DNA of 64,000 bases, taken from Methyloceanibacter superfactus. GTDB lineage: Bacteria > Pseudomonadota > Alphaproteobacteria > Rhizobiales > Methyloligellaceae. The notes under the pieces were generated by a model, which did not search any database, was not told the origin of the DNA, and was given only the letters and a program-made list of their open reading frames with translations. Within the stretch, counting starts at the first letter, position 1, and each line of letters starts with the position of its first letter. The DNA is taken from NCBI RefSeq assembly GCF_001723305.1, contig NZ_LPWF01000004.1:1-64000 (forward strand), given 5' to 3'. Position numbers and translations under genes: made by a program. Below are positions 1 to 64,000 of this stretch, one piece after another.

Positions 1-86
1 TGAGCGCTTTCTCTTCGCGCTACCGCTTCGCTACTTGAGCGCTTTCTCTTCGCGCACCCGCTTCGCTGCTTGAGCGCTTAAGCGCT
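1..86. repeat. 35-bp tandem repeat, two full copies plus a partial copy
   Basis: Positions 1-35 and 36-70 are two copies of a 35-base unit beginning TGAGCGCTTTCTCTTCGCGC that differ at only a few bases. A third copy starts at 71 but breaks off after about 8 bases into the perfect palindrome AGCGCTTAAGCGCT (73-86). The array runs into the stop codon of the leftward glutamine-synthetase-like gene, so it forms its 3' flank. It continues beyond the window edge, so the true copy number is unknown. A related unit with the same outer bases lies at 29868-29897. Confidence 0.75.
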
Positions 87-1557
87 TACGGCAGGCAGTC
101 CAGATAGGTTTCCACATCCCATTCGGTGACGGTGTGGTTGAAGCGCTCCCACTCGTCGTGCTTGTATTGGTGGTAGAGCCGGTACATCTCGCCCGGCATG
201 CCGCGCTGAACCACCTTGTCCTCGGCCAACGCCTCGAGCGCCTCGCCCAACGTCATCGGCAGCTTCTTCACCTGCTTGCCGGCCTGGATCGCCTCGTAGA
301 TGTTGCGCTCCTCCGGCTCGCCGGGATCGAGACTGTTGTCGATGCCGTCGTCGGCCGCCGCCAAAATCGTCGAGCCCATCAGATAGGGATTCACCATCGA
401 ATCCACCGAGCGGTACTCGAACCGACCCGGCGCGGAGACCCGCAAGCCCGTGGTCCGGTTCTGGAAGCCCCAGTCGGCGAACACCGGCGCCCAGAAGCCC
501 GTGTCCCACAGCCGGCGATAGGAGTTCACCGTCGACGAGCCCACCGCGGTCAGCGCGCGCAGATGATGCACGATGCCGCCGATCGCCGCCAAGCCCGCCT
601 TGCCCGGCATCTGCACGTCGTCGCCGTCGGGCATGAAGGTGTTGTCGCCCCCGGAGACATACATGTAGTTGTGCGGCAGGCCCGGCAGATTGTCGGGGTC
701 GTTGCCGGTCGGACGCATCTTGTCCTCGCCGCCACGCCACAGCGACATGTTGTGGTGACAGCCATTGGCCGACACGCCCATGAAGGGCTTCGACATGAAG
801 CAGGCGATGATGCCGAACTCGCGCGCCACCTGCGCGCAGATCTGGCGATAGGTCGTCAGACGGTCGGCATTGCGCAGAACGTCGTCGAACATCCAGTTCA
901 GCTCGAGCTGGCCGGGCGCGTCCTCGTGGTCGCCCTGGATCATGTCGAGACCCATCTTCCGGGAATACTCCATGACCTTCATGTAGACGGGGCGCAGGCT
1001 CTCGAACTGGTCGATGTGGTAGCAATACGGATTGGAATAACCGCCGTTCGGCTTGCCGTTCTCGTCCTTCTTCAGCCACATCATCTCCGGCTCGGTGCCC
1101 ATGCGCAGAGACAGCCCGTCATGCTTGTCCTGGAACGCCTGGTGCAGACGGCGGAGATTGCCGCGGAATCCGCGGTGAGGAACCCGCCCGGGTCCTTCTT
1201 CTCCTCGCGGTTGCGGAACAGCGTGCAGTACATGCGCGCGATCCGCTTGTCCCAGGGCAGCTGCATGAAGGTCTCGGGATCGGGAATGCCGACCAGCTCC
1301 GCCGCCTCCGGGCCGTAGCCCAGATACTCGCCGTGGCGGTCGAGGAACAGATTGACCGTGGCCCCGTAGACGAGCTGGAAGCCCTTCTTGGCCACGCTCT
1401 CCCAATGATCGGCCGGGATGCCCTTGCCCATGATGCGGCCCGTGATCGACACGAACTGCAAGTAAAGATATTCGATCCCGAGCTCGTCGATCTTCCGCCG
1501 GACTTCCTTGACGAGTTCCTGGCGTTGCGGATCGTCTACATAGCGTTCGATATCCAT
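86..1557 (-). CDS. Glutamine-synthetase-like gamma-glutamyl-amide synthetase, frameshifted
   Basis: This is a glutamine synthetase fold ligase of about 490 residues, encoded in two frames that join near 1165-1175. The N-terminal part starts MDIERYVDDP at 1557, with GGGAG six bases upstream. The C-terminal part carries the active-site blocks GTEPEM, GQLELN, ANGCHHNMSL and QNRTTGLRV, all typical of the GS catalytic domain. One base seems missing in GATTCCGCGG; restoring a C gives continuous homology. It is more divergent than the two other GS-like genes at 3996 and 7218. It lies 16 bp downstream of the FAD oxidoreductase and is probably co-transcribed with it. PuuA/PuuB- and GMAS-type pathways pair such a ligase with an FAD enzyme, so an amine rather than ammonia may be the substrate; that is inference. 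Confidence 0.8.
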
Positions 1558-1573
1558 CGGCATCTCCCCTGCC

Positions 1574-2920
1574 TCAACTCCATGGAAACGGACTATGGGA
1601 GACCGGGTGAAGCTCACCCTTGGCAAAGCGCCCGAAGCGGAACGGCTCCAGCAGCGCGCTCTTCTCTCCCATCAGTTCTTGGGCCACAAGCTTGCCCACG
1701 CCGATCATCTTATACCCGTGGTTGGAATCGGCGATCACGTAGACATTCTCGCGGAAATTATCGAACACCGGGAAGTTGTCCGGCGTGAAGCAGCCGAGGC
1801 CGCCCGACTTCTCTTTGTGCTTGTAGTGCTTGATCTGGCCCTCGAACCGCTTCTGGCAGTGGGCCAGCATCGAGCACCACATATGAATGAAGTCGTCGCC
1901 GACGATGAAGTCGGGTGAGTCCGGGCCGTAAGGATCGATGGCCACGTTGTCGGCGTCCTGGTCCACCTTGTAAGGCGAGGCGCCGCCCTGGATGCCGCCA
2001 AAATTGAAGTCAGGCTTGTAATAGAGACCCCAGAGCTGGTCGGTGATCAGCGAGCCGTCGACGTCGGAATATAACGGCGCGTCCGTGTCCACATGGATGA
2101 CCGGCGGCATCTTGCCGTCATTGGTCTTGTGCATCTCGGGATCGACCCCGAGCGTGCCTTCCTCCAGACACCAGAACTTCCACATCGGCACGTTCTCGTG
2201 CAGCGTGCCGTCGCTTCCCTTGATGGTGATGGCCTTGGGCAGCTCCAGCATGTCCCAGACCTTGTTCACCCAGGGCCCCACGCCGACCACCACCGTCTCG
2301 CAGGCGATGACGCCCTTGTCTGTCTCCACCCCGGTGACGGCACCGGAGTTCGAGCCATACTCGAAGCCGAGAACCTCGACGCCGGTGGCGATGCGCACAC
2401 CCTCGGCCTCCGCCTTATTGGCCAGACCGTAAAGAGAGGCGGTGTTGTTGGCGTAGCCGCCGCGCTTCTCATGCAGCACCGAGGTGATGTTCTGCGCCTG
2501 CCAATCGTCGAACAGGCCCGTCATGTATTTTTGGCAGTCGGCCGCCCCCTCGATGAAGGTCGACTCGTAGCCCAGCGCCTTCTGCTGCTCGTAGATCGTG
2601 CCCACGTCGGCGTGCATCACCTCGGGGCTGATCTGCATGTAGCCGACCGGATGATAGCTGTAGGCCTTGGGATCGCTCTCCCAGACCTCGACCGAATGCA
2701 CCATCAGCTCGCGCATGGCCGGCTGGAAGTAATTGTTGCGCACCACCCCGCAGGCAATGCCGGACGCCCCGCCGCCAATCCCGGTCTTGTCGATCACCAG
2801 GATGTCCGCGCCAGACCCACGGCCAGACGCCTTCAACCTCTGCGCAAGATGATACGCCGTGCTCAGCCCGTGAATGCCGGCACCGATAATCACATATTTG
2901 ACACTGCTCGGGAGACTCAT
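1574..2920 (-). CDS. FAD-dependent oxidoreductase, DAO/SoxB-like
   Basis: The 448-residue protein opens with a dinucleotide-binding fold, VIIGAGIHGLSTAYHLA at about residues 10-26, then IGGGASG and VVRNNYFQPAMRELM. This arrangement resembles the beta subunit of sarcosine oxidase and the related subunit of N-methylglutamate dehydrogenase. The C-terminal block FTPDNFPVFD...IADSNHGYKMIG is the usual DAO-family end, with the flavin-contacting GH pair. No alpha, gamma or delta sarcosine oxidase subunits are nearby, so it probably acts alone as a soluble cytoplasmic enzyme. It is divergent from the GntR gene and precedes the GS-like ligase. A role in oxidising a gamma-glutamyl or N-alkyl amino acid is inferred from the neighbours. 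Glycine or sarcosine oxidase activity is an alternative. Confidence 0.85.
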   Translation of the reverse strand: MSLPSSVKYVIIGAGIHGLSTAYHLAQRLKASGRGSGADILVIDKTGIGGGASGIACGVVRNNYFQPAMRELMVHSVEVWESDPKAYSYHPVGYMQISPEVMHADVGTIYEQQKALGYESTFIEGAADCQKYMTGLFDDWQAQNITSVLHEKRGGYANNTASLYGLANKAEAEGVRIATGVEVLGFEYGSNSGAVTGVETDKGVIACETVVVGVGPWVNKVWDMLELPKAITIKGSDGTLHENVPMWKFWCLEEGTLGVDPEMHKTNDGKMPPVIHVDTDAPLYSDVDGSLITDQLWGLYYKPDFNFGGIQGGASPYKVDQDADNVAIDPYGPDSPDFIVGDDFIHMWCSMLAHCQKRFEGQIKHYKHKEKSGGLGCFTPDNFPVFDNFRENVYVIADSNHGYKMIGVGKLVAQELMGEKSALLEPFRFGRFAKGELHPVSHSPFPWS

Positions 2921-2942
2921 GACCGGACCAAACCAATGCCTG

Positions 2943-2979
2943 AATTGGCCCGTAATTGGGCCTCAATCGTCGGCCAATT
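2943..2979. promoter_or_regulatory. Nested inverted repeats in the FAD enzyme/GntR intergenic region
   Basis: AATTGGCC (2943-2950) and GGCCAATT (2972-2979) form a perfect 8-bp inverted repeat. Nested inside its left half is a second inverted repeat, GGCCC (2947-2951) with GGGCC (2958-2962). They lie 23-59 bases upstream of the start codon of the FAD oxidoreductase, in the 214-bp gap shared with the divergent GntR gene. Operators of FadR-subfamily GntR proteins are short inverted repeats in exactly this position, so autoregulation of the pair is plausible. The assignment to this regulator is inference. Confidence 0.4.
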
Positions 2980-3134
2980 TGAACGCAACAATAGCGTTAC
3001 TACCGTCATAACAATGCCCAGCGCGATGTTAATCCCAGTACGGCTATTACGGCACGCTGTTGAACCATTGTAAACCAATTTTTTCTTTACGAGCCCAAAG
3101 CGGGCCGATACAGTGCCGACAGAGGAGATTTGCC

Positions 3135-3866
3135 GTGACCAATGAGTCCTTCAGACAGGCCGAGGCGGCTTTCGCGCGGCTGGCCAAACCGGGGTCCGGT
3201 GTCGGCGCCATCTCAGCCTATCTGCAACGCGCCATCGAGACCGGGGCCTATAGCGAAGGCGACCGGCTGCCGCCGGAGCGGCAACTCGCCGAAACATTCA
3301 AGGCGGCACGCTCCACGGTGCGCCGCGCGCTCGACAAGCTCGAGAAGGAGGGGCTGGTGTCGCGCCGGCTCGGCAGCGGCACCTTCGTCGGCACGTCCGT
3401 CGCCGCCGGCCAACGCCCCGCCGATCTCGTGGACGAGTTGAGCCCGTTGCAACTTATTGAAGCGCGCATGGCGGTGGAGCCGTTCACCACGCGGCTCGCC
3501 GTGCTGCATGCCACGCGGCGGACTCTCGACGAGATGGATGCGGTGCTGTCCCATGCAGAAGCTTCGGCGGATGATAAGGACGCCTTCTCCAAATGGGACG
3601 GCGAGTTCCATTTGCTGCTGGCGCGCGCGTCCGCCAATCCGCTGCTACTCAGCGTCTATCGCCAGATCAATCACGTGCGATTGCACGCGCAATGGGACGC
3701 GATGAAGGAGAAGATCCTGACGCCCGAGGTCATCGACGCCTATAGCCGTCAGCACCGCGGCATCCTCAACGCGATCCATGTGCGCGATGCCCAACTGGCG
3801 CAGACCTTGATGACCGAGCATCTGGAGGCGGCGCGCGAGGACCTGGTTAAGGCGTCGAGCCCGTAG
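3135..3866 (+). CDS. GntR-family transcriptional regulator, FadR subfamily
   Basis: The protein has an N-terminal winged helix-turn-helix (about residues 20-90) with LPPERQLAETF and STVRRALDKLEKEGLV, characteristic of GntR proteins. An all-helical FCD-type ligand domain follows, with EARMAVEPFTTRLAV, WDGEFHLLLARAS and a final QHRGILNAIH, whose acidic and His residues usually hold a metal or small acid. The GTG at 3135 is chosen because AGAGGAG lies about 8 bases upstream; an upstream ATG at 3060 lacks a ribosome site. It is divergent from the FAD oxidoreductase and followed by glnT and amt, so it most likely controls this amine cluster. The ligand is unknown. Confidence 0.88.
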   Translation: MTNESFRQAEAAFARLAKPGSGVGAISAYLQRAIETGAYSEGDRLPPERQLAETFKAARSTVRRALDKLEKEGLVSRRLGSGTFVGTSVAAGQRPADLVDELSPLQLIEARMAVEPFTTRLAVLHATRRTLDEMDAVLSHAEASADDKDAFSKWDGEFHLLLARASANPLLLSVYRQINHVRLHAQWDAMKEKILTPEVIDAYSRQHRGILNAIHVRDAQLAQTLMTEHLEAAREDLVKASSP

Positions 3867-3995
3867 AAACGCGTACGCCCGCGACATCACAGCGCGTGAG
3901 ATTTATCTCCGGGAAAAATTATTTCTCAGCGAGCAATCGCATTGCTAGCATCGTCGCCACGTACAGCGATGCCAGTAACCGAGGGTGCGATAGCG

Positions 3996-5351
3996 ATGCT
4001 CAAGCCAACCAAGGATCTCAACTCACTTCGCGAGCAGCTCAAGGCCGAAGGCGTTGAGTTCCTGATGGCGAGCTTCTCCGACATGCATGGCGTGTCTAAG
4101 ACCAAGATGGTGCCGCTGTCCCATCTCGGAGACATGATGGCCGGCTCAGAACTCTATACGGGCGCCGCACTCGACGGCGTGCCGCAGGACGTGAGCGACG
4201 AGGAGGTCTCGGCGCGGCCGGACCCCGCCTCTTGCATCGTGCTGCCGTGGCAGAAATCCGTCGCTTGGTTCGCCAGCAATCTGTGGTGCGAGGGCGAGCC
4301 GTTCGAGGCGTGCAGCCGCAATATCCTGGCACGCGCCACGAGCGCGGCCGCCGATATGGGCTTTGTCATGAATCTCGGCCTCGAGGCGGAGTTCTACGTG
4401 TTGAGGGACAGCGAGGCGGGCGCGGTTCCGGCGTCGGAGCGCGATACGCTCGATAAGCCTTGCTATGACGGCTATGGGGCGCTGGACAACCTGCCCTGGC
4501 TGTCGGAGCTGGTGGACGCCATGGAGGTGCTCGGCTGGGACGTCTATTCGTTCGACCACGAGGACGGCAACGGCCAGTTCGAGATCGACTTCAGCTATGC
4601 CGACGCCATGACCATGGCGGACCGGTTCGTATTCTTGCGAATGATGGCCAACGCCATTGCGCGCAAGCATGGCTATTTCGCCTCGTGGATGCCCAAGCCC
4701 TTCGCCAACCGCACGGGATCCGGCGCGCATTACAACATGTCGCTGGCGAGTGCCGAGACCGGGGACAATCTGTTCAAGGACGCGAGCGACCCGCGCGGCT
4801 GCGGCCTGTCCAAGCTCGGCTATCAATTCGTCGCCGGCGTGCTCAGGCATCTGCCGGCGATCAGCGCCGTCGTGTCACCCACCGTGAACAGCTATAAGCG
4901 TCTCATCAAGCAAGGCTCCATGTCGGGCTCGACCTGGGCGCCGGTCTTCGTCTGCTACGGCAACAACAACCGCACGAACGCCCTGCGCATTCCACTCGGC
5001 GGCGGGCGTGTCGAGCTGCGCGCGGCGGACAGCGCCAACAATCCCTATCTCGGCGCCGCCATGGTTCTATCGGCCGGGCTCGAGGGCATTCGCGAGGGTC
5101 TCGATCCGGGCGAGCCGCACACCGAGAACATGTACCGCAGATCCGACGCCGAGCTGAAAGAGCTTGGAATCAAGGTCCTCCCGCGAAACCTCGAAGAGGC
5201 CATCGACGCCTTCGAGGCCGACCCGCTCTCGGCTGAAGTCATGGGGAAAAACATGTTCTCCGCCTACGCGAAGTTCAGGCGGGACGAGTGGGAGGCCTAT
5301 CACAACGCGGTCTCCGACTGGGAGCGGAACCGCTATCTCAAGTTCTTCTAG
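3996..5351 (+). CDS. glnT: Type III glutamine synthetase-like ligase GlnT (paralogue 1)
   Basis: The 451-residue protein matches GlnT-type glutamate-ammonia ligases. Visible features are ASFSDMHGVSKTKMVP near the N-terminus, LGLEAEFYV, the FDHEDGNGQFEIDF block, GSGAHYNMSL and NNRTNALRIP, which cover the glutamate, metal and nucleotide sites. The ATG at 3996 follows GAGGG by ten bases; the longer reading from 3942 would use a TTG without a ribosome site. GlnT enzymes make glutamine or, in the closely related GMAS branch, gamma-glutamylmethylamide; sequence alone does not separate these. It precedes amt and is a close paralogue of the gene at 7218, with shared blocks such as ELYTGAALDGVPQDVSDEEV. 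A short inverted repeat, AGCAAT-cgc-ATTGCT, sits upstream at 3932-3946. Confidence 0.88.
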   Translation: MLKPTKDLNSLREQLKAEGVEFLMASFSDMHGVSKTKMVPLSHLGDMMAGSELYTGAALDGVPQDVSDEEVSARPDPASCIVLPWQKSVAWFASNLWCEGEPFEACSRNILARATSAAADMGFVMNLGLEAEFYVLRDSEAGAVPASERDTLDKPCYDGYGALDNLPWLSELVDAMEVLGWDVYSFDHEDGNGQFEIDFSYADAMTMADRFVFLRMMANAIARKHGYFASWMPKPFANRTGSGAHYNMSLASAETGDNLFKDASDPRGCGLSKLGYQFVAGVLRHLPAISAVVSPTVNSYKRLIKQGSMSGSTWAPVFVCYGNNNRTNALRIPLGGGRVELRAADSANNPYLGAAMVLSAGLEGIREGLDPGEPHTENMYRRSDAELKELGIKVLPRNLEEAIDAFEADPLSAEVMGKNMFSAYAKFRRDEWEAYHNAVSDWERNRYLKFF

Positions 5352-5390
5352 AACGGCGACTCGAAAAGAGCCAATCGGTTAGGCACCAAG

Positions 5391-5406
5391 CTGCCCAATT
5401 GGGCAG
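5391..5406. promoter_or_regulatory. Perfect 16-bp palindrome upstream of amt
   Basis: CTGCCCAATTGGGCAG reads the same on both strands. It lies about 65 bases upstream of the -24 element of the sigma-54 promoter, where an enhancer-binding protein such as NtrC would act. A second, weaker site, GCCC-gcttt-GGGC, follows near 5428-5440. Neither matches the enteric NtrC consensus closely, so the binding protein is unknown. The position and symmetry make a regulatory role likely. Confidence 0.45.
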
Positions 5407-5469
5407 AGGCATTTTTCCGGTTTTGAGCCCGCTTTGGGCAACAGCTTGATTCGCCGGACTCTCCCTCCC

Positions 5470-5484
5470 TGGCACGCTCCTTGC
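5470..5484 (+). promoter_or_regulatory. Sigma-54 promoter for amt
   Basis: TGGCACGCTCCTTGC matches the -24/-12 consensus TGGCACG-N4-TTGC at every conserved base, with correct GG to GC spacing. It is 100 bases upstream of the amt start codon at 5584. RpoN promoters driven by NtrC are the usual way ammonium transporter genes are induced under nitrogen limitation, so this places amt and probably the following genes in the nitrogen-starvation regulon. Confidence 0.85.
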
Positions 5485-5583
5485 GAAAGTAAATTTAGTT
5501 TCCTCTGAGGAAACGATAACGCCAGCGTGGACCGGGCTTCGGCGTCGCCGAATGCCTTGTCCGTTTGGATGGGGGTGCTGCTC

Positions 5584-6897
5584 ATGGAAGGGCAAATTGC
5601 AGAACTAACGAAATCGAGCGGCATGCTCGGTACCGTCGACATGGAAATCTTCTACTGGTGGTGCACGGCCATCATGATCTGTATCCACGCCGGATTCCTT
5701 GCCTACGAAATGGGCGCATCGCGGGCCAAGAACGTGCTCGCATCCGGCGTAAAGAATATTCTCGCCTTCGCTTTTATCGTTCCAACATTCTTCTTCTTCG
5801 GGTGGTGGATCTATCTCGCCTTCCCGAGCGGCATCATCCCGGGCGAGTCCGGCGCCGCCGGTCTACCATGGGCCGCGGAAATGGGTCCGAACCTCTCGGA
5901 CAATGCCTCCGGCGTGTTCTGGGCGGCCTTCGTGCTATTCGCGGCGACGACAGCGTCGATCTTCTCCGGCGCCGTCATCGAGCGTATTCGCGTCTCGGCC
6001 TTCGTGGTGCTCGCCATCGTTCTCGGCTCCGTGGCCTGGATCCTGGCGGCCTCTTGGGGCTGGCACCCGGATGGTTGGCTGGTCAAGGATTGGGGCTATC
6101 ACGACGTCGGCTGCGCCGGCCTGATCCACGTGGTGGCGGGCTTCTTCGCCCTCGGCGTGTTGCTCAATCTCGGTCCGCGCATCGGCAAGTACAATGCCGA
6201 TGGCACGGCGAACGATCTCTTGCCGCATAACGTGCCCATGGTGTTGATCGGCCTGATGCTGATTATCGTCGGCTTCTTCGGCTTCCTCGGCGCCTGCCTG
6301 ATCTTCAACCCGGGTGCTCAGTGGACCAATATCTACGGCCAGCCGGCAACGCTGTCGTCCTACGCCTTCAACACGCTCATGTGCTTCTCGGGCGGCATTA
6401 TCGGCGCCTGGGCGATGACACGCGATCCGTTCTGGATGATGTCGGGTGCTCTGGCAGGCATCTTCGTCGCGGCTGCCGGCCTCGACGTCTGGTATCCGCC
6501 GCTCGCCTTCCTGCTCGGCATCGTCGGTGGCGTCATCATCAAGCCCGGCAACGACTTCCTGTCGCGCATGGGCATCGATGATTCCGTCGGCGCCGTATCC
6601 GTGCATGGCTTTTCGGGCGTCCTCGGCGTCTTGGCGGTGGGCGTCCTGGCCGCGGGCTATCCCAATGTGGGTGACGCACCCCCGACCTCGTTCGTCGGTC
6701 AATTCGTCGGCCTCATCGTGATGCTGTGTTGCGGCTTCATCCCCGGCTATCTCGTCTCGCTGGCTCTCAAGAGCTTCGGCGTGCTCAGGGTGCCGGACAA
6801 GGCGCAAGAGATCGGCCTCGATCTGGCGGAGGTTCCCTGCCAGGCCTATCCCGAAGCCGTCGGCAGCAAGAGCGCGACGCTCATACCGGCGGAATAG
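5584..6897 (+). CDS. amt: Ammonium/methylammonium transporter Amt family
   Basis: The 437-residue integral inner-membrane protein has about eleven transmembrane segments. It contains EIFYWWCTAIMICIHAGFL in the first helix and AGLIHVVAGFFALGVLLNLG, whose His corresponds to the pore region of the Amt/Rh fold. A later SVGAVSVHGFSGVLGVLAVG carries the second pore His. The start at 5584 (MEGQIAEL) is chosen over the GTG at 5527 because the protein then begins just before the first helix and has a G-rich site nine bases upstream. No glnK gene lies next to it, which is unusual for amtB. A small membrane peptide gene follows by 36 bp. Methylamine may be carried as well as ammonium, given the surrounding ligases. 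Confidence 0.92.
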   Translation: MEGQIAELTKSSGMLGTVDMEIFYWWCTAIMICIHAGFLAYEMGASRAKNVLASGVKNILAFAFIVPTFFFFGWWIYLAFPSGIIPGESGAAGLPWAAEMGPNLSDNASGVFWAAFVLFAATTASIFSGAVIERIRVSAFVVLAIVLGSVAWILAASWGWHPDGWLVKDWGYHDVGCAGLIHVVAGFFALGVLLNLGPRIGKYNADGTANDLLPHNVPMVLIGLMLIIVGFFGFLGACLIFNPGAQWTNIYGQPATLSSYAFNTLMCFSGGIIGAWAMTRDPFWMMSGALAGIFVAAAGLDVWYPPLAFLLGIVGGVIIKPGNDFLSRMGIDDSVGAVSVHGFSGVLGVLAVGVLAAGYPNVGDAPPTSFVGQFVGLIVMLCCGFIPGYLVSLALKSFGVLRVPDKAQEIGLDLAEVPCQAYPEAVGSKSATLIPAE

Positions 6898-6933
6898 ACG
6901 GCAGTTCGAGCCAGTCATTGAAAGGAGACAAGA

Positions 6934-7110
6934 ATGAACACGAGTCCGATCACAACTTGGGACGGGGCTGCCGCCTACTTCACCTTCGCCGACAAACCGA
7001 TCGTGATGTACCTCATCCTCGCGGCAGCGATCGTCATCACCTTCGGCACGATCATCATGGCGGCAATCCATGAGGTCGAAGCCTTCAAGAAGCTGGAAGA
7101 CAAGAAATAG
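6934..7110 (+). CDS. 58-residue single-span membrane peptide downstream of amt
   Basis: The gene begins ATGAACACGAGT eight bases after a strong AAAGGAG (6921-6927) and ends TAG at 7110. The product starts MNTSPITTWDGAAAYFTF, has one hydrophobic span of about 20 residues (IVMYLILAAAIVITFG and onward, residues 23-43), and ends in a charged tail EVEAFKKLEDKK. It is 36 bp behind amt, so it is probably translated from the same sigma-54 transcript. I do not recognise the family. Its position suggests an accessory subunit or regulator of the transporter, perhaps replacing GlnK control; this is inference. Confidence 0.75.
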   Translation: MNTSPITTWDGAAAYFTFADKPIVMYLILAAAIVITFGTIIMAAIHEVEAFKKLEDKK

Positions 7111-7217
7111 CGTGCCCTCCGCGCAGGTGAAGCCTTGTCAGCCGTCCACGGGTTGGCAGGGCTTCGCTGCGCCAGGGGAGACGTTTGGGCTATAGTCGAC
7201 CGTGGGAGGAAAGCGCC

Positions 7218-8579
7218 ATGGAGCAGAAAGTTTCGGACGACGTCGCCGCGCTGAAGCAGTCGCTAGCCGACAAGGGTGTGAAATATCTGATGGCGAGTTT
7301 CGCGGACATGCATGGCGTGTCCAAGGCGAAGATGGTGCCGCTGAGCCACATCAACCAAATGCTCCACGGCTCAGAGCTCTATACGGGAGCCGCGCTCGAC
7401 GGCGTGCCGCAGGACGTGAGCGACGAGGAAGTCGCGGCCCATCCCGACCCGGATTCGGCGACTGTGCTTCCCTGGCAACCCGACGTCGCGTGGCTCGCCA
7501 GCGATCTATGGTGCGAGGGCAAGCCGTTCGATGCCTGCTCCCGCAACATTCTCAAGCGCCAGCTGAAAGCCGCCCTCGATCTCGGCTACGCGATGAAATT
7601 CGGCATGGAGGCCGAGTTCTTCGTGTTCAAGGATGCCGAGAACGGCGGCTTCGAGCCGCTCTCGCCGCTACCGCATCTCGATAAGCCCGCCTATGACGCC
7701 ACGCGCTTGCTGGACAACCTGCCCTGGGTCGCCGACCTGGTCGATGCCATGAACGGGCTCGGTTGGGGCGTGTATTCCTTCGACCACGAGGACGGCATCG
7801 GCCAGTTCGAGATCGACTTCAACTACGCCGACGCGCTGACCATGGCCGACCGCTATGTGTTCTTCCGCTTCATGGCGAATTCCATCGCCCGGAAGCACGG
7901 CGCCTTCGCCACGTTCATGCCGAAGCCGCTCGGCGACCGGGCCGGCTCCGGCGCGCATTTCAATATCTCGCTGGCCGACCCGACAAGCGGCGCCAATTTG
8001 TTCGCCGCCGCCTCCGACAGTCGCGGCAACAAGCTTTCGGAGCTCGGTTATCACTTCCTCGGCGGCGTGCTGAAACATGTGGAGGCGATCTGCGCGGTGT
8101 GCTCGCCGATGGTCAACAGCTACAAACGGCTGATCAAGCAGGGCTCGATGTCCGGCTTCACCTGGCGCCCGGTGTTCGCCTGCTACGGCAACAACAACCG
8201 CACCAACTCCTTGCGCATTCCGCTGGCCGGCGGCCGGGTCGAGCTGAGGCCGGCCGACAGTGCCTGCAATCCCTATCTCGGGGCGGCGCTGACCCTCGCC
8301 GCCGGGCTCGAAGGCATCCGCGAGCGGCTGGATCCGGGCGAGCCCTATCGGGAGAACATGTACCGGAAATCCCCGGAGGAGCTCGAAGCGCTTGGCGTCA
8401 AGCTCCTGCCACGCACGCTGGAAGAGGCCGTGGATGCGTTCGAGGCCGATCCGCTGACGAAGGCGGTTTTCGGCTCCAGCATGCACAAGGCCTGGATCGA
8501 CTTTAAGCGCGAGGAGTGGTCGAGCTATCATAACCACGTCTCCGACTGGGAGCAGGCGCGCTATCTGAAGTTCTTCTAG
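7218..8579 (+). CDS. glnT: Type III glutamine synthetase-like ligase GlnT (paralogue 2)
   Basis: The 453-residue protein is a close paralogue of the one at 3996. It has ASFADMHGVSKAKMVP, MEAEFFV, FDHEDGIGQFEIDF, GSGAHFNISL, NNRTNSLRIP and the same YLKFF C-terminus. The start at 7218 is supported by GGGAGGA seven bases upstream. It comes 107 bp after the small membrane peptide gene and 37 bp before the MetX-like hydrolase gene, so an operon amt-peptide-glnT-hydrolase is likely. Two nearly identical ligases around one transporter suggest either different amine substrates or gene dosage. Which one makes glutamine cannot be told from sequence. Confidence 0.88.
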   Translation: MEQKVSDDVAALKQSLADKGVKYLMASFADMHGVSKAKMVPLSHINQMLHGSELYTGAALDGVPQDVSDEEVAAHPDPDSATVLPWQPDVAWLASDLWCEGKPFDACSRNILKRQLKAALDLGYAMKFGMEAEFFVFKDAENGGFEPLSPLPHLDKPAYDATRLLDNLPWVADLVDAMNGLGWGVYSFDHEDGIGQFEIDFNYADALTMADRYVFFRFMANSIARKHGAFATFMPKPLGDRAGSGAHFNISLADPTSGANLFAAASDSRGNKLSELGYHFLGGVLKHVEAICAVCSPMVNSYKRLIKQGSMSGFTWRPVFACYGNNNRTNSLRIPLAGGRVELRPADSACNPYLGAALTLAAGLEGIRERLDPGEPYRENMYRKSPEELEALGVKLLPRTLEEAVDAFEADPLTKAVFGSSMHKAWIDFKREEWSSYHNHVSDWEQARYLKFF

Positions 8580-8616
8580 CGCCGGGATGGTTTTCAGGGC
8601 TGTTCGCGGGGAGTGA

Positions 8617-9621
8617 ATGGAAGCGTTCGTCGCAGACCTCGACCTGCAATCGGGTGCGTCCTTGCCGGATGCGCGCCTCGTCTATCAGACCTACGGCACG
8701 CTGAATGCCGACCGCTCCAATGCGATCCTGTTTCCCACCCGGTTCGGCGGCACGCATGAGCAAAATGAGTGGCTGATCAACGAGGGCATGGCGCTCGACC
8801 CTAAGCGCTATTTCATTATCGTGCCAAACATGCTCGGCAACGGCGTGTCCTCGTCCCCGTCCAACACGCCCGACCCTCACGGGCGCGGCGCCTTTCCCGA
8901 CATCACCATCTACGACAATGTCCGCTTCCAGCACCGGCTCATCACCGAGGCGCTGAACATTGAGCGGTTCGCCATGGTGGTCGGCTGGTCCATGGGGGCC
9001 CAGCAGAGCTTTCAGTGGGCGGCGCTCTATCCCGATATGGTGCCGCGGCTCGCGTGCCTATGCGGCACGGCGAAGACGGCCGAGCATAACCGCGTTTTCC
9101 TGGAGGCATTGCGCGCGGCGATCGTCGCCGACGGGGCGTTCGCGGACGGCTTCTACGAGGCGCCGCCGCTCGGGGGTTTGCGGGCGGTGGGACGCATCTA
9201 TGCGGGCTGGGCCTATTCGCAAGACTGGTATCGCGCCCGTGGCTATCAAGCGCTCGGCTTTCAGACCTTGGACGAATATCTCACGGGCTATTGGGACGCG
9301 CTCTACGAGCAGCGCGACGCCAACAATCTGATGGCCATGACGTGGACGTGGATCCACAACGACATCAGCGCCAACGCGGTGTTCGACGGCGACCTTGAGG
9401 CCGCACTCGGCGCCATCACGGCGCGTACCCTGCTCATGCCGTGCATGACGGACCTATATTTCCGGACGGCCGACAACGAGGCGGAACTCCAGCACCTCAA
9501 GGACGGCCGCCTCGTCGAGATCCCTTCCTATTGGGGGCATATGTCGGCCGCGGGCCAGAATGAGGCGGATACGCAGTTCATCGACGCCCAGTTGAAAGCG
9601 CTCCTCGCTGAAGAGGCTTGA
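8617..9621 (+). CDS. MetX-like alpha/beta hydrolase (homoserine O-acyltransferase family)
   Basis: The 334-residue protein has the alpha/beta hydrolase fold of homoserine acetyltransferases: an N-terminal strand region with LVYQTYGTLN, the nucleophile elbow VVGWSMGAQQSFQWA (GxSxG at about residue 126), and a C-terminal catalytic His in SYWGHMSAAG. A GGGGAG ribosome site precedes the ATG. True MetX enzymes usually sit next to metW; here the neighbour is glnT. Several annotated MetX-like proteins have other acyl or amide substrates. In this operon an amidase or thioesterase step on a gamma-glutamyl intermediate is possible, but that is speculative. Confidence 0.8.
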   Translation: MEAFVADLDLQSGASLPDARLVYQTYGTLNADRSNAILFPTRFGGTHEQNEWLINEGMALDPKRYFIIVPNMLGNGVSSSPSNTPDPHGRGAFPDITIYDNVRFQHRLITEALNIERFAMVVGWSMGAQQSFQWAALYPDMVPRLACLCGTAKTAEHNRVFLEALRAAIVADGAFADGFYEAPPLGGLRAVGRIYAGWAYSQDWYRARGYQALGFQTLDEYLTGYWDALYEQRDANNLMAMTWTWIHNDISANAVFDGDLEAALGAITARTLLMPCMTDLYFRTADNEAELQHLKDGRLVEIPSYWGHMSAAGQNEADTQFIDAQLKALLAEEA

Positions 9622-9837
9622 GCCTGGCGCGGACTCTATTGTCCCGGGCTTCAGCATTAACGCCGGAATGCGTTCAAATCCCCGAGAACTGGCCCCGGAC
9701 CGAGGGCCAAGATCTAGCCCGGGCCACTTTCTCACTTTAGATTGAGCCCTCACCGGTTCAGTCCGCTCCTTAGCTTCTGTGACGGTGGTGCTTTTTCGGA
9801 ATTGCCTCGAACGAGATGCCGGAGCCGCAAACCCGTG

Positions 9838-10945
9838 ATGGATGTGAACCGAGAGACCTCTTCGCCGCCCCCGCGACGAACGCGCTGGGGCATGTGTCTC
9901 GGCCTGTTCGTGGCGGCCCTGGCGTATCCCGGCGCTCCGTCGAAGCACAGGCCGTCCCGCCGGTGGAGACGGACGTGGTGCGAGAAGCGCCCGTCATCCG
10001 CAAGCTCGAATTATCGGGCACCGTCACCTCGCCGCATGCCGCGCAGATCTCGACGTCCGTTGAGGGGCTGGTGAGCGCCGTGCATTTCGACAACGGCGCA
10101 GAGGTCAAGCGCGGCGATCTCCTGCTGGAGCTCGATTCCGAATTGGAGGAAGCGGCCCATGCGCAAGCTGAGGCCCGCGCCGCCCAGGCCGCGGCCGAGG
10201 TCAAGGACGCCGAGCGCCGCCTGCGGATCGCCGAGAGCCTGGCCAAGCGCAATTACGGGCCGCAGAACGCGGTGGAGGCGGGACAGGCCGAGGTCGAGAT
10301 CGACGGCGCCACTTATGACAGCTTCATGGCCGAGCAGAAGCGCCACGCCGCGATTCTGGCGCGCCACAAATTGCCGGCGCCCTTCGACGGCGTCATCTCC
10401 AAGCGCATGGTCGAGGTAGGCCAATGGGTCGAGCCGGGCACACCCGTGTTCGAGCTTGTGGCCATGCGCGCCTTCCGCATCGACGTACCGGTGCCGCAGG
10501 ACTATTACGCGCGCTTGCGCGAAGGCGCCTCAGTATCGGTGGCACTCGACTCGCTGCCGGGCGAGGTCGTCCCGGCCAAGATTGGCGCGCTCATTCCGGT
10601 AAGCGATCCCGACGCCAGGACCTTCACCTTGCGCGTCCTGCCCCAGCGTGACGACATTCCGATCATGCCCGGCATGTCGGCACGGGTGATGATCAATCTC
10701 GATACCGGAAAGCGGGACCTCGTGGTCAGCCGCGACGCCTGATCCGCTATCCGGATGGCCGCATCACCGTGTGGGTGATCGAGAACGACGGCGACGCGAT
10801 GAGCGTCACTGAGAAGAGGATCGAGATCGGGCTTGCCTTCGATGGCATGGTCCAGGTGCGCTCCGGGTTGAAGGACGGCGACCGCGTCGTGGTGCGCGGC
10901 AACGAGTCCTTGCGCGAGGGCCAGACGGTCCGGCTTGCCAGCTGA
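9838..10945 (+). CDS. RND efflux periplasmic adaptor (HlyD/MFP family), frameshifted
   Basis: Reading across frames gives a membrane-fusion protein of about 365 residues. The first frame holds MDVNRETSSPPPRRTRWG and a hydrophobic anchor (GMCLGLFVAALAYPG). After a shift near 9945-9960 the second frame carries the lipoyl hairpin (STSVEGLVSAVHFDNGAEVK), a coiled coil rich in Ala/Glu, and KLPAPFDGVISKRMVEVGQWV. A second shift just before 10742 restores the C-terminal membrane-proximal domain ending RLAS at 10945. The protein would connect the inner-membrane pump encoded next to an outer-membrane channel, which is not in the window. Both shifts look like single-base errors. Confidence 0.8.
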
Positions 10946-10973
10946 TGCGCGAAGCCGAGACATCCGAGGTGGA

Positions 10974-13900
10974 ATGCTCGAGAAGATAGTGAAGCACGGA
11001 ACGTTGGTGACGGTTGTCACGCTCATCGTGTGCGTGCTCGGCATCGTCGCCGCGTTCCGCATCCCCGTGCAGATGATCCCCGACCTCGAAGTGCGCACGG
11101 TCACGGTACAGACGCGCTGGCCTGGGGCCACGCCGCAAGACGTCGAAAAAGAGATCGTCATCGAGCAGGAGGAGTATCTTCGCTCGATCCCGAGCCTGGA
11201 GCGCATCATATCCCGCGCCGAGAGCGGCAGCGCCCGGATCGAGCTCGAGTTCCCCTACAATATCGATCTCAATGAGACGATGATCCGCATCAACAATGCG
11301 TTGAGCCAGGTTCCGTCCTATCCCGAAAATGTCGACCAGCCGCGCATCTTCGCGAGCTCGTTCAGCGCCAACTCTTTCATGTATTTCCGCGTGTCGCCGC
11401 TGCCGGGCAATCCTCGCGAACTCGACATGGATATGATGCGGGATTTCGTCGACGACAATGTCCGGGCGCGGCTCGAAAGCGTGACCGACGTGTCAAATGT
11501 CCGTATCGGGGGCGGCGCAGAGAAGCAGATCCAGATCCTGTTCGATCCCGCGGCGCTGGCCGAAAGGAAATTGTCGCTCACGGACGTTCGGCGCGCGGTG
11601 TCCAATCGCAACCGGGACACCTCCGGCGGCGAGATCGAGAGCGGCAAGCGTCGCTACCTCCTGCGCACGATCGGCCGTTTCGACGATCCAGACTCGCTGA
11701 AGGAGCTGATTATTGCCCGGCGCGGCGGAACGATCATCCGGCTCGAGGACGTCGCCGATGTCAGGCTCGGGCACTTCGAGATCTATACGCGCGCCTATGT
11801 GAACGACCGGCCCATCATCTTCCTGTCGATCAGGCGCGAGGCCGGCTCCAATGTCATCGCCATTAAAGAGGCGGTCATGAAGGAGGCCGAGGCAATCAAT
11901 CGCGAGGTGCTGGGCCCGGCAGGCATGGAGCTCGAACTCACGGCCGACGACGTCAACTATGTCGAGGCGTCGATCCGCAATGTATGGACCAATCTCGCCA
12001 TCGGCGCGGTGCTGGCGACGCTGGTCATGTTTCTGTTCCTACGCTCGGTGAAAGCGACGGTCGTCGGCGTCATCGGCATTCCCATCTGCACGATTGCCGC
12101 GTTCATCGGACTCATGCTGGCGGGCCGTACCGTCAATGTCATCTCGCTGGCGGGCGTGGCGTTTGCCATCGGCATGACCCTGGACAACACCATCGTCGTC
12201 CTGGAGAGCATCGATTTAGAGCGAAGGCGCGGCCTCGGACGGCTCAAAGGTGCCATCGAAGGCGTGCGCAAGGTATGGGCCGCCGTGCTGGCCTCGACGC
12301 TGACCACCGTGCTGGTGTTCATTCCCATAGTGTTTATTCACGAGGAGGCTGGTCAGCTTTACTCGGACATCGCCATTGCCGTCTCCGCCTCCATTCTCGC
12401 CTCCATGATCGTGGCCATCACCGTGGTCCCGACCGCAGCGGCGCATTTCGACCTGACGCCACAGGATAATCTGGCGGTCGACCGCGCCGACGGCGCCATC
12501 GTCAAAGCCGTGGGCTGGCTGATGACCGGGTGGTTCCGGCGACTCGTCTGCATTCTCGGCGCCGCGGGCGCGAGTGCTGCGGTGATCCTGCTGCTGACGC
12601 CCCCGGCCGAATATCTTCCAGAGGGTGAGGAGCCCAAGATGTTCGCCCGGCTGAACGCGCCGCCCGGCTACAATCTGGACACGATTTCGGAGATCGGCTC
12701 GGACCTGCAAGATTGGCTGATGCCTTTCGTCAAGGACGATCCCGAGCGGTTCCGGCGCGGCGAAACGGAGGTGCCGGCGATCAAATATTTCTTCCTGATG
12801 ATGGAGGCCGACGGCCTGCGCATTATCGCCGAGACGATCGACCCCGGTGACATCAATGCGCTGATGAAGGTCGTCGGCAAGAGATATCAGACCTATGCCG
12901 GTATGCGCGCCTTCGTATCGCGCGGCTCGATTATCACCAGCAATGACGGCGGCACGCGCAGCGTTAGCCTCGATATTTCGGGGCGGCGGCTCGAGGACGT
13001 CTATAACGTGGCCTCGGCGGCTTATCGCCGGGCCGGCGAGATCTTTGACGATCCGAGAATCCAGGCCGACCCGCCGACGCTGACCCTGTCGCAGCCGCTG
13101 ATCGAGGTGCGTCCCAAATGGGAGCGTGCGGCAGAACTGGGCATGACCGCGGACGATGTCGGCTTCACCGTGGCCGCGCTCACGGACGGCGCCTACGTTG
13201 GCGAGTTCTTCCGCGACGACGAGAAAATCGACATCTATTTCTACACCAAGGACGCGTTGCGCACCGAGCTCGATACCCTTGGACAGATGCCGGTCTATAC
13301 GCCGCAAGGCGCCATAGTGCCGCTCTCGGCAGTGGCGGAGATCAAGGAGACGGTCGACACCAGCTCCATCAGACGCATCAACGGCAAGCGGACCGTGACG
13401 CTCAATATCATTCCGCCGGACAATGTCGCGCTGGAGACCGGGGTGGAGATCGTTCGCAACCAACTCGTCGATCATATGCGGCGAAGCGGCGAGGTTCCTT
13501 TCGACGTCGGCATGACCATCACCGGCGCCTCCGATCAGCTCGATGCGACGCGCAGCGCCCTTGCCAGCAATTACATCGTGGCGGTGATCATCATTTATCT
13601 GCTGCTCGTCGCCATCTTCACCAACTGGGGCTATCCGCTGTTGATCATGACCACCATTCCACTCGGTGTCGCCGGCGGGCTCGTAGGGCTGGCGCTGATG
13701 AACGCGGTGGGTGCTGTCCTGCCGCGCTTCGGGCTCGATCCGATCATCCAGCCCTTCGACATGATCACCATGCTGGGCTTCCTGATCCTCATGGGAACCG
13801 TGGTGAACAACCCGATCCTGATCGTCGACCGCGCGCTCTATAACGTGCGCGAGATGGGACTCGATGCGGCGGCGGCGGTGATGGAGGCGGTGTCGTCACG

Positions 13901-14153
13901 GCTCAGACCGATCGCAATGTCCACGGTGACGACCATTTGCGGCCTGGCGCCGCTCGTGTTCATCCCCGGTGCCGGCACGGAGCTTTATCGCGGCGTCGGC
14001 GCCATCGTCCTGTTCGGTATCTTGGGCACGGCGGTGATCACGCTCACCTTCCTACCGGCGCTGTCCATCGCCGTGTTGCGCGCCGCGGGCTACGCGGCCA
14101 GGCCAGCCGGTAAATCGTCGGACATGGCTCCCTCGCCCGCGCCCGGCGAGTGA
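10974..14153 (+). CDS. RND-family efflux transporter
   Basis: This is a full-length inner-membrane RND pump of about 1059 residues with the usual two-fold layout: a first transmembrane helix (VTVVTLIVCVLGIVAAF), a large periplasmic loop, a helix bundle near residues 340-540, and a repeated second half. FRIPVQMIPDLEVRTVTVQT is the classic post-TM1 motif. GMTLDNTIVVLESIDLERRR in the fourth helix carries the acidic residue typical of proton-relay RND transporters. The start at 10974 follows a GAGGTGG; the in-frame ATG at 10935 overlaps the adaptor gene. It resembles the hydrophobe/amphiphile branch; the substrate is unknown. No outer-membrane factor is adjacent. Confidence 0.9.
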   Translation: MLEKIVKHGTLVTVVTLIVCVLGIVAAFRIPVQMIPDLEVRTVTVQTRWPGATPQDVEKEIVIEQEEYLRSIPSLERIISRAESGSARIELEFPYNIDLNETMIRINNALSQVPSYPENVDQPRIFASSFSANSFMYFRVSPLPGNPRELDMDMMRDFVDDNVRARLESVTDVSNVRIGGGAEKQIQILFDPAALAERKLSLTDVRRAVSNRNRDTSGGEIESGKRRYLLRTIGRFDDPDSLKELIIARRGGTIIRLEDVADVRLGHFEIYTRAYVNDRPIIFLSIRREAGSNVIAIKEAVMKEAEAINREVLGPAGMELELTADDVNYVEASIRNVWTNLAIGAVLATLVMFLFLRSVKATVVGVIGIPICTIAAFIGLMLAGRTVNVISLAGVAFAIGMTLDNTIVVLESIDLERRRGLGRLKGAIEGVRKVWAAVLASTLTTVLVFIPIVFIHEEAGQLYSDIAIAVSASILASMIVAITVVPTAAAHFDLTPQDNLAVDRADGAIVKAVGWLMTGWFRRLVCILGAAGASAAVILLLTPPAEYLPEGEEPKMFARLNAPPGYNLDTISEIGSDLQDWLMPFVKDDPERFRRGETEVPAIKYFFLMMEADGLRIIAETIDPGDINALMKVVGKRYQTYAGMRAFVSRGSIITSNDGGTRSVSLDISGRRLEDVYNVASAAYRRAGEIFDDPRIQADPPTLTLSQPLIEVRPKWERAAELGMTADDVGFTVAALTDGAYVGEFFRDDEKIDIYFYTKDALRTELDTLGQMPVYTPQGAIVPLSAVAEIKETVDTSSIRRINGKRTVTLNIIPPDNVALETGVEIVRNQLVDHMRRSGEVPFDVGMTITGASDQLDATRSALASNYIVAVIIIYLLLVAIFTNWGYPLLIMTTIPLGVAGGLVGLALMNAVGAVLPRFGLDPIIQPFDMITMLGFLILMGTVVNNPILIVDRALYNVREMGLDAAAAVMEAVSSRLRPIAMSTVTTICGLAPLVFIPGAGTELYRGVGAIVLFGILGTAVITLTFLPALSIAVLRAAGYAARPAGKSSDMAPSPAPGE

Positions 14154-14219
14154 CGGTCAGGTCAACCCGACCCGAGTTCCGGGACCAGTTGCTTCGGCAG
14201 CACAGAGTTGGTGGGGAAA

Positions 14220-14296
14220 TGGCGCGCCCGAAAGGATTCGAACCTCTGACCCCCAGATTCGTAGTCTGGTGCTCTATCCAGCTGAGCTACGGGCGC
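14220..14296 (-). tRNA. tRNA-Arg (ACG anticodon)
   Basis: The minus strand reads GCGCCCGTAGCTCAGCTGG at the 5' end and folds as a cloverleaf. The acceptor stem pairs GCGCCCG with CGGGCGC. The anticodon stem CCAGA/TCTGG closes the loop CTACGAA with anticodon ACG. The T arm contains GGTTCGAATCC. The 3' GCCA appears encoded. It lies between the RND pump and a lipoprotein gene, with no integrase nearby. Confidence 0.95.
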
Positions 14297-14505
14297 GTCT
14301 GCCGATCGCTCCGCTACATCAGGGAGTGGGACAGGCAGGGGGCCTACCTAATACCTCGGACGACCGAAGGCAAGACTGACAAAGGCCTGCCGGGCGCGGT
14401 CAAACCGACGCGCGGACTTGAAAACATTGGAAGACTTGGGAACCTTGGCCGAATCGAAACAGTTTTCGAGTATGTTGCGCCGACAACCATTAGGGAGAAG
14501 CACCC

Positions 14506-14853
14506 ATGCACCGCTTTACGAGCTACGCCTCAGCCGTTCTTTTCGCCGCCGTTCTCGCCCTCGGCCTGGCGAGCTGCGATGGGGCAAACAGCGCCTTCGC
14601 CGGCAAATATGAGACCACGGATACTCAAGGTCAGCCCATGACCATCACCCTGTCCGAGGACGGGGCGGCGTCTGGTAGCCGCGCCGAGGAGACCCTGAAG
14701 GGCTCATGGAAAGAGGAAGGCGACGGCGTGATGGTGACATGGTCCGACGATTGGGCCACCAAGATCACCAAGGACGGCGATAAATACACCAAGACCGCCT
14801 ATAAGGGCGGGACCGCCGATGGCGAGCCTGTGGCCGCCAAGAAGGTCGAGTAA
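14506..14853 (+). CDS. Small lipoprotein of unknown function
   Basis: The 115-residue product has a lipoprotein signal peptide: MHRFTSYA, a hydrophobic stretch and the lipobox LASC at about residues 22-25, so it should be lipidated and anchored in the envelope. The mature part is acidic and lysine-rich with GKYETTDTQGQPMTITLSED, LKGSWKEEGDGVMVTW and repeated Lys-Asp-Gly turns, suggesting a small beta-strand domain. I do not recognise the family. It converges with the histidine kinase gene, only 13 bases separating the stops. Confidence 0.75.
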   Translation: MHRFTSYASAVLFAAVLALGLASCDGANSAFAGKYETTDTQGQPMTITLSEDGAASGSRAEETLKGSWKEEGDGVMVTWSDDWATKITKDGDKYTKTAYKGGTADGEPVAAKKVE

Positions 14854-14866
14854 CGACGCCAGGCTC

Positions 14867-16323
14867 TTACGCGCGGCGCTGCCTTGCCCGTTCCAACTCG
14901 ACGACCACGTCGGGAATGGTGACGCGGAAGGTGGCGCCGCCGTCGTCCGGAGAAGCTCGATCTGCCCACCATGCGCCTGAACCAGTTCGGCGGCGATGGC
15001 GAGCCCAAGACCTGAGCCCCCTTTGCGCGAAACCGTCTGAAACGCCTGGAACAGTCGAGCGCGTGCCTGTTCCGGCACGCCCGGCCCCGTATCGGCGACG
15101 TCGATGATGGCTACGGTGCCTTCACGGCGCGCCACGACTATGATCTCGCCAGCGCGGCCGCCATCGCTGTCCAATGCCTGCACGGCGTTGCGGCAAAGAT
15201 TGCTCAGCACCCGATAGAGCTGGTCCCGGTCGGCGTCGACCTCGAGCGCGTCCTCGATGTCGAGGCTCCAGCCGATATGATCGTCGCGCGGAAGGCCAAG
15301 GCTGTCGCCAATCTCGCTCACCAGCGGGGCAAGCTCAAAGCGCTTGCGCCGCGGCGGCGATTCCTGCGCCTGGCCGAAATCGAGCGTATGGACGCAAAGC
15401 CGGATGGCGCGGTCGAGCGAGACGATCAGCTTAGGCACGAGCCGCTGCACGGTCGGGTCCTTGACCGCAGCCAAGCGGTCGGAGAGGAGCTGGGCGCTCG
15501 ACAGCATATTGCGCAAGTCGTGGCTGATCTTGCTCACGGCCAGTCCCCACGCCGCAAGCCGCGTCTTCTGCGACAACGTCTCCGACAGCTCATGCTGCAT
15601 GGCGGAGAGCTCGCGCTCGGCGGTGCCGATCTCGTCGCGGCGCGACGACGGCGCGATGATCCTGGTCGGATCCTCGGGCTGTTCGGCGAAGCGCACCATG
15701 TTCCAAGTGAGCTTGGTTGGGTTCCAGAGCGCGTCGAGCGCGAGGTAGACGAGCGTGGCGGTGATGATCGAGATGAGGATCGACAGGCCCAAAATGTCGA
15801 GCCCATAGCGGATCATCGCCGTCTTCAGTGGCCCCTCGCCCATGACCACGTCGATGGTCTCGCCAGGATTGAAGCCCGGCTCGCCGACGACGCGGATGAC
15901 GCGATCGTCGGGGGCGACATAGACCATGAGCGCGTCGGTGATGAGGCTGAGCCACGAGGCATCGCGGAGATCGAAAGAGGCGCCGATCTCGGTCGGCATG
16001 TCCATCTCGATGATGAGCACCCGCGAGTTCGCCCGCTTCACCGCAATGGCCTTCACCTTGGCGCTGTCGAGCAGTTTGTCACGCAGCGTGGCGGGAAGCT
16101 CGCCGCCCGGCGCCGCCTCGGCCGCCAGCGACGCGATCTGCGCCGCGGCCAGCCGCTCCATCAGCCATTGACGGCGGAAATTCGAGACCGAAGGCACGAA
16201 GACAAACACCTCCGCCACCATGACGAAGAGAATGGTGAGCAGCAGGAGCTTGGCCGACAGTCCCGGCACATAGCGGGACAGATGCTCGGCCGCCGGTCCT
16301 TTATTTGGAGCCTGGTCGTTCAC
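14867..16323 (-). CDS. Orphan sensor histidine kinase, frameshifted at the C-terminus
   Basis: The protein of about 485 residues has two transmembrane helices (LSAKLLLLTILFVMVAEVFV and LGLSILISIITATLVYLAL) flanking a periplasmic sensor region, then a HAMP-like linker and a kinase core. The H box is KISHDLRNML, followed by the N box LCRNAVQALD, DTGPGVP and GGSGLGLAIAAELVQAHGG. Near 14950 a single-base loss shifts the frame; repairing it gives a natural end (TFRVTIPDVVVELE...) at 14867. The GTG at 16323 (VNDQAPNKGP) is chosen, since the longer reading begins with TTG and has no ribosome site. No response regulator is adjacent, so the partner and signal are unknown. Confidence 0.82.
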
Positions 16324-16427
16324 GTCAGGACGCTCGCAAAAAGCCACTTCGGAGCCTAGGGCGCCAAGTCTAGCGCCCAAGCCCTAATTCTAGCCGAAAA
16401 TCAGGCGTTTTTCCGCAAATCTGACGG

Positions 16428-17852
16428 TCAGCCCAAGCGGCGCAGCAAGCCGATGACGGTGCGCAGCCAGCCCTTGGTCAGCGTGGGCTGATAATAGGCG
16501 TAAGCCACCTTTTTCGAGAGCTCCGACAGAGTCGGATAGGGCAGCACCAGCGAGATCAGGTCGCCGATCCGGATATCCTTGGCCATGGCCACGATCCAGA
16601 GCTGGAGCATCTCGCCGGCTTCCGCGCCGACGATGGTGACGCCGAGGATGGTGCCGTCCTTCTTGGTAATGACCTTGATGAAGCCTTCGGTCTGACGCTC
16701 GCACTGGGCACGGTCGTTGTCGGAATACGGCGCGCGGAAGATGCGGATGCGCCGGTACTGCTTATGCGCCTCGGCCTCGGTGAGACCGACCTGGGCAAGC
16801 TCGGGATCGGTGTAGATGACCCGGGGAATATTCGCCGCGCTCACGTCGGGCTTGAGCCGGAACAGCGCATTCCTGATGACGATGCCGGCGTGGTAGTTGG
16901 CGAGATGGGTGAACTGCGCGCCGCCGACGGCATCGCCGATGGCGTAGACCCGGCGGTTGGTCGTCTTGAGCTGCTCGTTGACCTTGATGCCATCGGCCGT
17001 GTGGGCAATGCCGGCGCGGTCGAGACTGAGCTGCTTCAGGTTCGGTTTGCGCCCTGTGGCGACCAGAAGATGCGAACCCTTAATGATGACGCTCTCGCCG
17101 TCCTTATGAAAATGCACGGCGACGCCTTGCACGGACGGCTCGACGCGCTCCACCCGCGTGTTGGGGTAGAGCACGACCTCGGTATCCTCGAGCCGCTTGA
17201 GCAGCACCTTGGCCGCTTCCGGATCCTCATGGGCGAGGAAATCGGCCGTGTCGAAAATGGTGACGTGGGAGCCGAGCATGCGATTGGCTTGGCCGAGCTC
17301 AAGCCCGATCGGGCCGCCACCCAGCACGATCAGATGCTGAATACGCTCGCTGACGTCGAAGATGGTCTCGTTGGTGAGATACGGAACCTCGTCGAGCCCC
17401 GGGATCGAGGGGATCGTGGGCGAGGAGCCAGTGGCGATGACAAAGCGGCGGGCGCGCACCAAGACCCGGCCGGCCTCCACGGTAAACTTGTCGAGAAAGT
17501 TCGCCTGCGCCTGGATCACGCGGACGCCGAGCCCGGTGAAGCGCTCGACACTATCGTTCGGCGCGATGGCGGCAATGGCGCCATGCACGTGATCGTGGAC
17601 GCCGCGATGGTCGATCTGCGCTTCGAGGACCTCGATGCCGAAGGTGGCCGCGGTGCGCACCGCATCGGCGCGTTTGCCGGCCGCGAGCAGCGCCTTGGAG
17701 GGAACACAGCCATAGTTGAGGCAATCGCCCCCCATGAGGCCCTTCTCAATGAGCACGACCGGCACGCCGAACTGCGCCGCCGCCGCCGCCACCGAAAGGC
17801 CCCCTGAGCCCGCGCCAATGACGCAGAGGTCGGGCTTCAGCACCTCTTCCAT
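16428..17852 (-). CDS. MerA/Lpd-like pyridine nucleotide-disulfide oxidoreductase
   Basis: The 474-residue flavoprotein contains the FAD-binding motif CVIGAGSGGLSVA, the redox-active pair in GGDCLNYGCVPSKAL, an NAD(P)H-binding VLGGGPIGLELG, and YAIGDAVGG. The usual C-terminal HPT catalytic motif of dihydrolipoamide dehydrogenases reads YPTLSE here, so the active-site His is replaced by Tyr. No merP/T genes or C-terminal vicinal Cys pair are present, so mercury reduction is unlikely. It lies 25 bp before the TVP38 gene on the same strand order, a pairing seen repeatedly in bacteria. The electron acceptor is unknown. Confidence 0.85.
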   Translation of the reverse strand: MEEVLKPDLCVIGAGSGGLSVAAAAAQFGVPVVLIEKGLMGGDCLNYGCVPSKALLAAGKRADAVRTAATFGIEVLEAQIDHRGVHDHVHGAIAAIAPNDSVERFTGLGVRVIQAQANFLDKFTVEAGRVLVRARRFVIATGSSPTIPSIPGLDEVPYLTNETIFDVSERIQHLIVLGGGPIGLELGQANRMLGSHVTIFDTADFLAHEDPEAAKVLLKRLEDTEVVLYPNTRVERVEPSVQGVAVHFHKDGESVIIKGSHLLVATGRKPNLKQLSLDRAGIAHTADGIKVNEQLKTTNRRVYAIGDAVGGAQFTHLANYHAGIVIRNALFRLKPDVSAANIPRVIYTDPELAQVGLTEAEAHKQYRRIRIFRAPYSDNDRAQCERQTEGFIKVITKKDGTILGVTIVGAEAGEMLQLWIVAMAKDIRIGDLISLVLPYPTLSELSKKVAYAYYQPTLTKGWLRTVIGLLRRLG

Positions 17853-17877
17853 AATCGTCTAGCCCCCCATAACCGCT

Positions 17878-18666
17878 TCAGGCCGCCCGGCGCCGGAACC
17901 ATTTTAACCCCACCGGAATGAGCGACACGAGGCCCAGCGCCACCAATCCAGCAATAAGCTCAGGCGTCAGCAATGCACTCGGATCGAGCCCTGACGGACA
18001 CGACTCTTGAGCCCCCTCGCCCATCTTTGCAAGGCAGGATTGGTGGGCAGATTGCTGCGCCTCGATAACGCTGTCGAGACCGTTACCCGCCAGCGCAAAG
18101 GCAAATGTTCCCGGGATAATGCCTAGGAAGGTGGTCACAACATAGGTCGCAAACCCGACGCCGAGAAGACCCGGCGCGAGATTGACCAGCCAAAAAGGAA
18201 AGATCGGCACGAGGCGCAAAAACAGAAGATAGCTGAAGGCGTCCTCGCGAAAGCCCTCGCCGAACCGTTTCAGGGCCGGCCCTGCCCGCGCACGAGCACG
18301 TCCCGCAGCGTGCTCCTGGCGACGAGAAACACCACCGTGGCGCCAAGGGTGGCGCCAATCACCGAGGTCACGCCGCCGATCATCCAGCCAAACAAGAAGC
18401 CGCCGGCGATGGTCAGGACCGCGCCGCCGGGAAGCGACAGGGCCACGGTGATGGCGTAGAGGGCAACAAAGCCGGCGAGCGCCAGCAACAAATGCCCTTG
18501 GATGAGCGCGCGCAGCGCCTCCCGGTTGGCGGCCAAGTGCTCAAGCGTCAGGTAACGGTGCCAGCCCATGGCGAGGATGAAGCGCCGGCGGCCAAGAGCA
18601 GCAGAAGGGCCAGAGGCGCTTCAGCCAGCTCGCGGCGCCGCGCGCCATGTCCGACACGGTATCCAT
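17878..18666 (-). CDS. TVP38/TMEM64 (DedA-like) membrane protein, frameshifted
   Basis: Three overlapping frames together encode an inner-membrane protein of about 260 residues: the start MDTVSDMARGAASWLKRLW at 18666, then YAITVALSLPGGAVLTIAGG and FLFGWMIGGVTSVIGATLGA, then FLRLVPIFPFWLVNLAPGLL and VVTTFLGIIPGTFAFALAG. The R-x-x-P-x-x-P and FLGIIPG patterns are the conserved loops of this family, which is thought to move lipids or solutes. Single-base shifts fall near 18600, 18565 and 18270. It is next to the Lpd-like oxidoreductase and likely co-transcribed ahead of it. Confidence 0.75.
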
Positions 18667-18791
18667 GCTCAAGGGTACTCCTTGGCTGCCCTGAGCCAAG
18701 ACATAGGCAGACACCATAAGCGCCGGAAACGGCCTTTCTCGCCATTGTGATGGACCGTCACCCCGTGTGATGCAAGAAATGGCCTGATTTG

Positions 18792-18820
18792 TTGACTTGC
18801 GCGTGTCCGCAACCTATAAG
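18792..18820 (+). promoter_or_regulatory. Sigma-70-type promoter for rpmH-rnpA
   Basis: TTGACT (18792-18797) and TATAAG (18815-18820) are separated by 17 bases, the ideal spacing for the housekeeping sigma factor. The rpmH start follows 77 bases after the -10 element. No competing ORF covers the site. Confidence 0.7.
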
Positions 18821-18896
18821 CCGCCCGAAGCTTTAAGCCTCCAAGGCCCGCCCAACCTTAAATTAAGGGGCGCGGACGGCAGGCAGGAGAAGTCCT

Positions 18897-19031
18897 TTGA
18901 AACGCACCTATCAACCATCGCGGCTCGTCCGCAAGCGGCGTCACGGTTTTCGCGCCCGGATGGCGACGAAAGCGGGCCGGAAGGTGATCGCGCGGCGCAG
19001 AGCCAAGGGGCGCAAGCGCCTGTCGGCCTAG
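18897..19031 (+). CDS. rpmH: 50S ribosomal protein L34
   Basis: The 44-codon reading frame gives [20 protein letters not shown] followed by [11 protein letters not shown] and ends KRLSA, which is the full L34 sequence. It starts with TTG rather than the usual ATG; AGGAGA lies about eight bases upstream and no alternative start is possible. The protein is a small basic component of the large ribosomal subunit. It is followed 13 bp later by rnpA, the standard bacterial order. Confidence 0.95.
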
Positions 19032-19044
19032 CCGCCACATCCCG

Positions 19045-19417
19045 GTGACGGCCATCGGACGTCTCAAAAACCGCTCTGAATTTCTCTATGTGAAGGCTGG
19101 CACGCGCTTCGCGACGCCGTCGCTCGTGCTGCAAGCGCGCCGCCGTGCCGCGCCCGAGCCGGCCCATCTCGCCCGCTTCGGCTTCACCGCGACCAAAAGC
19201 CTCGGGGGGGGCGGTCATCCGCAACCGCGCCCGCCGCCGCCTTAAAGAGGCGGTGCGGCTCACGGGCCCCGCCCACGCGACCGAAGGCTATGATTATGTG
19301 TTGATCGCGCGGGGAGGCACGGTACAACGGCCCTTCACCGAGTTGATCAAGGATCTAGAACGCGCGCTTGCCAAGGTGCACGAGCCCTCTTCGACAAAGA
19401 CGCGCCGCAAATCCTGA
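19045..19417 (+). CDS. rnpA: Ribonuclease P protein component, frameshifted in a G run
   Basis: The first frame gives VTAIGRLKNRSEFLYVKAG and FGFTATKSLG; the second gives AVIRNRARRRLKEAVRL and DYVLIARGGTVQRPF. The RNR motif in the second part is the conserved RNA-contacting segment. The frames meet at a run of eight G at 19204-19211, where seven would keep the frame open. The protein assists the catalytic RNA that matures tRNA 5' ends and is essential, so this is almost certainly a sequencing or assembly error. A GTG start is used. Confidence 0.9.
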
Positions 19418-19476
19418 CCCAATTAGCTTCTTCCCTTCGCGCATCGCGGACCAAGCGGCCTTGAGCTGAAAGCGAC

Positions 19477-21437
19477 ATGGACGAGAACAACCGCAATTTC
19501 ATCCTCGCCATCGTGCTGTCGATGGTCGTGCTGTTCACCTGGCAGTTCTTCTTCGTGCCGGATACGCCGCCCGATCAGGAACTGACGGAGAGCCAGCAGC
19601 AGATCGACCAAAGCCTGCCGAAGCCGGTGCCGGGAGCGAGACGCCCCAGGTCGGCGGCGCGCCGGATGCCGGCGTCCCACAGCCGGGCGCGAGCCAGGCG
19701 CCGCGGGCCGAGGGCGCAGCGACCGGGCTGACCCGTGAGGAGGCTCTGGCCGCTTCGCCGCGCATCGCCATCGACACGCCGAGCGTCAAAGGCTCCATCG
19801 CGCTGAAAGGCGCGCGCATCGACGATTTGATCCTCAAGGACTACCGGGTCACCGTCGATCCGGACAGCCCGCAGGTCATTCTGTTGTCGCCGGCCGGCGA
19901 CCCCCACGCCTATTACGCGGAGCGCGGCTATGTCGGTTCGGGCTCCGGCGATCTGGCGCTCCCGACCGGTGACACGCTGTGGACGGCGCAAGGCCAAGGC
20001 ACGCTGACGCCGTCGACGCCGATCACGCTGACCTACGACAACGGCAAGGGCCTCACCTTCACCCGCACCATCTCGGTCGACGACAAATACATGTTCACGA
20101 TCGACGACAAGGTGACCAACGCGGGCGCGGAGGCGGTGACGCTTTACCCCTATGGCCTCGTTTCGCGACACGAATTGCCCCACGTGCAGGGCTTCTACAT
20201 TCTCCATGAGGGCCTGATCGGCGTGGTCGACGACGGGCTTCAGGAAATCAGCTACGCCAACGCGATCGAGGATCCCGCGGCCACGTTCAAAAGCGAGAAC
20301 GGCTGGCTCGGCATCACCGACAAATATTGGGCAACCGTGGTGATCCCGGAGCGGGGCAAGAGCTTCGAGGCGAAGTTCGCCGGTTCCGCCAACGGCGACC
20401 GCACGCGCTTCCAGACCGACTATTTGATGGGCCCGGTCACGGTCGAAGCCGGCGGCACGGCGCAGGTGTCCGGAAACGTTTTCGCCGGCGCCAAGGAGGT
20501 CAACGTCGTCGACGGCTATGCCGCGGCCTTTGACATTCCCAAATTCGATCTGCTGATCGACTGGGGCTGGTTCTATTTCCTGACCAAGCCGATGTTCTAT
20601 GCGCTCGACTATTTCTACAAGCTGGTCGGCAATTTCGGCGTGTCCATCCTCATCGTCACGGTGCTCATCAAGCTCGTGCTGTTCCCGCTTGCGAACAAGT
20701 CCTACGTCTCCATGAGCCGGATGAAGAAGCTGGCGCCCGAGATGCAGCGCATCAAGGAACGCTACGGCGACGACCGTGCCCGCCAGCAGCAGGCGATGAT
20801 GGAGCTGTATAAGAAGGAGAAGGTGAATCCGGCCTCGGGCTGTTTGCCGATCCTCGTGCAGATTCCGATCTTCTTCTCGCTCTACAAGGTGCTGTTCGTC
20901 ACCATCGAGATGCGGCACGCGCCGTTCTTCGGCTGGATCCAAGACCTCTCGGCGCCGGACCCGACCAGCGTGTTCAACCTGTTCGGCCTGCTGCCTTTCG
21001 ATCCGCCCACCTTCCTGATGATCGGCGCATGGCCGATCATCATGGGCATCACCATGTGGATCCAGATGAAGCTGAATCCGGCCCCGCCGGATCCCATTCA
21101 GCAGAAGATCTTCGCCTGGATGCCGGTCTTCTTCACCTATCTGCTCGCCTCCTTCCCGGCGGGGCTGGTGATCTATTGGGCGTGGAACAACACGCTTTCG
21201 GTGATCCAGCAATCGGTGATCATGGCGCGCCAAGGCGTGGAGATTCCGCTTCTGGAGAATCTCGGCATCAAGCCGAAGAAGGACGCCGACAGCGAAGCGG
21301 GCAAGGCCGAGGCAGAGGAAAAGCGAAGCGCCAAGGCCTCACGGCGCGCGAGCCGCGCGGCGAAGCAATCGAGCGACAAGCCGAGCGAGGATGCGACGCC
21401 AAAGGAGCGTGAGCCGGACGAGGACCGCCCGGCCTAA
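19477..21437 (+). CDS. yidC: Membrane protein insertase YidC, frameshifted near the N-terminus
   Basis: The N-terminus [20 protein letters not shown] supplies the first membrane span. After a one-base shift near 19640 the protein continues through a large periplasmic domain ([20 protein letters not shown] onward) into the conserved core. The core includes [57 protein letters not shown] and [13 protein letters not shown]. The full length of about 650 residues is normal for Gram-negative YidC, and it ends in a basic tail. It inserts inner-membrane proteins with or without SecYEG. No yidD is found between rnpA and yidC. Confidence 0.95.
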
Positions 21438-21470
21438 AGGTCCGCTCAAGTCGCCGCTCTCACTTTCGTC

Positions 21471-21493
21471 ATGGCCGGGCTTGTCCCGGCCAT
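21471..21493. repeat. CTTG-loop palindrome (REP-like)
   Basis: ATGGCCGGG and CCCGGCCAT form a perfect 9-bp stem around the loop CTTGT, followed by ATCCACGCC. This is the widespread alphaproteobacterial intergenic palindrome whose translation gives the spurious peptide MAGLVPAIHAV. It lies between yidC and engB. A sister copy with loop CTTGA is at 38884-38904. Confidence 0.7.
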
Positions 21494-21569
21494 CCACGCC
21501 GTTAATGTCGCCCCACAAATTCGTGGATGCCCGGGACACGCCGGGGCAACGCGGCCCACTGGGACGACC

Positions 21570-22256
21570 ATGCCCTCAACCTCCGACGAAAATTTCACGC
21601 CCGAAGAGATCGCCCGCGGCGAGGCGCTGTTCAAAGCGCCCTGCGTGTTCGTCAAAGGCGTCACCAAGATCGAAGATCTGCCTGCGGACGATAAGCCCGA
21701 GGTGGCCTTCGCCGGCCGGTCCAACGTGGGGAAGTCGAGCCTGATCAACGCCTTGACGGGACGGAAGACGCTGGCGCGGGTCTCCGTCACGCCCGGGCGC
21801 ACGCGGGAGCTCAATTTCTTCACCCTGGGCCATGACGCCGAGCTCTATCTCGTGGACATGCCGGGCTATGGCTATGCCAAGGCGCCGAAGACGGCCGTCC
21901 GCGGCTGGACGCGGCTGATCGGCGACTATCTCAAGGGCCGGCGCGAGCTGAAGCGCGTGTTCCTGCTCGTCGACGCCCGCCACGGAATCAAGGCAAACGA
22001 CCGGGAAACCATGAAACTCATGGACGTGTCGGCGGTGTCCTATCAGGCGGTGCTGACCAAGGCCGACAAGCCGAAGCAAAGCGAGCTGGACGCGGTCATC
22101 GCCAAGGTTGGCGAAGAGCTGGCCAAGCACCCGGCCGCCTATCCGCAAATCCTCGCCACCTCGGCCCGCACCGGGATGGGCGTGCCGGATTTGCGCGCCG
22201 CCGTGGCGGCCCTTGCGCCAATCGGCGTTGTGCCGTCAGGCAAAGCGCCGGTATAA
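21570..22256 (+). CDS. engB: Ribosome biogenesis GTPase EngB/YihA
   Basis: The 228-residue GTPase shows G1 [12 protein letters not shown]3 [12 protein letters not shown]4 TKADK and a G5 SA motif, all in the EngB arrangement. The start is set at MPSTSDENF (21570) because the longer frame reads through the REP-like palindrome upstream. EngB assists 50S subunit assembly in the cytoplasm. It follows yidC, as in most Hyphomicrobiales, and argB begins seven bases after its stop. Confidence 0.93.
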
Positions 22257-22263
22257 GGCGCAC

Positions 22264-23277
22264 ATGGGCAAGACCAAGACATCAGTGGCGAAGACATCAG
22301 CGGCGAAGGCATCCGCGTCAAAGCCGAAGGCGGTCGCCCGGGAGGCGGCGCCTTTGGCGGACGTGCTCGCCGGCGTGCACGCCGAGGCCAAGGTGCTGTC
22401 CGAGGCCCTGCCTTATATGCAGCGCTACGACCGGAAGACCGTGGTGGTGAAATATGGCGGCCATGCCATGGGCGACGCGGAACTGGCCAAGGACTTTGCC
22501 CGGGACATCGTGCTGCTCAAGCAGGCGGGCGTGAATCCGGTCGTCGTGCATGGCGGCGGCCCGCAGATCGGCGCGCTGCTGGAGCGGCTCAACATCAAGA
22601 GCGAGTTCAAAGGCGGCCTGCGCGTCACCGACCGGCAGACGGTCGACGTGGTCGAGATGGTACTCGCCGGCTCCGTGAACAAGGAGATCGTGTCCGCCAT
22701 CAACGACCAAGGCGGCAAGGCGGTCGGCATTTGCGGCAAGGACGCCAATCTGATGCGGGCCAAGCGGCTCGAGCGGCGCGTGCGCGACCCCCATTCCAAT
22801 ATCGAGAAGGTGATGGATCTCGGTTTCGTCGGCGAGCCGGCATTGGTCGAGCCGCACATCATCGACGTGATCATCCAGTCGGACCTGATCCCGGTGGTGG
22901 CGCCGATCGGCGTGGGGCCCGACGGCGAGACGCTCAACATCAATGCCGACACGTTTGCGGCGGCCCTGGCCGTGGCGCTCAAGTCGAAGCGGCTGTTGCT
23001 GCTCACCGACGTGGACGGCGTGCTCGACAAGAAGGGCCAGCTCATCCGCTCGATGACCACGGCGGAGGCGCAACACCTGATCGAGGACGGCACCATCTCC
23101 GGAGGCATGATCCCCAAGATCGAGAGTTGCATGGACGTGATCGCCGAGGGCGTCGAGGCGGTGGTGATCATCAACGGCAAGGTGCCGCACGCGGTGCTGC
23201 TCGAGCTGTTTACCGCTCATGGCGCGGGCACCTTGATCGAGCGGCGTAAGCCCCGGCGTACGAGGGCGGCCCAATGA
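22264..23277 (+). CDS. argB: Acetylglutamate kinase
   Basis: The protein phosphorylates N-acetylglutamate in arginine biosynthesis. The amino acid kinase fold is shown by [37 protein letters not shown] and [11 protein letters not shown], with a regulatory-type end [11 protein letters not shown]. An Ala/Lys/Ser-rich N-terminal extension of about 28 residues ([16 protein letters not shown]) precedes the domain; this low-complexity leader is unusual. The ATG at 22264 sits seven bases after the engB stop. The end overlaps the next gene by four bases (ATGA). Confidence 0.95.
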
Positions 23278-24041
23278 CCGGCCCGCGCGACGCAAGGAGC
23301 TTCGCCCATGTCGAGACCTGGGTGTTCGATCTCGACAACACCCTCTACCCGGCCGACTGCAATCTGTTCGCTCAGATCGACCGGCGCATGGGCGAGTTCA
23401 TTGCCAACGCATTCGACCTGCCGCTCGACGAGGCGCAGAAGCTGCGCCAGAGCTACTACGTCGAGCACGGCACCACGCTGGCCGGGCTGATGCGACTGCA
23501 CGATGTCTGCCCCAACAGCTTCCTCGACTATGTGCACGATATCGATCTCGACGCGGTGCGGCCCGCACCGGCGCTTGGCGCGGCGATCGATGCGCTACCG
23601 GGCCGCAAGCTCGTGTTCACCAACGGCTCGCGCAAACATGCGGAAGCCGTGGCCGGCCGGCTCGGCCTGCTCGACCGTTTCGAGGACATCTTCGACATCC
23701 ACGCGCTGGACTACATCTATCCGAAGCCGTCGCGGGAAGCGTATGACCGCTTCATCGCCGCCCATGGCGTCGCGCCGGCAAGCGCCGCAATGTTCGACGA
23801 TCTGGCGCATAATTTGGAAGCCGCCCATGCCCTTGGCATGACCACGGTCCTGGTGGACTGCCGCACCACGCAGCGGCCGGAGCACCAGGCGAGCGCCGAC
23901 TGGACCGAGCTGCCAGCCCATATTCACCACCGCACCGAGGCCTTAGCGCCTTTCCTTGCCGCCATTGGAGCCGCTCTTGCCGCGGAGACGAACGACGCCG
24001 CGACCGCGCGTCAGCCGCAAGCGCAGTTCTGCCTGACCTGA
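23274..24041 (+). CDS. HAD-family pyrimidine 5'-nucleotidase
   Basis: The 255-residue protein begins its HAD fold with [11 protein letters not shown], which holds the nucleophile Asp and general acid Asp. [12 protein letters not shown] is motif II and [14 protein letters not shown] motif IV. The length and motif spacing match pyrimidine 5'-nucleotidases (SDT1/YjjG-like) that remove phosphate from UMP or CMP. It overlaps argB by four bases and precedes dapD by nine, a common Rhizobiales arrangement. Confidence 0.88.
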
Positions 24042-24050
24042 CGGGGCCTC

Positions 24051-24893
24051 ATGACGCACGACCATCTCAAGACTTTCATCGACGGTGCTTTCGATCACGC
24101 ATCGGAGATCACACCCGACACCAAGGGCGTGGTCCGTGACGCGGTCGAGGAGGTGCTGAACCTGCTCGACAAGGGCGAGCTCAGGGTCGCCGAGAAGGTC
24201 GGCGGCGAGTGGATCGTCCATCAATGGCTGAAAAAGGCCATCCTGCTGTCCTTCCGCCTGCACGACCCGCACAAGATCGACGGCGGCGCGGGCGACTCGT
24301 CCTGGTGGGACAAGGTGCCGGTCAAGTTCGAGAAGTGGAAGGCCAAGGATTTCAAGGAAGCAGGCTTCCGCGCCGTACCGGGCTGCGTGGTGCGCCGCTC
24401 CGCCTATATCGCCCCGGGCGTGGTGCTGATGCCGTCCTTCGTCAATCTCGCGGCGCGCGTCGATAGCGGCACCATGGTAGATACCTGGGCCACAGTCGGC
24501 TCGTGCGCCCAAATCGGCAAGAACGTGCATCTGTCGGGCGGCGCCGGCATCGGCGGCGTGCTGGAGCCGCTACAGGCCAACCCGGTGATCATCGAGGACA
24601 ATTGCTTCATCGGCGCGCGCGCCGAGGTGGCCGAGGGCGTGATCGTCGGCGAGGGCTCAGTCTTGTCCATGGGCGTCTATCTCGGCCAATCGACCAAGAT
24701 TGTCGACCGGGCCACGGGCTTCGTGCATTACGGCCGCGTACCGCCCTACTCGGTCGTGGTGTCCGGCGCGATGCCGGGCAAGCCGCTGCCCGACGGCTCG
24801 GCCGGGCCGTCGCTCTATTGCGCGGTGATCGTGAAGACCGTGGACGAGAAAACCCGCTCCAAAACCTCCATCAACGAGCTTCTACGCGACTAG
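24051..24893 (+). CDS. dapD: 2,3,4,5-tetrahydropyridine-2,6-dicarboxylate N-succinyltransferase
   Basis: The 280-residue enzyme has a helical N-terminal domain and a left-handed beta-helix of hexapeptide repeats, seen in [39 protein letters not shown] and [20 protein letters not shown]. It succinylates tetrahydrodipicolinate in lysine and meso-diaminopimelate synthesis. With dapE about 1.2 kb downstream, two successive steps of the succinylase route are encoded here. Confidence 0.96.
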
Positions 24894-24903
24894 GACGGTC
24901 CCC

Positions 24904-25365
24904 ATGCGACTGACAGAACTGCTGTTCAGTCTCGACGGTCGCATCAATCGGGCCAAGTTCTGGCTGGGCACGCTGATTTTGGCGGTGGTGAGCCTGGCGG
25001 CGACATTTGCCATCGTGGCGCTTGTCGGCGTGTCCGATGCCGCGGTGGCGTTCAGTGCCGCCGTGGCGTTCGCGCTGGCCTATCCATCCTATGCCGTCAT
25101 GGCGAAGCGCTTCCAAGATCGCAACAAGCCCGGCACACTGGCTCTCCTCGGTCTGGCGCCGGCCTACGGGGTCAATCTGCTCTATACGTTCGGGATCCTG
25201 GACCCGGTCGAGCCGTCATCTCTCGCCCACGCCCTGGACGCGATCGTCGCGGTGATTTTTCTCTGGTTCATAGTCGAGTTGGGCCTGCTTAAGGGGACGC
25301 ACGGCCCAAACGCTTACGGACCCGACCCATTGGGGGTCCATCAGGCCGACGCAAGCCTTCGTTAA
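24904..25365 (+). CDS. DUF805 membrane protein (paralogue 1)
   Basis: The 153-residue protein starts MRLTELLFSLDGRINRAKFW, the hallmark of DUF805, followed by three or four transmembrane helices. The loop YAVMAKRFQDRNKPG is the conserved central motif and GTHGPNAYGPDPLG the usual tail. DUF805 proteins are inner-membrane proteins of unknown function. It begins eleven bases after dapD and has a sister gene at 25468. Confidence 0.85.
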   Translation: MRLTELLFSLDGRINRAKFWLGTLILAVVSLAATFAIVALVGVSDAAVAFSAAVAFALAYPSYAVMAKRFQDRNKPGTLALLGLAPAYGVNLLYTFGILDPVEPSSLAHALDAIVAVIFLWFIVELGLLKGTHGPNAYGPDPLGVHQADASLR

Positions 25366-25467
25366 CGGCTTGCGGCGGCTTCACGGGGATGAGATCACAT
25401 CCCTCTTCGCAAGGCGGCAGTTCGGCCTTACAACTGCTGGAAAAGCCGGGCCGCCAAGGGGGGAATA

Positions 25468-25914
25468 ATGGACCTGCAATATATTTTTGCATCGTTCGAC
25501 GGGCGCATAAACCGGGCCAAATGGTGGGCCGGCATCGTTATCATCCTCGTCGTCAGCATCATTATTGGCTTCATTATCGAGGTTGTTTTCGGCACCGGAG
25601 CCTTCGGCACCTTCCTGGCGACAGTGCTGGCGCTGGCCCTGTTCTACCCAACCTACGCGGTGTGCGCGAAGCGCTTCCACGACCGCGACCGGCCCGGGAA
25701 AACCGCCCTTTACGGACTGGTGCCCTCGTTGATCGCCGGCCTATTTCAGACCTGGGGCCTCACGGGAACCCCGCAGGAACCCAATGGGTTGGGCTGGATC
25801 TGCACCCTCATCAATCTCGGCGTCCTCTTATGGTTCGTCATCGAGCTCGGCATTCTCAAGGGTACGCCCGGGCAGAACCATTTCGGCGGCGATCCGCTGG
25901 CGGCCATCAACTAG
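25468..25914 (+). CDS. DUF805 membrane protein (paralogue 2)
   Basis: The 148-residue product has the same layout as the preceding gene: IFASFDGRINRAKWW at the N-terminus, several membrane helices, YAVCAKRFHDRDRPGK in the middle and GTPGQNHFGGDPL at the end. The start is supported by an AGGGGGGA site upstream. The two genes are diverged tandem duplicates. Nothing in the sequence indicates a substrate or partner. Confidence 0.85.
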   Translation: MDLQYIFASFDGRINRAKWWAGIVIILVVSIIIGFIIEVVFGTGAFGTFLATVLALALFYPTYAVCAKRFHDRDRPGKTALYGLVPSLIAGLFQTWGLTGTPQEPNGLGWICTLINLGVLLWFVIELGILKGTPGQNHFGGDPLAAIN

Positions 25915-26059
25915 CCAGCGCCCGACTTAACCGCGGCGCAGGGCAAATCACGCAAAAATCAAGGATGTCAGGCCCCGCACCCGCTTGCCAGGCTGACATG
26001 TGGCCGTCATGTTTGCGGCCAGTGGCGCAGCGCCACGCAAGGCCTAAGGTATCGATCCC

Positions 26060-27253
26060 ATGACCACGCTCGGCGAGAAGGCAGTCGCGCTCGCGCAAGA
26101 CTTGATCCGCTGCGCCAGCGTCACGCCGCGGGACGAAGGTGCATTGCAAGTGCTGATCGAGCCGCTTGAGAAGGCGCGCTTTACTTGCGACCGCCTCACC
26201 TTCAGCGAGGAGGGAACGCCCGACGTCGACAATCTCGTGGCGCGTCTCGGCGACGGGCCGCCGCATCTCTGTTTCGCCGGGCATACGGACGTGGTCCCGC
26301 CGGGCGACAAGGCGCTGTGGACCCATCCGCCGTTCGCCGCGGAGATCGCCGATGGGGTGCTCTACGGCCGCGGCGCGTCCGACATGAAGGGGGCGATTGC
26401 CTGCTTCGTCACCGCAGCGCTCGATTATTCGAAGTCAAAAGGCCGGGAAATCGAGGGCACGATTAGCCTTCTCATTACCGGCGACGAGGAAGGCCCGTCC
26501 ATCAACGGCACGCCAAAGGTGCTGAGATGGATGGAGCAGAAGGGCCTGAAGCCGGACCATTGCATCGTCGGCGAGCCCTCCAATTCGACCAAGCTCGGCG
26601 AGGCCATCAAGATCGGCCGGCGCGGCAGCCTGAACGGGCGGCTGACCGTCACGGGCCAACAAGGCCACGTGGCTATCCCGCATCTCGCTGCAAACCCGAT
26701 CAAGGGTCTCGTGCAGGCTCTGGCGAAGCTCTACGACACGCCGCTCGACTACGGCAGCGCGCATTTCTCGCCGTCCAATCTGGAAGTGACCAGCATCGAC
26801 GTCGGCAACCCGGCAACGAATGTGATCCCGGCGTCCGCCGAGGCCAGGTTCAATATCCGCTTCAATGACCGGCAAAGGCCGGATGGTTTGCACACTTTGC
26901 TGCAGGAGGAGATCACCCAGGCGCTGGCTGGGATGGAGCTCAGCTTCAAGATCGACTTCGAGCCGCCGGGCCAAGCCTTCTTCACGGAGCCGGGGCCGCT
27001 CGATGCCCTGCTCAGCGAGGCGGTGAGCGAGATCACGGGTCTCACCCCAACGCTCTCCACCGATGGCGGCACGTCGGATGCGCGGCACATCAAGGATTAT
27101 TGCCCGGTCGTGGAGTTCGGCCTCACCACCGAGACGATCCACAAGGCGGATGAGAACGTGAAAATCAGCGATCTCGAGCAACTCACCGCCATCTATCGCC
27201 GTTTCATCGAACGTTATTTCGATAATTTCGCGGGAGCGCCCGATGGCCGGTGA
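26060..27253 (+). CDS. dapE: Succinyl-diaminopimelate desuccinylase
   Basis: The 397-residue M20-family metallohydrolase has [13 protein letters not shown] and [10 protein letters not shown], which hold the first zinc ligands, then [15 protein letters not shown], carrying the catalytic Glu, and [12 protein letters not shown] near the C-terminus. It removes succinate from N-succinyl-diaminopimelate in the lysine and cell-wall pathway. The stop overlaps the murI start by eleven bases, so the two peptidoglycan-precursor genes are probably translationally coupled. An upstream stem (GTGGCG-cag-CGCCAC) near 26027 may end the DUF805 transcript. Confidence 0.95.
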
Positions 27254-28069
27254 CAGCCGGCCGATCGGGGTTTTCGACTCCGGAATGGGCGGCTTGACGG
27301 TGCTGCGGGCGCTCGCGGCCCGCTTGCCGGCGGAGCGCTTCGTCTATCTCGGCGACACCGCGCGGCTGCCTTACGGCACCAAGAGCGCCGAGACGGTGCA
27401 GTCCTATGCGCTGCAAGCCACGCGGCTGCTGCGTCGGCGAGCGTGAAGATGGTGGTGATCGCCTGCAATACCGCCTCGGCCGTCGGTCTTTATGTATTGC
27501 AAGAGTCGTGGGACCCGGTGCCGGTGATCGGGGTGATCGAGCCCGGCGCGCGGGCGGGGGTGGCTGCCACGAAGAACAAGCGCATCGCCGTGATCGCCAC
27601 GGAGGGCACGGTGAAGGGCGGTGCCTATGCCAGGGCCATCCACCGGCTGATGGGCGACGCGGACGTGGTGCAGCAGCCCTGCCAGGTGTTCGTGGCGTTG
27701 GCGGAAGAAGGCTGGGCCGAGACCCCGGCGACGCTGGCGACCGCCGCGCATTATCTCGGGCCGCTGTTCCAAGGCGCGGACGCGCCCGACACGCTGGTGC
27801 TCGGCTGCACGCATTTTCCCGTTCTGGCGAATGCCATTCGCCGCACCATCGGCGCCGAGATCGCGCTGGTCGATTCGGCGGAGACCACGGCCGGCGCCGT
27901 GGCGGAAGCGCTCGCCGCAGGCGGTTTGGCGACCGCAGAGACGGGCGAAGGATCCATTCGCTTCTTCGCCACGGATTCGCCGGAGCGGTTCGCCAGGGTC
28001 GGCGCCATCTTCCTCGGCCGGGCGATCGCCGAGAGCGACGTCGAGCTGGTCGACCTGCGCAACGCCTAG
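27243..28069 (+). CDS. murI: Glutamate racemase, frameshifted
   Basis: The first frame gives [19 protein letters not shown] and [14 protein letters not shown]; the second continues with [14 protein letters not shown] and ends after [11 protein letters not shown]. The two catalytic cysteines, in ACNTAS and GCTHFP, are both present, one base being lost or gained near 27425-27440. The enzyme makes D-glutamate for peptidoglycan. The gene overlaps dapE and converges with murJ. Confidence 0.93.
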
Positions 28070-28096
28070 CTGGTCCTTGCCCGCCACTCTCGCTCG

Positions 28097-29729
28097 CTAG
28101 CCTTTGGGCGGCGGCTCGGAGTCCGGCAGGGCCTCGGAGTCGTCCGTCAGGTCCGGCTCCTGGAGATTGACGGGCGCGGTCGAGTCCGCCGCCGTGGAGA
28201 CCTCCCGCAACAGGCCCATGAACCATTTGCGCCCAAGCCCGAAATAGACCAGCGCGAAATAAAAGCGCCCCGCCGAAGGCGACCAGCAGCGCGAGCATCG
28301 TCTCGTCACGGAAATGGGTGAGACCGGCCAGCGCCTGCTCGAGCCCGTAGGCGCCGGCGAAAAGCGCGGCGGCGAACACCACACCGATGGTGACCAGCTT
28401 GACCACGGGGGCGCCGATGGCCGTGCCCGCCACGGCGAACCCTTGGCGGCGGGCGAAGTAGGCGAGCAGGCTCAAATTGATCCAGGCGCCAACGCTGGTG
28501 GCAAGCGCCAGGCCGACTTGGGCGAGCGGCCCCATGAGCACGACCTTCAAGGCGATGTTGACGGTGGCGGCCAGAAGCGCCGCCTTGACCGGCGTCAGCG
28601 TATCCCGGCGCGCATAGAAGGGCGCGGTGAAGCTCCTGAGTAGGACGAAGGGCAGCAGCCCGATCGAGTAGGCGGCAAGGGTCGAGCCGGCGGCGAGCGC
28701 ATCGGCGGCGGTGAAAGCGCCGCGGGCGAACAGCGCGCGCATGATGAGATCGGGGATGGCGATGGCCGCCGCCGCGCACGGCACGGTGAGCAGTAGCGCC
28801 AGCTGAATGCCGCGCGCTTGCGCCGAGGCCGCCCCCTTCTCATCGCCCGCCGCGAGCCGCCGCGACATCTCCGGCAACAGCACGGTGCCGACGGCGATGC
28901 CGACGACGCCGATGGGCAATTGGTTGATGCGGTCGGCGTAATAGAGCGCCGACAGGGCGCCGGTGGGCAGGAAGGTGGCGATCAGCGTGTCGGCGAACAG
29001 CGCGAGCTGCACGCCGCCGGCGCCGATGATCGCGGGTCCGAGCGCCTTCAAGAATTTCCGGGTCGGCTCATCGAGCTTCGGCATGCGCAACCGGATGCCG
29101 AAGCCATGGGCCTCGGCATCGGCGCCGAGGAGCAGGGCTTGCGCCACGCCGGCGATGAGCACGCCCCAGGCCGCGGCGTGGCCGGCATCGGCGAACCACG
29201 GCGTGAGCAGCAGCGTGGCGATGACCGAGAGATTGAGCAGCACCGGCGCGCTGGCCGCCGCGGCGAAACGGTTATTGGCGTTGAGGATGCCGGCGAACAG
29301 CGTCTCGAGCGACACCAGCGCCAAATAGGGGAAGGTGATGCGGGTGAGCGCGACGGCCAGATCGAAGCGCTCCGGATCGCCGACGAGGCCGGGGGCGAGA
29401 AGCCCGACCACCTCCGGCGTGAACAGCAGCGCGATGGCGAGCAGCACCAGATTGATGGCGACCAAGGCGGCGGCGATCTGGTCGGCGAACAGCTTGGCGG
29501 CCGGCAGGCCCGCTTCTTCAAGCGTGCGCGCATAGGCCGGCACGAAGGCGGCGGCGAAGGCCCCTTCGGCGAAGATGGCGCGGAAATGGTTGGGCAGGCG
29601 GAAGGCCACGAAGAAGGCGTCGGCCATGGGCCCGGCGCCGAGAATGGCGGCCATGACCACGTCACGGATGAAGCCCGAGAGGCGCGAGACGAGCGTGAGC
29701 CCGCCGACGGTGGCGATGCGCCTGATCAT
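28097..29729 (-). CDS. murJ: Lipid II flippase MurJ/MviN, frameshifted near the C-terminus
   Basis: The protein of about 540 residues has fourteen predicted membrane helices and the N-terminal pattern GGLTLVSRLSGFIRDVVMAA, with the Arg residues conserved in MurJ. FRLPNHFRAIFAEGAFAAAF and LRSFTAPFYARRDTLTPVK are further family landmarks. Near 28262 a one-base shift takes the true end into FYFALVYFGLGRKWFMGLL and a short acidic tail ending PPPKG. It flips lipid II across the inner membrane for wall synthesis. The murI-murJ neighbourhood fits this role. Confidence 0.92.
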
Positions 29730-29867
29730 GCCTTGTTGCCGACCCTCATGGTCTCTCCCCGTTCGCGGCAGAGGCGTAGATGAATTTCAGGCCCTTGACC
29801 ATGCCTCCTCTGGTCACGCGAAATCCTTGCCGCGGCGCGGGCGCGCCCGGATCATGCTGTTTTGCTT

Positions 29868-29897
29868 GCGCTACCGGCCTCTGGCCTACTTGAGCGC
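29868..29897 (+). repeat. Dispersed copy of the left-edge repeat unit
   Basis: GCGCTACC...CTACTTGAGCGC repeats the outer bases of the tandem unit at 18-43. The interior is replaced by the short palindrome GGCCTCTGGCC. Conserved ends with a variable self-complementary middle suggest a small mobile or structured repeat family. Confidence 0.4.
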
Positions 29898-30314
29898 ATC
29901 CTTCCCTGGCTCCCATGAAGTCCCCCCGAAGTGAGGGGGGTGGCGCGCCGCGTGGCGCAAGGTCCTTTAGGCATCCGCGGGGCTTTGCGGGACCCGCGGC
30001 GGGCGCCGTAACGGCGCGCCACATCCGGCGCTATTTTATGGCCTCATACCGCTCTGCTTCTCACCTGTGGCACAGGCATGCGCATGGAGATCACATGTCT
30101 CACCCGATGACCCACGCGTTACAGCGCAGGTGGGCGGAGTAGAGACCCCCGGGGCCGGAACGCGTCTTCCTGGCGCGGGGTCCGGGCCTATCGGGAATTT
30201 CGCATCCGAGATCAGCCCATCTGTCCGCACGCCTTCCCCGGGCGCCGCACCCCGACCCGCATCTCAAGACGCCTCATGAGCGCGCCCCTTAAACGGACGA
30301 GGTGAACGCATTGT

Positions 30315-30338
30315 ACGGCAGGTTTGGGAGGCGGGGAT
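30315..30338 (-). repeat. Boundary motif, solitary copy
   Basis: GGCAGGTTTGGGAGGCGGGG matches the sequence that directly adjoins each truA 3' remnant at 32395 and 35423. Here no truA sequence is attached. It may mark the outer end of the oldest insertion. Confidence 0.5.
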
Positions 30339-30507
30339 AACGGCGGGGACAAGCTTGATGTGCAGCTTAGCCAGTCGGCTCGCCCGGCATTGTGTATCAA
30401 GAGCACCAAAGGCCAGAAAACGGAGTCAAATCAGATGATTAGGGAGGGTCCGGTATAGAGAGGGCCGCGCCATGTGGGCGCGTGCGGCGTTGGCCGTATT
30501 CATAGTG

Positions 30508-31539
30508 CTATTCCATCTGCCCGTCGATCTGGCGAAGGCGAATGTTGTCTTCCTCAAAGAACAGTTCGTTCACAGGAATGAACGATCCCCCGGGCCCATC
30601 TTGATAGAATTCATAGACACAGAAACTCTTATGAAGCTTGGGGGGCTCCTCAGTTCCAAAGTATGCGGCGTACACGACGAGCACGCTCTGGAATCTCTCC
30701 AGGTCCATATTCTTCTTGGAGACTTTGAAATCCCCGGGCATTCTAAGCACGTGCGTTATACTGGAGCCTGGCGCTACTGCGTAAGTTTCGTAACCACTTA
30801 CGTCTCCAGCAATCTCATCAAACCAGTCAATGAGCTTCTTGGCTCCAACGTCACACACGTAGGAGCCGTTTTCTTCAAAGAAGCGGTGCCCCGGTATCGG
30901 ACCCTCTGCTGGCTCATATTGGTCTGCCGTTTTGACGAATATATTGACGTTTCTGGCAGGCATCGTTCCGCTATTAGCAACCCGCACCGAGAGCCTAAAC
31001 GCATACTGACGATATGGAAGGTCGGATTGCGAGTTGGCTTCTTTATTAGCTTCAATCACGTTGCTGATTTTGGGTGTCTCAATACTCAGCCACGGGCGTT
31101 GCCCGGCACGAATAATTTCGTTGGCGGTTTCAGCGTGCGTGGCGGCAGCAATCGCAGCCCTATTAGCTTGTCGCGTCAGCCAAAGAGTCACGAAGAGAAG
31201 AATGGTGCCGACGCCAACAAGAACGGTGGAATACAGAGAATAATCCGCCATACGCTGCGTGGCTTCATTCATGGCCTGCGTTGCCGCGTTCATCCCTTGC
31301 TGGGCAGCAAGGTCATCTATCTCATGTTGGCGGGATTCGGCTTCTCTGCTCTTGCGGGAATTTGCGGTGGCCTCATCCTCGATTATGTCTACAGGAAGAG
31401 GAATAGGCAGCGTTTGGGCTGGCTTCTGTTCAGTCTGAACCTGCCCCTGTTCGTCCTGTGCCTGCTCCTGGGCCTTCCCTAGGCCAGCTAGGAAAATCAG
31501 TCCAAGCGCAAGTGCTGTGATCCGATAGCGTCGAGACAT
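30508..31539 (-). CDS. Hypothetical membrane-anchored protein
   Basis: The 343-residue product begins MSRRYRITALALGLIFLAGL, a probable signal peptide, followed by a Gln/Glu-rich segment. A helical region rich in Ala, Gln and Glu (QHEIDDLAAQQGMNAATQAM) leads to one transmembrane helix (YSTVLVGVGTILLFVTLWL, about residues 100-120). The C-terminal half is predicted beta-rich, with AGQRPWLSIETPKIS and VRVANSGTMPARNVNIFVKT. This resembles widespread accessory-region proteins of unknown function. Its GC content is visibly lower than that of the neighbours, supporting horizontal acquisition. Confidence 0.7.
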   Translation of the reverse strand: MSRRYRITALALGLIFLAGLGKAQEQAQDEQGQVQTEQKPAQTLPIPLPVDIIEDEATANSRKSREAESRQHEIDDLAAQQGMNAATQAMNEATQRMADYSLYSTVLVGVGTILLFVTLWLTRQANRAAIAAATHAETANEIIRAGQRPWLSIETPKISNVIEANKEANSQSDLPYRQYAFRLSVRVANSGTMPARNVNIFVKTADQYEPAEGPIPGHRFFEENGSYVCDVGAKKLIDWFDEIAGDVSGYETYAVAPGSSITHVLRMPGDFKVSKKNMDLERFQSVLVVYAAYFGTEEPPKLHKSFCVYEFYQDGPGGSFIPVNELFFEEDNIRLRQIDGQME

Positions 31540-31705
31540 TGGATTAAGAAGGCTGCCGTGAATCCACCACGGTTGATCTTATTGTTTAGGTTGCGCCCTG
31601 TCTCTCGCTTACACCAAAGCTAATGGCAGTGAACTCTGCCGACGCTGTTGTCCATATGGCAGCACTGAGGGTGATAGGGCCGGGGATAGATAGGTGAGCA
31701 CAGCG

Positions 31706-32189
31706 CTCCCTCCCCCTGAAAGGGGGAGGTCGCTTGGCTAAGCCAAGCCGGGTGGGGGTCAATCTCGAAGTCGTCTCAGTTCCGAGGCGATCCTCTCCAT
31801 TACACCCTCGATGTTGCTCCAAACGTCGCGATTGGCGAAGCGAAGGACGCGAATGCCGCGTGCCTCAAGGAACCTTGTGCGTAGGACATCATGCTCCGCC
31901 CGGCCCGCGTGGGTATCCCCGTCAAGCTCGATGGCGAGGCGCAAGCGCGCGCAATAGAAGTCGAGGACATAGGGACCGACGGGATGCTGACGCCGAAAGG
32001 AGGCGCCCAGTTGTGTCCCCCGCAGAGCGTGCCAGAGTCTTTGCTCAATCGGAGACATGCGCCGGCGCAGAGTTCTGGCGCGCGTGGTCATGGCGAGTGT
32101 GCGGCTGAAGCGCGAGTCTCTCGTAGCCATGAAAGCGACCCCCACCCGGCGCGCAGGCGCGCCGACCTCCCCCTTTCAGGGGGAGGGAG
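31706..32189. mobile_element. Compact DUF559 element with perfect inverted termini
   Basis: The outer 27 bases at 31706-31732 (CTCCCTCCCCCTGAAAGGGG...) are the exact reverse complement of 32163-32189. Inside each arm is a short palindrome that differs between ends (CTTGGCTAAGCCAAG on the left, CGCGCAGGCGCGC on the right), and then a perfect 13-base inverted repeat, CCGGGTGGGGGTC at 31748-31760 against 32137-32149. The only content is one DUF559 gene, whose stop codon overlaps the left arm. The layout is that of a REP doublet or MITE carrying its own nuclease-like gene. No target-site duplication is obvious. Confidence 0.6.
31759..32130 (-). CDS. DUF559 family endonuclease-like protein
   Basis: The 123-residue protein has the DUF559 layout: RARTLRRRMSPIEQRLWHAL, then FRRQHPVGPYVLDFYCARLR, then LAIELDGDTHAG and RTRFLEARGIRVLRFANRDV. 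The D-x-Y ... E-L-D pattern fits the PD-(D/E)XK fold of Vsr-like nucleases; FYC and ELDGD would supply active-site acids. It starts at 32130, since the longer reading enters the terminal inverted repeat. DUF559 proteins are common in mobile regions, but their function is not established. The flanking inverted repeats make it a candidate mobility enzyme. Confidence 0.75.
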   Translation of the reverse strand: MATRDSRFSRTLAMTTRARTLRRRMSPIEQRLWHALRGTQLGASFRRQHPVGPYVLDFYCARLRLAIELDGDTHAGRAEHDVLRTRFLEARGIRVLRFANRDVWSNIEGVMERIASELRRLRD

Positions 32190-32204
32190 TCTACACCCCA
32201 CTCG

Positions 32205-32394
32205 TCAGTAGTCCACGCGCACGAAATAAAGGCCGCAAGCCGGGGCCACGGGGCCGCAGGCCGTGCGGTCGCGCGCGTTCAGGGCTTTTTTCAGATCGTC
32301 GGCGGTTCATTTGCCGCCGCCCACGAGCTTGAGCGAGCCCACCATGGAGCGCACCTGGTTGTGGAGGAAGGACCGCGACGAGGCCTCGATCCAC
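32205..32394 (-). pseudogene. truA: truA 3'-end remnant 1
   Basis: This is a diverged copy of the last 62 codons of truA, roughly 85% identical by eye to 37205-37394. It includes the motif [14 protein letters not shown] and the stop. An in-frame TGA replaces the Trp codon in the KWTA segment, so it is dead. Homology ends abruptly at the same base as in remnant 2, where the boundary motif GGCAGGTTT begins. It lies 15 bases from the DUF559 element. Confidence 0.85.
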
Positions 32395-32436
32395 GGCAGG
32401 TTTGGCGCGCGGGGATTAAGTCGTCCGCTTCGTGCC
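32395..32436 (-). repeat. Boundary motif next to truA remnant 1
   Basis: GGCAGGTTT...GGGGATTAAGTCGTCCGCTTCGTGCC closely matches the block at 35423-35463. It begins at the exact base where truA homology stops. Its shorter form at 30315 lacks the GTCGTCCGCT part. Confidence 0.6.
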
Positions 32437-32533
32437 AAAAGCGGCTCTGGGCGCGTGGCATCATCCGCCACCTAGGCGCCAATCACGTCAGCAACGCCTG
32501 TCAGAGCTTCGTGTTGCGTTGTATAGAAGACGA

Positions 32534-33628
32534 ATGAACAGGTTCGTTTTAACCGCCGTTGCCTCTACCGTGGCCATTTTCTGCTATGCGCTGATTGCGG
32601 TCGCCGCGCCTCTTACAGAGGAGCCCACGACACAGGCATCTCAGGCAGCAAAGAGCGACTCTGTCCTTCTCGGTCTTCCGGAGGAGGACGACCCCGTAGT
32701 GGTTCGGGTTAGCCTCGAGATTCAAGACATCGACGAAATCAACGAAGAGAATGAAACCTTCGAATTCACAGGCGTTCTTACACTGATCTGGAGCGACAGC
32801 AGACAGGCCTTCGATCCTGCAGCGGCGGGAGTAGAGGAAAAAATCTACCAGGGCGACTATCAGTTCAACGAGCTGTCACCAAGCTGGTTTCCGCAAGTTG
32901 TCCTCGTCAACAGTTCCGGTTCCTTGGAACAGCAGGGAGTCGTGCTCCGGGCGCGGGCGGACGGCACCCAGATCCTAATCTCTAAGATAACGGCTGTTGC
33001 AAAGACGGAACTCGACTTGAAGCGCTTTCCATTCGACAGGCAGCGCTTGGAGGCCGTTTTCGAAGTGCTGGGTTTCGATCACAGCGAGGTCGTGATGCAA
33101 GTCGGCCAAGCGACTGCCAACGCGTTATGGGTGCCACAATGGACTATCAAAGGACTTAGTATGTCGACGGAGGATCGCGCCGTATCCTATGCCGGGCGCC
33201 GAGGGATTGCATCCATGTTTGTCGCGAGCGTCGACGTCCAGCGAGTGTCACTTTACATCGGCCGGTTAGTCATTCTTCCTCTTATCGTAATTGTATTACT
33301 CACCTTCTCGGTCTTCTGGATGGACAGGGCATCGTTGGGTGATCGGATCAGTGTATCGTTCATCGGGATCCTGACCGCTGTCGCGTATCAGGTCGTAATG
33401 AACGACATAATGCCCCGTATTGGATACGTGACTTGGATAGACGGCTTTTTGAACTTGAGCTTTTTGTTGATGGTCGGAACGGTCATCATCAACTTGGTGG
33501 TGGGCCGGCTTGACCAGCATAGTAGGCATGATGTTGCGCATCGCGTCGATGTTCTTTGCCGATGGGTTTTTCCTATCACCTACTTGGGGCTCATTCTGAT
33601 TTCATTCGCAGTGATGTCGCTGCTTTAG
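32534..33628 (+). CDS. Prokaryotic pentameric ligand-gated ion channel (Cys-loop superfamily, GLIC-like)
   Basis: The 364-residue protein has a signal peptide (NRFVLTAVASTVAIFCYALI), an extracellular beta-sandwich domain of about 200 residues, and four C-terminal transmembrane helices. KRFPFDRQRLE at about residue 160 is the family-defining loop in the bacterial form, which lacks the disulfide cysteines. The first membrane helix is RLVILPLIVIVLLTFSVFWM, followed by RISVSFIGILTAVAYQVV, the pore-lining region, and a further pair of helices. Such channels form homopentameric cation or anion pores gated by protons or small ligands. Base composition is less GC-rich than in the core genes. It lies between two truA remnants beside an outer-membrane porin, so it was probably acquired. 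Confidence 0.88.
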   Translation: MNRFVLTAVASTVAIFCYALIAVAAPLTEEPTTQASQAAKSDSVLLGLPEEDDPVVVRVSLEIQDIDEINEENETFEFTGVLTLIWSDSRQAFDPAAAGVEEKIYQGDYQFNELSPSWFPQVVLVNSSGSLEQQGVVLRARADGTQILISKITAVAKTELDLKRFPFDRQRLEAVFEVLGFDHSEVVMQVGQATANALWVPQWTIKGLSMSTEDRAVSYAGRRGIASMFVASVDVQRVSLYIGRLVILPLIVIVLLTFSVFWMDRASLGDRISVSFIGILTAVAYQVVMNDIMPRIGYVTWIDGFLNLSFLLMVGTVIINLVVGRLDQHSRHDVAHRVDVLCRWVFPITYLGLILISFAVMSLL

Positions 33629-33707
33629 CCGTTAATGGTCTTACCCTTAGCCATAAATACGACACTGTTGGCAAACTGGCGCCTGCTTTTTTCAGCTCTT
33701 GGCGAGG

Positions 33708-35057
33708 TCAGAATTTGATCGTGGTGCGCGCACCTACGACAGCGGCGTTGTCCAGAGGAATCTTGCCCGACGCATTTGGCAGATTGGCTCCCGGGCGCCA
33801 GAAATACTGGAAGTCCGGTTGAAGCGTCCAACTCGGATCGAGTTGGATTGTATAGCAGATCTCTAACAGCGCCTCGTAGTCGACTGTTCCTGACATCAAC
33901 GCGCCCAGGTCGTAAGTATCGACGTCAGCTGAAATGCCAGTGTAGGCGACGCCAATAGCTAAGGTGTCCTCTGGACGGTTCAGGATCATGCCCAAGAACG
34001 AGATACCGCCGTCTGCGTAGAAGTCGATAACGTTGCGATCTGAGGGCATACCCACGACACGTCCAAACAGCTGTATGCCCTTTGGCTTTTCACTCCGCGG
34101 TGCGCGCCAAACAAACTGTTCGAAGATAGCGTACAGGCCGTAGTTGTTGTCCACGCCACGAGAGGTTCCTGCGGATACACCATCTTGGAGCTCAAAATTG
34201 CCGAAGTGATTAAATCCGCCGATCTTGACCGTGCCAGCGAGCCCATCCTGGCTATGCCGATAGTCACCCTCAATCATCAAGAGCGGTGGATCGTCGAGCC
34301 GGAAATCAAGACCGTTGCTATTACATACCTGTGGATTGCCCTTGCAGTTGGGCCCGGCCGGATCGCCATTGTATATGCCCACCTGAAGCGTGAGTTGATT
34401 GTTGGGGGATAGCACAGCGTGTACGCCCGGCGTGGCGAGGGGATAAGCGGGACCACCACCCGGCAGATTAATGGCCATGATGGAAGGCCAGCCCCAAGTT
34501 CCGTTCAGAAATACACCACCACCTAGAACGTAAGTTGCGTCTGCTGCGAGTTGTCCCAGCTTGATGGCAAGCCGGTCATCGAACAAGTGCTGTTGGACCC
34601 AAAGTTCGAATAAGCGCGTCGCTGGAGTGGCTTCGAGATCGCTCACTGGCATCAGACTGCCAACGGCGTCGGCCGTTATACTTTGACCGTGAATTTGAAG
34701 TCCGTTGGTATGGAAGCAGAGGCCTTTCCAAAAGCCGAGCTTGTACATGTCGACATACATGGCAAGGTGCAGAAGGCCATCATAGTAGGTCCCCCGTTTG
34801 AGGCCCCCAGCCAGATTCGCTAGAACATCTGAGTAATACACTCCCGCAAGGGAGATACCGGATTCGACGAGGCCATCGCGCAAGGCGAGGGGACCGACCG
34901 AACGCGGGCCAAGATTGGAATGCAGCGTGTCCGTCAGGAATTCGGGGTCTGGAACGGTACAGTCCGCGCGTGCAACTCCCCCAAATAGGGCCACACAAAT
35001 AACGAGCATTGCAGCGAGTGCAGCTCCGCGTGGAAACCGTTGCCCCGAGAGAAACAT
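33708..35057 (-). CDS. OprB-family carbohydrate-selective outer-membrane porin
   Basis: The 449-residue protein starts at MFLSGQRFPRG with a signal peptide ending GVARADC. It then shows the OprB pattern, including GVYYSDVLANLAGGLKRG, LFELWVQQHLFDDRLAIKLG and a C-terminal beta-barrel ending in aromatic-rich WTLQPDFQYFWRPG and a final Phe (TTIKF), as needed for BamA-dependent insertion. OprB porins let sugars cross the outer membrane. It converges with the ligand-gated channel gene. Both are cargo of the same truA-bounded segment. Confidence 0.85.
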   Translation of the reverse strand: MFLSGQRFPRGAALAAMLVICVALFGGVARADCTVPDPEFLTDTLHSNLGPRSVGPLALRDGLVESGISLAGVYYSDVLANLAGGLKRGTYYDGLLHLAMYVDMYKLGFWKGLCFHTNGLQIHGQSITADAVGSLMPVSDLEATPATRLFELWVQQHLFDDRLAIKLGQLAADATYVLGGGVFLNGTWGWPSIMAINLPGGGPAYPLATPGVHAVLSPNNQLTLQVGIYNGDPAGPNCKGNPQVCNSNGLDFRLDDPPLLMIEGDYRHSQDGLAGTVKIGGFNHFGNFELQDGVSAGTSRGVDNNYGLYAIFEQFVWRAPRSEKPKGIQLFGRVVGMPSDRNVIDFYADGGISFLGMILNRPEDTLAIGVAYTGISADVDTYDLGALMSGTVDYEALLEICYTIQLDPSWTLQPDFQYFWRPGANLPNASGKIPLDNAAVVGARTTIKF

Positions 35058-35232
35058 GCATCCGCTCTGAAAAATTGCCAATGCGGTCTAAAAATAGCAT
35101 GCAGCGAACAAGGCGCATACTTAGGGCTATCCAAGCTGGGCCTGGGGAGAACAAGGGCCGAAGCTCTCTGTGCTGGATGCCGGGTGAGTCCGCTTCGGGT
35201 CACGAGCGGACGTTTCGTCCGTGTCGAGCCCG

Positions 35233-35422
35233 TCAGTAGTCCAGACGCACCAGGTAGAGGCCGCAGGCCGGCGCCACGGGGCCGCAAGCCGTGCGCTTGC
35301 GGGCTTCCAGGGCGTTTTTCAGGTCGCCCGCGGTCCATTTGCCGCCGCCCACGAGCTTGGGCGAGCCCACCCTGGAGCGGACCTGGTTGTGCAGGAAGGA
35401 GCGGGACGAGGCCTCGACCCAC
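35233..35422 (-). pseudogene. truA: truA 3'-end remnant 2
   Basis: This is another copy of the last 62 codons of truA with an open frame ([14 protein letters not shown] to the stop). The homology with the intact gene continues about 36 bases past the stop: GTCAC-AGCGGACGTTTCG and CCGTGTCGAGCCCG occur at both 35197 and 37171. It ends on the truA side at the same base as remnant 1 and is followed by the boundary motif. It differs from the intact gene at about one base in eight, so it is not a recent duplication. Confidence 0.88.
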
Positions 35423-35463
35423 GGCAGGTTTTCGAGGCGGGGATAAGTCGTCCGCTAAGTGCC
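35423..35463 (-). repeat. Boundary motif next to truA remnant 2
   Basis: GGCAGGTTTTCGAGGCGGGG followed by ATAAGTCGTCCGCT and GTGCC, matching the block at 32395-32436. The insertion sequence begins three or four bases beyond it. Confidence 0.6.
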
Positions 35464-35466
35464 ATG

Positions 35467-36857
35467 TGTGGACGGCTCCATGTTGGCAAGGGTTTTTTGA
35501 GCGCTATCGCACGGCTGGTCGGAGCTGCCATGTGTTCGGCCTGTTGATGCGGCGCTGTTCATGGCCGCTGGCCATAATGCTCTCCGCAGATCGGGTCCCG
35601 GTCAAAAGCACGCGCTTCAAGTGGCGCTCTGGCACTTGTGGGTTGTCCCGGTCCGTGGGCCGACTGGCTTGGGTGCGTTATGCGATCATTGCCCTTTCCA
35701 ACTTCGTTGCACGGGAAGTTCCCCGCGCGTTCGTGTTGCTGCCTTATGCTGATGCCGGCAGCGGTGTTCGGTAGCTCTCATTGTGGGCCATCATCGCCCA
35801 GGCTATGCGCGCGATCTTATTGGCCAGTGCGATAGCGGCGATCTTGACCGATCGGCGCTCCATGAGCCTGACGAGCCAGGGATGGCGTGTGTAGCCCAAC
35901 TGTTTTGCTCGTCTGATGACCGACAGGGCGCCAACGACCAGTAACGAACGTAAGTATCGGTTGCCCGCCTTGGTGATAGAGCCGAGGCGTTCCTTGCCGC
36001 CGGTGGAACTCTGTTTTGGGACCAGCCCGATCCAGGCACTCAAGTCACGGCCTGAACGGAAGACATTTGGATCAGGGATGCTGGCAACAAGGGCTGTGGC
36101 GATCAACGGACCGACACCGGGGATCGCTTCAAGCCGTTTGCTGGTCTTGCTGGTCCGGCGCCATGCAAGCAACCGTCGATCGGCTTCCAGGATCTGGCGC
36201 TTCACCATTGCAAGCTGTGCCGCCAGGGCCATCAGGCACGCGTGGGCTGCCGGTGGTATGCGCTCATCCTCGCCCCTGGTGATGAGATCCAACAACTTCT
36301 CGACGCCGTGGCGGCCAATACCGGCAACAATGCCGAACTCTGCAAGATGCGCCCGGATCGCGTTGATCAACGCCGTACGCTGGCGAATAAACAACTGCCG
36401 GGTCCGGTGTAGCATCAGTACCGATTGCTGCTCAGGGCTCTTGATCGGCACAAAGCGCATCGTGGGGCGTTGAACCGCTTCACAGATCGCCTCAGCATCG
36501 GCAGCATCGTTCTTGTTGCGCTTGACGTAAGGCTTCACATAGCGCGGCGGCATCAGCCGCACCTCATGGCCCACCTTCTCAAGCTCTCGAGCCCAGTGAT
36601 GCGCAGTCGCACAGGCCTCAATGCCGATCACGCACCCCGACAGCTTGCGAAAGAAGGGCAAGACCTGAGACCGCCTCAGTTGTCGACGGACGATCACCGC
36701 GCCGAATGCATCAATCCCGTGAACTTGAAAAACCGACTTGGCGATATCCAAACCAATCGTTGTAATCTCTTGCATGGATGGCTCCTCTCAACTGGGATCG
36801 CTTCAACAACAGCAACCACAGTGTGGCACCTGGATGCCGGTGGAGGAGCCGTCCACA
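35467..36857 (-). mobile_element. IS110-family (IS1111-type) insertion sequence
   Basis: TGTGGACGGCTCC at 35467-35479 and GGAGCCGTCCACA at 36845-36857 are perfect 13-bp inverted repeats around the transposase gene, giving an element of about 1.4 kb. Inverted repeats near the ends and a long noncoding stretch downstream of the transposase (35467-35743) are IS1111-group traits. In this group that stretch encodes the guide (seek/bridge) RNA. Exact termini cannot be set without an empty site. Confidence 0.75.
35744..36775 (-). CDS. IS110-family transposase
   Basis: The 343-residue protein has an N-terminal RuvC-like DEDD domain, with IGLDIAKSVFQVHGID, IGIEACATAHHWARELE and KNDAADAEAICEAV supplying the acidic residues. 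The C-terminal Tnp_20 domain has LEAIPGVGPLIATALVASI and FRSGRDLSAWIGLVPKQ, the latter before the conserved serine region KQSSTGGKERLGSITKAGNR. It is intact, so the element could be active. IS110 enzymes recombine target and donor DNA under guidance of a structured RNA. Confidence 0.95.
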   Translation of the reverse strand: MQEITTIGLDIAKSVFQVHGIDAFGAVIVRRQLRRSQVLPFFRKLSGCVIGIEACATAHHWARELEKVGHEVRLMPPRYVKPYVKRNKNDAADAEAICEAVQRPTMRFVPIKSPEQQSVLMLHRTRQLFIRQRTALINAIRAHLAEFGIVAGIGRHGVEKLLDLITRGEDERIPPAAHACLMALAAQLAMVKRQILEADRRLLAWRRTSKTSKRLEAIPGVGPLIATALVASIPDPNVFRSGRDLSAWIGLVPKQSSTGGKERLGSITKAGNRYLRSLLVVGALSVIRRAKQLGYTRHPWLVRLMERRSVKIAAIALANKIARIAWAMMAHNESYRTPLPASA

Positions 36858-37047
36858 GCATCAGAACCGGACCTGCTCGACCTGGAGGCCATTCTTGTCG
36901 CTGGACAGTTTGTCCAACGCCTCCCACTGCGCCGGGAGGCGTTGGATGATTCCGCACAGCATGAGCCACGGGTCCCCACGCGGTGCAGAAGACCCCGAAA
37001 ACCATGGCTAAGCGCGCGAAGGCCCGGATAGCGGCTTGCTTGTTCAC
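36858..37047 (-). pseudogene. Exported protein gene truncated by the insertion sequence
   Basis: A GTG at 37047 follows AAAGGAG by eight or nine bases and starts MNKQAAIRAFARLAMVFGVF, a convincing signal peptide, with a likely cleavage after VAHA. About 63 codons remain before the insertion sequence end, after which the frame reads antisense IS sequence. The product is not recognisable. A perfect 12-bp hairpin (CCAACGCCTCCC/GGGAGGCGTTGG, 36914-36945) lies inside it. Confidence 0.5.
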
Positions 37048-37204
37048 CGTCCGGGCTCCTTTTGGGCGCAGCCTTGGACAAACAGCAGAGTGACAGCAAT
37101 TCGGTCGCAGGGGCTGATTTAAGCGCGAACCACGTTGTCAGGCAACACTCGACCCAGAGCCAGCTATTGGGTCACTAGCGGACGTTTCGCCCGTGTCGAG
37201 CCCG

Positions 37205-37939
37205 TCAGTAGTCCACGCGCACCAAATAAAGGCCGCAGGCCGGCGCCACGGGTCCGCAGGCGGTGCGCTTGCGCGCTTCCAGGGCCTTCTTCAGGTCGGC
37301 GGCGGTCCATTTGGCGTCGCCCACGAGCTTCAGCGAGCCGACCATGGAGCGCACCTGGTTGTGCAGGAAGGAGCGCGACGAGGCCTCGATCCACACCTCT
37401 TCACCATGGCGGGCGACGGCCAGTCTATCGAGCGTCTTCTCCGGCGAGGCCGCCTGACATTCGGTCGAGCGGAAGGTGGTGAAATCGAAATGGCCGACCA
37501 GGACCTGCGCCGCCGCGTGCATGGCATCCGCGTCGAGCTCGTAGATGATGTGCCAGGCGCGGTCGCGCTCGAGCGCCAGGGGGCCGCGCCGATTGACGAT
37601 GCGATAGCGATAATGACGGGTCTTGGCCGAGAAGCGCGCGTCGAAGCCGTCCGTGACCTTCTCGCAGGCGAGCACGCTGATCGGGTCCGGCCGCAAATGC
37701 GCGTTCAAGGCATCGCCCACCTTCTTGGCCGGCCAGTCCTTGGTCAGGTCGACCATGGCGACCTGGGCCAGCGCATGCACGCCGGCATCGGTGCGCCCGG
37801 CGCCGCGCGGGATCATGTCCTCGCCGGAAAACGCCTTGAGCGCCTCGGTGAGGCGGCCTTGCACCGTGGGGCGGTCCTGCATTTGCCAGCCGGCGAAGGG
37901 CGTGCCGTCATATTCGATGGTGAGCTTGTAGCGCGGCAT
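37205..37939 (-). CDS. truA: tRNA pseudouridine(38-40) synthase TruA
   Basis: The intact 244-residue enzyme begins [20 protein letters not shown] and carries the catalytic Asp in [15 protein letters not shown]. The C-terminal [20 protein letters not shown] is the region copied in the two remnants. It isomerises uridines 38-40 in the anticodon arm. It follows fmt by two bases, giving a def-fmt-truA translation-related group. The 3' 190 bases coincide exactly with the repeated segment, so the current end may itself derive from an inserted element. Confidence 0.96.
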
Positions 37940-37941
37940 GG

Positions 37942-38868
37942 TCAGTCCAAGACGGCGCCGGGGGCGAGCGTCGCGCCGTTCAAGAACGCCTCCGCCTTCA
38001 TCGGCTTCTTGCCGGCGCGCTGGATCTCGGTGAGGCGCACGGCCCCCTCGCCGCAGGCGATGGTCAGCCGGCCGTCGAGCAGAGTTGCCGGGAGCGCCCT
38101 CGCCTTTCTCCAAGCCGCGCGCAGCACCTTGATGCGCTCGCGCTTGCCGTTGACGTCGATCTCGAACCAGGCGCCGGGATATGGCGACAACCCGCGAATG
38201 CGGTCGTGCACGTCGCGGGCGAGCAAGCGCCAGTTGATGCGCGTCTCCTTGTTGTCGAGCTTGGGGGCATAGGTGGCGGCCTCGTCATGCTGGGCATGGC
38301 ATTGGAGGGTGCCGTCTTCGAGCGCGGCCAGGGCCTCGACCATCAGCCTGGCGCCGAGCGGCGCCAAGTCGTCATGCAGCTCGCCCGCCGTCATCTCCGG
38401 TGTGATCTTCACGCGCTCCACCAGGCAAACCGGCCCGGCATCGAGCCCTTCGGTCACCCGCATGATGGCGACACCGGTCTCGGGGTCGCCCGCCATGATC
38501 GCGCGGTTGATGGGGGCGGCCCCCCGCCAGCGCGGCAGCAGCGAGGCATGGATGTTGAAGACGCCCGCCTTGGTGCCGTCGAGAACGGCCCTCGGCAGGA
38601 TGATGCCGTAAGCGACGACGACGGCGGCATCGGCCTCGAAGTCGGCAAAGCGCGCCTGGTCCTCTTTCGCCTTGAGGCGCTCGGGCGTGAGAACGGTCAG
38701 TCCGGCTTTCTCAGCAACCTCATGGACCGGCGATTTGCGCAAGGCCATGCCGCGTCCGGCCGCGCGCGGCGGCTGGGTATAGACCGCGACGATGTCGTGA
38801 CCGGCTTTGAGGAGCGCTCGAAGCGCCGGCACGGCGAAATCCGGCGTGCCCATGAAGATGATGCGCAT
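37942..38868 (-). CDS. fmt: Methionyl-tRNA formyltransferase
   Basis: The 308-residue enzyme begins [20 protein letters not shown] and has [20 protein letters not shown], the conserved catalytic and folate-binding segment with the SLLPRWRG signature. The C-terminal tRNA-binding domain includes PYPGAWFEI. It formylates initiator Met-tRNA. It sits between def and truA, with the REP-like palindrome at 38884 separating it from def. Confidence 0.96.
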
Positions 38869-38883
38869 GGGTCCCTTATGTCA

Positions 38884-38904
38884 TTGCCGGGCTTGACCCG
38901 GCAA
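38884..38904. repeat. CTTG-loop palindrome (REP-like), second copy
   Basis: TTGCCGGG and CCCGGCAA pair around the loop CTTGA. It matches the design of the copy at 21471-21493. It lies between the def stop and the fmt start. Confidence 0.6.
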
Positions 38905-39420
38905 CTACATGACCTCGGCGCGCTTCGCCTTGGTGAATTTCTTGACGATCATGTCGCGCTTGAGCCGCGACAGATAGTCGATGAACAGCACGCCGTTCAG
39001 GTGGTCGATCTCGTGCTGGACGATGGTGGCCCAAATGCCTTGGAGCTCGACCTCTTGCGGCTTGCCCTCGCGGTCGAGGAAGGCGACGCGCAGCTCGGCC
39101 GGGCGCTCCACCTCGGCGGTGACCTCGGGGATGGACAGGCAGCCCTCCTCGTGGACCCGCATCTCGTCGGAGAGGTCGAGGATCTCGGGGTTGACCATGA
39201 TCAGAGGGTCCCGCTCCTCGTCGTCCCGGGCCCCGTCCATGACGATGAGCCGCCGCGAGATGCCGATCTGCGGCGCGGCCAGGCCGACGCCGGGGGCGTC
39301 GTACATGGTGGCCAGCATGTCGTCCATCAGCCGGCGCAGATCGTCGTCGACGCGCTCGATGGGCTCAGCCTCCTTGCGGAGCACCGGATCGGGGATGGTG
39401 ATGATGGGATGAATGGCCAT
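38905..39420 (-). CDS. def: Peptide deformylase
   Basis: The 171-residue metalloenzyme shows motif 1 [10 protein letters not shown], motif 2 EEGCLSIP with the metal-binding Cys, and motif 3 [12 protein letters not shown] with the two His ligands and catalytic Glu. It removes the N-formyl group from new proteins. [11 protein letters not shown] at 39420 is chosen as start by comparison with the family; MSAPEM at 39435 is possible. It is upstream of fmt in the same direction. Confidence 0.95.
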
Positions 39421-39537
39421 TTCAGGGGCTGACATAAGGTTGTGGGGCCGCGCGGTCAATCTCGCGGCCGTCCGTGCCGCAGGGCGGCCCGATGTTCCCG
39501 CTTTGGTCCAAAAGAACGAATCGGGCTATAGGTTCTC

Positions 39538-40764
39538 ATGGACTTTGCGCCCGTGCAGGTGGGGAGCATCACGCTCGACCCGGTTCTCGTCATGCTCGCG
39601 CTAGCGGGCCTGGGCGTCTTTGCGCTGCTGCTGCTCGCCATCGTCCTCATCGTGCATATGAGCCGGCGCAAGCGCGAAGCGTCCGCCAGCGACGCTCAGA
39701 TGGGCGAGCTCAAGGTGCGGTTGCAGACCCTGGCCGAGATCAGCGTCAGCCGTCACGGCGAGCTGGCGCGGGCCGTCAACGAGCGGCTCGACCGCATGAC
39801 CCACAAGGTGGGCACCGACCTCAACGACACGGCGCGCAAGACGCATGAATCCATCGCCAAGCTCAACGAGCGGCTGGCGGTGATCGACACGGCGCAGAAG
39901 AATCTGACGGACCTCTCCAGCAACATGGTCGGCCTTCAGGAGATCCTGGCCAACAAGCAGGCGCGCGGCGCCTTCGGCCAGATGCGCATGGAGGCGATCG
40001 TCCAGGACGGACTGCCCAAGGGCGCCTATACATTCCAGGCGACGCTCTCCAACGGCAAGCGCCCGGACTGCCTGCTCCATATGCCGAACACGCCGGCGGG
40101 CGTCGTTATCGACGCGAAATTCCCGCTGGAAGCTTCGAGGCTTTCCGCACGGCGCGGCGCGACGAGGAGAAGAAGGTGGCGGCGCGGCAGGTGCGCACCG
40201 ATGTGGGCCGCCATATCGACGCGATGGCCGAGCGCTATCTCATCGCCGGCGAGACGCAGGACACCGCCATCCTGTTCGTGCCGTCGGAGGCGATCTATGC
40301 CGACCTGGCCGAGCATTTCTCGGACATCGTGCAGAAGGCGCACCGGGCCCGCATCGTCATCTGTGCGCCCAACATGCTGATGCTGGCGGTGCAGACCATG
40401 CAAGCCATCCTGAAGGACGTGCAGATGCGCGAGCAGGCCCATCTGATCCAGCGCGAGGTGGCGACGTGATGGAGGATATGGGCCGCTTCCGCGACCGGGT
40501 GCTCGATCTCCAGCGCCATTTCGGCCAGGCCAATACCGATATCGAGAAGATCCTCACCTCGTCCGAAAAGATCGTTTCGCGCGGGCGCAAGATCGAGACC
40601 CTGGACTTGGAGGAGACGGCGCCGGAAATCGCGCCACAGAAGAATGGCAGCGCGCGTGCCCCCTCGCCTGCGTCCAAGCCGGCGCCAGAGACCGCGCCGC
40701 GCCGCAGCCACGCAACGGGGGCGCCCGCATTATCAGGCAACCAGACCTACTCGCGGGGAAATGA
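39538..40764 (+). CDS. rmuC: DNA recombination protein RmuC, frameshifted twice
   Basis: The N-terminal frame has a membrane anchor (LVMLALAGLGVFALLLLAIV), a coiled coil and the RmuC core start EILANKQARGAFGQMRMEAI. After a shift near 40135 the core continues AERYLIAGETQDTAILFVPS and ARIVICAPNMLMLAVQTMQA; a second shift near 40467 leads to DMGRFRDRVLDLQRHFGQAN. The tail is low-complexity, and the end is placed at the TGA overlapping the next start (ATGA), which needs one more correction. RmuC limits DNA inversions and is nuclease-related. Confidence 0.8.
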
Positions 40765-41219
40765 TGCTGGAGACCATGGACGGCTCGATGGTGGATCAGG
40801 TCATCGTCGGCGGCGGCGCGAGCCTCGCAAACCTCATCGTCCACGCCATTCTACTGGGCGCCATCGCTTGGGTGGTGCGGCGGCTGCGGATGAGCGACGG
40901 CTCGATCCCGAGCTTTCTGCAATACACGCTGGTGATCGTCGCCACGGGCACGCTGCTGGTGATCGGGCATTTCGGCGAGGTGGTGCTGTGGGCCTATACC
41001 TATGCCGCCGTCGGCGCCACACCGCCGAACACCGACCTCGTCTATTTCGCCTTCGGCAACTACACGACACTCGGCTATGGCGACGTGGTGCCGGTGCCGA
41101 AATGGCATCTGCTCGGTCCCATGACGGCGCTCAACGGCGTCATGCTGATCGGCTGGTCGACGGCTTTGATTTTCGAGATCTTGCGGCGGTCGTCGGGATC
41201 ACAGCCGGAAAGCTACTGA
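40761..41219 (+). CDS. Small two-helix ion channel protein (Ion_trans_2, K+ selectivity filter)
   Basis: The 152-residue protein begins MMLETMDGSM, after GGGGAA. It has a first membrane helix near residues 15-35, another around 50-75, a pore loop FGNYTTLGYGDVVPVP at about residues 96-111 and a final helix. TTLGYGD is the potassium filter signature with Leu for Val. No regulatory RCK domain follows. It overlaps rmuC by four bases and converges with sitD, whose end it overlaps. Confidence 0.85.
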   Translation: MMLETMDGSMVDQVIVGGGASLANLIVHAILLGAIAWVVRRLRMSDGSIPSFLQYTLVIVATGTLLVIGHFGEVVLWAYTYAAVGATPPNTDLVYFAFGNYTTLGYGDVVPVPKWHLLGPMTALNGVMLIGWSTALIFEILRRSSGSQPESY

Positions 41220-42123
41220 GGCCGACCCGCGGACTGCCGAGAGCATCGCCCCGGACGGCGGCGCCGCCGCCGACCGGCGGCCGAACGCCGCGGGCCGTCA
41301 GCAAGCCCCGCTTCGGCGCGAACAGGAAGGCGGCGAGGAAAGCCAGCGCCTGAACCAGCACGATGCAGGCGCCCGTCGCGCCGTTGATATGGAAGCTCAC
41401 CAGCGTGCCGAGCGCCGCCGACAGCATGGCGACGGCGACGGCGATGGCGAGCATGCGCCCAAAGCTGTCGGTGAGCAGATAGGCCGTGGCGCCTGGGGCG
41501 ATCAACATGGCGATGACGAGAATGATGCCGACGGCTTTTAGCGCGCTGACGATGGTCAGCGACAGCAGGACCAGCAGGCCGTAATGCAGCACGCGCACGG
41601 GTAAGCCGATGGCGCGGGCGTGGTTGGGATCGAAGCAATAGAGCAGCAGGTCGCGGCGCTTGAGCAGCACGATGAGGAGCGTGCCGCCGGCGATGATGGC
41701 CGTCTCGATGAGATCGGCCGTGGTGACGCCGAGCACGTTGCCGAAGAGAATGTGATTGAGGTGCTGATCGGACTCGACCTTGGTGAACATGACGAGCCCG
41801 AGGCCGAACATGCCGGAGAACACGATGCCCATCACCGTGTCTTCTTTGACGCGGCTGTTATCCTTGAGATAGCCGGTCATCAGCGCGCAGCCCAGGCCGG
41901 CGGCGAAGGCGCCGACCACGAGCGGCAAACCCACCACGTAAGCCACGACAATGCCCGGTAGCACGGCGTGCGAGATGGCGTCGCCCATGAGCGACCAGCC
42001 CTTGAGCACGAGATAGCAGGACAAGACGGCGCAGACGGCGGCGACGAGCAAGGCCACGATCAGCGCGCGCTGCATGAACTCATAGGCGAAGGGGTCCACG
42101 AACCAGCCGATGACATCCATCAT
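41140..42123 (-). CDS. sitD: Metal ABC transporter permease 2
   Basis: The 327-residue inner-membrane protein belongs to the ABC-3 permease family. It has LSCYLVLKGWSLMGDAISHAVLPG, split by a helix break, a GILVIAMLIAPGATAYLL-like segment (GIILVIAMLIAPGATAYLLT, residues near 215) and eight or nine membrane helices. The family normally ends near FLFAPKRGLL; about 50 further residues here overlap the convergent channel gene, so the end may be a frameshift artefact. The start overlaps sitC by four bases (ATGA). Confidence 0.85.
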   Translation of the reverse strand: MMDVIGWFVDPFAYEFMQRALIVALLVAAVCAVLSCYLVLKGWSLMGDAISHAVLPGIVVAYVVGLPLVVGAFAAGLGCALMTGYLKDNSRVKEDTVMGIVFSGMFGLGLVMFTKVESDQHLNHILFGNVLGVTTADLIETAIIAGGTLLIVLLKRRDLLLYCFDPNHARAIGLPVRVLHYGLLVLLSLTIVSALKAVGIILVIAMLIAPGATAYLLTDSFGRMLAIAVAVAMLSAALGTLVSFHINGATGACIVLVQALAFLAAFLFAPKRGLLTARGVRPPVGGGAAVRGDALGSPRVGLSSFPAVIPTTAARSRKSKPSTSRSA

Positions 42124-42989
42124 GCGGCGGCTCCCGCTCTGGTCTCGGCGGCAGCCTCGACCACGGCCTGACGTTTGCGGCGGGCGGCCAGCACGCCATG
42201 CTTTGGCGCGAAGTAGAAGGCGATGAGAAACAGCACCGTCTGCAAGGTGACGATCACGCCGCCGGTGGCACCGTCGACAAAATAGCTGAGATAGGCGCCA
42301 ACGAAGCTGGTGAGGGCGCCAAACGCAATGGCGATGAGGACCAACAGGCCGAAGCGGTCGGTCAGCAGATAGGCGGTGGCGCCGGGGGTCACCACCATGG
42401 CGATGACGAGGCAGGCGCCGACGGTCTGCAGCGCCGCCACGGTGCAGGCGCTGAGCAGGGTGAAGAACACGATCTTGAGGAGCCGGGTGTTGATGCCGAT
42501 GCTCTTGGCGTGGGTCTCGTCGAAGAAGGTCACCATCAGGTCCTTCCAGATGAAGGCCATAACGGCGAAGGAGACCACGGCAATAACGGCGACTTGCGTC
42601 GCATCCTCGTCGGGAATGGCGAGAATATTGCCGAGCACGATGGTCTGAATCGACACCGAGGTCGGCCACAGCGAAGCCATCAGCAGACCGAGCGCGAAGA
42701 GCGTGGTGAAGACGAGGCCGATGATGGCGTCCTCGCGGAGCCGGGAGTGCTGCTTGACGAAGGCCATGCCGAGGGAGGCAAGGATACCGGCGAAGAAGGC
42801 GCCCACCGCAAACGGCGCACCGATGATATAGGCGGCGGCGACGCCCGGCACGATGGAGTGGCCCAGCGCATCGCCCATCAGCGACCAACCCTTGAGCATG
42901 AGATAGGCGGACAGGAAAGCGCAGACGGCGCCGACCAGCGCGCTCACCCACATGGCCTTCCACATATATTCGTAGCCCAACGGCACCAT
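42120..42989 (-). CDS. sitC: Metal ABC transporter permease 1
   Basis: The 289-residue membrane protein starts at MVPLGYEYMWKAMWVSALVG, 20 bases after the ATPase stop. It shares LMLKGWSLMGDALGHSIVPG and CLVIAMVVTPGATAYLL with its paralogue downstream, so the importer uses a heterodimeric pore, as in SitABCD. The C-terminus ends in an Ala/Arg-rich tail. Manganese and ferrous iron are the usual substrates of this family. Confidence 0.88.
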   Translation of the reverse strand: MVPLGYEYMWKAMWVSALVGAVCAFLSAYLMLKGWSLMGDALGHSIVPGVAAAYIIGAPFAVGAFFAGILASLGMAFVKQHSRLREDAIIGLVFTTLFALGLLMASLWPTSVSIQTIVLGNILAIPDEDATQVAVIAVVSFAVMAFIWKDLMVTFFDETHAKSIGINTRLLKIVFFTLLSACTVAALQTVGACLVIAMVVTPGATAYLLTDRFGLLVLIAIAFGALTSFVGAYLSYFVDGATGGVIVTLQTVLFLIAFYFAPKHGVLAARRKRQAVVEAAAETRAGAAA

Positions 42990-43008
42990 GAGCTCGGCGA
43001 GGAAAGAC

Positions 43009-43911
43009 TCATTCCGGGCGATCCCGATCGTGTTTCTGGGGTGGTGCGTCGCCGTAGAAAACGAGCGGGCGCTCGTCGTCGGTGATGACGGTGACCTTGC
43101 GGGCATCGTCGTCGTCGTGAAGCTCGCGGCCGCCGAGCTCGAAATTGCGCAGCACGCCGCCGAAGGTGCGCTCCAGGTTCTTTGGGGTAAAGACCTTCTC
43201 CGTGGGACCGGCAGCCAGCACGGTGCGATTGAGCAGCACCACCTGGTCGCAATAGTCCGGCACGGTGCCGAGATTATGGGTGGAGACCAGCATGAGGTGG
43301 CCGGAGGCGCGAAGATCGCGCAGGAGATCGATGATCGCGGCTTCCGTGGTCACGTCGATGCCGGTGAAGGGCTCGTCGAGCAAGATGATGCGGCCTTCTT
43401 GGGCGAGGGCTCGCGCCAGAAACACGCGCTTCTTCTGTCCGCCGGAAAGCTCGCCGATCTGGCGCTTGCGGTAGGCGCTCATGCCGACGCGCTCGAGTGC
43501 CTCGTCCACTTTTCGGCGGTCGGTGCGGGACGGCACCCGCAGGAAATTCATGTGGCCGTAGCGGCCCATCATCACCACGGTCTCGACCAGAACCGGGAAG
43601 TTCCAATCGACGTCCTCGCTTTGCGGCACATAGGCGACGATGTTGTCGCCCACCGCCTGATCGACGGGGAGGCCGCACAGCCGCACCTCGCCGGCCGAGG
43701 GCTTCACGAAGCCCATGATGGCCTTGAAAATGGTGGACTTGCCGCTGCCGTTGACGCCCACCAGCGCGCAGATGGTGCCGGGGCCGAGCGAAAAGCTCGC
43801 GTCACGCACCGCGGTGAAGCCATTGGGATAGGTGACGCTGAGGTCGCGCACGGTGATACTCGCCTCGCGCACCGGGGCCTCGTCGCGGCTCAGGAGATCA
43901 AGCGCGCCCAT
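43009..43911 (-). CDS. sitB: Metal ABC transporter ATP-binding protein
   Basis: The 300-residue ATPase has Walker [16 protein letters not shown], the signature [16 protein letters not shown] and Walker [14 protein letters not shown], then the H-loop [14 protein letters not shown] at 43911 is chosen over an upstream ATG within sitA. It overlaps sitA by 14 bases. It has an acidic Asp-rich tail ([11 protein letters not shown]) not needed for catalysis. Confidence 0.9.
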
Positions 43912-44836
43912 TTTCGAATCCTTTGGCGATGGTCTCGACCGTGACACGGAGCAGATCGAGATAAGTCGGGACGGGTCCGCCCTCGGCGCTCAGCGAATCC
44001 ACATAGAGCACGCCGCCATAGCGCGCGCCGGACTCGCTCGCGACTTGCTTCGCGCCGCGGTCGGAGATGGTGCTCTCGCTGAACACCACGGGGATGTCGT
44101 TGTCGCGCACGAGCTCGATGACCTTGCGCACCTGTTGCGGCGTGCCCTGCTGGTCGGCGTTGATCGGCCATAGATAGGCCTCGCGCATATCGTAGTCGCG
44201 GGCGAGGTAGGAGAAGGCGCCTTCGCTGGTCACGAGGCAGCGCTGAGGCTCGGGGATCGCCGAGAGCCGCTTGCGCAAGGGCTCGTCGAGCGCCTTGATC
44301 TTGGCGGCGTAGGCCTCGGCATTGCGGTTATAGGCGTCCGCGTTCTTCGGGTCGTGCTCGACGAGCGCTTTGCGAATGTTCTCCACATAGATCAGCGCGT
44401 TCGACGGCGACATCCAAGCATGGGGATTGGGCTTGCCGTTATACGGCCCCTCGGTGATGCCCATGGGGCTCACGCCATCGCTGACCACGACGCTCGGCAC
44501 GTCCTTCACGTTCTGGAAGAATTTCTCGAACCAACGCTCGAGATTGAAGCCATTCCACAGCACGAGATCGGCGTCTTGCGCCTTGACGATGTCGAGCGGC
44601 GTCGGCTGGTAGTCGTGGATCTCGGCCCCGGGCTTGGTGATGGATTCCACCACCGCATGATCGCCGGCTACGTTCTGAGCGATGTCCTGGATGATGGTGA
44701 AGGTGGTGACGACCCGGAACTTGCCGTCTTTCGCGGCGGAGTCGCCAGTGGGCTCGCCGCAGCCGGCAAGTACGCTCAAGCCCAGCACCGCCATTGCGGC
44801 GCCGACATAGCGGAGCCGCCCGAGCCCCTTCACCAT
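43898..44836 (-). CDS. sitA: Metal ABC transporter substrate-binding lipoprotein
   Basis: The 312-residue protein has a lipoprotein signal with VLAGC at about residues 22-26. Candidate cluster A-I metal ligands are the His in [12 protein letters not shown], the His in [12 protein letters not shown], the Glu in [12 protein letters not shown] and the acidic residue in FSESTISD. This His-His-Glu-Asp set is typical of manganese-binding rather than zinc-binding proteins; no His-rich loop is present. It is first in the sitABCD operon and has a palindromic operator upstream. Confidence 0.9.
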
Positions 44837-44884
44837 ATGAATCTCCTGCTACGGCCCGGTTCGAGCCGTCCGAGCGTGGATCAT

Positions 44885-44900
44885 AGGTGCAATTGCAACT
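44885..44900. promoter_or_regulatory. Palindromic metal-regulator operator upstream of sitA
   Basis: AGGTGCAATTGCAACT is a 16-bp palindrome with one mismatched pair, its core TGCAATTGCA being perfect. It lies about 50 bases upstream of the sitA start. Mur/Fur-type and MntR boxes of alphaproteobacteria contain TGCAA-type half-sites upstream of sit genes, so manganese-dependent repression is likely. Which regulator binds cannot be said. Confidence 0.55.
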
Positions 44901-44945
44901 TATTCCCAAGTAAAATATGCGGGGCGGTCTTTCCGACCGCAGCCG

Positions 44946-45442
44946 CTATTTCCTGCGCTTTCCGGACGTCTTGGCCACCTTTTTGGCGCTGCTTGAGGCT
45001 TTGCGGGCCGCTTTCGCCTTCTTCCGCGCGCGCGCGCCTTGGCGGTCGCCTCGCCCCATTTCATGCCTTCGAGCTTCAGCCCGTCGGGATCGAGGAAGAA
45101 CACGGCGTAATAGTCGTCGTAATACTCGTCCGCCGGGTCGACGATCTCGGCGCCTTCCGCCTTCAGAAAGGCTTCCAGGTCGTCGACATCCTTCCGGCTC
45201 CTGAGCTCGAAGGCATAGTGGTGGAAGCCGATATCGCCGATGCGGTAGCCGCGCTCCTTGCCTTCCGCATCCGCCGGGCCGATCCAAAAACGGGTCTTGC
45301 CGTTGGTCCAGCCGATGGCGTCGCCATACTCGTCCAGCACCTTGAAGCCGAGAAACGGGAACAGCTTGCCGTAGAAGGCCTTGGACTTCTCGAAGTCACT
45401 CACCCTGATGACGAGGTGATCGATGCCGACGACGCGCACCAT
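44946..45442 (-). CDS. VOC-family (glyoxalase-like) protein, frameshifted at the C-terminus
   Basis: The protein begins MVRVVGIDHLVIRVSDFEKS, the usual first strand of the vicinal oxygen chelate fold, and has FYGKLFPFLGF, YRIGDIGFHHYAFELRS and VFFLDPDGLKLEG, giving His and Glu metal ligands. Near 45035, in a CG repeat, the frame shifts to a Lys/Ala-rich basic tail (KAKAARKASSSAKKVAKT) ending at 44946. The substrate is unknown. The tail looks like a nucleic-acid- or surface-binding extension. Confidence 0.75.
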
Positions 45443-45548
45443 GTCTTGCCTCCTTGCGCTCGAATGATCCGAGAACGCCTCTCTCCCAAGTCCGTTCAGT
45501 ATAATGCCGCGATCATGCGGAGGCATGACGGCAAGGCAACGGCCTGCT

Positions 45549-46883
45549 ATGAGCGTCAACGATGACGGCCACCGGGGGAGTTACCGCTTGACCGAAACGC
45601 GGCGCAGCTGGACCGAGATCCTGTTCAACCGGAAGATGCTCGCCTGCATCTTCCTGGGCTTCACCTCGGGAATGCCTCTCTACGTCCTGATTTCGTTGGT
45701 GCCGGCTTGGCTGCGCAGCCAAGACGTGAACCTCGCCACTATCGGCCTGTTCGCCCTGGTCGGCCTGCCTTACACCTGGAAATTCGTCTGGTCCCCGCTG
45801 ATGGACCGCTACAAGCTGCCCTTCCTCGGGCGGCGGCGGGGCTGGGCGGTCCTGACGCAGCTGGTGTTGCTGATCGCCATCGGCATGCTTGGCCAGTTCG
45901 ATCCGTCCACCTCATTGCAGGCGATCGTCGCGGTCGTGTTCGTCGTCGCCCTGTTCAGCGCGAGCCAAGACATCGTCATCGACGCCTACCGGCGGGAGCT
46001 CTTGGCCGACGATGAGCTCGGCACCGGCACATCCATCTTCGTGAACGCTTACCGTCTTTCCGGACTGATACCGGGCTCCCTGGCCTTGATCCTGGCGGAC
46101 CACCAGCCGTGGACGGTGGTGTTCTGGGTCACCGGCGCCTTCATGCTGGTCGGCATCGTGACCACTTTGACGATCAGAGAAGTGAGCGACGATGCGTTGG
46201 CGCCTCACACTTTGCGTGAGGCGGTAATCGAGCCCTTCGTGGAGTTCTTCAGCCGCGACGGCGGAATCAAGACCGGATTGGCGATCCTCGCGTTCCTGTT
46301 CCTCTACAAGCTGGGGGACAACATGGCCACGGCGCTGGCCACGCCCTTCTATATCGATATGGGCTACTCCTTGAGCGAGATCGGCTCGGTGGCGAAGGTG
46401 GCCGGGTTATGGGCCAGCATCGCCGGCGGCGTGCTCGGCGGCATCATCATGCTCAAGATCAGCATCAACCGCGCTCTGTGGCTGTTCGGCTTCGTGCAGC
46501 TGTTCACGATCCTTCCGTATATCTGGCTGAGTCAGGCCGGGCATTCGCTGCCCGGGCTGTTCGTCGTGGTCAGCGGAGAATATCTGGGCGTTGGCCTCGG
46601 CACGATCGCGCTCACGGCCTTCATGGCCCGGGAAACCAGCCGGGCCTTCACGGCGACGCAATTCGCTCTGTTCTCGAGCTTCATCGCGGTTCCGCGCACG
46701 CTCGCTAATGCATCGACCGGCTTCATCGTGGAAGCCGTGGGGTGGACGCAGTTCTTCATCCTCTGCGTCATCGTCGCTGTACCCGGCATGCTGTTGTTGC
46801 TGAAGGTGGCACCCTGGAAGGAGGACGAGCCCGACGCCGAAGAGCTCGAGGAGCTCGAACGTCTCAAGGAAAAGTCGACATGA
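45549..46883 (+). CDS. ampG: AmpG-type muropeptide permease (MFS)
   Basis: The 444-residue membrane protein of about twelve helices starts at MSVNDDGHRG. It includes FLGFTSGMPLYVLISLVPAWL, YTWKFVWSPLMDRY and FSASQDIVIDAYRRELL, which are AmpG landmarks. AmpG imports anhydro-muropeptides from the periplasm for wall recycling. The C-terminus is acidic. The stop overlaps the small gene that follows. Confidence 0.88.
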   Translation: MSVNDDGHRGSYRLTETRRSWTEILFNRKMLACIFLGFTSGMPLYVLISLVPAWLRSQDVNLATIGLFALVGLPYTWKFVWSPLMDRYKLPFLGRRRGWAVLTQLVLLIAIGMLGQFDPSTSLQAIVAVVFVVALFSASQDIVIDAYRRELLADDELGTGTSIFVNAYRLSGLIPGSLALILADHQPWTVVFWVTGAFMLVGIVTTLTIREVSDDALAPHTLREAVIEPFVEFFSRDGGIKTGLAILAFLFLYKLGDNMATALATPFYIDMGYSLSEIGSVAKVAGLWASIAGGVLGGIIMLKISINRALWLFGFVQLFTILPYIWLSQAGHSLPGLFVVVSGEYLGVGLGTIALTAFMARETSRAFTATQFALFSSFIAVPRTLANASTGFIVEAVGWTQFFILCVIVAVPGMLLLLKVAPWKEDEPDAEELEELERLKEKST

Positions 46884-47083
46884 ATATCGACCGGCTGCTG
46901 GCCTTCATCGTTGTCGGAATGACGGCCCTTCTCATCGGAGGCATTGGCGGCCTGCTGATCGGCGCCACCACCGAGCAGGCCGCACTCGCCGAAATCCTCG
47001 GCACCGCGGATCTCACCGCCGACTGCCGCGCGCAGATCGAAGAGGCGATGGCGGGCGGAAGACGGCCCACGGAAGGGCCTTAG
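46880..47083 (+). CDS. 67-residue small membrane protein
   Basis: The frame begins ATGAATATCGAC, overlapping the ampG stop by four bases. It encodes MNIDRLLAFIVVGMTALLIG, a single hydrophobic span with Gly-zipper-like GGIGGLLIG, then a short soluble tail containing one Cys. Coupling to ampG suggests a partner role, but no family is recognised. Confidence 0.6.
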   Translation: MNIDRLLAFIVVGMTALLIGGIGGLLIGATTEQAALAEILGTADLTADCRAQIEEAMAGGRRPTEGP

Positions 47084-47096
47084 GCGATCATCGGCG

Positions 47097-47711
47097 CTAC
47101 ATGGCCTTGCGGGCTTTGACGGCCGCGGCCAGCGTGCCCTCGTCGAGATAATCGAGCTCGCCGCCGATGGGCACGCCTTGCGCCAGCCGCGACACGGAGA
47201 CGTTGCAGCCGGCGAGCTGGTCCATCAGGTAATGGGCGGTGGACTGTCCCTCGACGGTGGCGTTGAGCGCCAGCAGCACCTCGGTCACTTGCGGAACGCG
47301 GGCGCGCTCGATGAGCTTGGCGATGTGAAGATCGTCGGGACCGATGCCGTCGAGCGGCGACAAGGTGCCACCGAGCACATGATAAAGTCCGTTGATGACG
47401 GCGGCGCGCTCCAGCGCCCAGAGATCGCCGACCTCCTCCACGACGCAAATCATCGAGCGGTCGCGGGTCTGATCGCAGCACAACGTGCACGGGCTATGGG
47501 TATCGATATTGCCGCAGGTCTCGCAGGTGAGGATGGTGTCGCGCGTTTCGGCGAGCGCATCGGTGAGCGGCTCCAGCAGCTGCTCCTTCTTCTTGACGAG
47601 ATGAAGCGCTGCGCGCCGCGCCGAGCGGGGGCCAAGCCCCGGCAGCCGCGCCAGAAGCTGGATCAGCCGCTCAATCTCCGGGCCTGCCGCCGCGCGCGCA
47701 TCAGCGATCAA
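47097..47711 (-). CDS. recR: Recombination protein RecR
   Basis: The 204-residue protein has the helix-hairpin-helix [20 protein letters not shown], a zinc-binding CETCGN...CTLCC cluster, and a Toprim domain with [17 protein letters not shown]. It works with RecFO to load RecA at gaps. It is last in the dnaX-ybaB-recR operon, four bases after the YbaB gene. Confidence 0.96.
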
Positions 47712-47714
47712 TCA

Positions 47715-48035
47715 TCAAAACAGCTTGAGGCCGGGCGGAAGCGGCAGGCCGCCGGTGAGCGCCTGCATCTTCTCCTTCATGGTCTCCTCGACCTTGGCCT
47801 TGGCGTCGGCATGGGCGGCGGTGATCAGATCCTCGAGGATCTCGCCTTCCTCCGGCTTGAGGAGAGAGGCGTCGATCTTGACGCCCGACATGTCGCCTTT
47901 GCCGTTCAGGGTCACGGTCACCATGCCGCCGCCGGCGCGGCCCTCGCACAGGGTCCGCTCCATCTCGGCCTGCATGTCGGCCATGCGGCCTTGCAGCTCC
48001 TGCGCCTGCTTCATCATCTGCGCGAAGTTCTTCAT
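47715..48035 (-). CDS. YbaB/EbfC nucleoid-associated protein
   Basis: The 106-residue protein begins MKNFAQMMKQAQELQGRMAD and has GMVTVTLNGKGDMSGVKIDA, the conserved beta core of YbaB. It binds DNA as a dimer. It starts directly at the end of dnaX, giving the conserved dnaX-ybaB-recR order. Confidence 0.95.
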   Translation of the reverse strand: MKNFAQMMKQAQELQGRMADMQAEMERTLCEGRAGGGMVTVTLNGKGDMSGVKIDASLLKPEEGEILEDLITAAHADAKAKVEETMKEKMQALTGGLPLPPGLKLF

Positions 48036-49880
48036 CTAATTCGTTCCGTCCTCCGTGAATGTTTCCGGCTCCTCGGCGCTATCGTCGTGTTCCGCGGCTT
48101 GGGCCGTGGGCCGCACATCGGTGATGCGGGCGCCCGGAAAATGCAGCAGCACCTCCTGAACGGCCGGGTGGGCGCGCACCTGCTCGATCTCGCGGGCCTC
48201 CCGGGCGCGCCGCTGGGCGCCCAAAGTCTCCGCGCCCTCCTCCTTGTCGCTCACGGCGACGATCCACACGCGCCCGGTCCAGGCCTTCAGCTTGCGCATC
48301 AGCTCCTGGGTCAGTTGTTGCGGCGCCGCGGGGAGCGGGTTGAGCTCGATATTGCCCGGCTTGAAATGCACGAGGCGGACCTGCTCCAGCAGCGCATTCT
48401 TGAGCTTCAACTCGCGCTTGGCCTCGGCCAGAGCGACCACGTCCTCGAAGCTCTTCAGGACCGGCCGTTCCGATCCGGCGGAGTGTCGGAAGACTGGCCG
48501 AACTCGGGATCGGGATCGGCGTCCGGAATATCGTAGGCAGGCGGCTCCTCGTCCCCCTCGTCCCAGGGCGCGCGCTCCTGCTGACTCTCCACGGGTCTCG
48601 TCTCGCGGGCCATGCTCTCGGCCGCGCGGCTGCTTCGGCTTCCGTTCCGGACTCTGCTCGGGGTTGTTGGCCGGCGCGCCGGCGCCCTCCTTCAGTTGCC
48701 GGGCGAGCTCGCCGGGCGGCGGCAGGTCCGCGGCATAAGCCAGCCTGACCAGCACCATGTCGGCGGCCGCGAGTGGACGCGGCGAATTGCGAACCTCGTC
48801 ATGGCCCTTGAGCAGCATCTGCCAGGCCCGCGCCAGGGCGGGCATGGACAGACGTTTGGCGAGATCGGCGGCGCGGGCCCGCTCGGCTTCGCTCGCGGCC
48901 GGATCGGCGCTTCCCGGACCGGCGGCCTTGACGAGCGTCACCGCATGGACGGCGTCGGCAAGATCGGTGATGACCTGGCCGGGCTCGGCGCCGTCGCGGT
49001 TCAATTGATCGAGGGCGGTGAGCGCGGCGCCCGCGTCCCCCTTCAGCACCGTCTCCAGGAGATCGAAGATGCGGCTGCGGTCGGCAAGGCCTAACAGCTC
49101 GCGCAAGGACCCCGCGTCCACCTTGCCCGAGCCGAAGGCGATGGCGCGGTCGAGGATCGACAAGGCATCGCGCACGGACCCTTCCGCCGCGCGGGCGATC
49201 AGCGCCAGTGCCGCGGGATCGGCTTCCGCCTTCTCCGCTTCGACGATGCGGGCGAGATGCTCCATCAGCGTCTCGATCTCGATGCGCCGGAGGTCGAAGC
49301 GCTGACAGCGCGACAATACCGTCACCGGCACCTTCCGTACCTCCGTGGTGGCGAAGATGAACTTCACATGCTCCGGCGGCTCTTCCAGCGTCTTGAGCAG
49401 GCCGTTGAAGGCCTGCTTCGACAGCATGTGCACCTCGTCGATGATGTAGACCTTGTAGCGGGCCGAGTTGGGCTTGTAGTGCGCGCTGTCGATGAGCTCG
49501 CGCACATCGTCGATGCCGGTATGGGAGGCGGCGTCCATCTCGACCACGTCGAGATGGCGGCTCTCGAGAATGGCGCGGCAATGGGCGCCTTCGGTCTCGA
49601 TGTCGAGCGTGGCCCCTTCGCCGTTCGGCCCCTCGTAGTTCAGTGCACGGGCGATGAGACGGGCGGTGGTGGTCTTGCCGACGCCGCGCACGCCGGTGAG
49701 CATATAGGCTTGGGCGATGCGTCCAGAGGCGAAGGCGTTGCGCAGCGTGCGCACGATGGCCTCCTGGCCGATCAACTCGGCGAAGACCTGGGGGCGGTAT
49801 TTGCGGGCGAGCGCCGCGTGGCTCACAGGCGCCGCATGGCTGTCAGGCGCGCTCTTCGCTTGGTCCTCGGCTTCAGCCAT
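48036..49880 (-). CDS. dnaX: DNA polymerase III subunit gamma/tau
   Basis: The 614-codon frame has LARKYRPQVFAELIGQEAIV, Walker A TGVRGVGKTTTARLIARAL, VEMDAASHTGIDDVRELI, Walker B KVYIIDEVHMLS and the sensor region VLSRCQRFDLRR. The tau C-terminus is present. Between about 48475 and 48630 the open frame gives an Arg-rich stretch, whereas another frame gives a normal acidic linker (PPAYDIPDADPDPEFGQSSD), so two compensating indels are likely. It is the clamp-loader motor. Confidence 0.94.
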   Translation of the reverse strand: MAEAEDQAKSAPDSHAAPVSHAALARKYRPQVFAELIGQEAIVRTLRNAFASGRIAQAYMLTGVRGVGKTTTARLIARALNYEGPNGEGATLDIETEGAHCRAILESRHLDVVEMDAASHTGIDDVRELIDSAHYKPNSARYKVYIIDEVHMLSKQAFNGLLKTLEEPPEHVKFIFATTEVRKVPVTVLSRCQRFDLRRIEIETLMEHLARIVEAEKAEADPAALALIARAAEGSVRDALSILDRAIAFGSGKVDAGSLRELLGLADRSRIFDLLETVLKGDAGAALTALDQLNRDGAEPGQVITDLADAVHAVTLVKAAGPGSADPAASEAERARAADLAKRLSMPALARAWQMLLKGHDEVRNSPRPLAAADMVLVRLAYAADLPPPGELARQLKEGAGAPANNPEQSPERKPKQPRGREHGPRDETRGESAGARALGRGGRGAACLRYSGRRSRSRVRPVFRHSAGSERPVLKSFEDVVALAEAKRELKLKNALLEQVRLVHFKPGNIELNPLPAAPQQLTQELMRKLKAWTGRVWIVAVSDKEEGAETLGAQRRAREAREIEQVRAHPAVQEVLLHFPGARITDVRPTAQAAEHDDSAEEPETFTEDGTN

Positions 49881-49978
49881 CGAAGGTGCAAACTTTCACG
49901 CTAGAGCATCGTCATGCTCGGAATTGATCCGGCGCCGACGAGAAATTTCACCTGATCACGCCCTACACGCTGGAGGCA

Positions 49979-50080
49979 AGGTGGGAGGCTGGACGAACAA
50001 CCCGCGAAACGCTCGTTAGGGCTGCTTCCTTCCGGACCTGACCCGGTTGGCGAGGCACGCGCCTGCTGCCAACCTCCCTG
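49979..50080 (-). ncRNA. ffs: Signal recognition particle RNA (4.5S-type)
   Basis: The minus strand contains GGTCAGGTCCGGAAGGAAGC, the conserved domain IV loop that binds Ffh. The outer helix pairs GGGAGGTTGG (50069-50078) with CCAGCCTCCC (49983-49992), ten base pairs without mismatch. A -35/-10 pair (TTGCCA, 17 bases, GATATA) lies just upstream. The location beside dnaX is usual in Rhizobiales. Confidence 0.92.
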
Positions 50081-50219
50081 GGGCAGTATATCGGGGAACG
50101 GGGCCCCCGTGGCAACCCGGTCAAAATGTCCGCATTCCTCGCCGGGTTTCGCCCGGTTTTCCCCAGCCTGTGACCCCAAAGCTGCTTCCGCTGCCAGGCT
50201 CCCATGCTAGCGTCGCCGC

Positions 50220-50672
50220 GTGGCACTCCTCATCGCCCTCCATATCCTTGCCGCCGTCGTCTGGGTCGGCGGCATGTTCTTCGCCTATATGGCGCTGCGC
50301 CCGGCGGCGGGGCCGCTTGAGCCCGAGACTCGGCTCGCGCTCTGGCGCGGCGTGTTTCGCCGCTTCTTCCCCTGGGTGTGGCTGTGCGTCGCCGTACTTC
50401 TCGCATCCGGCTACGGCATGATCTTCCACTATCTCGGCGGCTTCAAAGGCGCCGGCCTGCACATCCATGTCATGCAAGCCATCGGCATCGTGATGATGCT
50501 CTTATTTGGACATCTCTTCTTCGGACCTTGGCGGCGCTTCGACGCCGCTGTGGAAAACAAAAAATTGCCCGATGCCGCCAAATATTTGAATCAGATCCGC
50601 CACATTGTCGCGGTCAACCTCGTGCTCGGCCTGCTGACGATCATCGTGGGTGCCAGCGGGCGCTTCTGGTAA
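50220..50672 (+). CDS. CopD-like/DUF membrane protein
   Basis: The 150-residue protein starts with GTG and has four membrane helices: LLIALHILAAVVWVGGMFFA, FPWVWLCVAVLLASGYGMI, VMQAIGIVMMLLFGHLFFGP and VNLVLGLLTIIVGASG. The early HILAAVVWVGGMF motif with a membrane-embedded His is shared with the CopD superfamily. A heme- or copper-related role is possible. No metal gene is adjacent. Confidence 0.7.
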   Translation: MALLIALHILAAVVWVGGMFFAYMALRPAAGPLEPETRLALWRGVFRRFFPWVWLCVAVLLASGYGMIFHYLGGFKGAGLHIHVMQAIGIVMMLLFGHLFFGPWRRFDAAVENKKLPDAAKYLNQIRHIVAVNLVLGLLTIIVGASGRFW

Positions 50673-50748
50673 ATGCGCCAGATCTTGACCACATGACCGC
50701 GGGATGCCACTCAGCGTCCAAGTCCGACAGCCAACCGGAGACACTCGA

Positions 50749-50997
50749 ATGAGCTCAGACAAAAAGACGAGACCGAATTTCGTGCGGCGGCCGACGAAGC
50801 GGGTGTTGACGGGAGAGACGCGCGAAGAAGAAGCGGCCCGCCTTGCCGCCGAGATCGCCGCGCATCCGGTGACGAAGTGCGAGCCCGGCGAGTACAAGCC
50901 CACGTCTTCGCGTCCGGGCTGGAGCAACAAACCGTTCATGCCGCAGGCGGAATTGAACGAGGCGGAGCGCATCGCCAAGAAGCTGCGCAAGTCCTGA
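50749..50997 (+). CDS. 82-residue hypothetical protein
   Basis: The product starts MSSDKKTRPNFVRRPTKRVL and is charged throughout, with one Cys (TKCEPGEYKP) and a basic end AKKLRKS. It looks cytoplasmic and alpha-helical in part. No family is recognised. The start is chosen at the internal ATG at 50749, since the upstream extension is low quality. Confidence 0.55.
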   Translation: MSSDKKTRPNFVRRPTKRVLTGETREEEAARLAAEIAAHPVTKCEPGEYKPTSSRPGWSNKPFMPQAELNEAERIAKKLRKS

Positions 50998-51061
50998 GGG
51001 ATTTGCCGAAGCTGGTCCTATCGGTCTAACGCCACATGCCTGGATAAGCCGTGGTCCGTGC

Positions 51062-52119
51062 TCACTCCGCAAGGAACTCGAACGGCTTCGCCGGCTTGAA
51101 ACTGCCAGAGACCTCACCGTACAGCATCGGGAAACCGGTTAGCTCCAGTTTCCTTGGCTCGTCCCCCGAGGCAAGGTCCAGCTTGTCGATGTCCACCCAG
51201 AAAATCCCCGGATTGAAGACCGAGTCGTAGTAGTAGCGCTTGGCCTTGTGGTCGGAGATGGTGCGCCATTGCGTGGACGCGATATTGGGTTGCTTGGGGT
51301 CGCTGACACCGATGGGGACGCTGATCGCGCGCATCATGGCGACGACGCTCGCCACCGCGGCACGCTGATCCTTGAACTTCGGCGAAACGCTCAAATTGTA
51401 GCTGGCCCGCACGAATCGGTCTGCTGCCCGGTTTGTGCCCGGTAGAAACGTATTCCCGCCGATGCCCTCCCAATAGGTATCGATCGCAAGCTGCTGGTCG
51501 TAAGGCGGCGAGTTGGTCATCACCTTCATGTTGGGCCCATGGTGGATGACGAGCTTCCCGTCGAGATACTCGAAGATCGCGGAATCACCCGAAGGATCCG
51601 ACAGAGCGACGTGGCCGGTGGCGGCTTTGCCGTTCGGAAGCTTGGGCGCGACGATCGTGAAGGGATCGGCGCGCAAGGCATCGACGGCCTCCGAGACCGT
51701 GGCGAAATTATCGAGCACATATTGCAGCCAAGCCCCCACGGACATCTTCGGCTTGCTCGTGTCGCTGGGGCCGTAGTTGGATTCGGCCAGATATAGGACG
51801 TTTCCGACGAGGCCCGCCTCGTTCATGCCATCGACGGTCGCGACATCGTAGATCGTTGCGATGACCGAGCCATGTTTCGAGGTCCAGGTGATCGAGCCCT
51901 CACCGGCGCCGCCATCGCGCTGCATGCCCTTGGGAAATGACCACAGATTGGTCTCAGTATTATCCACCCAATCCATGCTGCGGCCCACGATATAGCTCTC
52001 GGTCCCCGTCTCGTAGAGACGCGCGTGCAAGCGTGGCCCACCGAACCAGAGGTCGCGGTCAGCATTCCAGCCAAGGACAAGGCAAGGATCGGATTCCGAG
52101 AAAACGACTCTCTGCTCAT
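51062..52119 (-). CDS. Exported linear amide C-N hydrolase (choloylglycine hydrolase/penicillin acylase-like), frameshifted
   Basis: The first frame gives MSRESFSRNPILALSLAGML, a signal peptide, and then HACTR; after a one-base shift near 52020 the protein continues LYETGTESYIVGRSMDW. The Cys following the signal peptide would become the N-terminal nucleophile of this Ntn-hydrolase family. SDPSGDSAIFEYLDGKLVI and NSPPYDQQ are further family blocks. GAGGAG six bases before the ATG at 52119 supports the start. Substrates in the family include bile-salt conjugates, penicillin V and N-acyl-homoserine lactones. Confidence 0.82.
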
Positions 52120-52204
52120 CTGCATCTCCTCAAGGGTAGCCGAACGCCAAGGCTTCGAATCGGACGATAGCGCCTTTTTGTGACCTGAAGAACTCGCGGA
52201 AGGG

Positions 52205-53061
52205 TCAGGCTTTGAGGTCGGCGCGGAAGGGGCTTGCCAGATACGAGCCGAGCACGGTCACCTCGCTGGTGAAGAAGCCGAGCTCCTCCATGGCGAGCTG
52301 GACCCGGCGCTCGGCCGGATGGCCCTCGATATCGGCATAGAACATCGTGGCGTTGAACGAGCCCTCGAGCTGGTAGGACTCCAGCTTCGTCATGTTGACG
52401 CCGTTGGTGGCGAAGCCGCCCATCGCCTTGTAGAGCGCCGCGGGCACATTGCGCACGCGAAACACGAAGGTGGTGATGATGGGGCCGTCGTCGGCCTTGG
52501 TCTTCTGCGGCTTGGCGGCGAGCACCACGAAGCGCGTGGTGTTGTGGGTCGCGTCCTCGATGTCCTTCTTGGCGATCCGCAAGCCATAGATCTCGGCGGC
52601 CAGCTTGGAGGCGATAGCGGCCTGGGTCGGATCGCCCGTCTCACGGACATGGCGCGCGGCGCCCGCCGTATCGGCCTCGACCACGGGCGTGAGCTTCAGG
52701 GCGGCGATGGCCTTGCGGCACTGACCGAGCGCCATGATGTGGCTATGCACGGTCTTGAGGCCCTTCACCCTAGCGCGCGGCAGCGTCAGCAACTGGTGGC
52801 GCACCCGCTCGAAATGCTCGGCGACGATATAGAGGCCCGAGTGCGGCAGCAGATGGTGGATATCGGCGACACGCCCGGCCACCGAATTCTCGATAGGGAT
52901 CATGGCGAGCTTCGCCTTGCCGGTCTTCACCGCGGCAAGCGCATCCTCGAACGTGGCGCAAGGCATCGCCTCCATGGCGGGATAGGCGTCGCGGGCGCCA
53001 AATGCGAGTTGGCGCCGGGCTCGCCCTGGAAGGCGATCTTATTCAAGCGCGATCTGGCCAT
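52205..53061 (-). CDS. pheA: Prephenate dehydratase, frameshifted near the N-terminus
   Basis: The N-terminal frame begins MARSRLNKIAFQGEPGANSH at 53061. After a one-base loss near 53005 the enzyme continues with YPAMEAMPCATFEDALAAV and AMIPIENSVAGRVADIHHLL. The catalytic THNTTRF segment is present, as is the ACT domain (ALYKAMGGFATNGVNMTKLE) that senses phenylalanine. It converts prephenate to phenylpyruvate. It sits next to kdsB as in other Hyphomicrobiales. Confidence 0.93.
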
Positions 53062-53103
53062 GGTCTTTTCGCAGGATGGTCTTTGCTGAAAGGCGGGCGC
53101 AAT

Positions 53104-53843
53104 TTAGCTGCGGGATTCAAGAAGTTCGCGCGCCCGCGCAAGGTCGGCCGGAGTATCGACACCGAGCGGGACAGTGTCAACGAGGCCGACATGGATGCGC
53201 ATGTCCGCCTCTAGGGCGCGAAGCTGCTCGAGCTTCTCGCGGCTCTCGAGCGGCGACGGCGGCAGCGCCACGAAGCGGTCCAGTGCCGCGCGACGATACG
53301 CGTAGATGCCGATGTGGTGGTAGAGCGGTCCGTCGCCGTAGGGCGCCGTGGCGCGGGTGAAATAGAGTGCCTTGAGGATGCCGCCGCGTCCGAGCGGCGA
53401 GCCGACAACCTTGACCACGTTGGGGTTGGTGCGTTCCTCCTCGCGGACAATCTCGGCGGCGATGGTGCCGATATCCGCCTCGCCCTCGTTCAGCGCGGCC
53501 ACGCAGGCGCGCACGAGCTTCGGATCGAGCGTCGGCAGGTCACCTTGCAGATTGACGATCACCTCGATGCCCCGCTCCGGATCGAACATCTGGAGGGCCT
53601 CATGAATGCGGTCCGAGCCGCTGGCGTGATCGGGACGGGTCATGACCGCCTCGCCGCCCGCCTTCGCCACCGCATCGGCCACGCTTTCGGCGTCGGTGCG
53701 ACCAGCACGGAACCGCAATCGGCCTCGATCGCCCGCCGCCAGACGTGAACGATCATGGGTTCCCCGGCGATCTCCGCCATGGGCTTATCCGGAAGCCGCG
53801 TCGCGCTCAGCCTGGCGGGAATGACAATGAGGGATTCTGACAT
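53104..53843 (-). CDS. kdsB: CMP-KDO synthetase, frameshifted
   Basis: The first frame has [20 protein letters not shown], the nucleotide-binding N-terminus, and [10 protein letters not shown]. After a shift near 53700 the second has [36 protein letters not shown] and [20 protein letters not shown]. It activates KDO for lipopolysaccharide core synthesis and is essential, so the split is likely an error. It is divergent from the cytochrome gene. Confidence 0.92.
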
Positions 53844-53996
53844 GATTTTCCGTGGGTTAGATCGGGAAGATTTCCCGGCGACAGAACGAATGCGCGACAA
53901 TTCTCTGAGTTGCAACAGCCCGATCCCCCCTATAGTCTCACGCCGCGTCGCAAGAGCTACAAAGAAGTAGCCTTTGCCTGCTGGGGGGACATCGGC

Positions 53997-55504
53997 ATGA
54001 AGTATTACTATCTCAACAAAATCGCTATGGCAGTGCTGGTCGCGCTGCTTTTGTTCTTTGGTGCAAGAACGCTCATCAACATCGCCTACGAAGAGCATGA
54101 GCCCGAGAAGCCTGGCTTCGAAGTGGCCGGGGACGAAAAGGCGCATGGCGGGGCCGAGAAGCCCGCTGGCGGCGGCGGATCGGAGATCATCGCGGCGCTG
54201 CAGACCGCCGATCCGGCACAGGGCGAAAAAGACGTAGCGCTCTGCAAGGTGTGCCACAGCTTCGACAAGGGCGGTCCCACGATGATCGGCCCGAACCTTT
54301 ACGGCGTCGTCGGCCACAAGATCGCCGCCCATGAGGGCGTCAACTACACGGCGGCCCTCAAGGGCAAGGAGGGCGACTGGACCTTCGAGAATCTCGCGCC
54401 TGGCTGACCAACCCGCAGGCCTTTGCCCCGGGCACCAGCATGGCTTTCCCAGGCATCCCCGACGTCAAGAAGCGCGCTGACGTCATCGCCTTCCTGAACA
54501 AGAACAGCGACAACCCGCTGCCGATCCCCGAGCCCAAGGCCGAAGAGGCCGCGCCCGAGGAAGCGGCCGATGCAGGCGAGTCTGCCGGCGAAGCAGCATC
54601 CGGCCAGCCGGAAATCCTTGCCCTGATCGCCACGGCCGATCCGGCCAAGGGCGAGGCCGGCGCCGGGCTCTGCAAGGTTTGCCACACCGTCGACAAGGGC
54701 GGCGCCACGATGGTCGGCCCGAATCTCTGGGGCGTCGTCGGGCACAAGATCGCCGCCCATGAGGGTTTCACGTACACGCCAGCGCTCAAGAAGCATGAGG
54801 GCGAGGAGTGGACCTACGAGAACCTCGATCATTGGCTGACCAATCCGCAGGCCTTCGCGGCAGGTACCACCATGGCCTTCCCCGGCATCCCGGATGCTCA
54901 GAAGCGCGCCGAGGTGATCGCCTATCTGCGCAGCCTGAGCGACGACCCTGTCCCGTTGCCTGCGGCGGACGAGCCCGCAGCCGAGGAACCGGCGGCCGAG
55001 GAACCGGCGGCAGAAGAGCCGGCCGCAGAGGAGCCTGCAGCCACGGAAGAGCCGGCAGAGTCCGAGGCGGCAGCGCCCACCGAGGAGCCTGCAGCCGAAG
55101 AACCTGCAGCCGAAGAGCCTGCGGAAGAGGAAGCCCCTCTCACCGCAGAGCCCGAGGAGCCGTCCGCCACTGACGAGCCTGCCGCCGACGAGGTGATGGA
55201 AGAAGGCCGGGAAGAGATCATCATCAACTCTCCGACCGTCTCCGAGGACGCCCCGTCCGAGCCCTCCATGGGCGAGGGCCCGTCCGCTAGCCAGCCGCAG
55301 CCGGTCTATCCCGACGAGTCGTCCCCTCTCGCCGCAGAGCCCGAGACCCCTTCGGTCACGGGAGAGCCTGCCGCCGACGAGGTGATGGAGGAAGGCCGGG
55401 AGGAGATCATCGAGGACGCGCCCAGCGGTGCGCACAAAGGCGAGGACCCCTCGCCGAGCCAACCGCAGCCGGTTTATCCGGACGGCGAGCCGGAAGCCAA
55501 CTAG
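53997..55504 (+). CDS. Membrane-anchored tandem-domain cytochrome c (CycM-like) with long acidic repeat tail, frameshifted
   Basis: The N-terminus KYYYLNKIAMAVLVALLLFF is an uncleaved anchor. Two class I cytochrome c domains follow, with heme sites LCKVCHSFDKG and LCKVCHTVDKG, each ending in an axial-Met segment (GTSMAFPG, GTTMAFPG). A one-base loss near 54402 splits the first domain (ENLA...WLTNPQ). The last 185 residues or so consist of Glu-Pro-Ala-Ala repeats and two longer repeats containing DEVMEEGREEII. CycM in rhizobia is single-domain and passes electrons to the aa3 oxidase. Position beside kdsB-pheA matches CycM. Confidence 0.85.
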
Positions 55505-55532
55505 GGCCGACGGCAGAATGCAAAGCTTTCAA

Positions 55533-55557
55533 GGGCCTCCTTCGGGAGGCCCTTTTT
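55533..55557 (+). terminator. Rho-independent terminator of the cytochrome gene
   Basis: GGGCCTCC and GGAGGCCC form an 8-bp stem around TTCG, followed by five T. It begins 29 bases after the cytochrome stop codon. Confidence 0.92.
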
Positions 55558-55730
55558 GTGTCCGCCGCGAAGGCCCCGACTTCCGGGCAGATGACCGATA
55601 ATTCATTTGGTCATGAAGCCTGCCATGCTAGCTTTCCCGGGCCTTTTGGCGCTTCCGGCGCTTGCCTGACGCGCATTCAGGAGCGCTAAAAAAAGGCCAA
55701 TCCCTGCCACATGGAGCCGTCCCGCTGCTC

Positions 55731-57584
55731 ATGACCTTGCTTCGCCTCGCCCTTGCCGCCGCGCTCGCCAGTCTGCTTCTTAGTCCAGTCAACGCCGAGG
55801 ACGCACCAACCTGCCATCACGCGGTGTCCCTGGTCGGAGAGCCAAAGTACCAGGCCGGATTCACCCATTTCGACTACGTCAATCCGGACGCCCCGAAAGG
55901 CGGCAGGGCCCGCATCGCCTCGATCGGCGGCTTCGACAGCCTCAACCCAGTGCTCTATCGCGGCGAGCAGGCCGCGGGGTTGGGCCTCGTCACCGAGAGC
56001 CTGATGAGCGACAGCATCGACGAGTCTTCGACGTCCTACGGGCTGATCGCCGAGTGCGCGTCCTACCCGGCGGACTATTCCTCGGTCACCTTCAAGCTCC
56101 GCGAGGGCGCGCGCTGGCATGACGGCACGCCGATCACCACCGACGACGTGATCTACAGTCTCGAGGTGAACAAGACGGCCAACCCGCGCATGGGGCTGTA
56201 CTACAAGAACGTCACCCGCGCCGAGGCCACCGGCGACAACGAGGTCACTTTCTATTTCGACAGCAAGGGCAATCGCGAGCTGCCCATGATCATGGGTCAG
56301 CTCACCATCCTGCCCAAGCATTACTGGACGGGGAAGGACGCCAAGGGCGAGCAGCGCGATCCGATGAAGACGACGCTCGAGCCGCCGCTCGGCTCGGGCC
56401 CTTACCGCATCAAGGAAGCCACGCCCGGACGCACGGTGGTTTACGAGCGCGTCGACGACTATTGGGGCAAGGACCTGCCGGTCAACAAGGGCCAGTGGAA
56501 TTACGACGAGCTTCGCTTCGACTATTACCGCGACACGACAGTGGCGTTCGAGAGCTTCAAGGCCGGCAATCTCGACTACTGGCAGGAAACGAGCGCCAAG
56601 AACTGGGCGACGGCCTACGACGTCCCCGCCGTGCGCGACGGTTACATCAAGCGGCAAGAGGTGAAGATCAAGCGCACGCAGCCGATGCAGGCTTTCGTGC
56701 TCAATCTGCGCCGGCCGCAATTCCAGGACCGCCGCGTGCGCCAGGCGCTCAATCTCGCCTTCAACTTCGAATGGGCCAACAAGAATTTGTTCTACGGTCA
56801 GTATGAGCGGGTCGGCAGCTATTTCGAGAATAGCGAGCTTGCCGCGCCGCCGGAGCCGCCGCAGGGCCGCGAGCTCGAGATCCTGAACGAGGTGAAGGAT
56901 CAGGTGCCGACGGAGGTGTTCACCGAGATACACAAGAACCCGGTCAACGAGGAGCAGGCCGATCTGCGCGGCAATTTGCGTAAAGCGGTGATGCTGCTGA
57001 AAGAGGCCGGTTGGCAGGTGAAGGACGGCGTCCTCACCAATGCGAAGACCGGCCAGAAGATGACAATCGAGTTCCTGCTCGTGTCGCCCCTGTTCGAGCG
57101 CATCGTGCAGCCTTACTTGCGCAATCTGGAGCGGCTCGGCATCAAGGGCTCGATCCGCCTCGTGGACTCCGCGCAATACACGCGCCGGCTCAACGTGTTC
57201 GACTACGACATCATCGTGTCGACCTTCGCCCAGTCGGAGTCGCCCGGCAACGAGCAGCGCGACTTCTGGGGCAGCGAGGCGGCCGACCGCGAAGGCAGCA
57301 TGAACCTGATCGGCATCAAGGACCCGGCCATCGACAAGCTGGTCGACCGCATCATCTATGCCAAGGACCGGGAGGAGTTGGTCGCCGCCACACGCGCGCT
57401 CGACCGCGTGCTCTTGTGGCACGACTTCGTGGTGCCGCAGTGGTTCTCGCCCTATGTGCGCATCGCCTATTGGGACCGCTACGGCCAGCCCGAGCAGTTG
57501 CCGGGGCTGACCCCGGGCTTCCTCCAAGTCTGGTGGTACGACGAGAAATTGGGCGAGCGTCTGCCGGGACCGTCGAAGCGTTGA
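55731..57584 (+). CDS. yejA: YejA-like peptide/microcin C ABC transporter substrate-binding protein 1
   Basis: The 617-residue periplasmic protein has a signal peptide (TLLRLALAAALASLLLSPVN, cleaved near NAEDA). It belongs to solute-binding family 5, with YVNPDAPKGGRARIASIGGF, LREGARWHDGTPITTDDVIY and YKNVTRAEATGDNEVTFYF. PLGSGPYRIKEATPGRTVVY and DYWGKDLPVN are typical of YejA proteins. It is translationally coupled (TGATG) to a second binding protein. Its signal-proximal Cys is not in a lipobox. Confidence 0.9.
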   Translation: MTLLRLALAAALASLLLSPVNAEDAPTCHHAVSLVGEPKYQAGFTHFDYVNPDAPKGGRARIASIGGFDSLNPVLYRGEQAAGLGLVTESLMSDSIDESSTSYGLIAECASYPADYSSVTFKLREGARWHDGTPITTDDVIYSLEVNKTANPRMGLYYKNVTRAEATGDNEVTFYFDSKGNRELPMIMGQLTILPKHYWTGKDAKGEQRDPMKTTLEPPLGSGPYRIKEATPGRTVVYERVDDYWGKDLPVNKGQWNYDELRFDYYRDTTVAFESFKAGNLDYWQETSAKNWATAYDVPAVRDGYIKRQEVKIKRTQPMQAFVLNLRRPQFQDRRVRQALNLAFNFEWANKNLFYGQYERVGSYFENSELAAPPEPPQGRELEILNEVKDQVPTEVFTEIHKNPVNEEQADLRGNLRKAVMLLKEAGWQVKDGVLTNAKTGQKMTIEFLLVSPLFERIVQPYLRNLERLGIKGSIRLVDSAQYTRRLNVFDYDIIVSTFAQSESPGNEQRDFWGSEAADREGSMNLIGIKDPAIDKLVDRIIYAKDREELVAATRALDRVLLWHDFVVPQWFSPYVRIAYWDRYGQPEQLPGLTPGFLQVWWYDEKLGERLPGPSKR

Positions 57585-59545
57585 TGGGGACGGCGCGCGC
57601 AATCACCAATCTTGCGGCCCTGCTTCTCTTGCTGTCCGTCAGCCCCGCCGCGGCCGCCGAGCGCGCGCATGGCCTGTCGGCCTTCGGCGACCTCGCCTAC
57701 CCGCCCGACTTCGACCATTTTGCCTACGCCAACCCGGATGCGCCCAAGGGCGGCACGTTTGCGCTGGTCGGCTGGGGCGGCGTCACCACCTTCAACAGCC
57801 TCAACAACTATATTCTCAAGGGAGACGCGGCGCAGGGGCTGGAGCTTCTGTTCGACTCCCTCATGGTCCGCGCAACGGACGAACCCGACGCGGTCTATGG
57901 ACTGGTCGCGGAGAGCGCCGAGGTCGCCGATGACGGCATGTCGGTGACCTTCCACTTGCGGCCCGAGGCGCGCTTCAGCGACGGAAGCCCCCTCACCGCC
58001 GACGACGTGGTGTTCTCGTTCGAGACGCTGAAGGAGAAGGGCCACCCCATCTATCACCAGACGCTGCGTGACGTGGTGACGGCGGAGGCGCTCGACCCAG
58101 CGACCGTGCGCTACACGTTCCAGGGTGATCTCGTGCGCGACCTGCCGCTCACCGTGGCCGAGCTGCCGATCCTCTCCAAGACATATTACGCCACGAAGCC
58201 CTTCGATCAGACCACGCTCGAGGCGCCGCTCGGTTCGGGTCCCTATCTGGTCGATCAGATGATGCAAGGGCGCACCATCGTCTACCGCCGCAACCCCGAC
58301 TATTGGGCCAAGGATCTGCCGGTCAATCGCGGCCGCTGGAACTTCGACAAGATCCGCTACGAATATTTTCGCGACCGTACCGCGGGCATGGAGGCGTTCA
58401 AGGCGGGCTTCTATGATTTCCGCGAAGAGTTTACCTCGAAGGTGTGGGCGACCGAGTATGATTTTCCGGCGATCCGCGACGGCCGCGTGAAGAAGGAGGT
58501 GCTGCCCGACGAGACGCCATCCGGCACGCAAGGCTTCTTCATCAACACGCGGCGGGACCAGCTCAAGGATCCGCGCGTCCGTGAGGCACTCGATCTTGCT
58601 TTCGATTTCGAGTGGACCAATCGGAACATGTTCTACGGTCTCTATGACCGCACCCAGAGCTTCTTCGAGAACTCGCCGATGAAGGCGGAAGGCGAACCTT
58701 CGGAGGCCGAGACGGCCCTGTTGCAAGGGCTCGGCGTGCCGGTGCCGGAAGCCGCGCTCGGGCCGGTCTATGTGCCTCCCAAGACCGACGGCTCGGGGCG
58801 CAACCGGGAGCTCTTCGTGCAAGCCGGCAAGCTCCTCGACGAGGCGGGCTGGACCGTGAAGAACGGCGTCCGCGTCAACGACAAGGGCGAACCGCTCAAA
58901 ATCGAAGTGCTGATGTACGAGCCGGTCATGGAACGCATCGCCGCGCCCTACATCAAGAATCTCAAGCTGCTTGGTATCGATGCGCGCCTACGTATGGTCG
59001 ATCCCGCGCAATATCAGCAGCGGCTGAAGGACTTCGACTTCGACGTTACCACGCAGCGCTATTCCATGCGCAGCACGCCCGGCGTCGAGCTCCGGAGCTA
59101 TTTCGGTTCTGAAGCCGCCGATATCGACGGGTCACTGAATCTGGCGGGCGCAAAGGATCCTGCGGTGGATGCGCTGATCGAGCGCGTGGTCGCGGCCAAG
59201 ACCCGCGAGGATATGACCACCGCGGCGCGCGCGCTCGACCGCGTGCTTAGGGCGGGCCATTACTGGGTGCCCCACTGGTATAAGGGCTCCAACTCCGTCG
59301 CCTACTGGAACAAGTTCTCCCGGCCCGAGACGAAGCCGAAATATGACCGGGGCATTCTCGATACGTGGTGGTTCGACGAGGCCAAGGCTGCGGCGATCGA
59401 GACGACCAAACCGTCGGCGGGTGCGGCGGCGACCGAGGAGGCCGAGCCCGGGAGCATCCGTCTATGGCTGATCCTGGCCGCGCTGCTCGTGGCGGGGATC
59501 GTCGTCACCTTGGTGATGCGGGCGCGCCGCAGGCCGAAATCTTGA
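57584..59545 (+). CDS. YejA-like substrate-binding protein 2 with C-terminal membrane anchor
   Basis: The 653-residue paralogue has a signal peptide (ITNLAALLLLLSVSPAAAAE) and YANPDAPKGGTFALVGWGGV, LRPEARFSDGSPLTADDVVF and PLGSGPYLVDQMMQGRTIVY. Unlike YejA 1, it ends with a linker (SAGAAATEEAEPGS), one transmembrane helix (WLILAALLVAGIVVTLVM) and the basic stop RARRRPKS. A C-terminal helix would tether it to the inner membrane. The ATG overlaps the previous stop. Confidence 0.88.
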   Translation: MGTARAITNLAALLLLLSVSPAAAAERAHGLSAFGDLAYPPDFDHFAYANPDAPKGGTFALVGWGGVTTFNSLNNYILKGDAAQGLELLFDSLMVRATDEPDAVYGLVAESAEVADDGMSVTFHLRPEARFSDGSPLTADDVVFSFETLKEKGHPIYHQTLRDVVTAEALDPATVRYTFQGDLVRDLPLTVAELPILSKTYYATKPFDQTTLEAPLGSGPYLVDQMMQGRTIVYRRNPDYWAKDLPVNRGRWNFDKIRYEYFRDRTAGMEAFKAGFYDFREEFTSKVWATEYDFPAIRDGRVKKEVLPDETPSGTQGFFINTRRDQLKDPRVREALDLAFDFEWTNRNMFYGLYDRTQSFFENSPMKAEGEPSEAETALLQGLGVPVPEAALGPVYVPPKTDGSGRNRELFVQAGKLLDEAGWTVKNGVRVNDKGEPLKIEVLMYEPVMERIAAPYIKNLKLLGIDARLRMVDPAQYQQRLKDFDFDVTTQRYSMRSTPGVELRSYFGSEAADIDGSLNLAGAKDPAVDALIERVVAAKTREDMTTAARALDRVLRAGHYWVPHWYKGSNSVAYWNKFSRPETKPKYDRGILDTWWFDEAKAAAIETTKPSAGAAATEEAEPGSIRLWLILAALLVAGIVVTLVMRARRRPKS

Positions 59546-59596
59546 GATATCGCTATCAAGACGGATCAGGGCGTGGTGCGCGTCCTGTAGGCCCGA

Positions 59597-60073
59597 CTAC
59601 TTGTAGTAGCCGACGCCGCAGATCTGATCGCCGACCTTGGTGATGTAGCTGGCCTTGGGCACGGGATCGTGCTCGCCCGGGCGCGGAAAGGAATAATCGA
59701 CGATGTTGAACTCGCCCTCCTTGGCGACGGCATAGATCTCCTCGCCGTATTTCTTTCCGTTGACGTCAACCTGCCCGCGCAAGGTGTCTGTCCCGACGCG
59801 CCACGGCTCGGTGCCGTGGGCAGTCTCCATGCCGGTGTCGGCATTGCCGCAGAAGACGTAGAGATCCTTCTCCCTGAAGCCGTCCGCTGCGGCGCTGAAC
59901 GCGGCAAGCGCGGCGGCCTGATCCTGCTGGAGCGCGGCGACGGCCCGCTCGAGCATGGCTTTCGCTTCGGCGGGCGTGGCGTGGTCTTGCGCTGCGGCGG
60001 GCGCAGCGGCGAGGACCACGAACAGGGCGAGGCCCGCAAAAGCTCCAAGGCGGTGCTTCCAGGGTTCCGTCAT
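59597..60073 (-). CDS. Periplasmic single-Cache-domain protein
   Basis: The 158-residue protein has a signal peptide ending APAAAQ. The mature part fits a single Cache domain: AKAMLERAVAALQQDQAAAL helix, DLYVFCGNADTGMETAH, GQVDVNGKKYGEEIYAVAKE and ITKVGDQICGVGYYK. Two Cys may form a disulfide. With no membrane or output domain it is probably a soluble ligand-binding protein. It is divergent inside the importer locus. Confidence 0.8.
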   Translation of the reverse strand: MTEPWKHRLGAFAGLALFVVLAAAPAAAQDHATPAEAKAMLERAVAALQQDQAAALAAFSAAADGFREKDLYVFCGNADTGMETAHGTEPWRVGTDTLRGQVDVNGKKYGEEIYAVAKEGEFNIVDYSFPRPGEHDPVPKASYITKVGDQICGVGYYK

Positions 60074-60299
60074 GGCTCAGCCCCCTCTGTGATCGACCTG
60101 GGACGTAGCCTAGCGGACGCGGCCCCCTCGCCACAATCGGGACCGTGCGATCCTTTCCAAATTGCAATGAATCCACGGCCCTCTGTCGGGTTCCCCCTCG
60201 GGCTAGAATCCAGTAAGCATCAGGGGTGCAGGCACCGAACCGGACCGCCAAGGCGGGGCAGCGGCCGGGGAACCCTCAACGACAGGACATTTCGCGACA

Positions 60300-61415
60300 T
60301 TGGCCGCCTATATCCTTCGCCGCATTCTTCTGATCATTCCCACCATGCTTGGCATCATGCTGGTGACGTTCGTCATCGTGCAGTTCGCGCCAGGCGGCCC
60401 GGTGGAACGCCTGATTGCCCAGCTCGCCGGCACCGATCCGGGCGCCACCGCCAAGTTCAGCGGCGGGGGTAGCGATTTCGCCGGGGGCGCCGGCACCCAA
60501 GGCATGCCGGGCGATGTGTCCGCGGCGCCGTCCAAATATCGCGGCGCGCAAGGTCTCGACCCGGAATTCATCGCGAGCCTGGAAAAGCAGTTCGGCTTCG
60601 ACAAGCCGGCGCATGAGCGCTTCGGCATGATGCTGTGGAAATACATCACCTTCGATTTCGGCGAGAGCTATTTCCGCGACACCAAAGTTCTCGACCTGAT
60701 CGCCGAGCGCATGCCGGTGTCGATCTCGCTGGGCTTGTGGATGACGCTGATCGCCTATGCGATCTCCATCCCCCTCGGTATCCGGAAAGCCGTGCATGAC
60801 GGATCGCGCTTCGATGTATGGACCTCGAGCGTCATCGTCATCGGCTACGCGATTCCTGGCTTCCTCGTCGCCGTGTTCTTGATCGTGCTATTCGCCGGCG
60901 GTTCGTTCTTCCAGATCTTCCCCTTGCGGGGACTGGTGTCGGAGGATTTCTGGTCGCTGCCTTGGTACGAGAAGATCCTCGACTATTTCTGGCATCTGGT
61001 GCTGCCGCTGACCGCCATGGCGCTATCGGCCTTCGCCACCACCACCTTCCTCACCAAGAACTCGTTCCTCGAGGAAATTCGCAAGCAATATGTGACCACG
61101 GCGCGCGCCAAAGGTCTCGCCGAGCACAAAGTTCTCTACGGGCACGTGTTCCGCAACGCCATGCTGATCGTCATTGCCGGCTTCCCCGGCGCCTTCATCG
61201 GTGCGTTCTTCGCCGGCTCGCTGCTCATCGAGACGATCTTCACCCTCGACGGGCTGGGGCTCCTGGGCTTCGAGGCGGTCGTCAACCGCGATTACCCGGT
61301 GGTGTTCGCCACCGTCTATATCTTCTCGCTGCTCGGCCTGTTCATCAATCTCATCTCCGACCTCACCTATACGTGGATCGATCCGCGCATCGATTTCGAG
61401 ACGCGGGAGGTCTGA
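60300..61415 (+). CDS. yejB: YejB-like ABC transporter permease
   Basis: The 371-residue membrane protein begins with TTG and [20 protein letters not shown], the usual N-terminal helix of oligopeptide permeases. It has [20 protein letters not shown], a long periplasmic insert, and the EAA loop [20 protein letters not shown], which docks to the ATPase. It pairs with YejE downstream for import of peptides or microcin C. Confidence 0.92.
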
Positions 61416-61419
61416 CGCG

Positions 61420-62583
61420 ATGGATGCTCCTACCGATGTCAGCGTCACCGAGGAGATCGCCGCCGAGGGCATCCCAACGCCGCGCCCATGGCTGTCGGCC
61501 CTCAATCGCCGGCGTTGGACGACCTTCAAGAAGAACAGGCGGGGCTACTGGTCGTTGTGGATCTTTTTGATCCTGTTCGGCATCAGCCTGTGCGCCGAGT
61601 TCATCGCCAACGACAAGCCTATCCTCGTCGAGTACGAGGGCCAACTCTACTGGCCGATCTTCAAGGCCTATCCGGAAACCGACTTCGGCGGCATCTTCGA
61701 GACCGAGGCGGACTATCGCGATCCGGTGGTCAAGGAGCTCATCACCGACAGCGGCGGGTGGATGCTGTGGCCGCCGATCCGCTTCTCCTACAACACCCAG
61801 AGCAAGAATCCGCCCATGGCCTTCCCGGTGAAGCCCACTTGGCTGCTCACCAAGGAGGACTGCAAGCTCGCGGTGGAGCGGGGATTCCACCCTTGCGATT
61901 CAAGCCTCGAGTGGAATTGGCTCGGCACCGACGATCAGGGCCGCGACGTGGTCGCCCGCATCATTTACGGATTCCGCCTGTCGGTGCTGTTCGGGCTGGT
62001 GTTGACCCTGTTCTCGTCCCTCATCGGCGTGGCGGCGGGCGCGGTGCAAGGCTATTTCGGCGGCTGGACGGACCTCCTGTTCCAGCGCTTCATCGAGATC
62101 TGGACCAGCGTGCCGCAGCTCTATCTGCTCATCATCGTCGCGGCGGTGATCGAGCCGAATTTCTGGATCCTGCTCGGCATCCTGCTCGCCTTCTCCTGGG
62201 TGGCGCTAGTCGGCGTGGTGCGGGCCGAGTTCCTGCGCGCCCGTAATTTCGAATATGTCACGGCGGCTCGCGCGCTCGGCCTCTCCAACATGAAGATTAT
62301 CTTCCGCCATCTCTTGCCGAACGCCATGGTGGCGACGCTGACCTTCATGCCGTTCATCCTCAACGGCTCGATCACCACACTCACCTCGCTCGACTTTCTC
62401 GGCTTCGGCCTACCGCCCGGCTCGCCCTCGCTCGGCGAGCTCCTGGCGCAAGGCAAGGACAATCTGCAAGCGCCGTGGCTCGGCCTTACGGCCTTCTTCG
62501 TCATCGCCGTGATGCTCAGTCTCCTCATCTTCGTCGGCGAGGCGGTGCGCGACGCGCTCGACCCGCGCAAGACCATGGTGTGA
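61420..62583 (+). CDS. yejE: YejE-like ABC transporter permease
   Basis: The 387-residue permease begins MDAPTDVSVT, with an N-terminal cytoplasmic arm (LNRRRWTTFKKNRRGYWSLW) and first helix. A large periplasmic loop with LEWNWLGTDDQGRDVVARII follows. The EAA loop is FEYVTAARALGLSNMKIIFR. It starts five bases after yejB. The last helix is followed by DALDPRKTMV. Confidence 0.92.
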   Translation: MDAPTDVSVTEEIAAEGIPTPRPWLSALNRRRWTTFKKNRRGYWSLWIFLILFGISLCAEFIANDKPILVEYEGQLYWPIFKAYPETDFGGIFETEADYRDPVVKELITDSGGWMLWPPIRFSYNTQSKNPPMAFPVKPTWLLTKEDCKLAVERGFHPCDSSLEWNWLGTDDQGRDVVARIIYGFRLSVLFGLVLTLFSSLIGVAAGAVQGYFGGWTDLLFQRFIEIWTSVPQLYLLIIVAAVIEPNFWILLGILLAFSWVALVGVVRAEFLRARNFEYVTAARALGLSNMKIIFRHLLPNAMVATLTFMPFILNGSITTLTSLDFLGFGLPPGSPSLGELLAQGKDNLQAPWLGLTAFFVIAVMLSLLIFVGEAVRDALDPRKTMV

Positions 62584-62591
62584 GGCAAGAG

Positions 62592-63515
62592 ATGCACGGC
62601 TCCCACGATCACGGACACAGCCATGGCCCCGGCGAGGTCGACGCCAATAACGAGAAGCGCATGGGGCTCGCGGCGCTTCTGACCGGCAGCTTCATGTTCG
62701 CCGAGGTGGCGGGCGGCATCGCCGCGGGATCGCTGGCGCTGTTGGCCGACGCCGGGCACATGCTGACCGACTTCGCCTCGTTGTCCCTCGCCTGGTTCGC
62801 ATTCCGGCTGTCGCGGCGCCCGGCCGACTGGCAGCGCACCTACGGCTTCGACCGCTTCCAAGTTCTGATTGCCTTCGCCAACGGCCTGGCGCTGTTCGTC
62901 ATCGCTGGGTGGATCGTCTACGAGGCAATCGAGAGGCTGACGGGAGCGCCGCATGTCTCGGGCGGAATCATGGTGGTGGTGGCGGTCGCCGGACTCATCG
63001 TCAACATCGTGGCGTTCTGGCTGTTGCAGGGCGCCGACCGGGAAAATCTCAATGTGCGCGGCGCCGCCATTCACGTGCTGGGCGACCTGCTCGGCTCGGT
63101 CGCGGCTCTGGTCGCCGGCGCCGTGATCCTGCTCACCGGCTGGACGCCCATCGATGCGCTGCTGTCGATCCTGGTCGCGGCCATCATCGTGCGCAGCGGC
63201 TGGCACGTGGTCGCGGCATCCGCCCATATCCTGCTCGAAGGGGCGCCGAAGGAGCTCGACACGCGCGATATCGGTCCCGACCTCGCCGCCAACATTCCAG
63301 GTGTCGAGGGTGTGCACCACGTGCATGTGTGGTCGATCACCCAGTCCCGGCGCATGGTGACGCTGCACGCTGTGATCGGCGACACCGCGGATTCCGACAC
63401 ATTGGTCAAAGCGATCAAGACGCGTCTCAAGAACAAGTTCGGTCTCAGCCACGCGACGATCGAGATCGAGCGGGGCGAATGCGCTGACGAAGCGCCGGAG
63501 CAGGCCAAGGCATGA
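62592..63515 (+). CDS. Cation diffusion facilitator (CDF) metal exporter
   Basis: The 307-residue protein starts at MHGSHDHGHSHGPGEVDANN, a His-rich metal-binding arm. It has six membrane helices; the transport site residues are in LALLADAGHMLTDF and AAIHVLGDLLGS (HxxxD in helices 2 and 5). The C-terminal cytoplasmic domain has HVHVWSITQSRRMVTLHAVI and ATIEIERGEC. This is the CzcD/ZitB branch, which exports zinc or similar ions. It lies between yejE and the ATPase gene, overlapping the latter by four bases. Confidence 0.92.
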   Translation: MHGSHDHGHSHGPGEVDANNEKRMGLAALLTGSFMFAEVAGGIAAGSLALLADAGHMLTDFASLSLAWFAFRLSRRPADWQRTYGFDRFQVLIAFANGLALFVIAGWIVYEAIERLTGAPHVSGGIMVVVAVAGLIVNIVAFWLLQGADRENLNVRGAAIHVLGDLLGSVAALVAGAVILLTGWTPIDALLSILVAAIIVRSGWHVVAASAHILLEGAPKELDTRDIGPDLAANIPGVEGVHHVHVWSITQSRRMVTLHAVIGDTADSDTLVKAIKTRLKNKFGLSHATIEIERGECADEAPEQAKA

Positions 63516-64000
63516 GCAAAGAGCCCCTTATCGCGGTCGACGACTTGTCAGTGGACTTCACCGCGGGCAGCACGGTGACGCATGCGGTGAAGAACGTCTC
63601 GTTCGATATCGGCCCCGGCGAGACCGTGGCGCTGGTCGGCGAGTCGGGCTCCGGCAAAACGGTGACGGCGCTGTCGATCCTGCAGCTCCTGCCCTATCCG
63701 GCGGCGTCCCACCCCTCCGGGGCCATCCGCTTCAAGGGCGAGAACCTTCTGGCGCTGCCGCCGGACGGCTTGCGCCATGTGCGCGGCAACAACATCTCGA
63801 TGATCTTCCAGGAGCCGATGACCTCGCTGAACCCGCTGCACACGATCGAGCGGCAGATTGCCGAGGTTCTGCGCATCCATAAGGGCCTGTCGGGCCAGGC
63901 ATGCCGGGCGCGGGTGATCGACCTTCTCGCCAAGGTCGGTATTGAAGACCCGGAGGGACGCCTTGCCTCCTATCCGCATCAGCTTTCCGGCGGGCAACGC
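63512..64000 (+). CDS. yejF: YejF-like ABC transporter ATPase (partial, runs off the window)
   Basis: The frame begins MSKEPLIAVDDLSVDFTAGS, with Walker A LVGESGSGKTVTALSILQLL, the Q loop MIFQEPMTSLNPLHT and the ABC signature HQLSGGQR at the window edge. YejF proteins carry two ABC domains; only the first is visible. The start overlaps the CDF stop (ATGA). Confidence 0.92.
   Translation, partial: MSKEPLIAVDDLSVDFTAGSTVTHAVKNVSFDIGPGETVALVGESGSGKTVTALSILQLLPYPAASHPSGAIRFKGENLLALPPDGLRHVRGNNISMIFQEPMTSLNPLHTIERQIAEVLRIHKGLSGQACRARVIDLLAKVGIEDPEGRLASYPHQLSGGQR

Follow-up and report, generated by a model that had tools for sequence, protein, structure and literature searches.

Two displaced truA 3' ends separate segments of different accessory cargo in the truA–murJ spacer of Methyloceanibacter superfactus

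The window analysed here, a stretch of 64,000 nucleotides from Methyloceanibacter superfactus (assembly GCF_001723305.1, contig NZ_LPWF01000004.1, positions 1 to 64,000), holds an array of accessory DNA between two core genes. Intact truA, encoding a tRNA pseudouridine synthase A of 244 aa (Pfam PF01416), lies on the minus strand at 37205–37939 and is matched in 58 of 61 genomes, its own genome included, and the N-terminal part of murJ (28319–29729, minus strand) forms the far flank of the array. The gap between the two genes measures 7475 bp (29730–37204). Among 21 stretches of relatives examined, 14 hold both truA and murJ and 7 have no murJ match; the gap is 31–74 bp in 10 of these 14, and 178 bp, 385 bp and, twice, about 2.4 kb in the other four, showing that the spacer varies in length in a few relatives too. 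Because relatives have murJ directly after truA, everything in the array counts as additional DNA in this spacer. The empty truA|murJ sites sought in relatives were therefore found, and the sequence-only reading, made before any comparison, was right to treat the intervals as insertions relative to those relatives.

Within the spacer, the 3' end of truA recurs twice in the orientation of the intact gene. The three members of the resulting direct-repeat family lie at 32169–32394, 35197–35422 and 37169–37394, and the truA part of each is 190 bp. The first remnant, R1 (32205–32394, minus strand), contains one internal stop; the second, R2 (35233–35422, minus strand), keeps its homology with the intact locus as far as 35197, the two also having 36 bp past the stop codon in common (89% over 226 bp). 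In R1 and R2, truA homology ends after the same base (...CCAC) and is followed by the same motif, the junction reading GGCAGGTTT...GGGGAT(T)AAGTCGTCCGCT directly after the truA part. The direct-repeat comparison thus confirms the reported recurrence of a 190-bp truA tail, its orientation, and the breaking of both remnants at one base next to one motif. The divergence of about one base in eight that had been given for remnant against gene also holds, at 20 of 190 positions for R1 (about 1 in 9.5) and 22 of 190 for R2 (about 1 in 8.6). No fourth truA end was found between murJ and R1 (29730–32200), where the best match is 16 bp.

Each interval carries different genes, as had been described from the letters of the DNA. 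Interval E1 (30341–32204) contains a gene whose 343-aa product lacks any Pfam match (30508–31539, minus strand) and a DUF559 protein segment, whose gene (31759–32145, minus strand) stands between perfect 27-bp inverted repeats at 31706–31732 and 32163–32189. Unit E2 (32395–35422) comprises the motif, a pentameric ligand-gated-channel-like gene (32534–33628, plus strand), an OprB-type porin gene (33708–35081, minus strand) and R2. The channel gene is matched in 18 of 61 genomes, and its closest homologues (69–70%) occur in the congeners G013 and G003 at unrelated loci, without the porin or the boundary. Unit E3 (35423–37394) comprises the motif, an IS110/IS1111-type element and the 3' end of intact truA. 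The transposase of this element (35744–36775, minus strand) has the DEDD and Transposase_20 domains (PF01548, PF02371), and 13-bp inverted repeats lie at 35467–35479 and 36845–36857. Subterminal inverted repeats are typical of the IS1111 group, and the element combines both domains with such repeats. E2 and E3 are alike at both edges and differ in cargo: the half-site CGTCCGCT stands at the left edge of E2 (32422–32429, plus strand) with its inverse AGCGGACG at 35205–35212, and E3 is framed by an identical pair at 35449–35456 and 37177–37184. Three additional half-sites are present at other places in the window. The CGTCCGCT hairpin was considered as a widespread repeat and rejected, the full palindrome occurring once in the window (at R2) and, at the other compared loci, in none except overlapping copies.

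The motif GGCAGGTTTN5GCGGGGAT occurs three times in the window at up to three mismatches, compared with a mean of 0.28 in shuffled sequence, and none of 100 shuffles reached three. It is fused straight to R1 (32395–32418, plus strand) and to R2 (35423–35446, plus strand), and the remaining occurrence (30317–30340, plus strand) closes a copy of a dispersed non-coding repeat that lies at 29861–30340 on the plus strand and borders the array on the left, next to murJ. The motif is the last ~24 bp of this repeat, whose full size reaches about 480 bp; the fullest other copy aligns to the copy at 29861–30340 over 478 bp. Alignments free of contig-end cuts mostly terminate no more than 12 bp from a single base, with one exception (L110, G000:C5) that ends inside the repeat, so that the repeat forms a family of many copies with one sharp common end. 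The genome itself, congeners, Devosia and other Hyphomicrobiales genomes all contain copies. By eye, truA stands in front of the motif in only 2 of 44 tails compared, namely R1 and R2, this set leaving out 6 of the 12 G034 copies and G000:C10:46. The claim of a shared boundary motif therefore stands for the two truA junctions; at 30317 the repeat body and not truA precedes the motif. The motif is not supported as an element-specific end, since it belongs to a dispersed repeat with many loci lacking truA. Its reading as an attachment site is rejected on account of the copies in the genome, its congeners, Devosia and other Hyphomicrobiales.

Among 297 genomes of the order, 7, belonging to 3 of 122 genera, contain the tail at up to two mismatches, and it is thus scattered rather than general there; the genome under study holds 10 copies and G034 holds 12. 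Two Hyphomicrobiales MAGs contain exact tail matches as well, and matches outside the order (Arthrobacter and an Oscillospiraceae MAG, 2 of 8 stretches) were excluded from the comparison. Eleven contig ends of the assembly fall in or beside the repeat, which is therefore abundant and breaks the assembly. Several identities were considered for the repeat. A position flanking rRNA genes was rejected, there being no 16S match in the assembly and no rRNA match among 13 loci scanned. No transposase was evident beside it, the seven left-hand genes resembling ordinary proteins when their translations were inspected by eye. An Rfam scan of the motif-bearing repeat returned no family at gathering score, and the last ~105 nt of 20 copies gave 8 pairs with a covariation term of +0.34 and one two-sided change, which is no sign of conserved RNA structure; a non-coding RNA thus receives no support from either analysis.

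The surroundings of the tail bear on its source. The AAGTCGTCCGCT part is common to both truA junctions and recurs, less exactly, in one repeat copy of a related genome of another species (G008:C440), which has the repeat body in front, a hairpin-like flank behind the tail, and the reading CAC|GGCAGG. The flank of this copy matches that of R2 at 87% over 46 bp and that of R1 at 77% over 53 bp, whereas the flank to the right of the 30317 motif differs from both and matches a repeat copy in G013. Since the R1 and R2 flanks fit G008:C440 and not the copy in the window, the tail at R1 and R2 probably derives from a repeat copy other than the one at 30317.

The three truA ends are nearly equidistant from each other: besides the distances to the gene given above, R1 and R2 differ at 26 of 190 positions (about 1 in 7.3), and the intact end differs from each of 18 relatives at 39 positions or more. 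Of the 26 differences between R1 and R2, 18 fall at third codon positions; 14 are synonymous and 12 non-synonymous, with 10 amino-acid changes. Two decaying fragments were simulated under three neutral models (4000 runs each, two branches of 14 changes apiece, taken as equal and neutral), and the mean synonymous share was 25%, 31% and 22%. Respectively, 0.075%, 0.75% and 0.05% of the runs attained the observed share of 54%. Because neutral runs so rarely reach this share, most of the divergence probably arose while the sequences were parts of working genes, as the replacement-end idea demands; this conclusion is drawn from 190 bp and 26 differences. The three ends could stem from working truA genes of separate lineages. 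Meanwhile, non-synonymous changes between R1 and R2 (12 of 26) make up a share at the upper end of the values for the working gene against five relatives (29–47%), and this, together with the stop in R1, makes some neutral decay of the remnants likely. The pattern of sites is patchy, several R1-specific bases being the majority state in 17 relatives (G012 left out), which fits recombination and weakens branch-wise tests.

Tree comparisons took up the suggestion that remnant and host phylogenies be set against each other. Aligned truA distances covered the 3' part in 18 relatives and the 5' part in 17 (the G002 gene is cut), and G008 and G016 contributed no truA 3' end. The three ends group apart from the 18 relatives with a support of 0.784. 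In the 5' tree the intact gene joins G006 (0.963), and in the 3' tree, which is weakly supported, the three ends join G020 of another genus (0.780) and then G006/G002 (0.895). The clustering of the ends is thus seen, while the intact 3' end is not odd relative to its 5' part: the mean 3'/5' distance ratio of the intact gene is 0.99, and that of 17 other genomes ranges from 0.81 to 1.12, so the intact 3' end is unremarkable and gives no support for an origin outside the close clade. An intact truA and two displaced ends are present at the locus, and a presumed import of the intact end does not show in these distances.

A search for an integrase and for remnants elsewhere was carried out. Domain scans of 25 of the 28 spacer-overlapping ORFs of at least 80 aa, with PHROGs for five, detected no integrase, and the only recombinase among the scanned ORFs is the IS110-type transposase. 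This agrees with the earlier statement that no tyrosine or serine integrase remains, and in the same ORFs no integrase gene adjoining the boundary motif was found. The TruA C-terminus was matched in 383 of 397 genomes of the order, and no truA remnants were detected in other genomes at E ≤ 1e-6, a threshold that more decayed remnants would escape. In G267 there are two truA matches near contig ends, with surroundings 92.8% identical over 649 bp, and this identity and position suggest two versions of a single gene. A truA cut near residue 181 in G016 was set aside; it is read as a chimeric contig with N runs, in which truA is joined to another gene, presumably ruvB-like. In viral contigs the junction sequence was absent and no truA relative was found with patterns suited to close relatives. 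The TruA C-terminus gave 32 matches in phage records, all below 60% identity, and 53 in plasmid records, where, among the matches listed, the five above 60% are replicons of 3.5–4.6 Mb. In a limited literature survey no report of truA as an integration target surfaced; in the Macrococcus mecD island work (PMC5341023) truA provides the site for a primer next to the island. Recurrent use of truA as a target, with other cargo between truA ends, finds no second genome among the 397. With no integrase, a single genome and nothing in viral contigs, a recurrent truA-specific element is unsupported in the order. The idea of elements that insert into a gene's 3' end and bring a replacement end therefore retains the insertion, the differing cargo and the coding-like divergence, and loses the integrase, the identity of the motif and the recurrence of the target.

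Three explanations may be weighed against these data. Site-specific elements, moved by a tyrosine or serine integrase that was later lost or acted in trans, would supply a new 3' end with each insertion into truA. This accounts for a junction base identical twice in equal orientation, constant ends around variable cargo, a restored intact gene and ends differing in the manner of coding sequence, but the scanned spacer ORFs yield no such enzyme, the remnants occur in one of 397 genomes, the junction pattern and close truA relatives are absent from viral contigs, and what would be the element end turns out to be a repeat tail, which elsewhere stands without truA. We regard this explanation as improbable. 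Local tandem duplication requires no enzyme: a segment of about 0.3 kb (repeat tail, short hairpin spacer and truA 3' end) would have been triplicated next to truA, with different insertions arriving later in each copy and the spare ends decaying. The junction of unit end to unit start is exactly of the tandem-duplication type, a natural repeat body precedes the leftmost unit, E2 and E3 are alike at both edges, one lineage only has remnants, R1 has a stop and the three ends cluster. Against this, R1 and R2 show an excess of synonymous and third-position changes for two decaying fragments, the 30317 flank resembles the G013 repeat copy and not the R1/R2 flanks, and the units are homologous at their edges only and not throughout; such a duplication is accordingly considered fairly unlikely.

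We tentatively favour, at a little short of an even chance, a history in which recombination with related lineages stacked the array between truA and murJ; a dedicated integrase was probably not involved. In an ancestor, a single joining event would have linked a truA end (...CCAC) to a repeat tail, and since G008:C440 reads CAC|GGCAGG, 3 bp may have been common at the joining. Strains would then have exchanged units of repeat tail, cargo and truA end through homologous recombination within the 190 bp of truA, each step bringing a working truA end plus the neighbouring cargo, and each exchange would leave the old truA end as a remnant and add the cargo of another strain. Later insertions, such as the IS110-type element and the DUF559 segment, may have remodelled the cargo. 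Import of truA ends is moderately backed by the codon data. No one-unit stack or donor strain was found, and the stacking steps are unobserved. It is also conceivable, and in our view unlikely, that the repeat tail and a working truA end form a mobile unit without a movement gene that captures sister-lineage cargo repeatedly, the remnants then being dated fossils of truA alleles. As a matter of economy, two exchanges that reuse one ancient junction are more elaborate than one site-specific enzyme acting twice, which counts against stacking.

Islands that insert into the 3' ends of genes offer one close comparison; the mecD islands of Macrococcus reportedly sit at rpsI, and prfC, guaA and tRNA elements are further examples. 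Such islands, for example those with mecD (PMC5341023), are like the array in having an intact gene, old ends in direct orientation and varied cargo. The array differs in that no integrase was found, truA was not seen to be reused in the other searched genomes and a dispersed-repeat tail forms one end. Accessory-gene hot spots are spacers between core genes whose contents are exchanged by recombination in the flanks. The array resembles them in its fixed core neighbours truA and murJ and its variable spacer (31 bp to 2.4 kb, 14 stretches), but differs in that copies of the flanking gene's end stand between the segments. The repeat itself may be likened, by description and not by sequence, to the Rhizobium intergenic mosaic elements, which are likewise non-coding, multi-copy and intergenic.

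If stacking by recombination is true, gene-end stacks that are usually read as integrase traces could also arise by recombination of a core-gene end with a dispersed repeat. Comparing displaced ends by codon position helps to separate imported ends from local duplicates, a test that could be applied to further islands lacking an integrase, and the repeat tail, present in several genera of the order, may serve as a searchable marker of spacers that gather accessory DNA. On the side of stacking, it can also be seen that the copy bordering the array is a fuller one and has the same orientation.

The spacer between truA and murJ is also used in two relatives, G012 and G015, in which the distance between the two genes is about 2.4 kb (loci L056 and L064, respectively). 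In both genomes, a similar small gene with a secreted-looking product was seen by eye after truA. In a third relative, G016, truA continues near the same position into an unrelated C-terminus that is ruvB-like by eye; this locus (L031, contig C3) contains runs of N, which suggests that the contig is chimeric. At the other side of the spacer, murJ, on the reverse strand, exhibits an apparent reading-frame break close to its C-terminal end around position 28300 of the window, where an 841-aa open reading frame departs from the MurJ frame and the MurJ end sits in another frame, as compared with the 543-aa gene of G002.

Within the spacer, the DUF559 gene (31759–32145, reverse strand) is flanked by perfect 27-bp inverted repeats, and the whole segment (31706–32189) resembles a small mobile cassette; parts of the 27-bp repeat recur in other loci.

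A dispersed non-coding repeat of up to about 480 bp is present in the window at 29861–30340, with further copies on contigs C5, C6, C15, C16, C23, C25, C27–C30, C33, C35, C37, and C38 of the same genome, and it is the site of many breaks in that assembly. An Rfam search of the repeat gave no match, and no support was found for covariation in it. Its sharp end is the tail GGNAGGTTTTNGGNGCGGGGATAA, which Devosia also carries, as do a few further members of the Hyphomicrobiales; in these genomes, different bodies precede the tail. On contig C38 (locus L051, 4237–11101), two such tails are spaced about 4 kb apart; to their right lie defence-like genes, encoding an Mrr_cat nuclease (PADLOC PDC-S02), a HEPN protein, and an NsnA-like protein.
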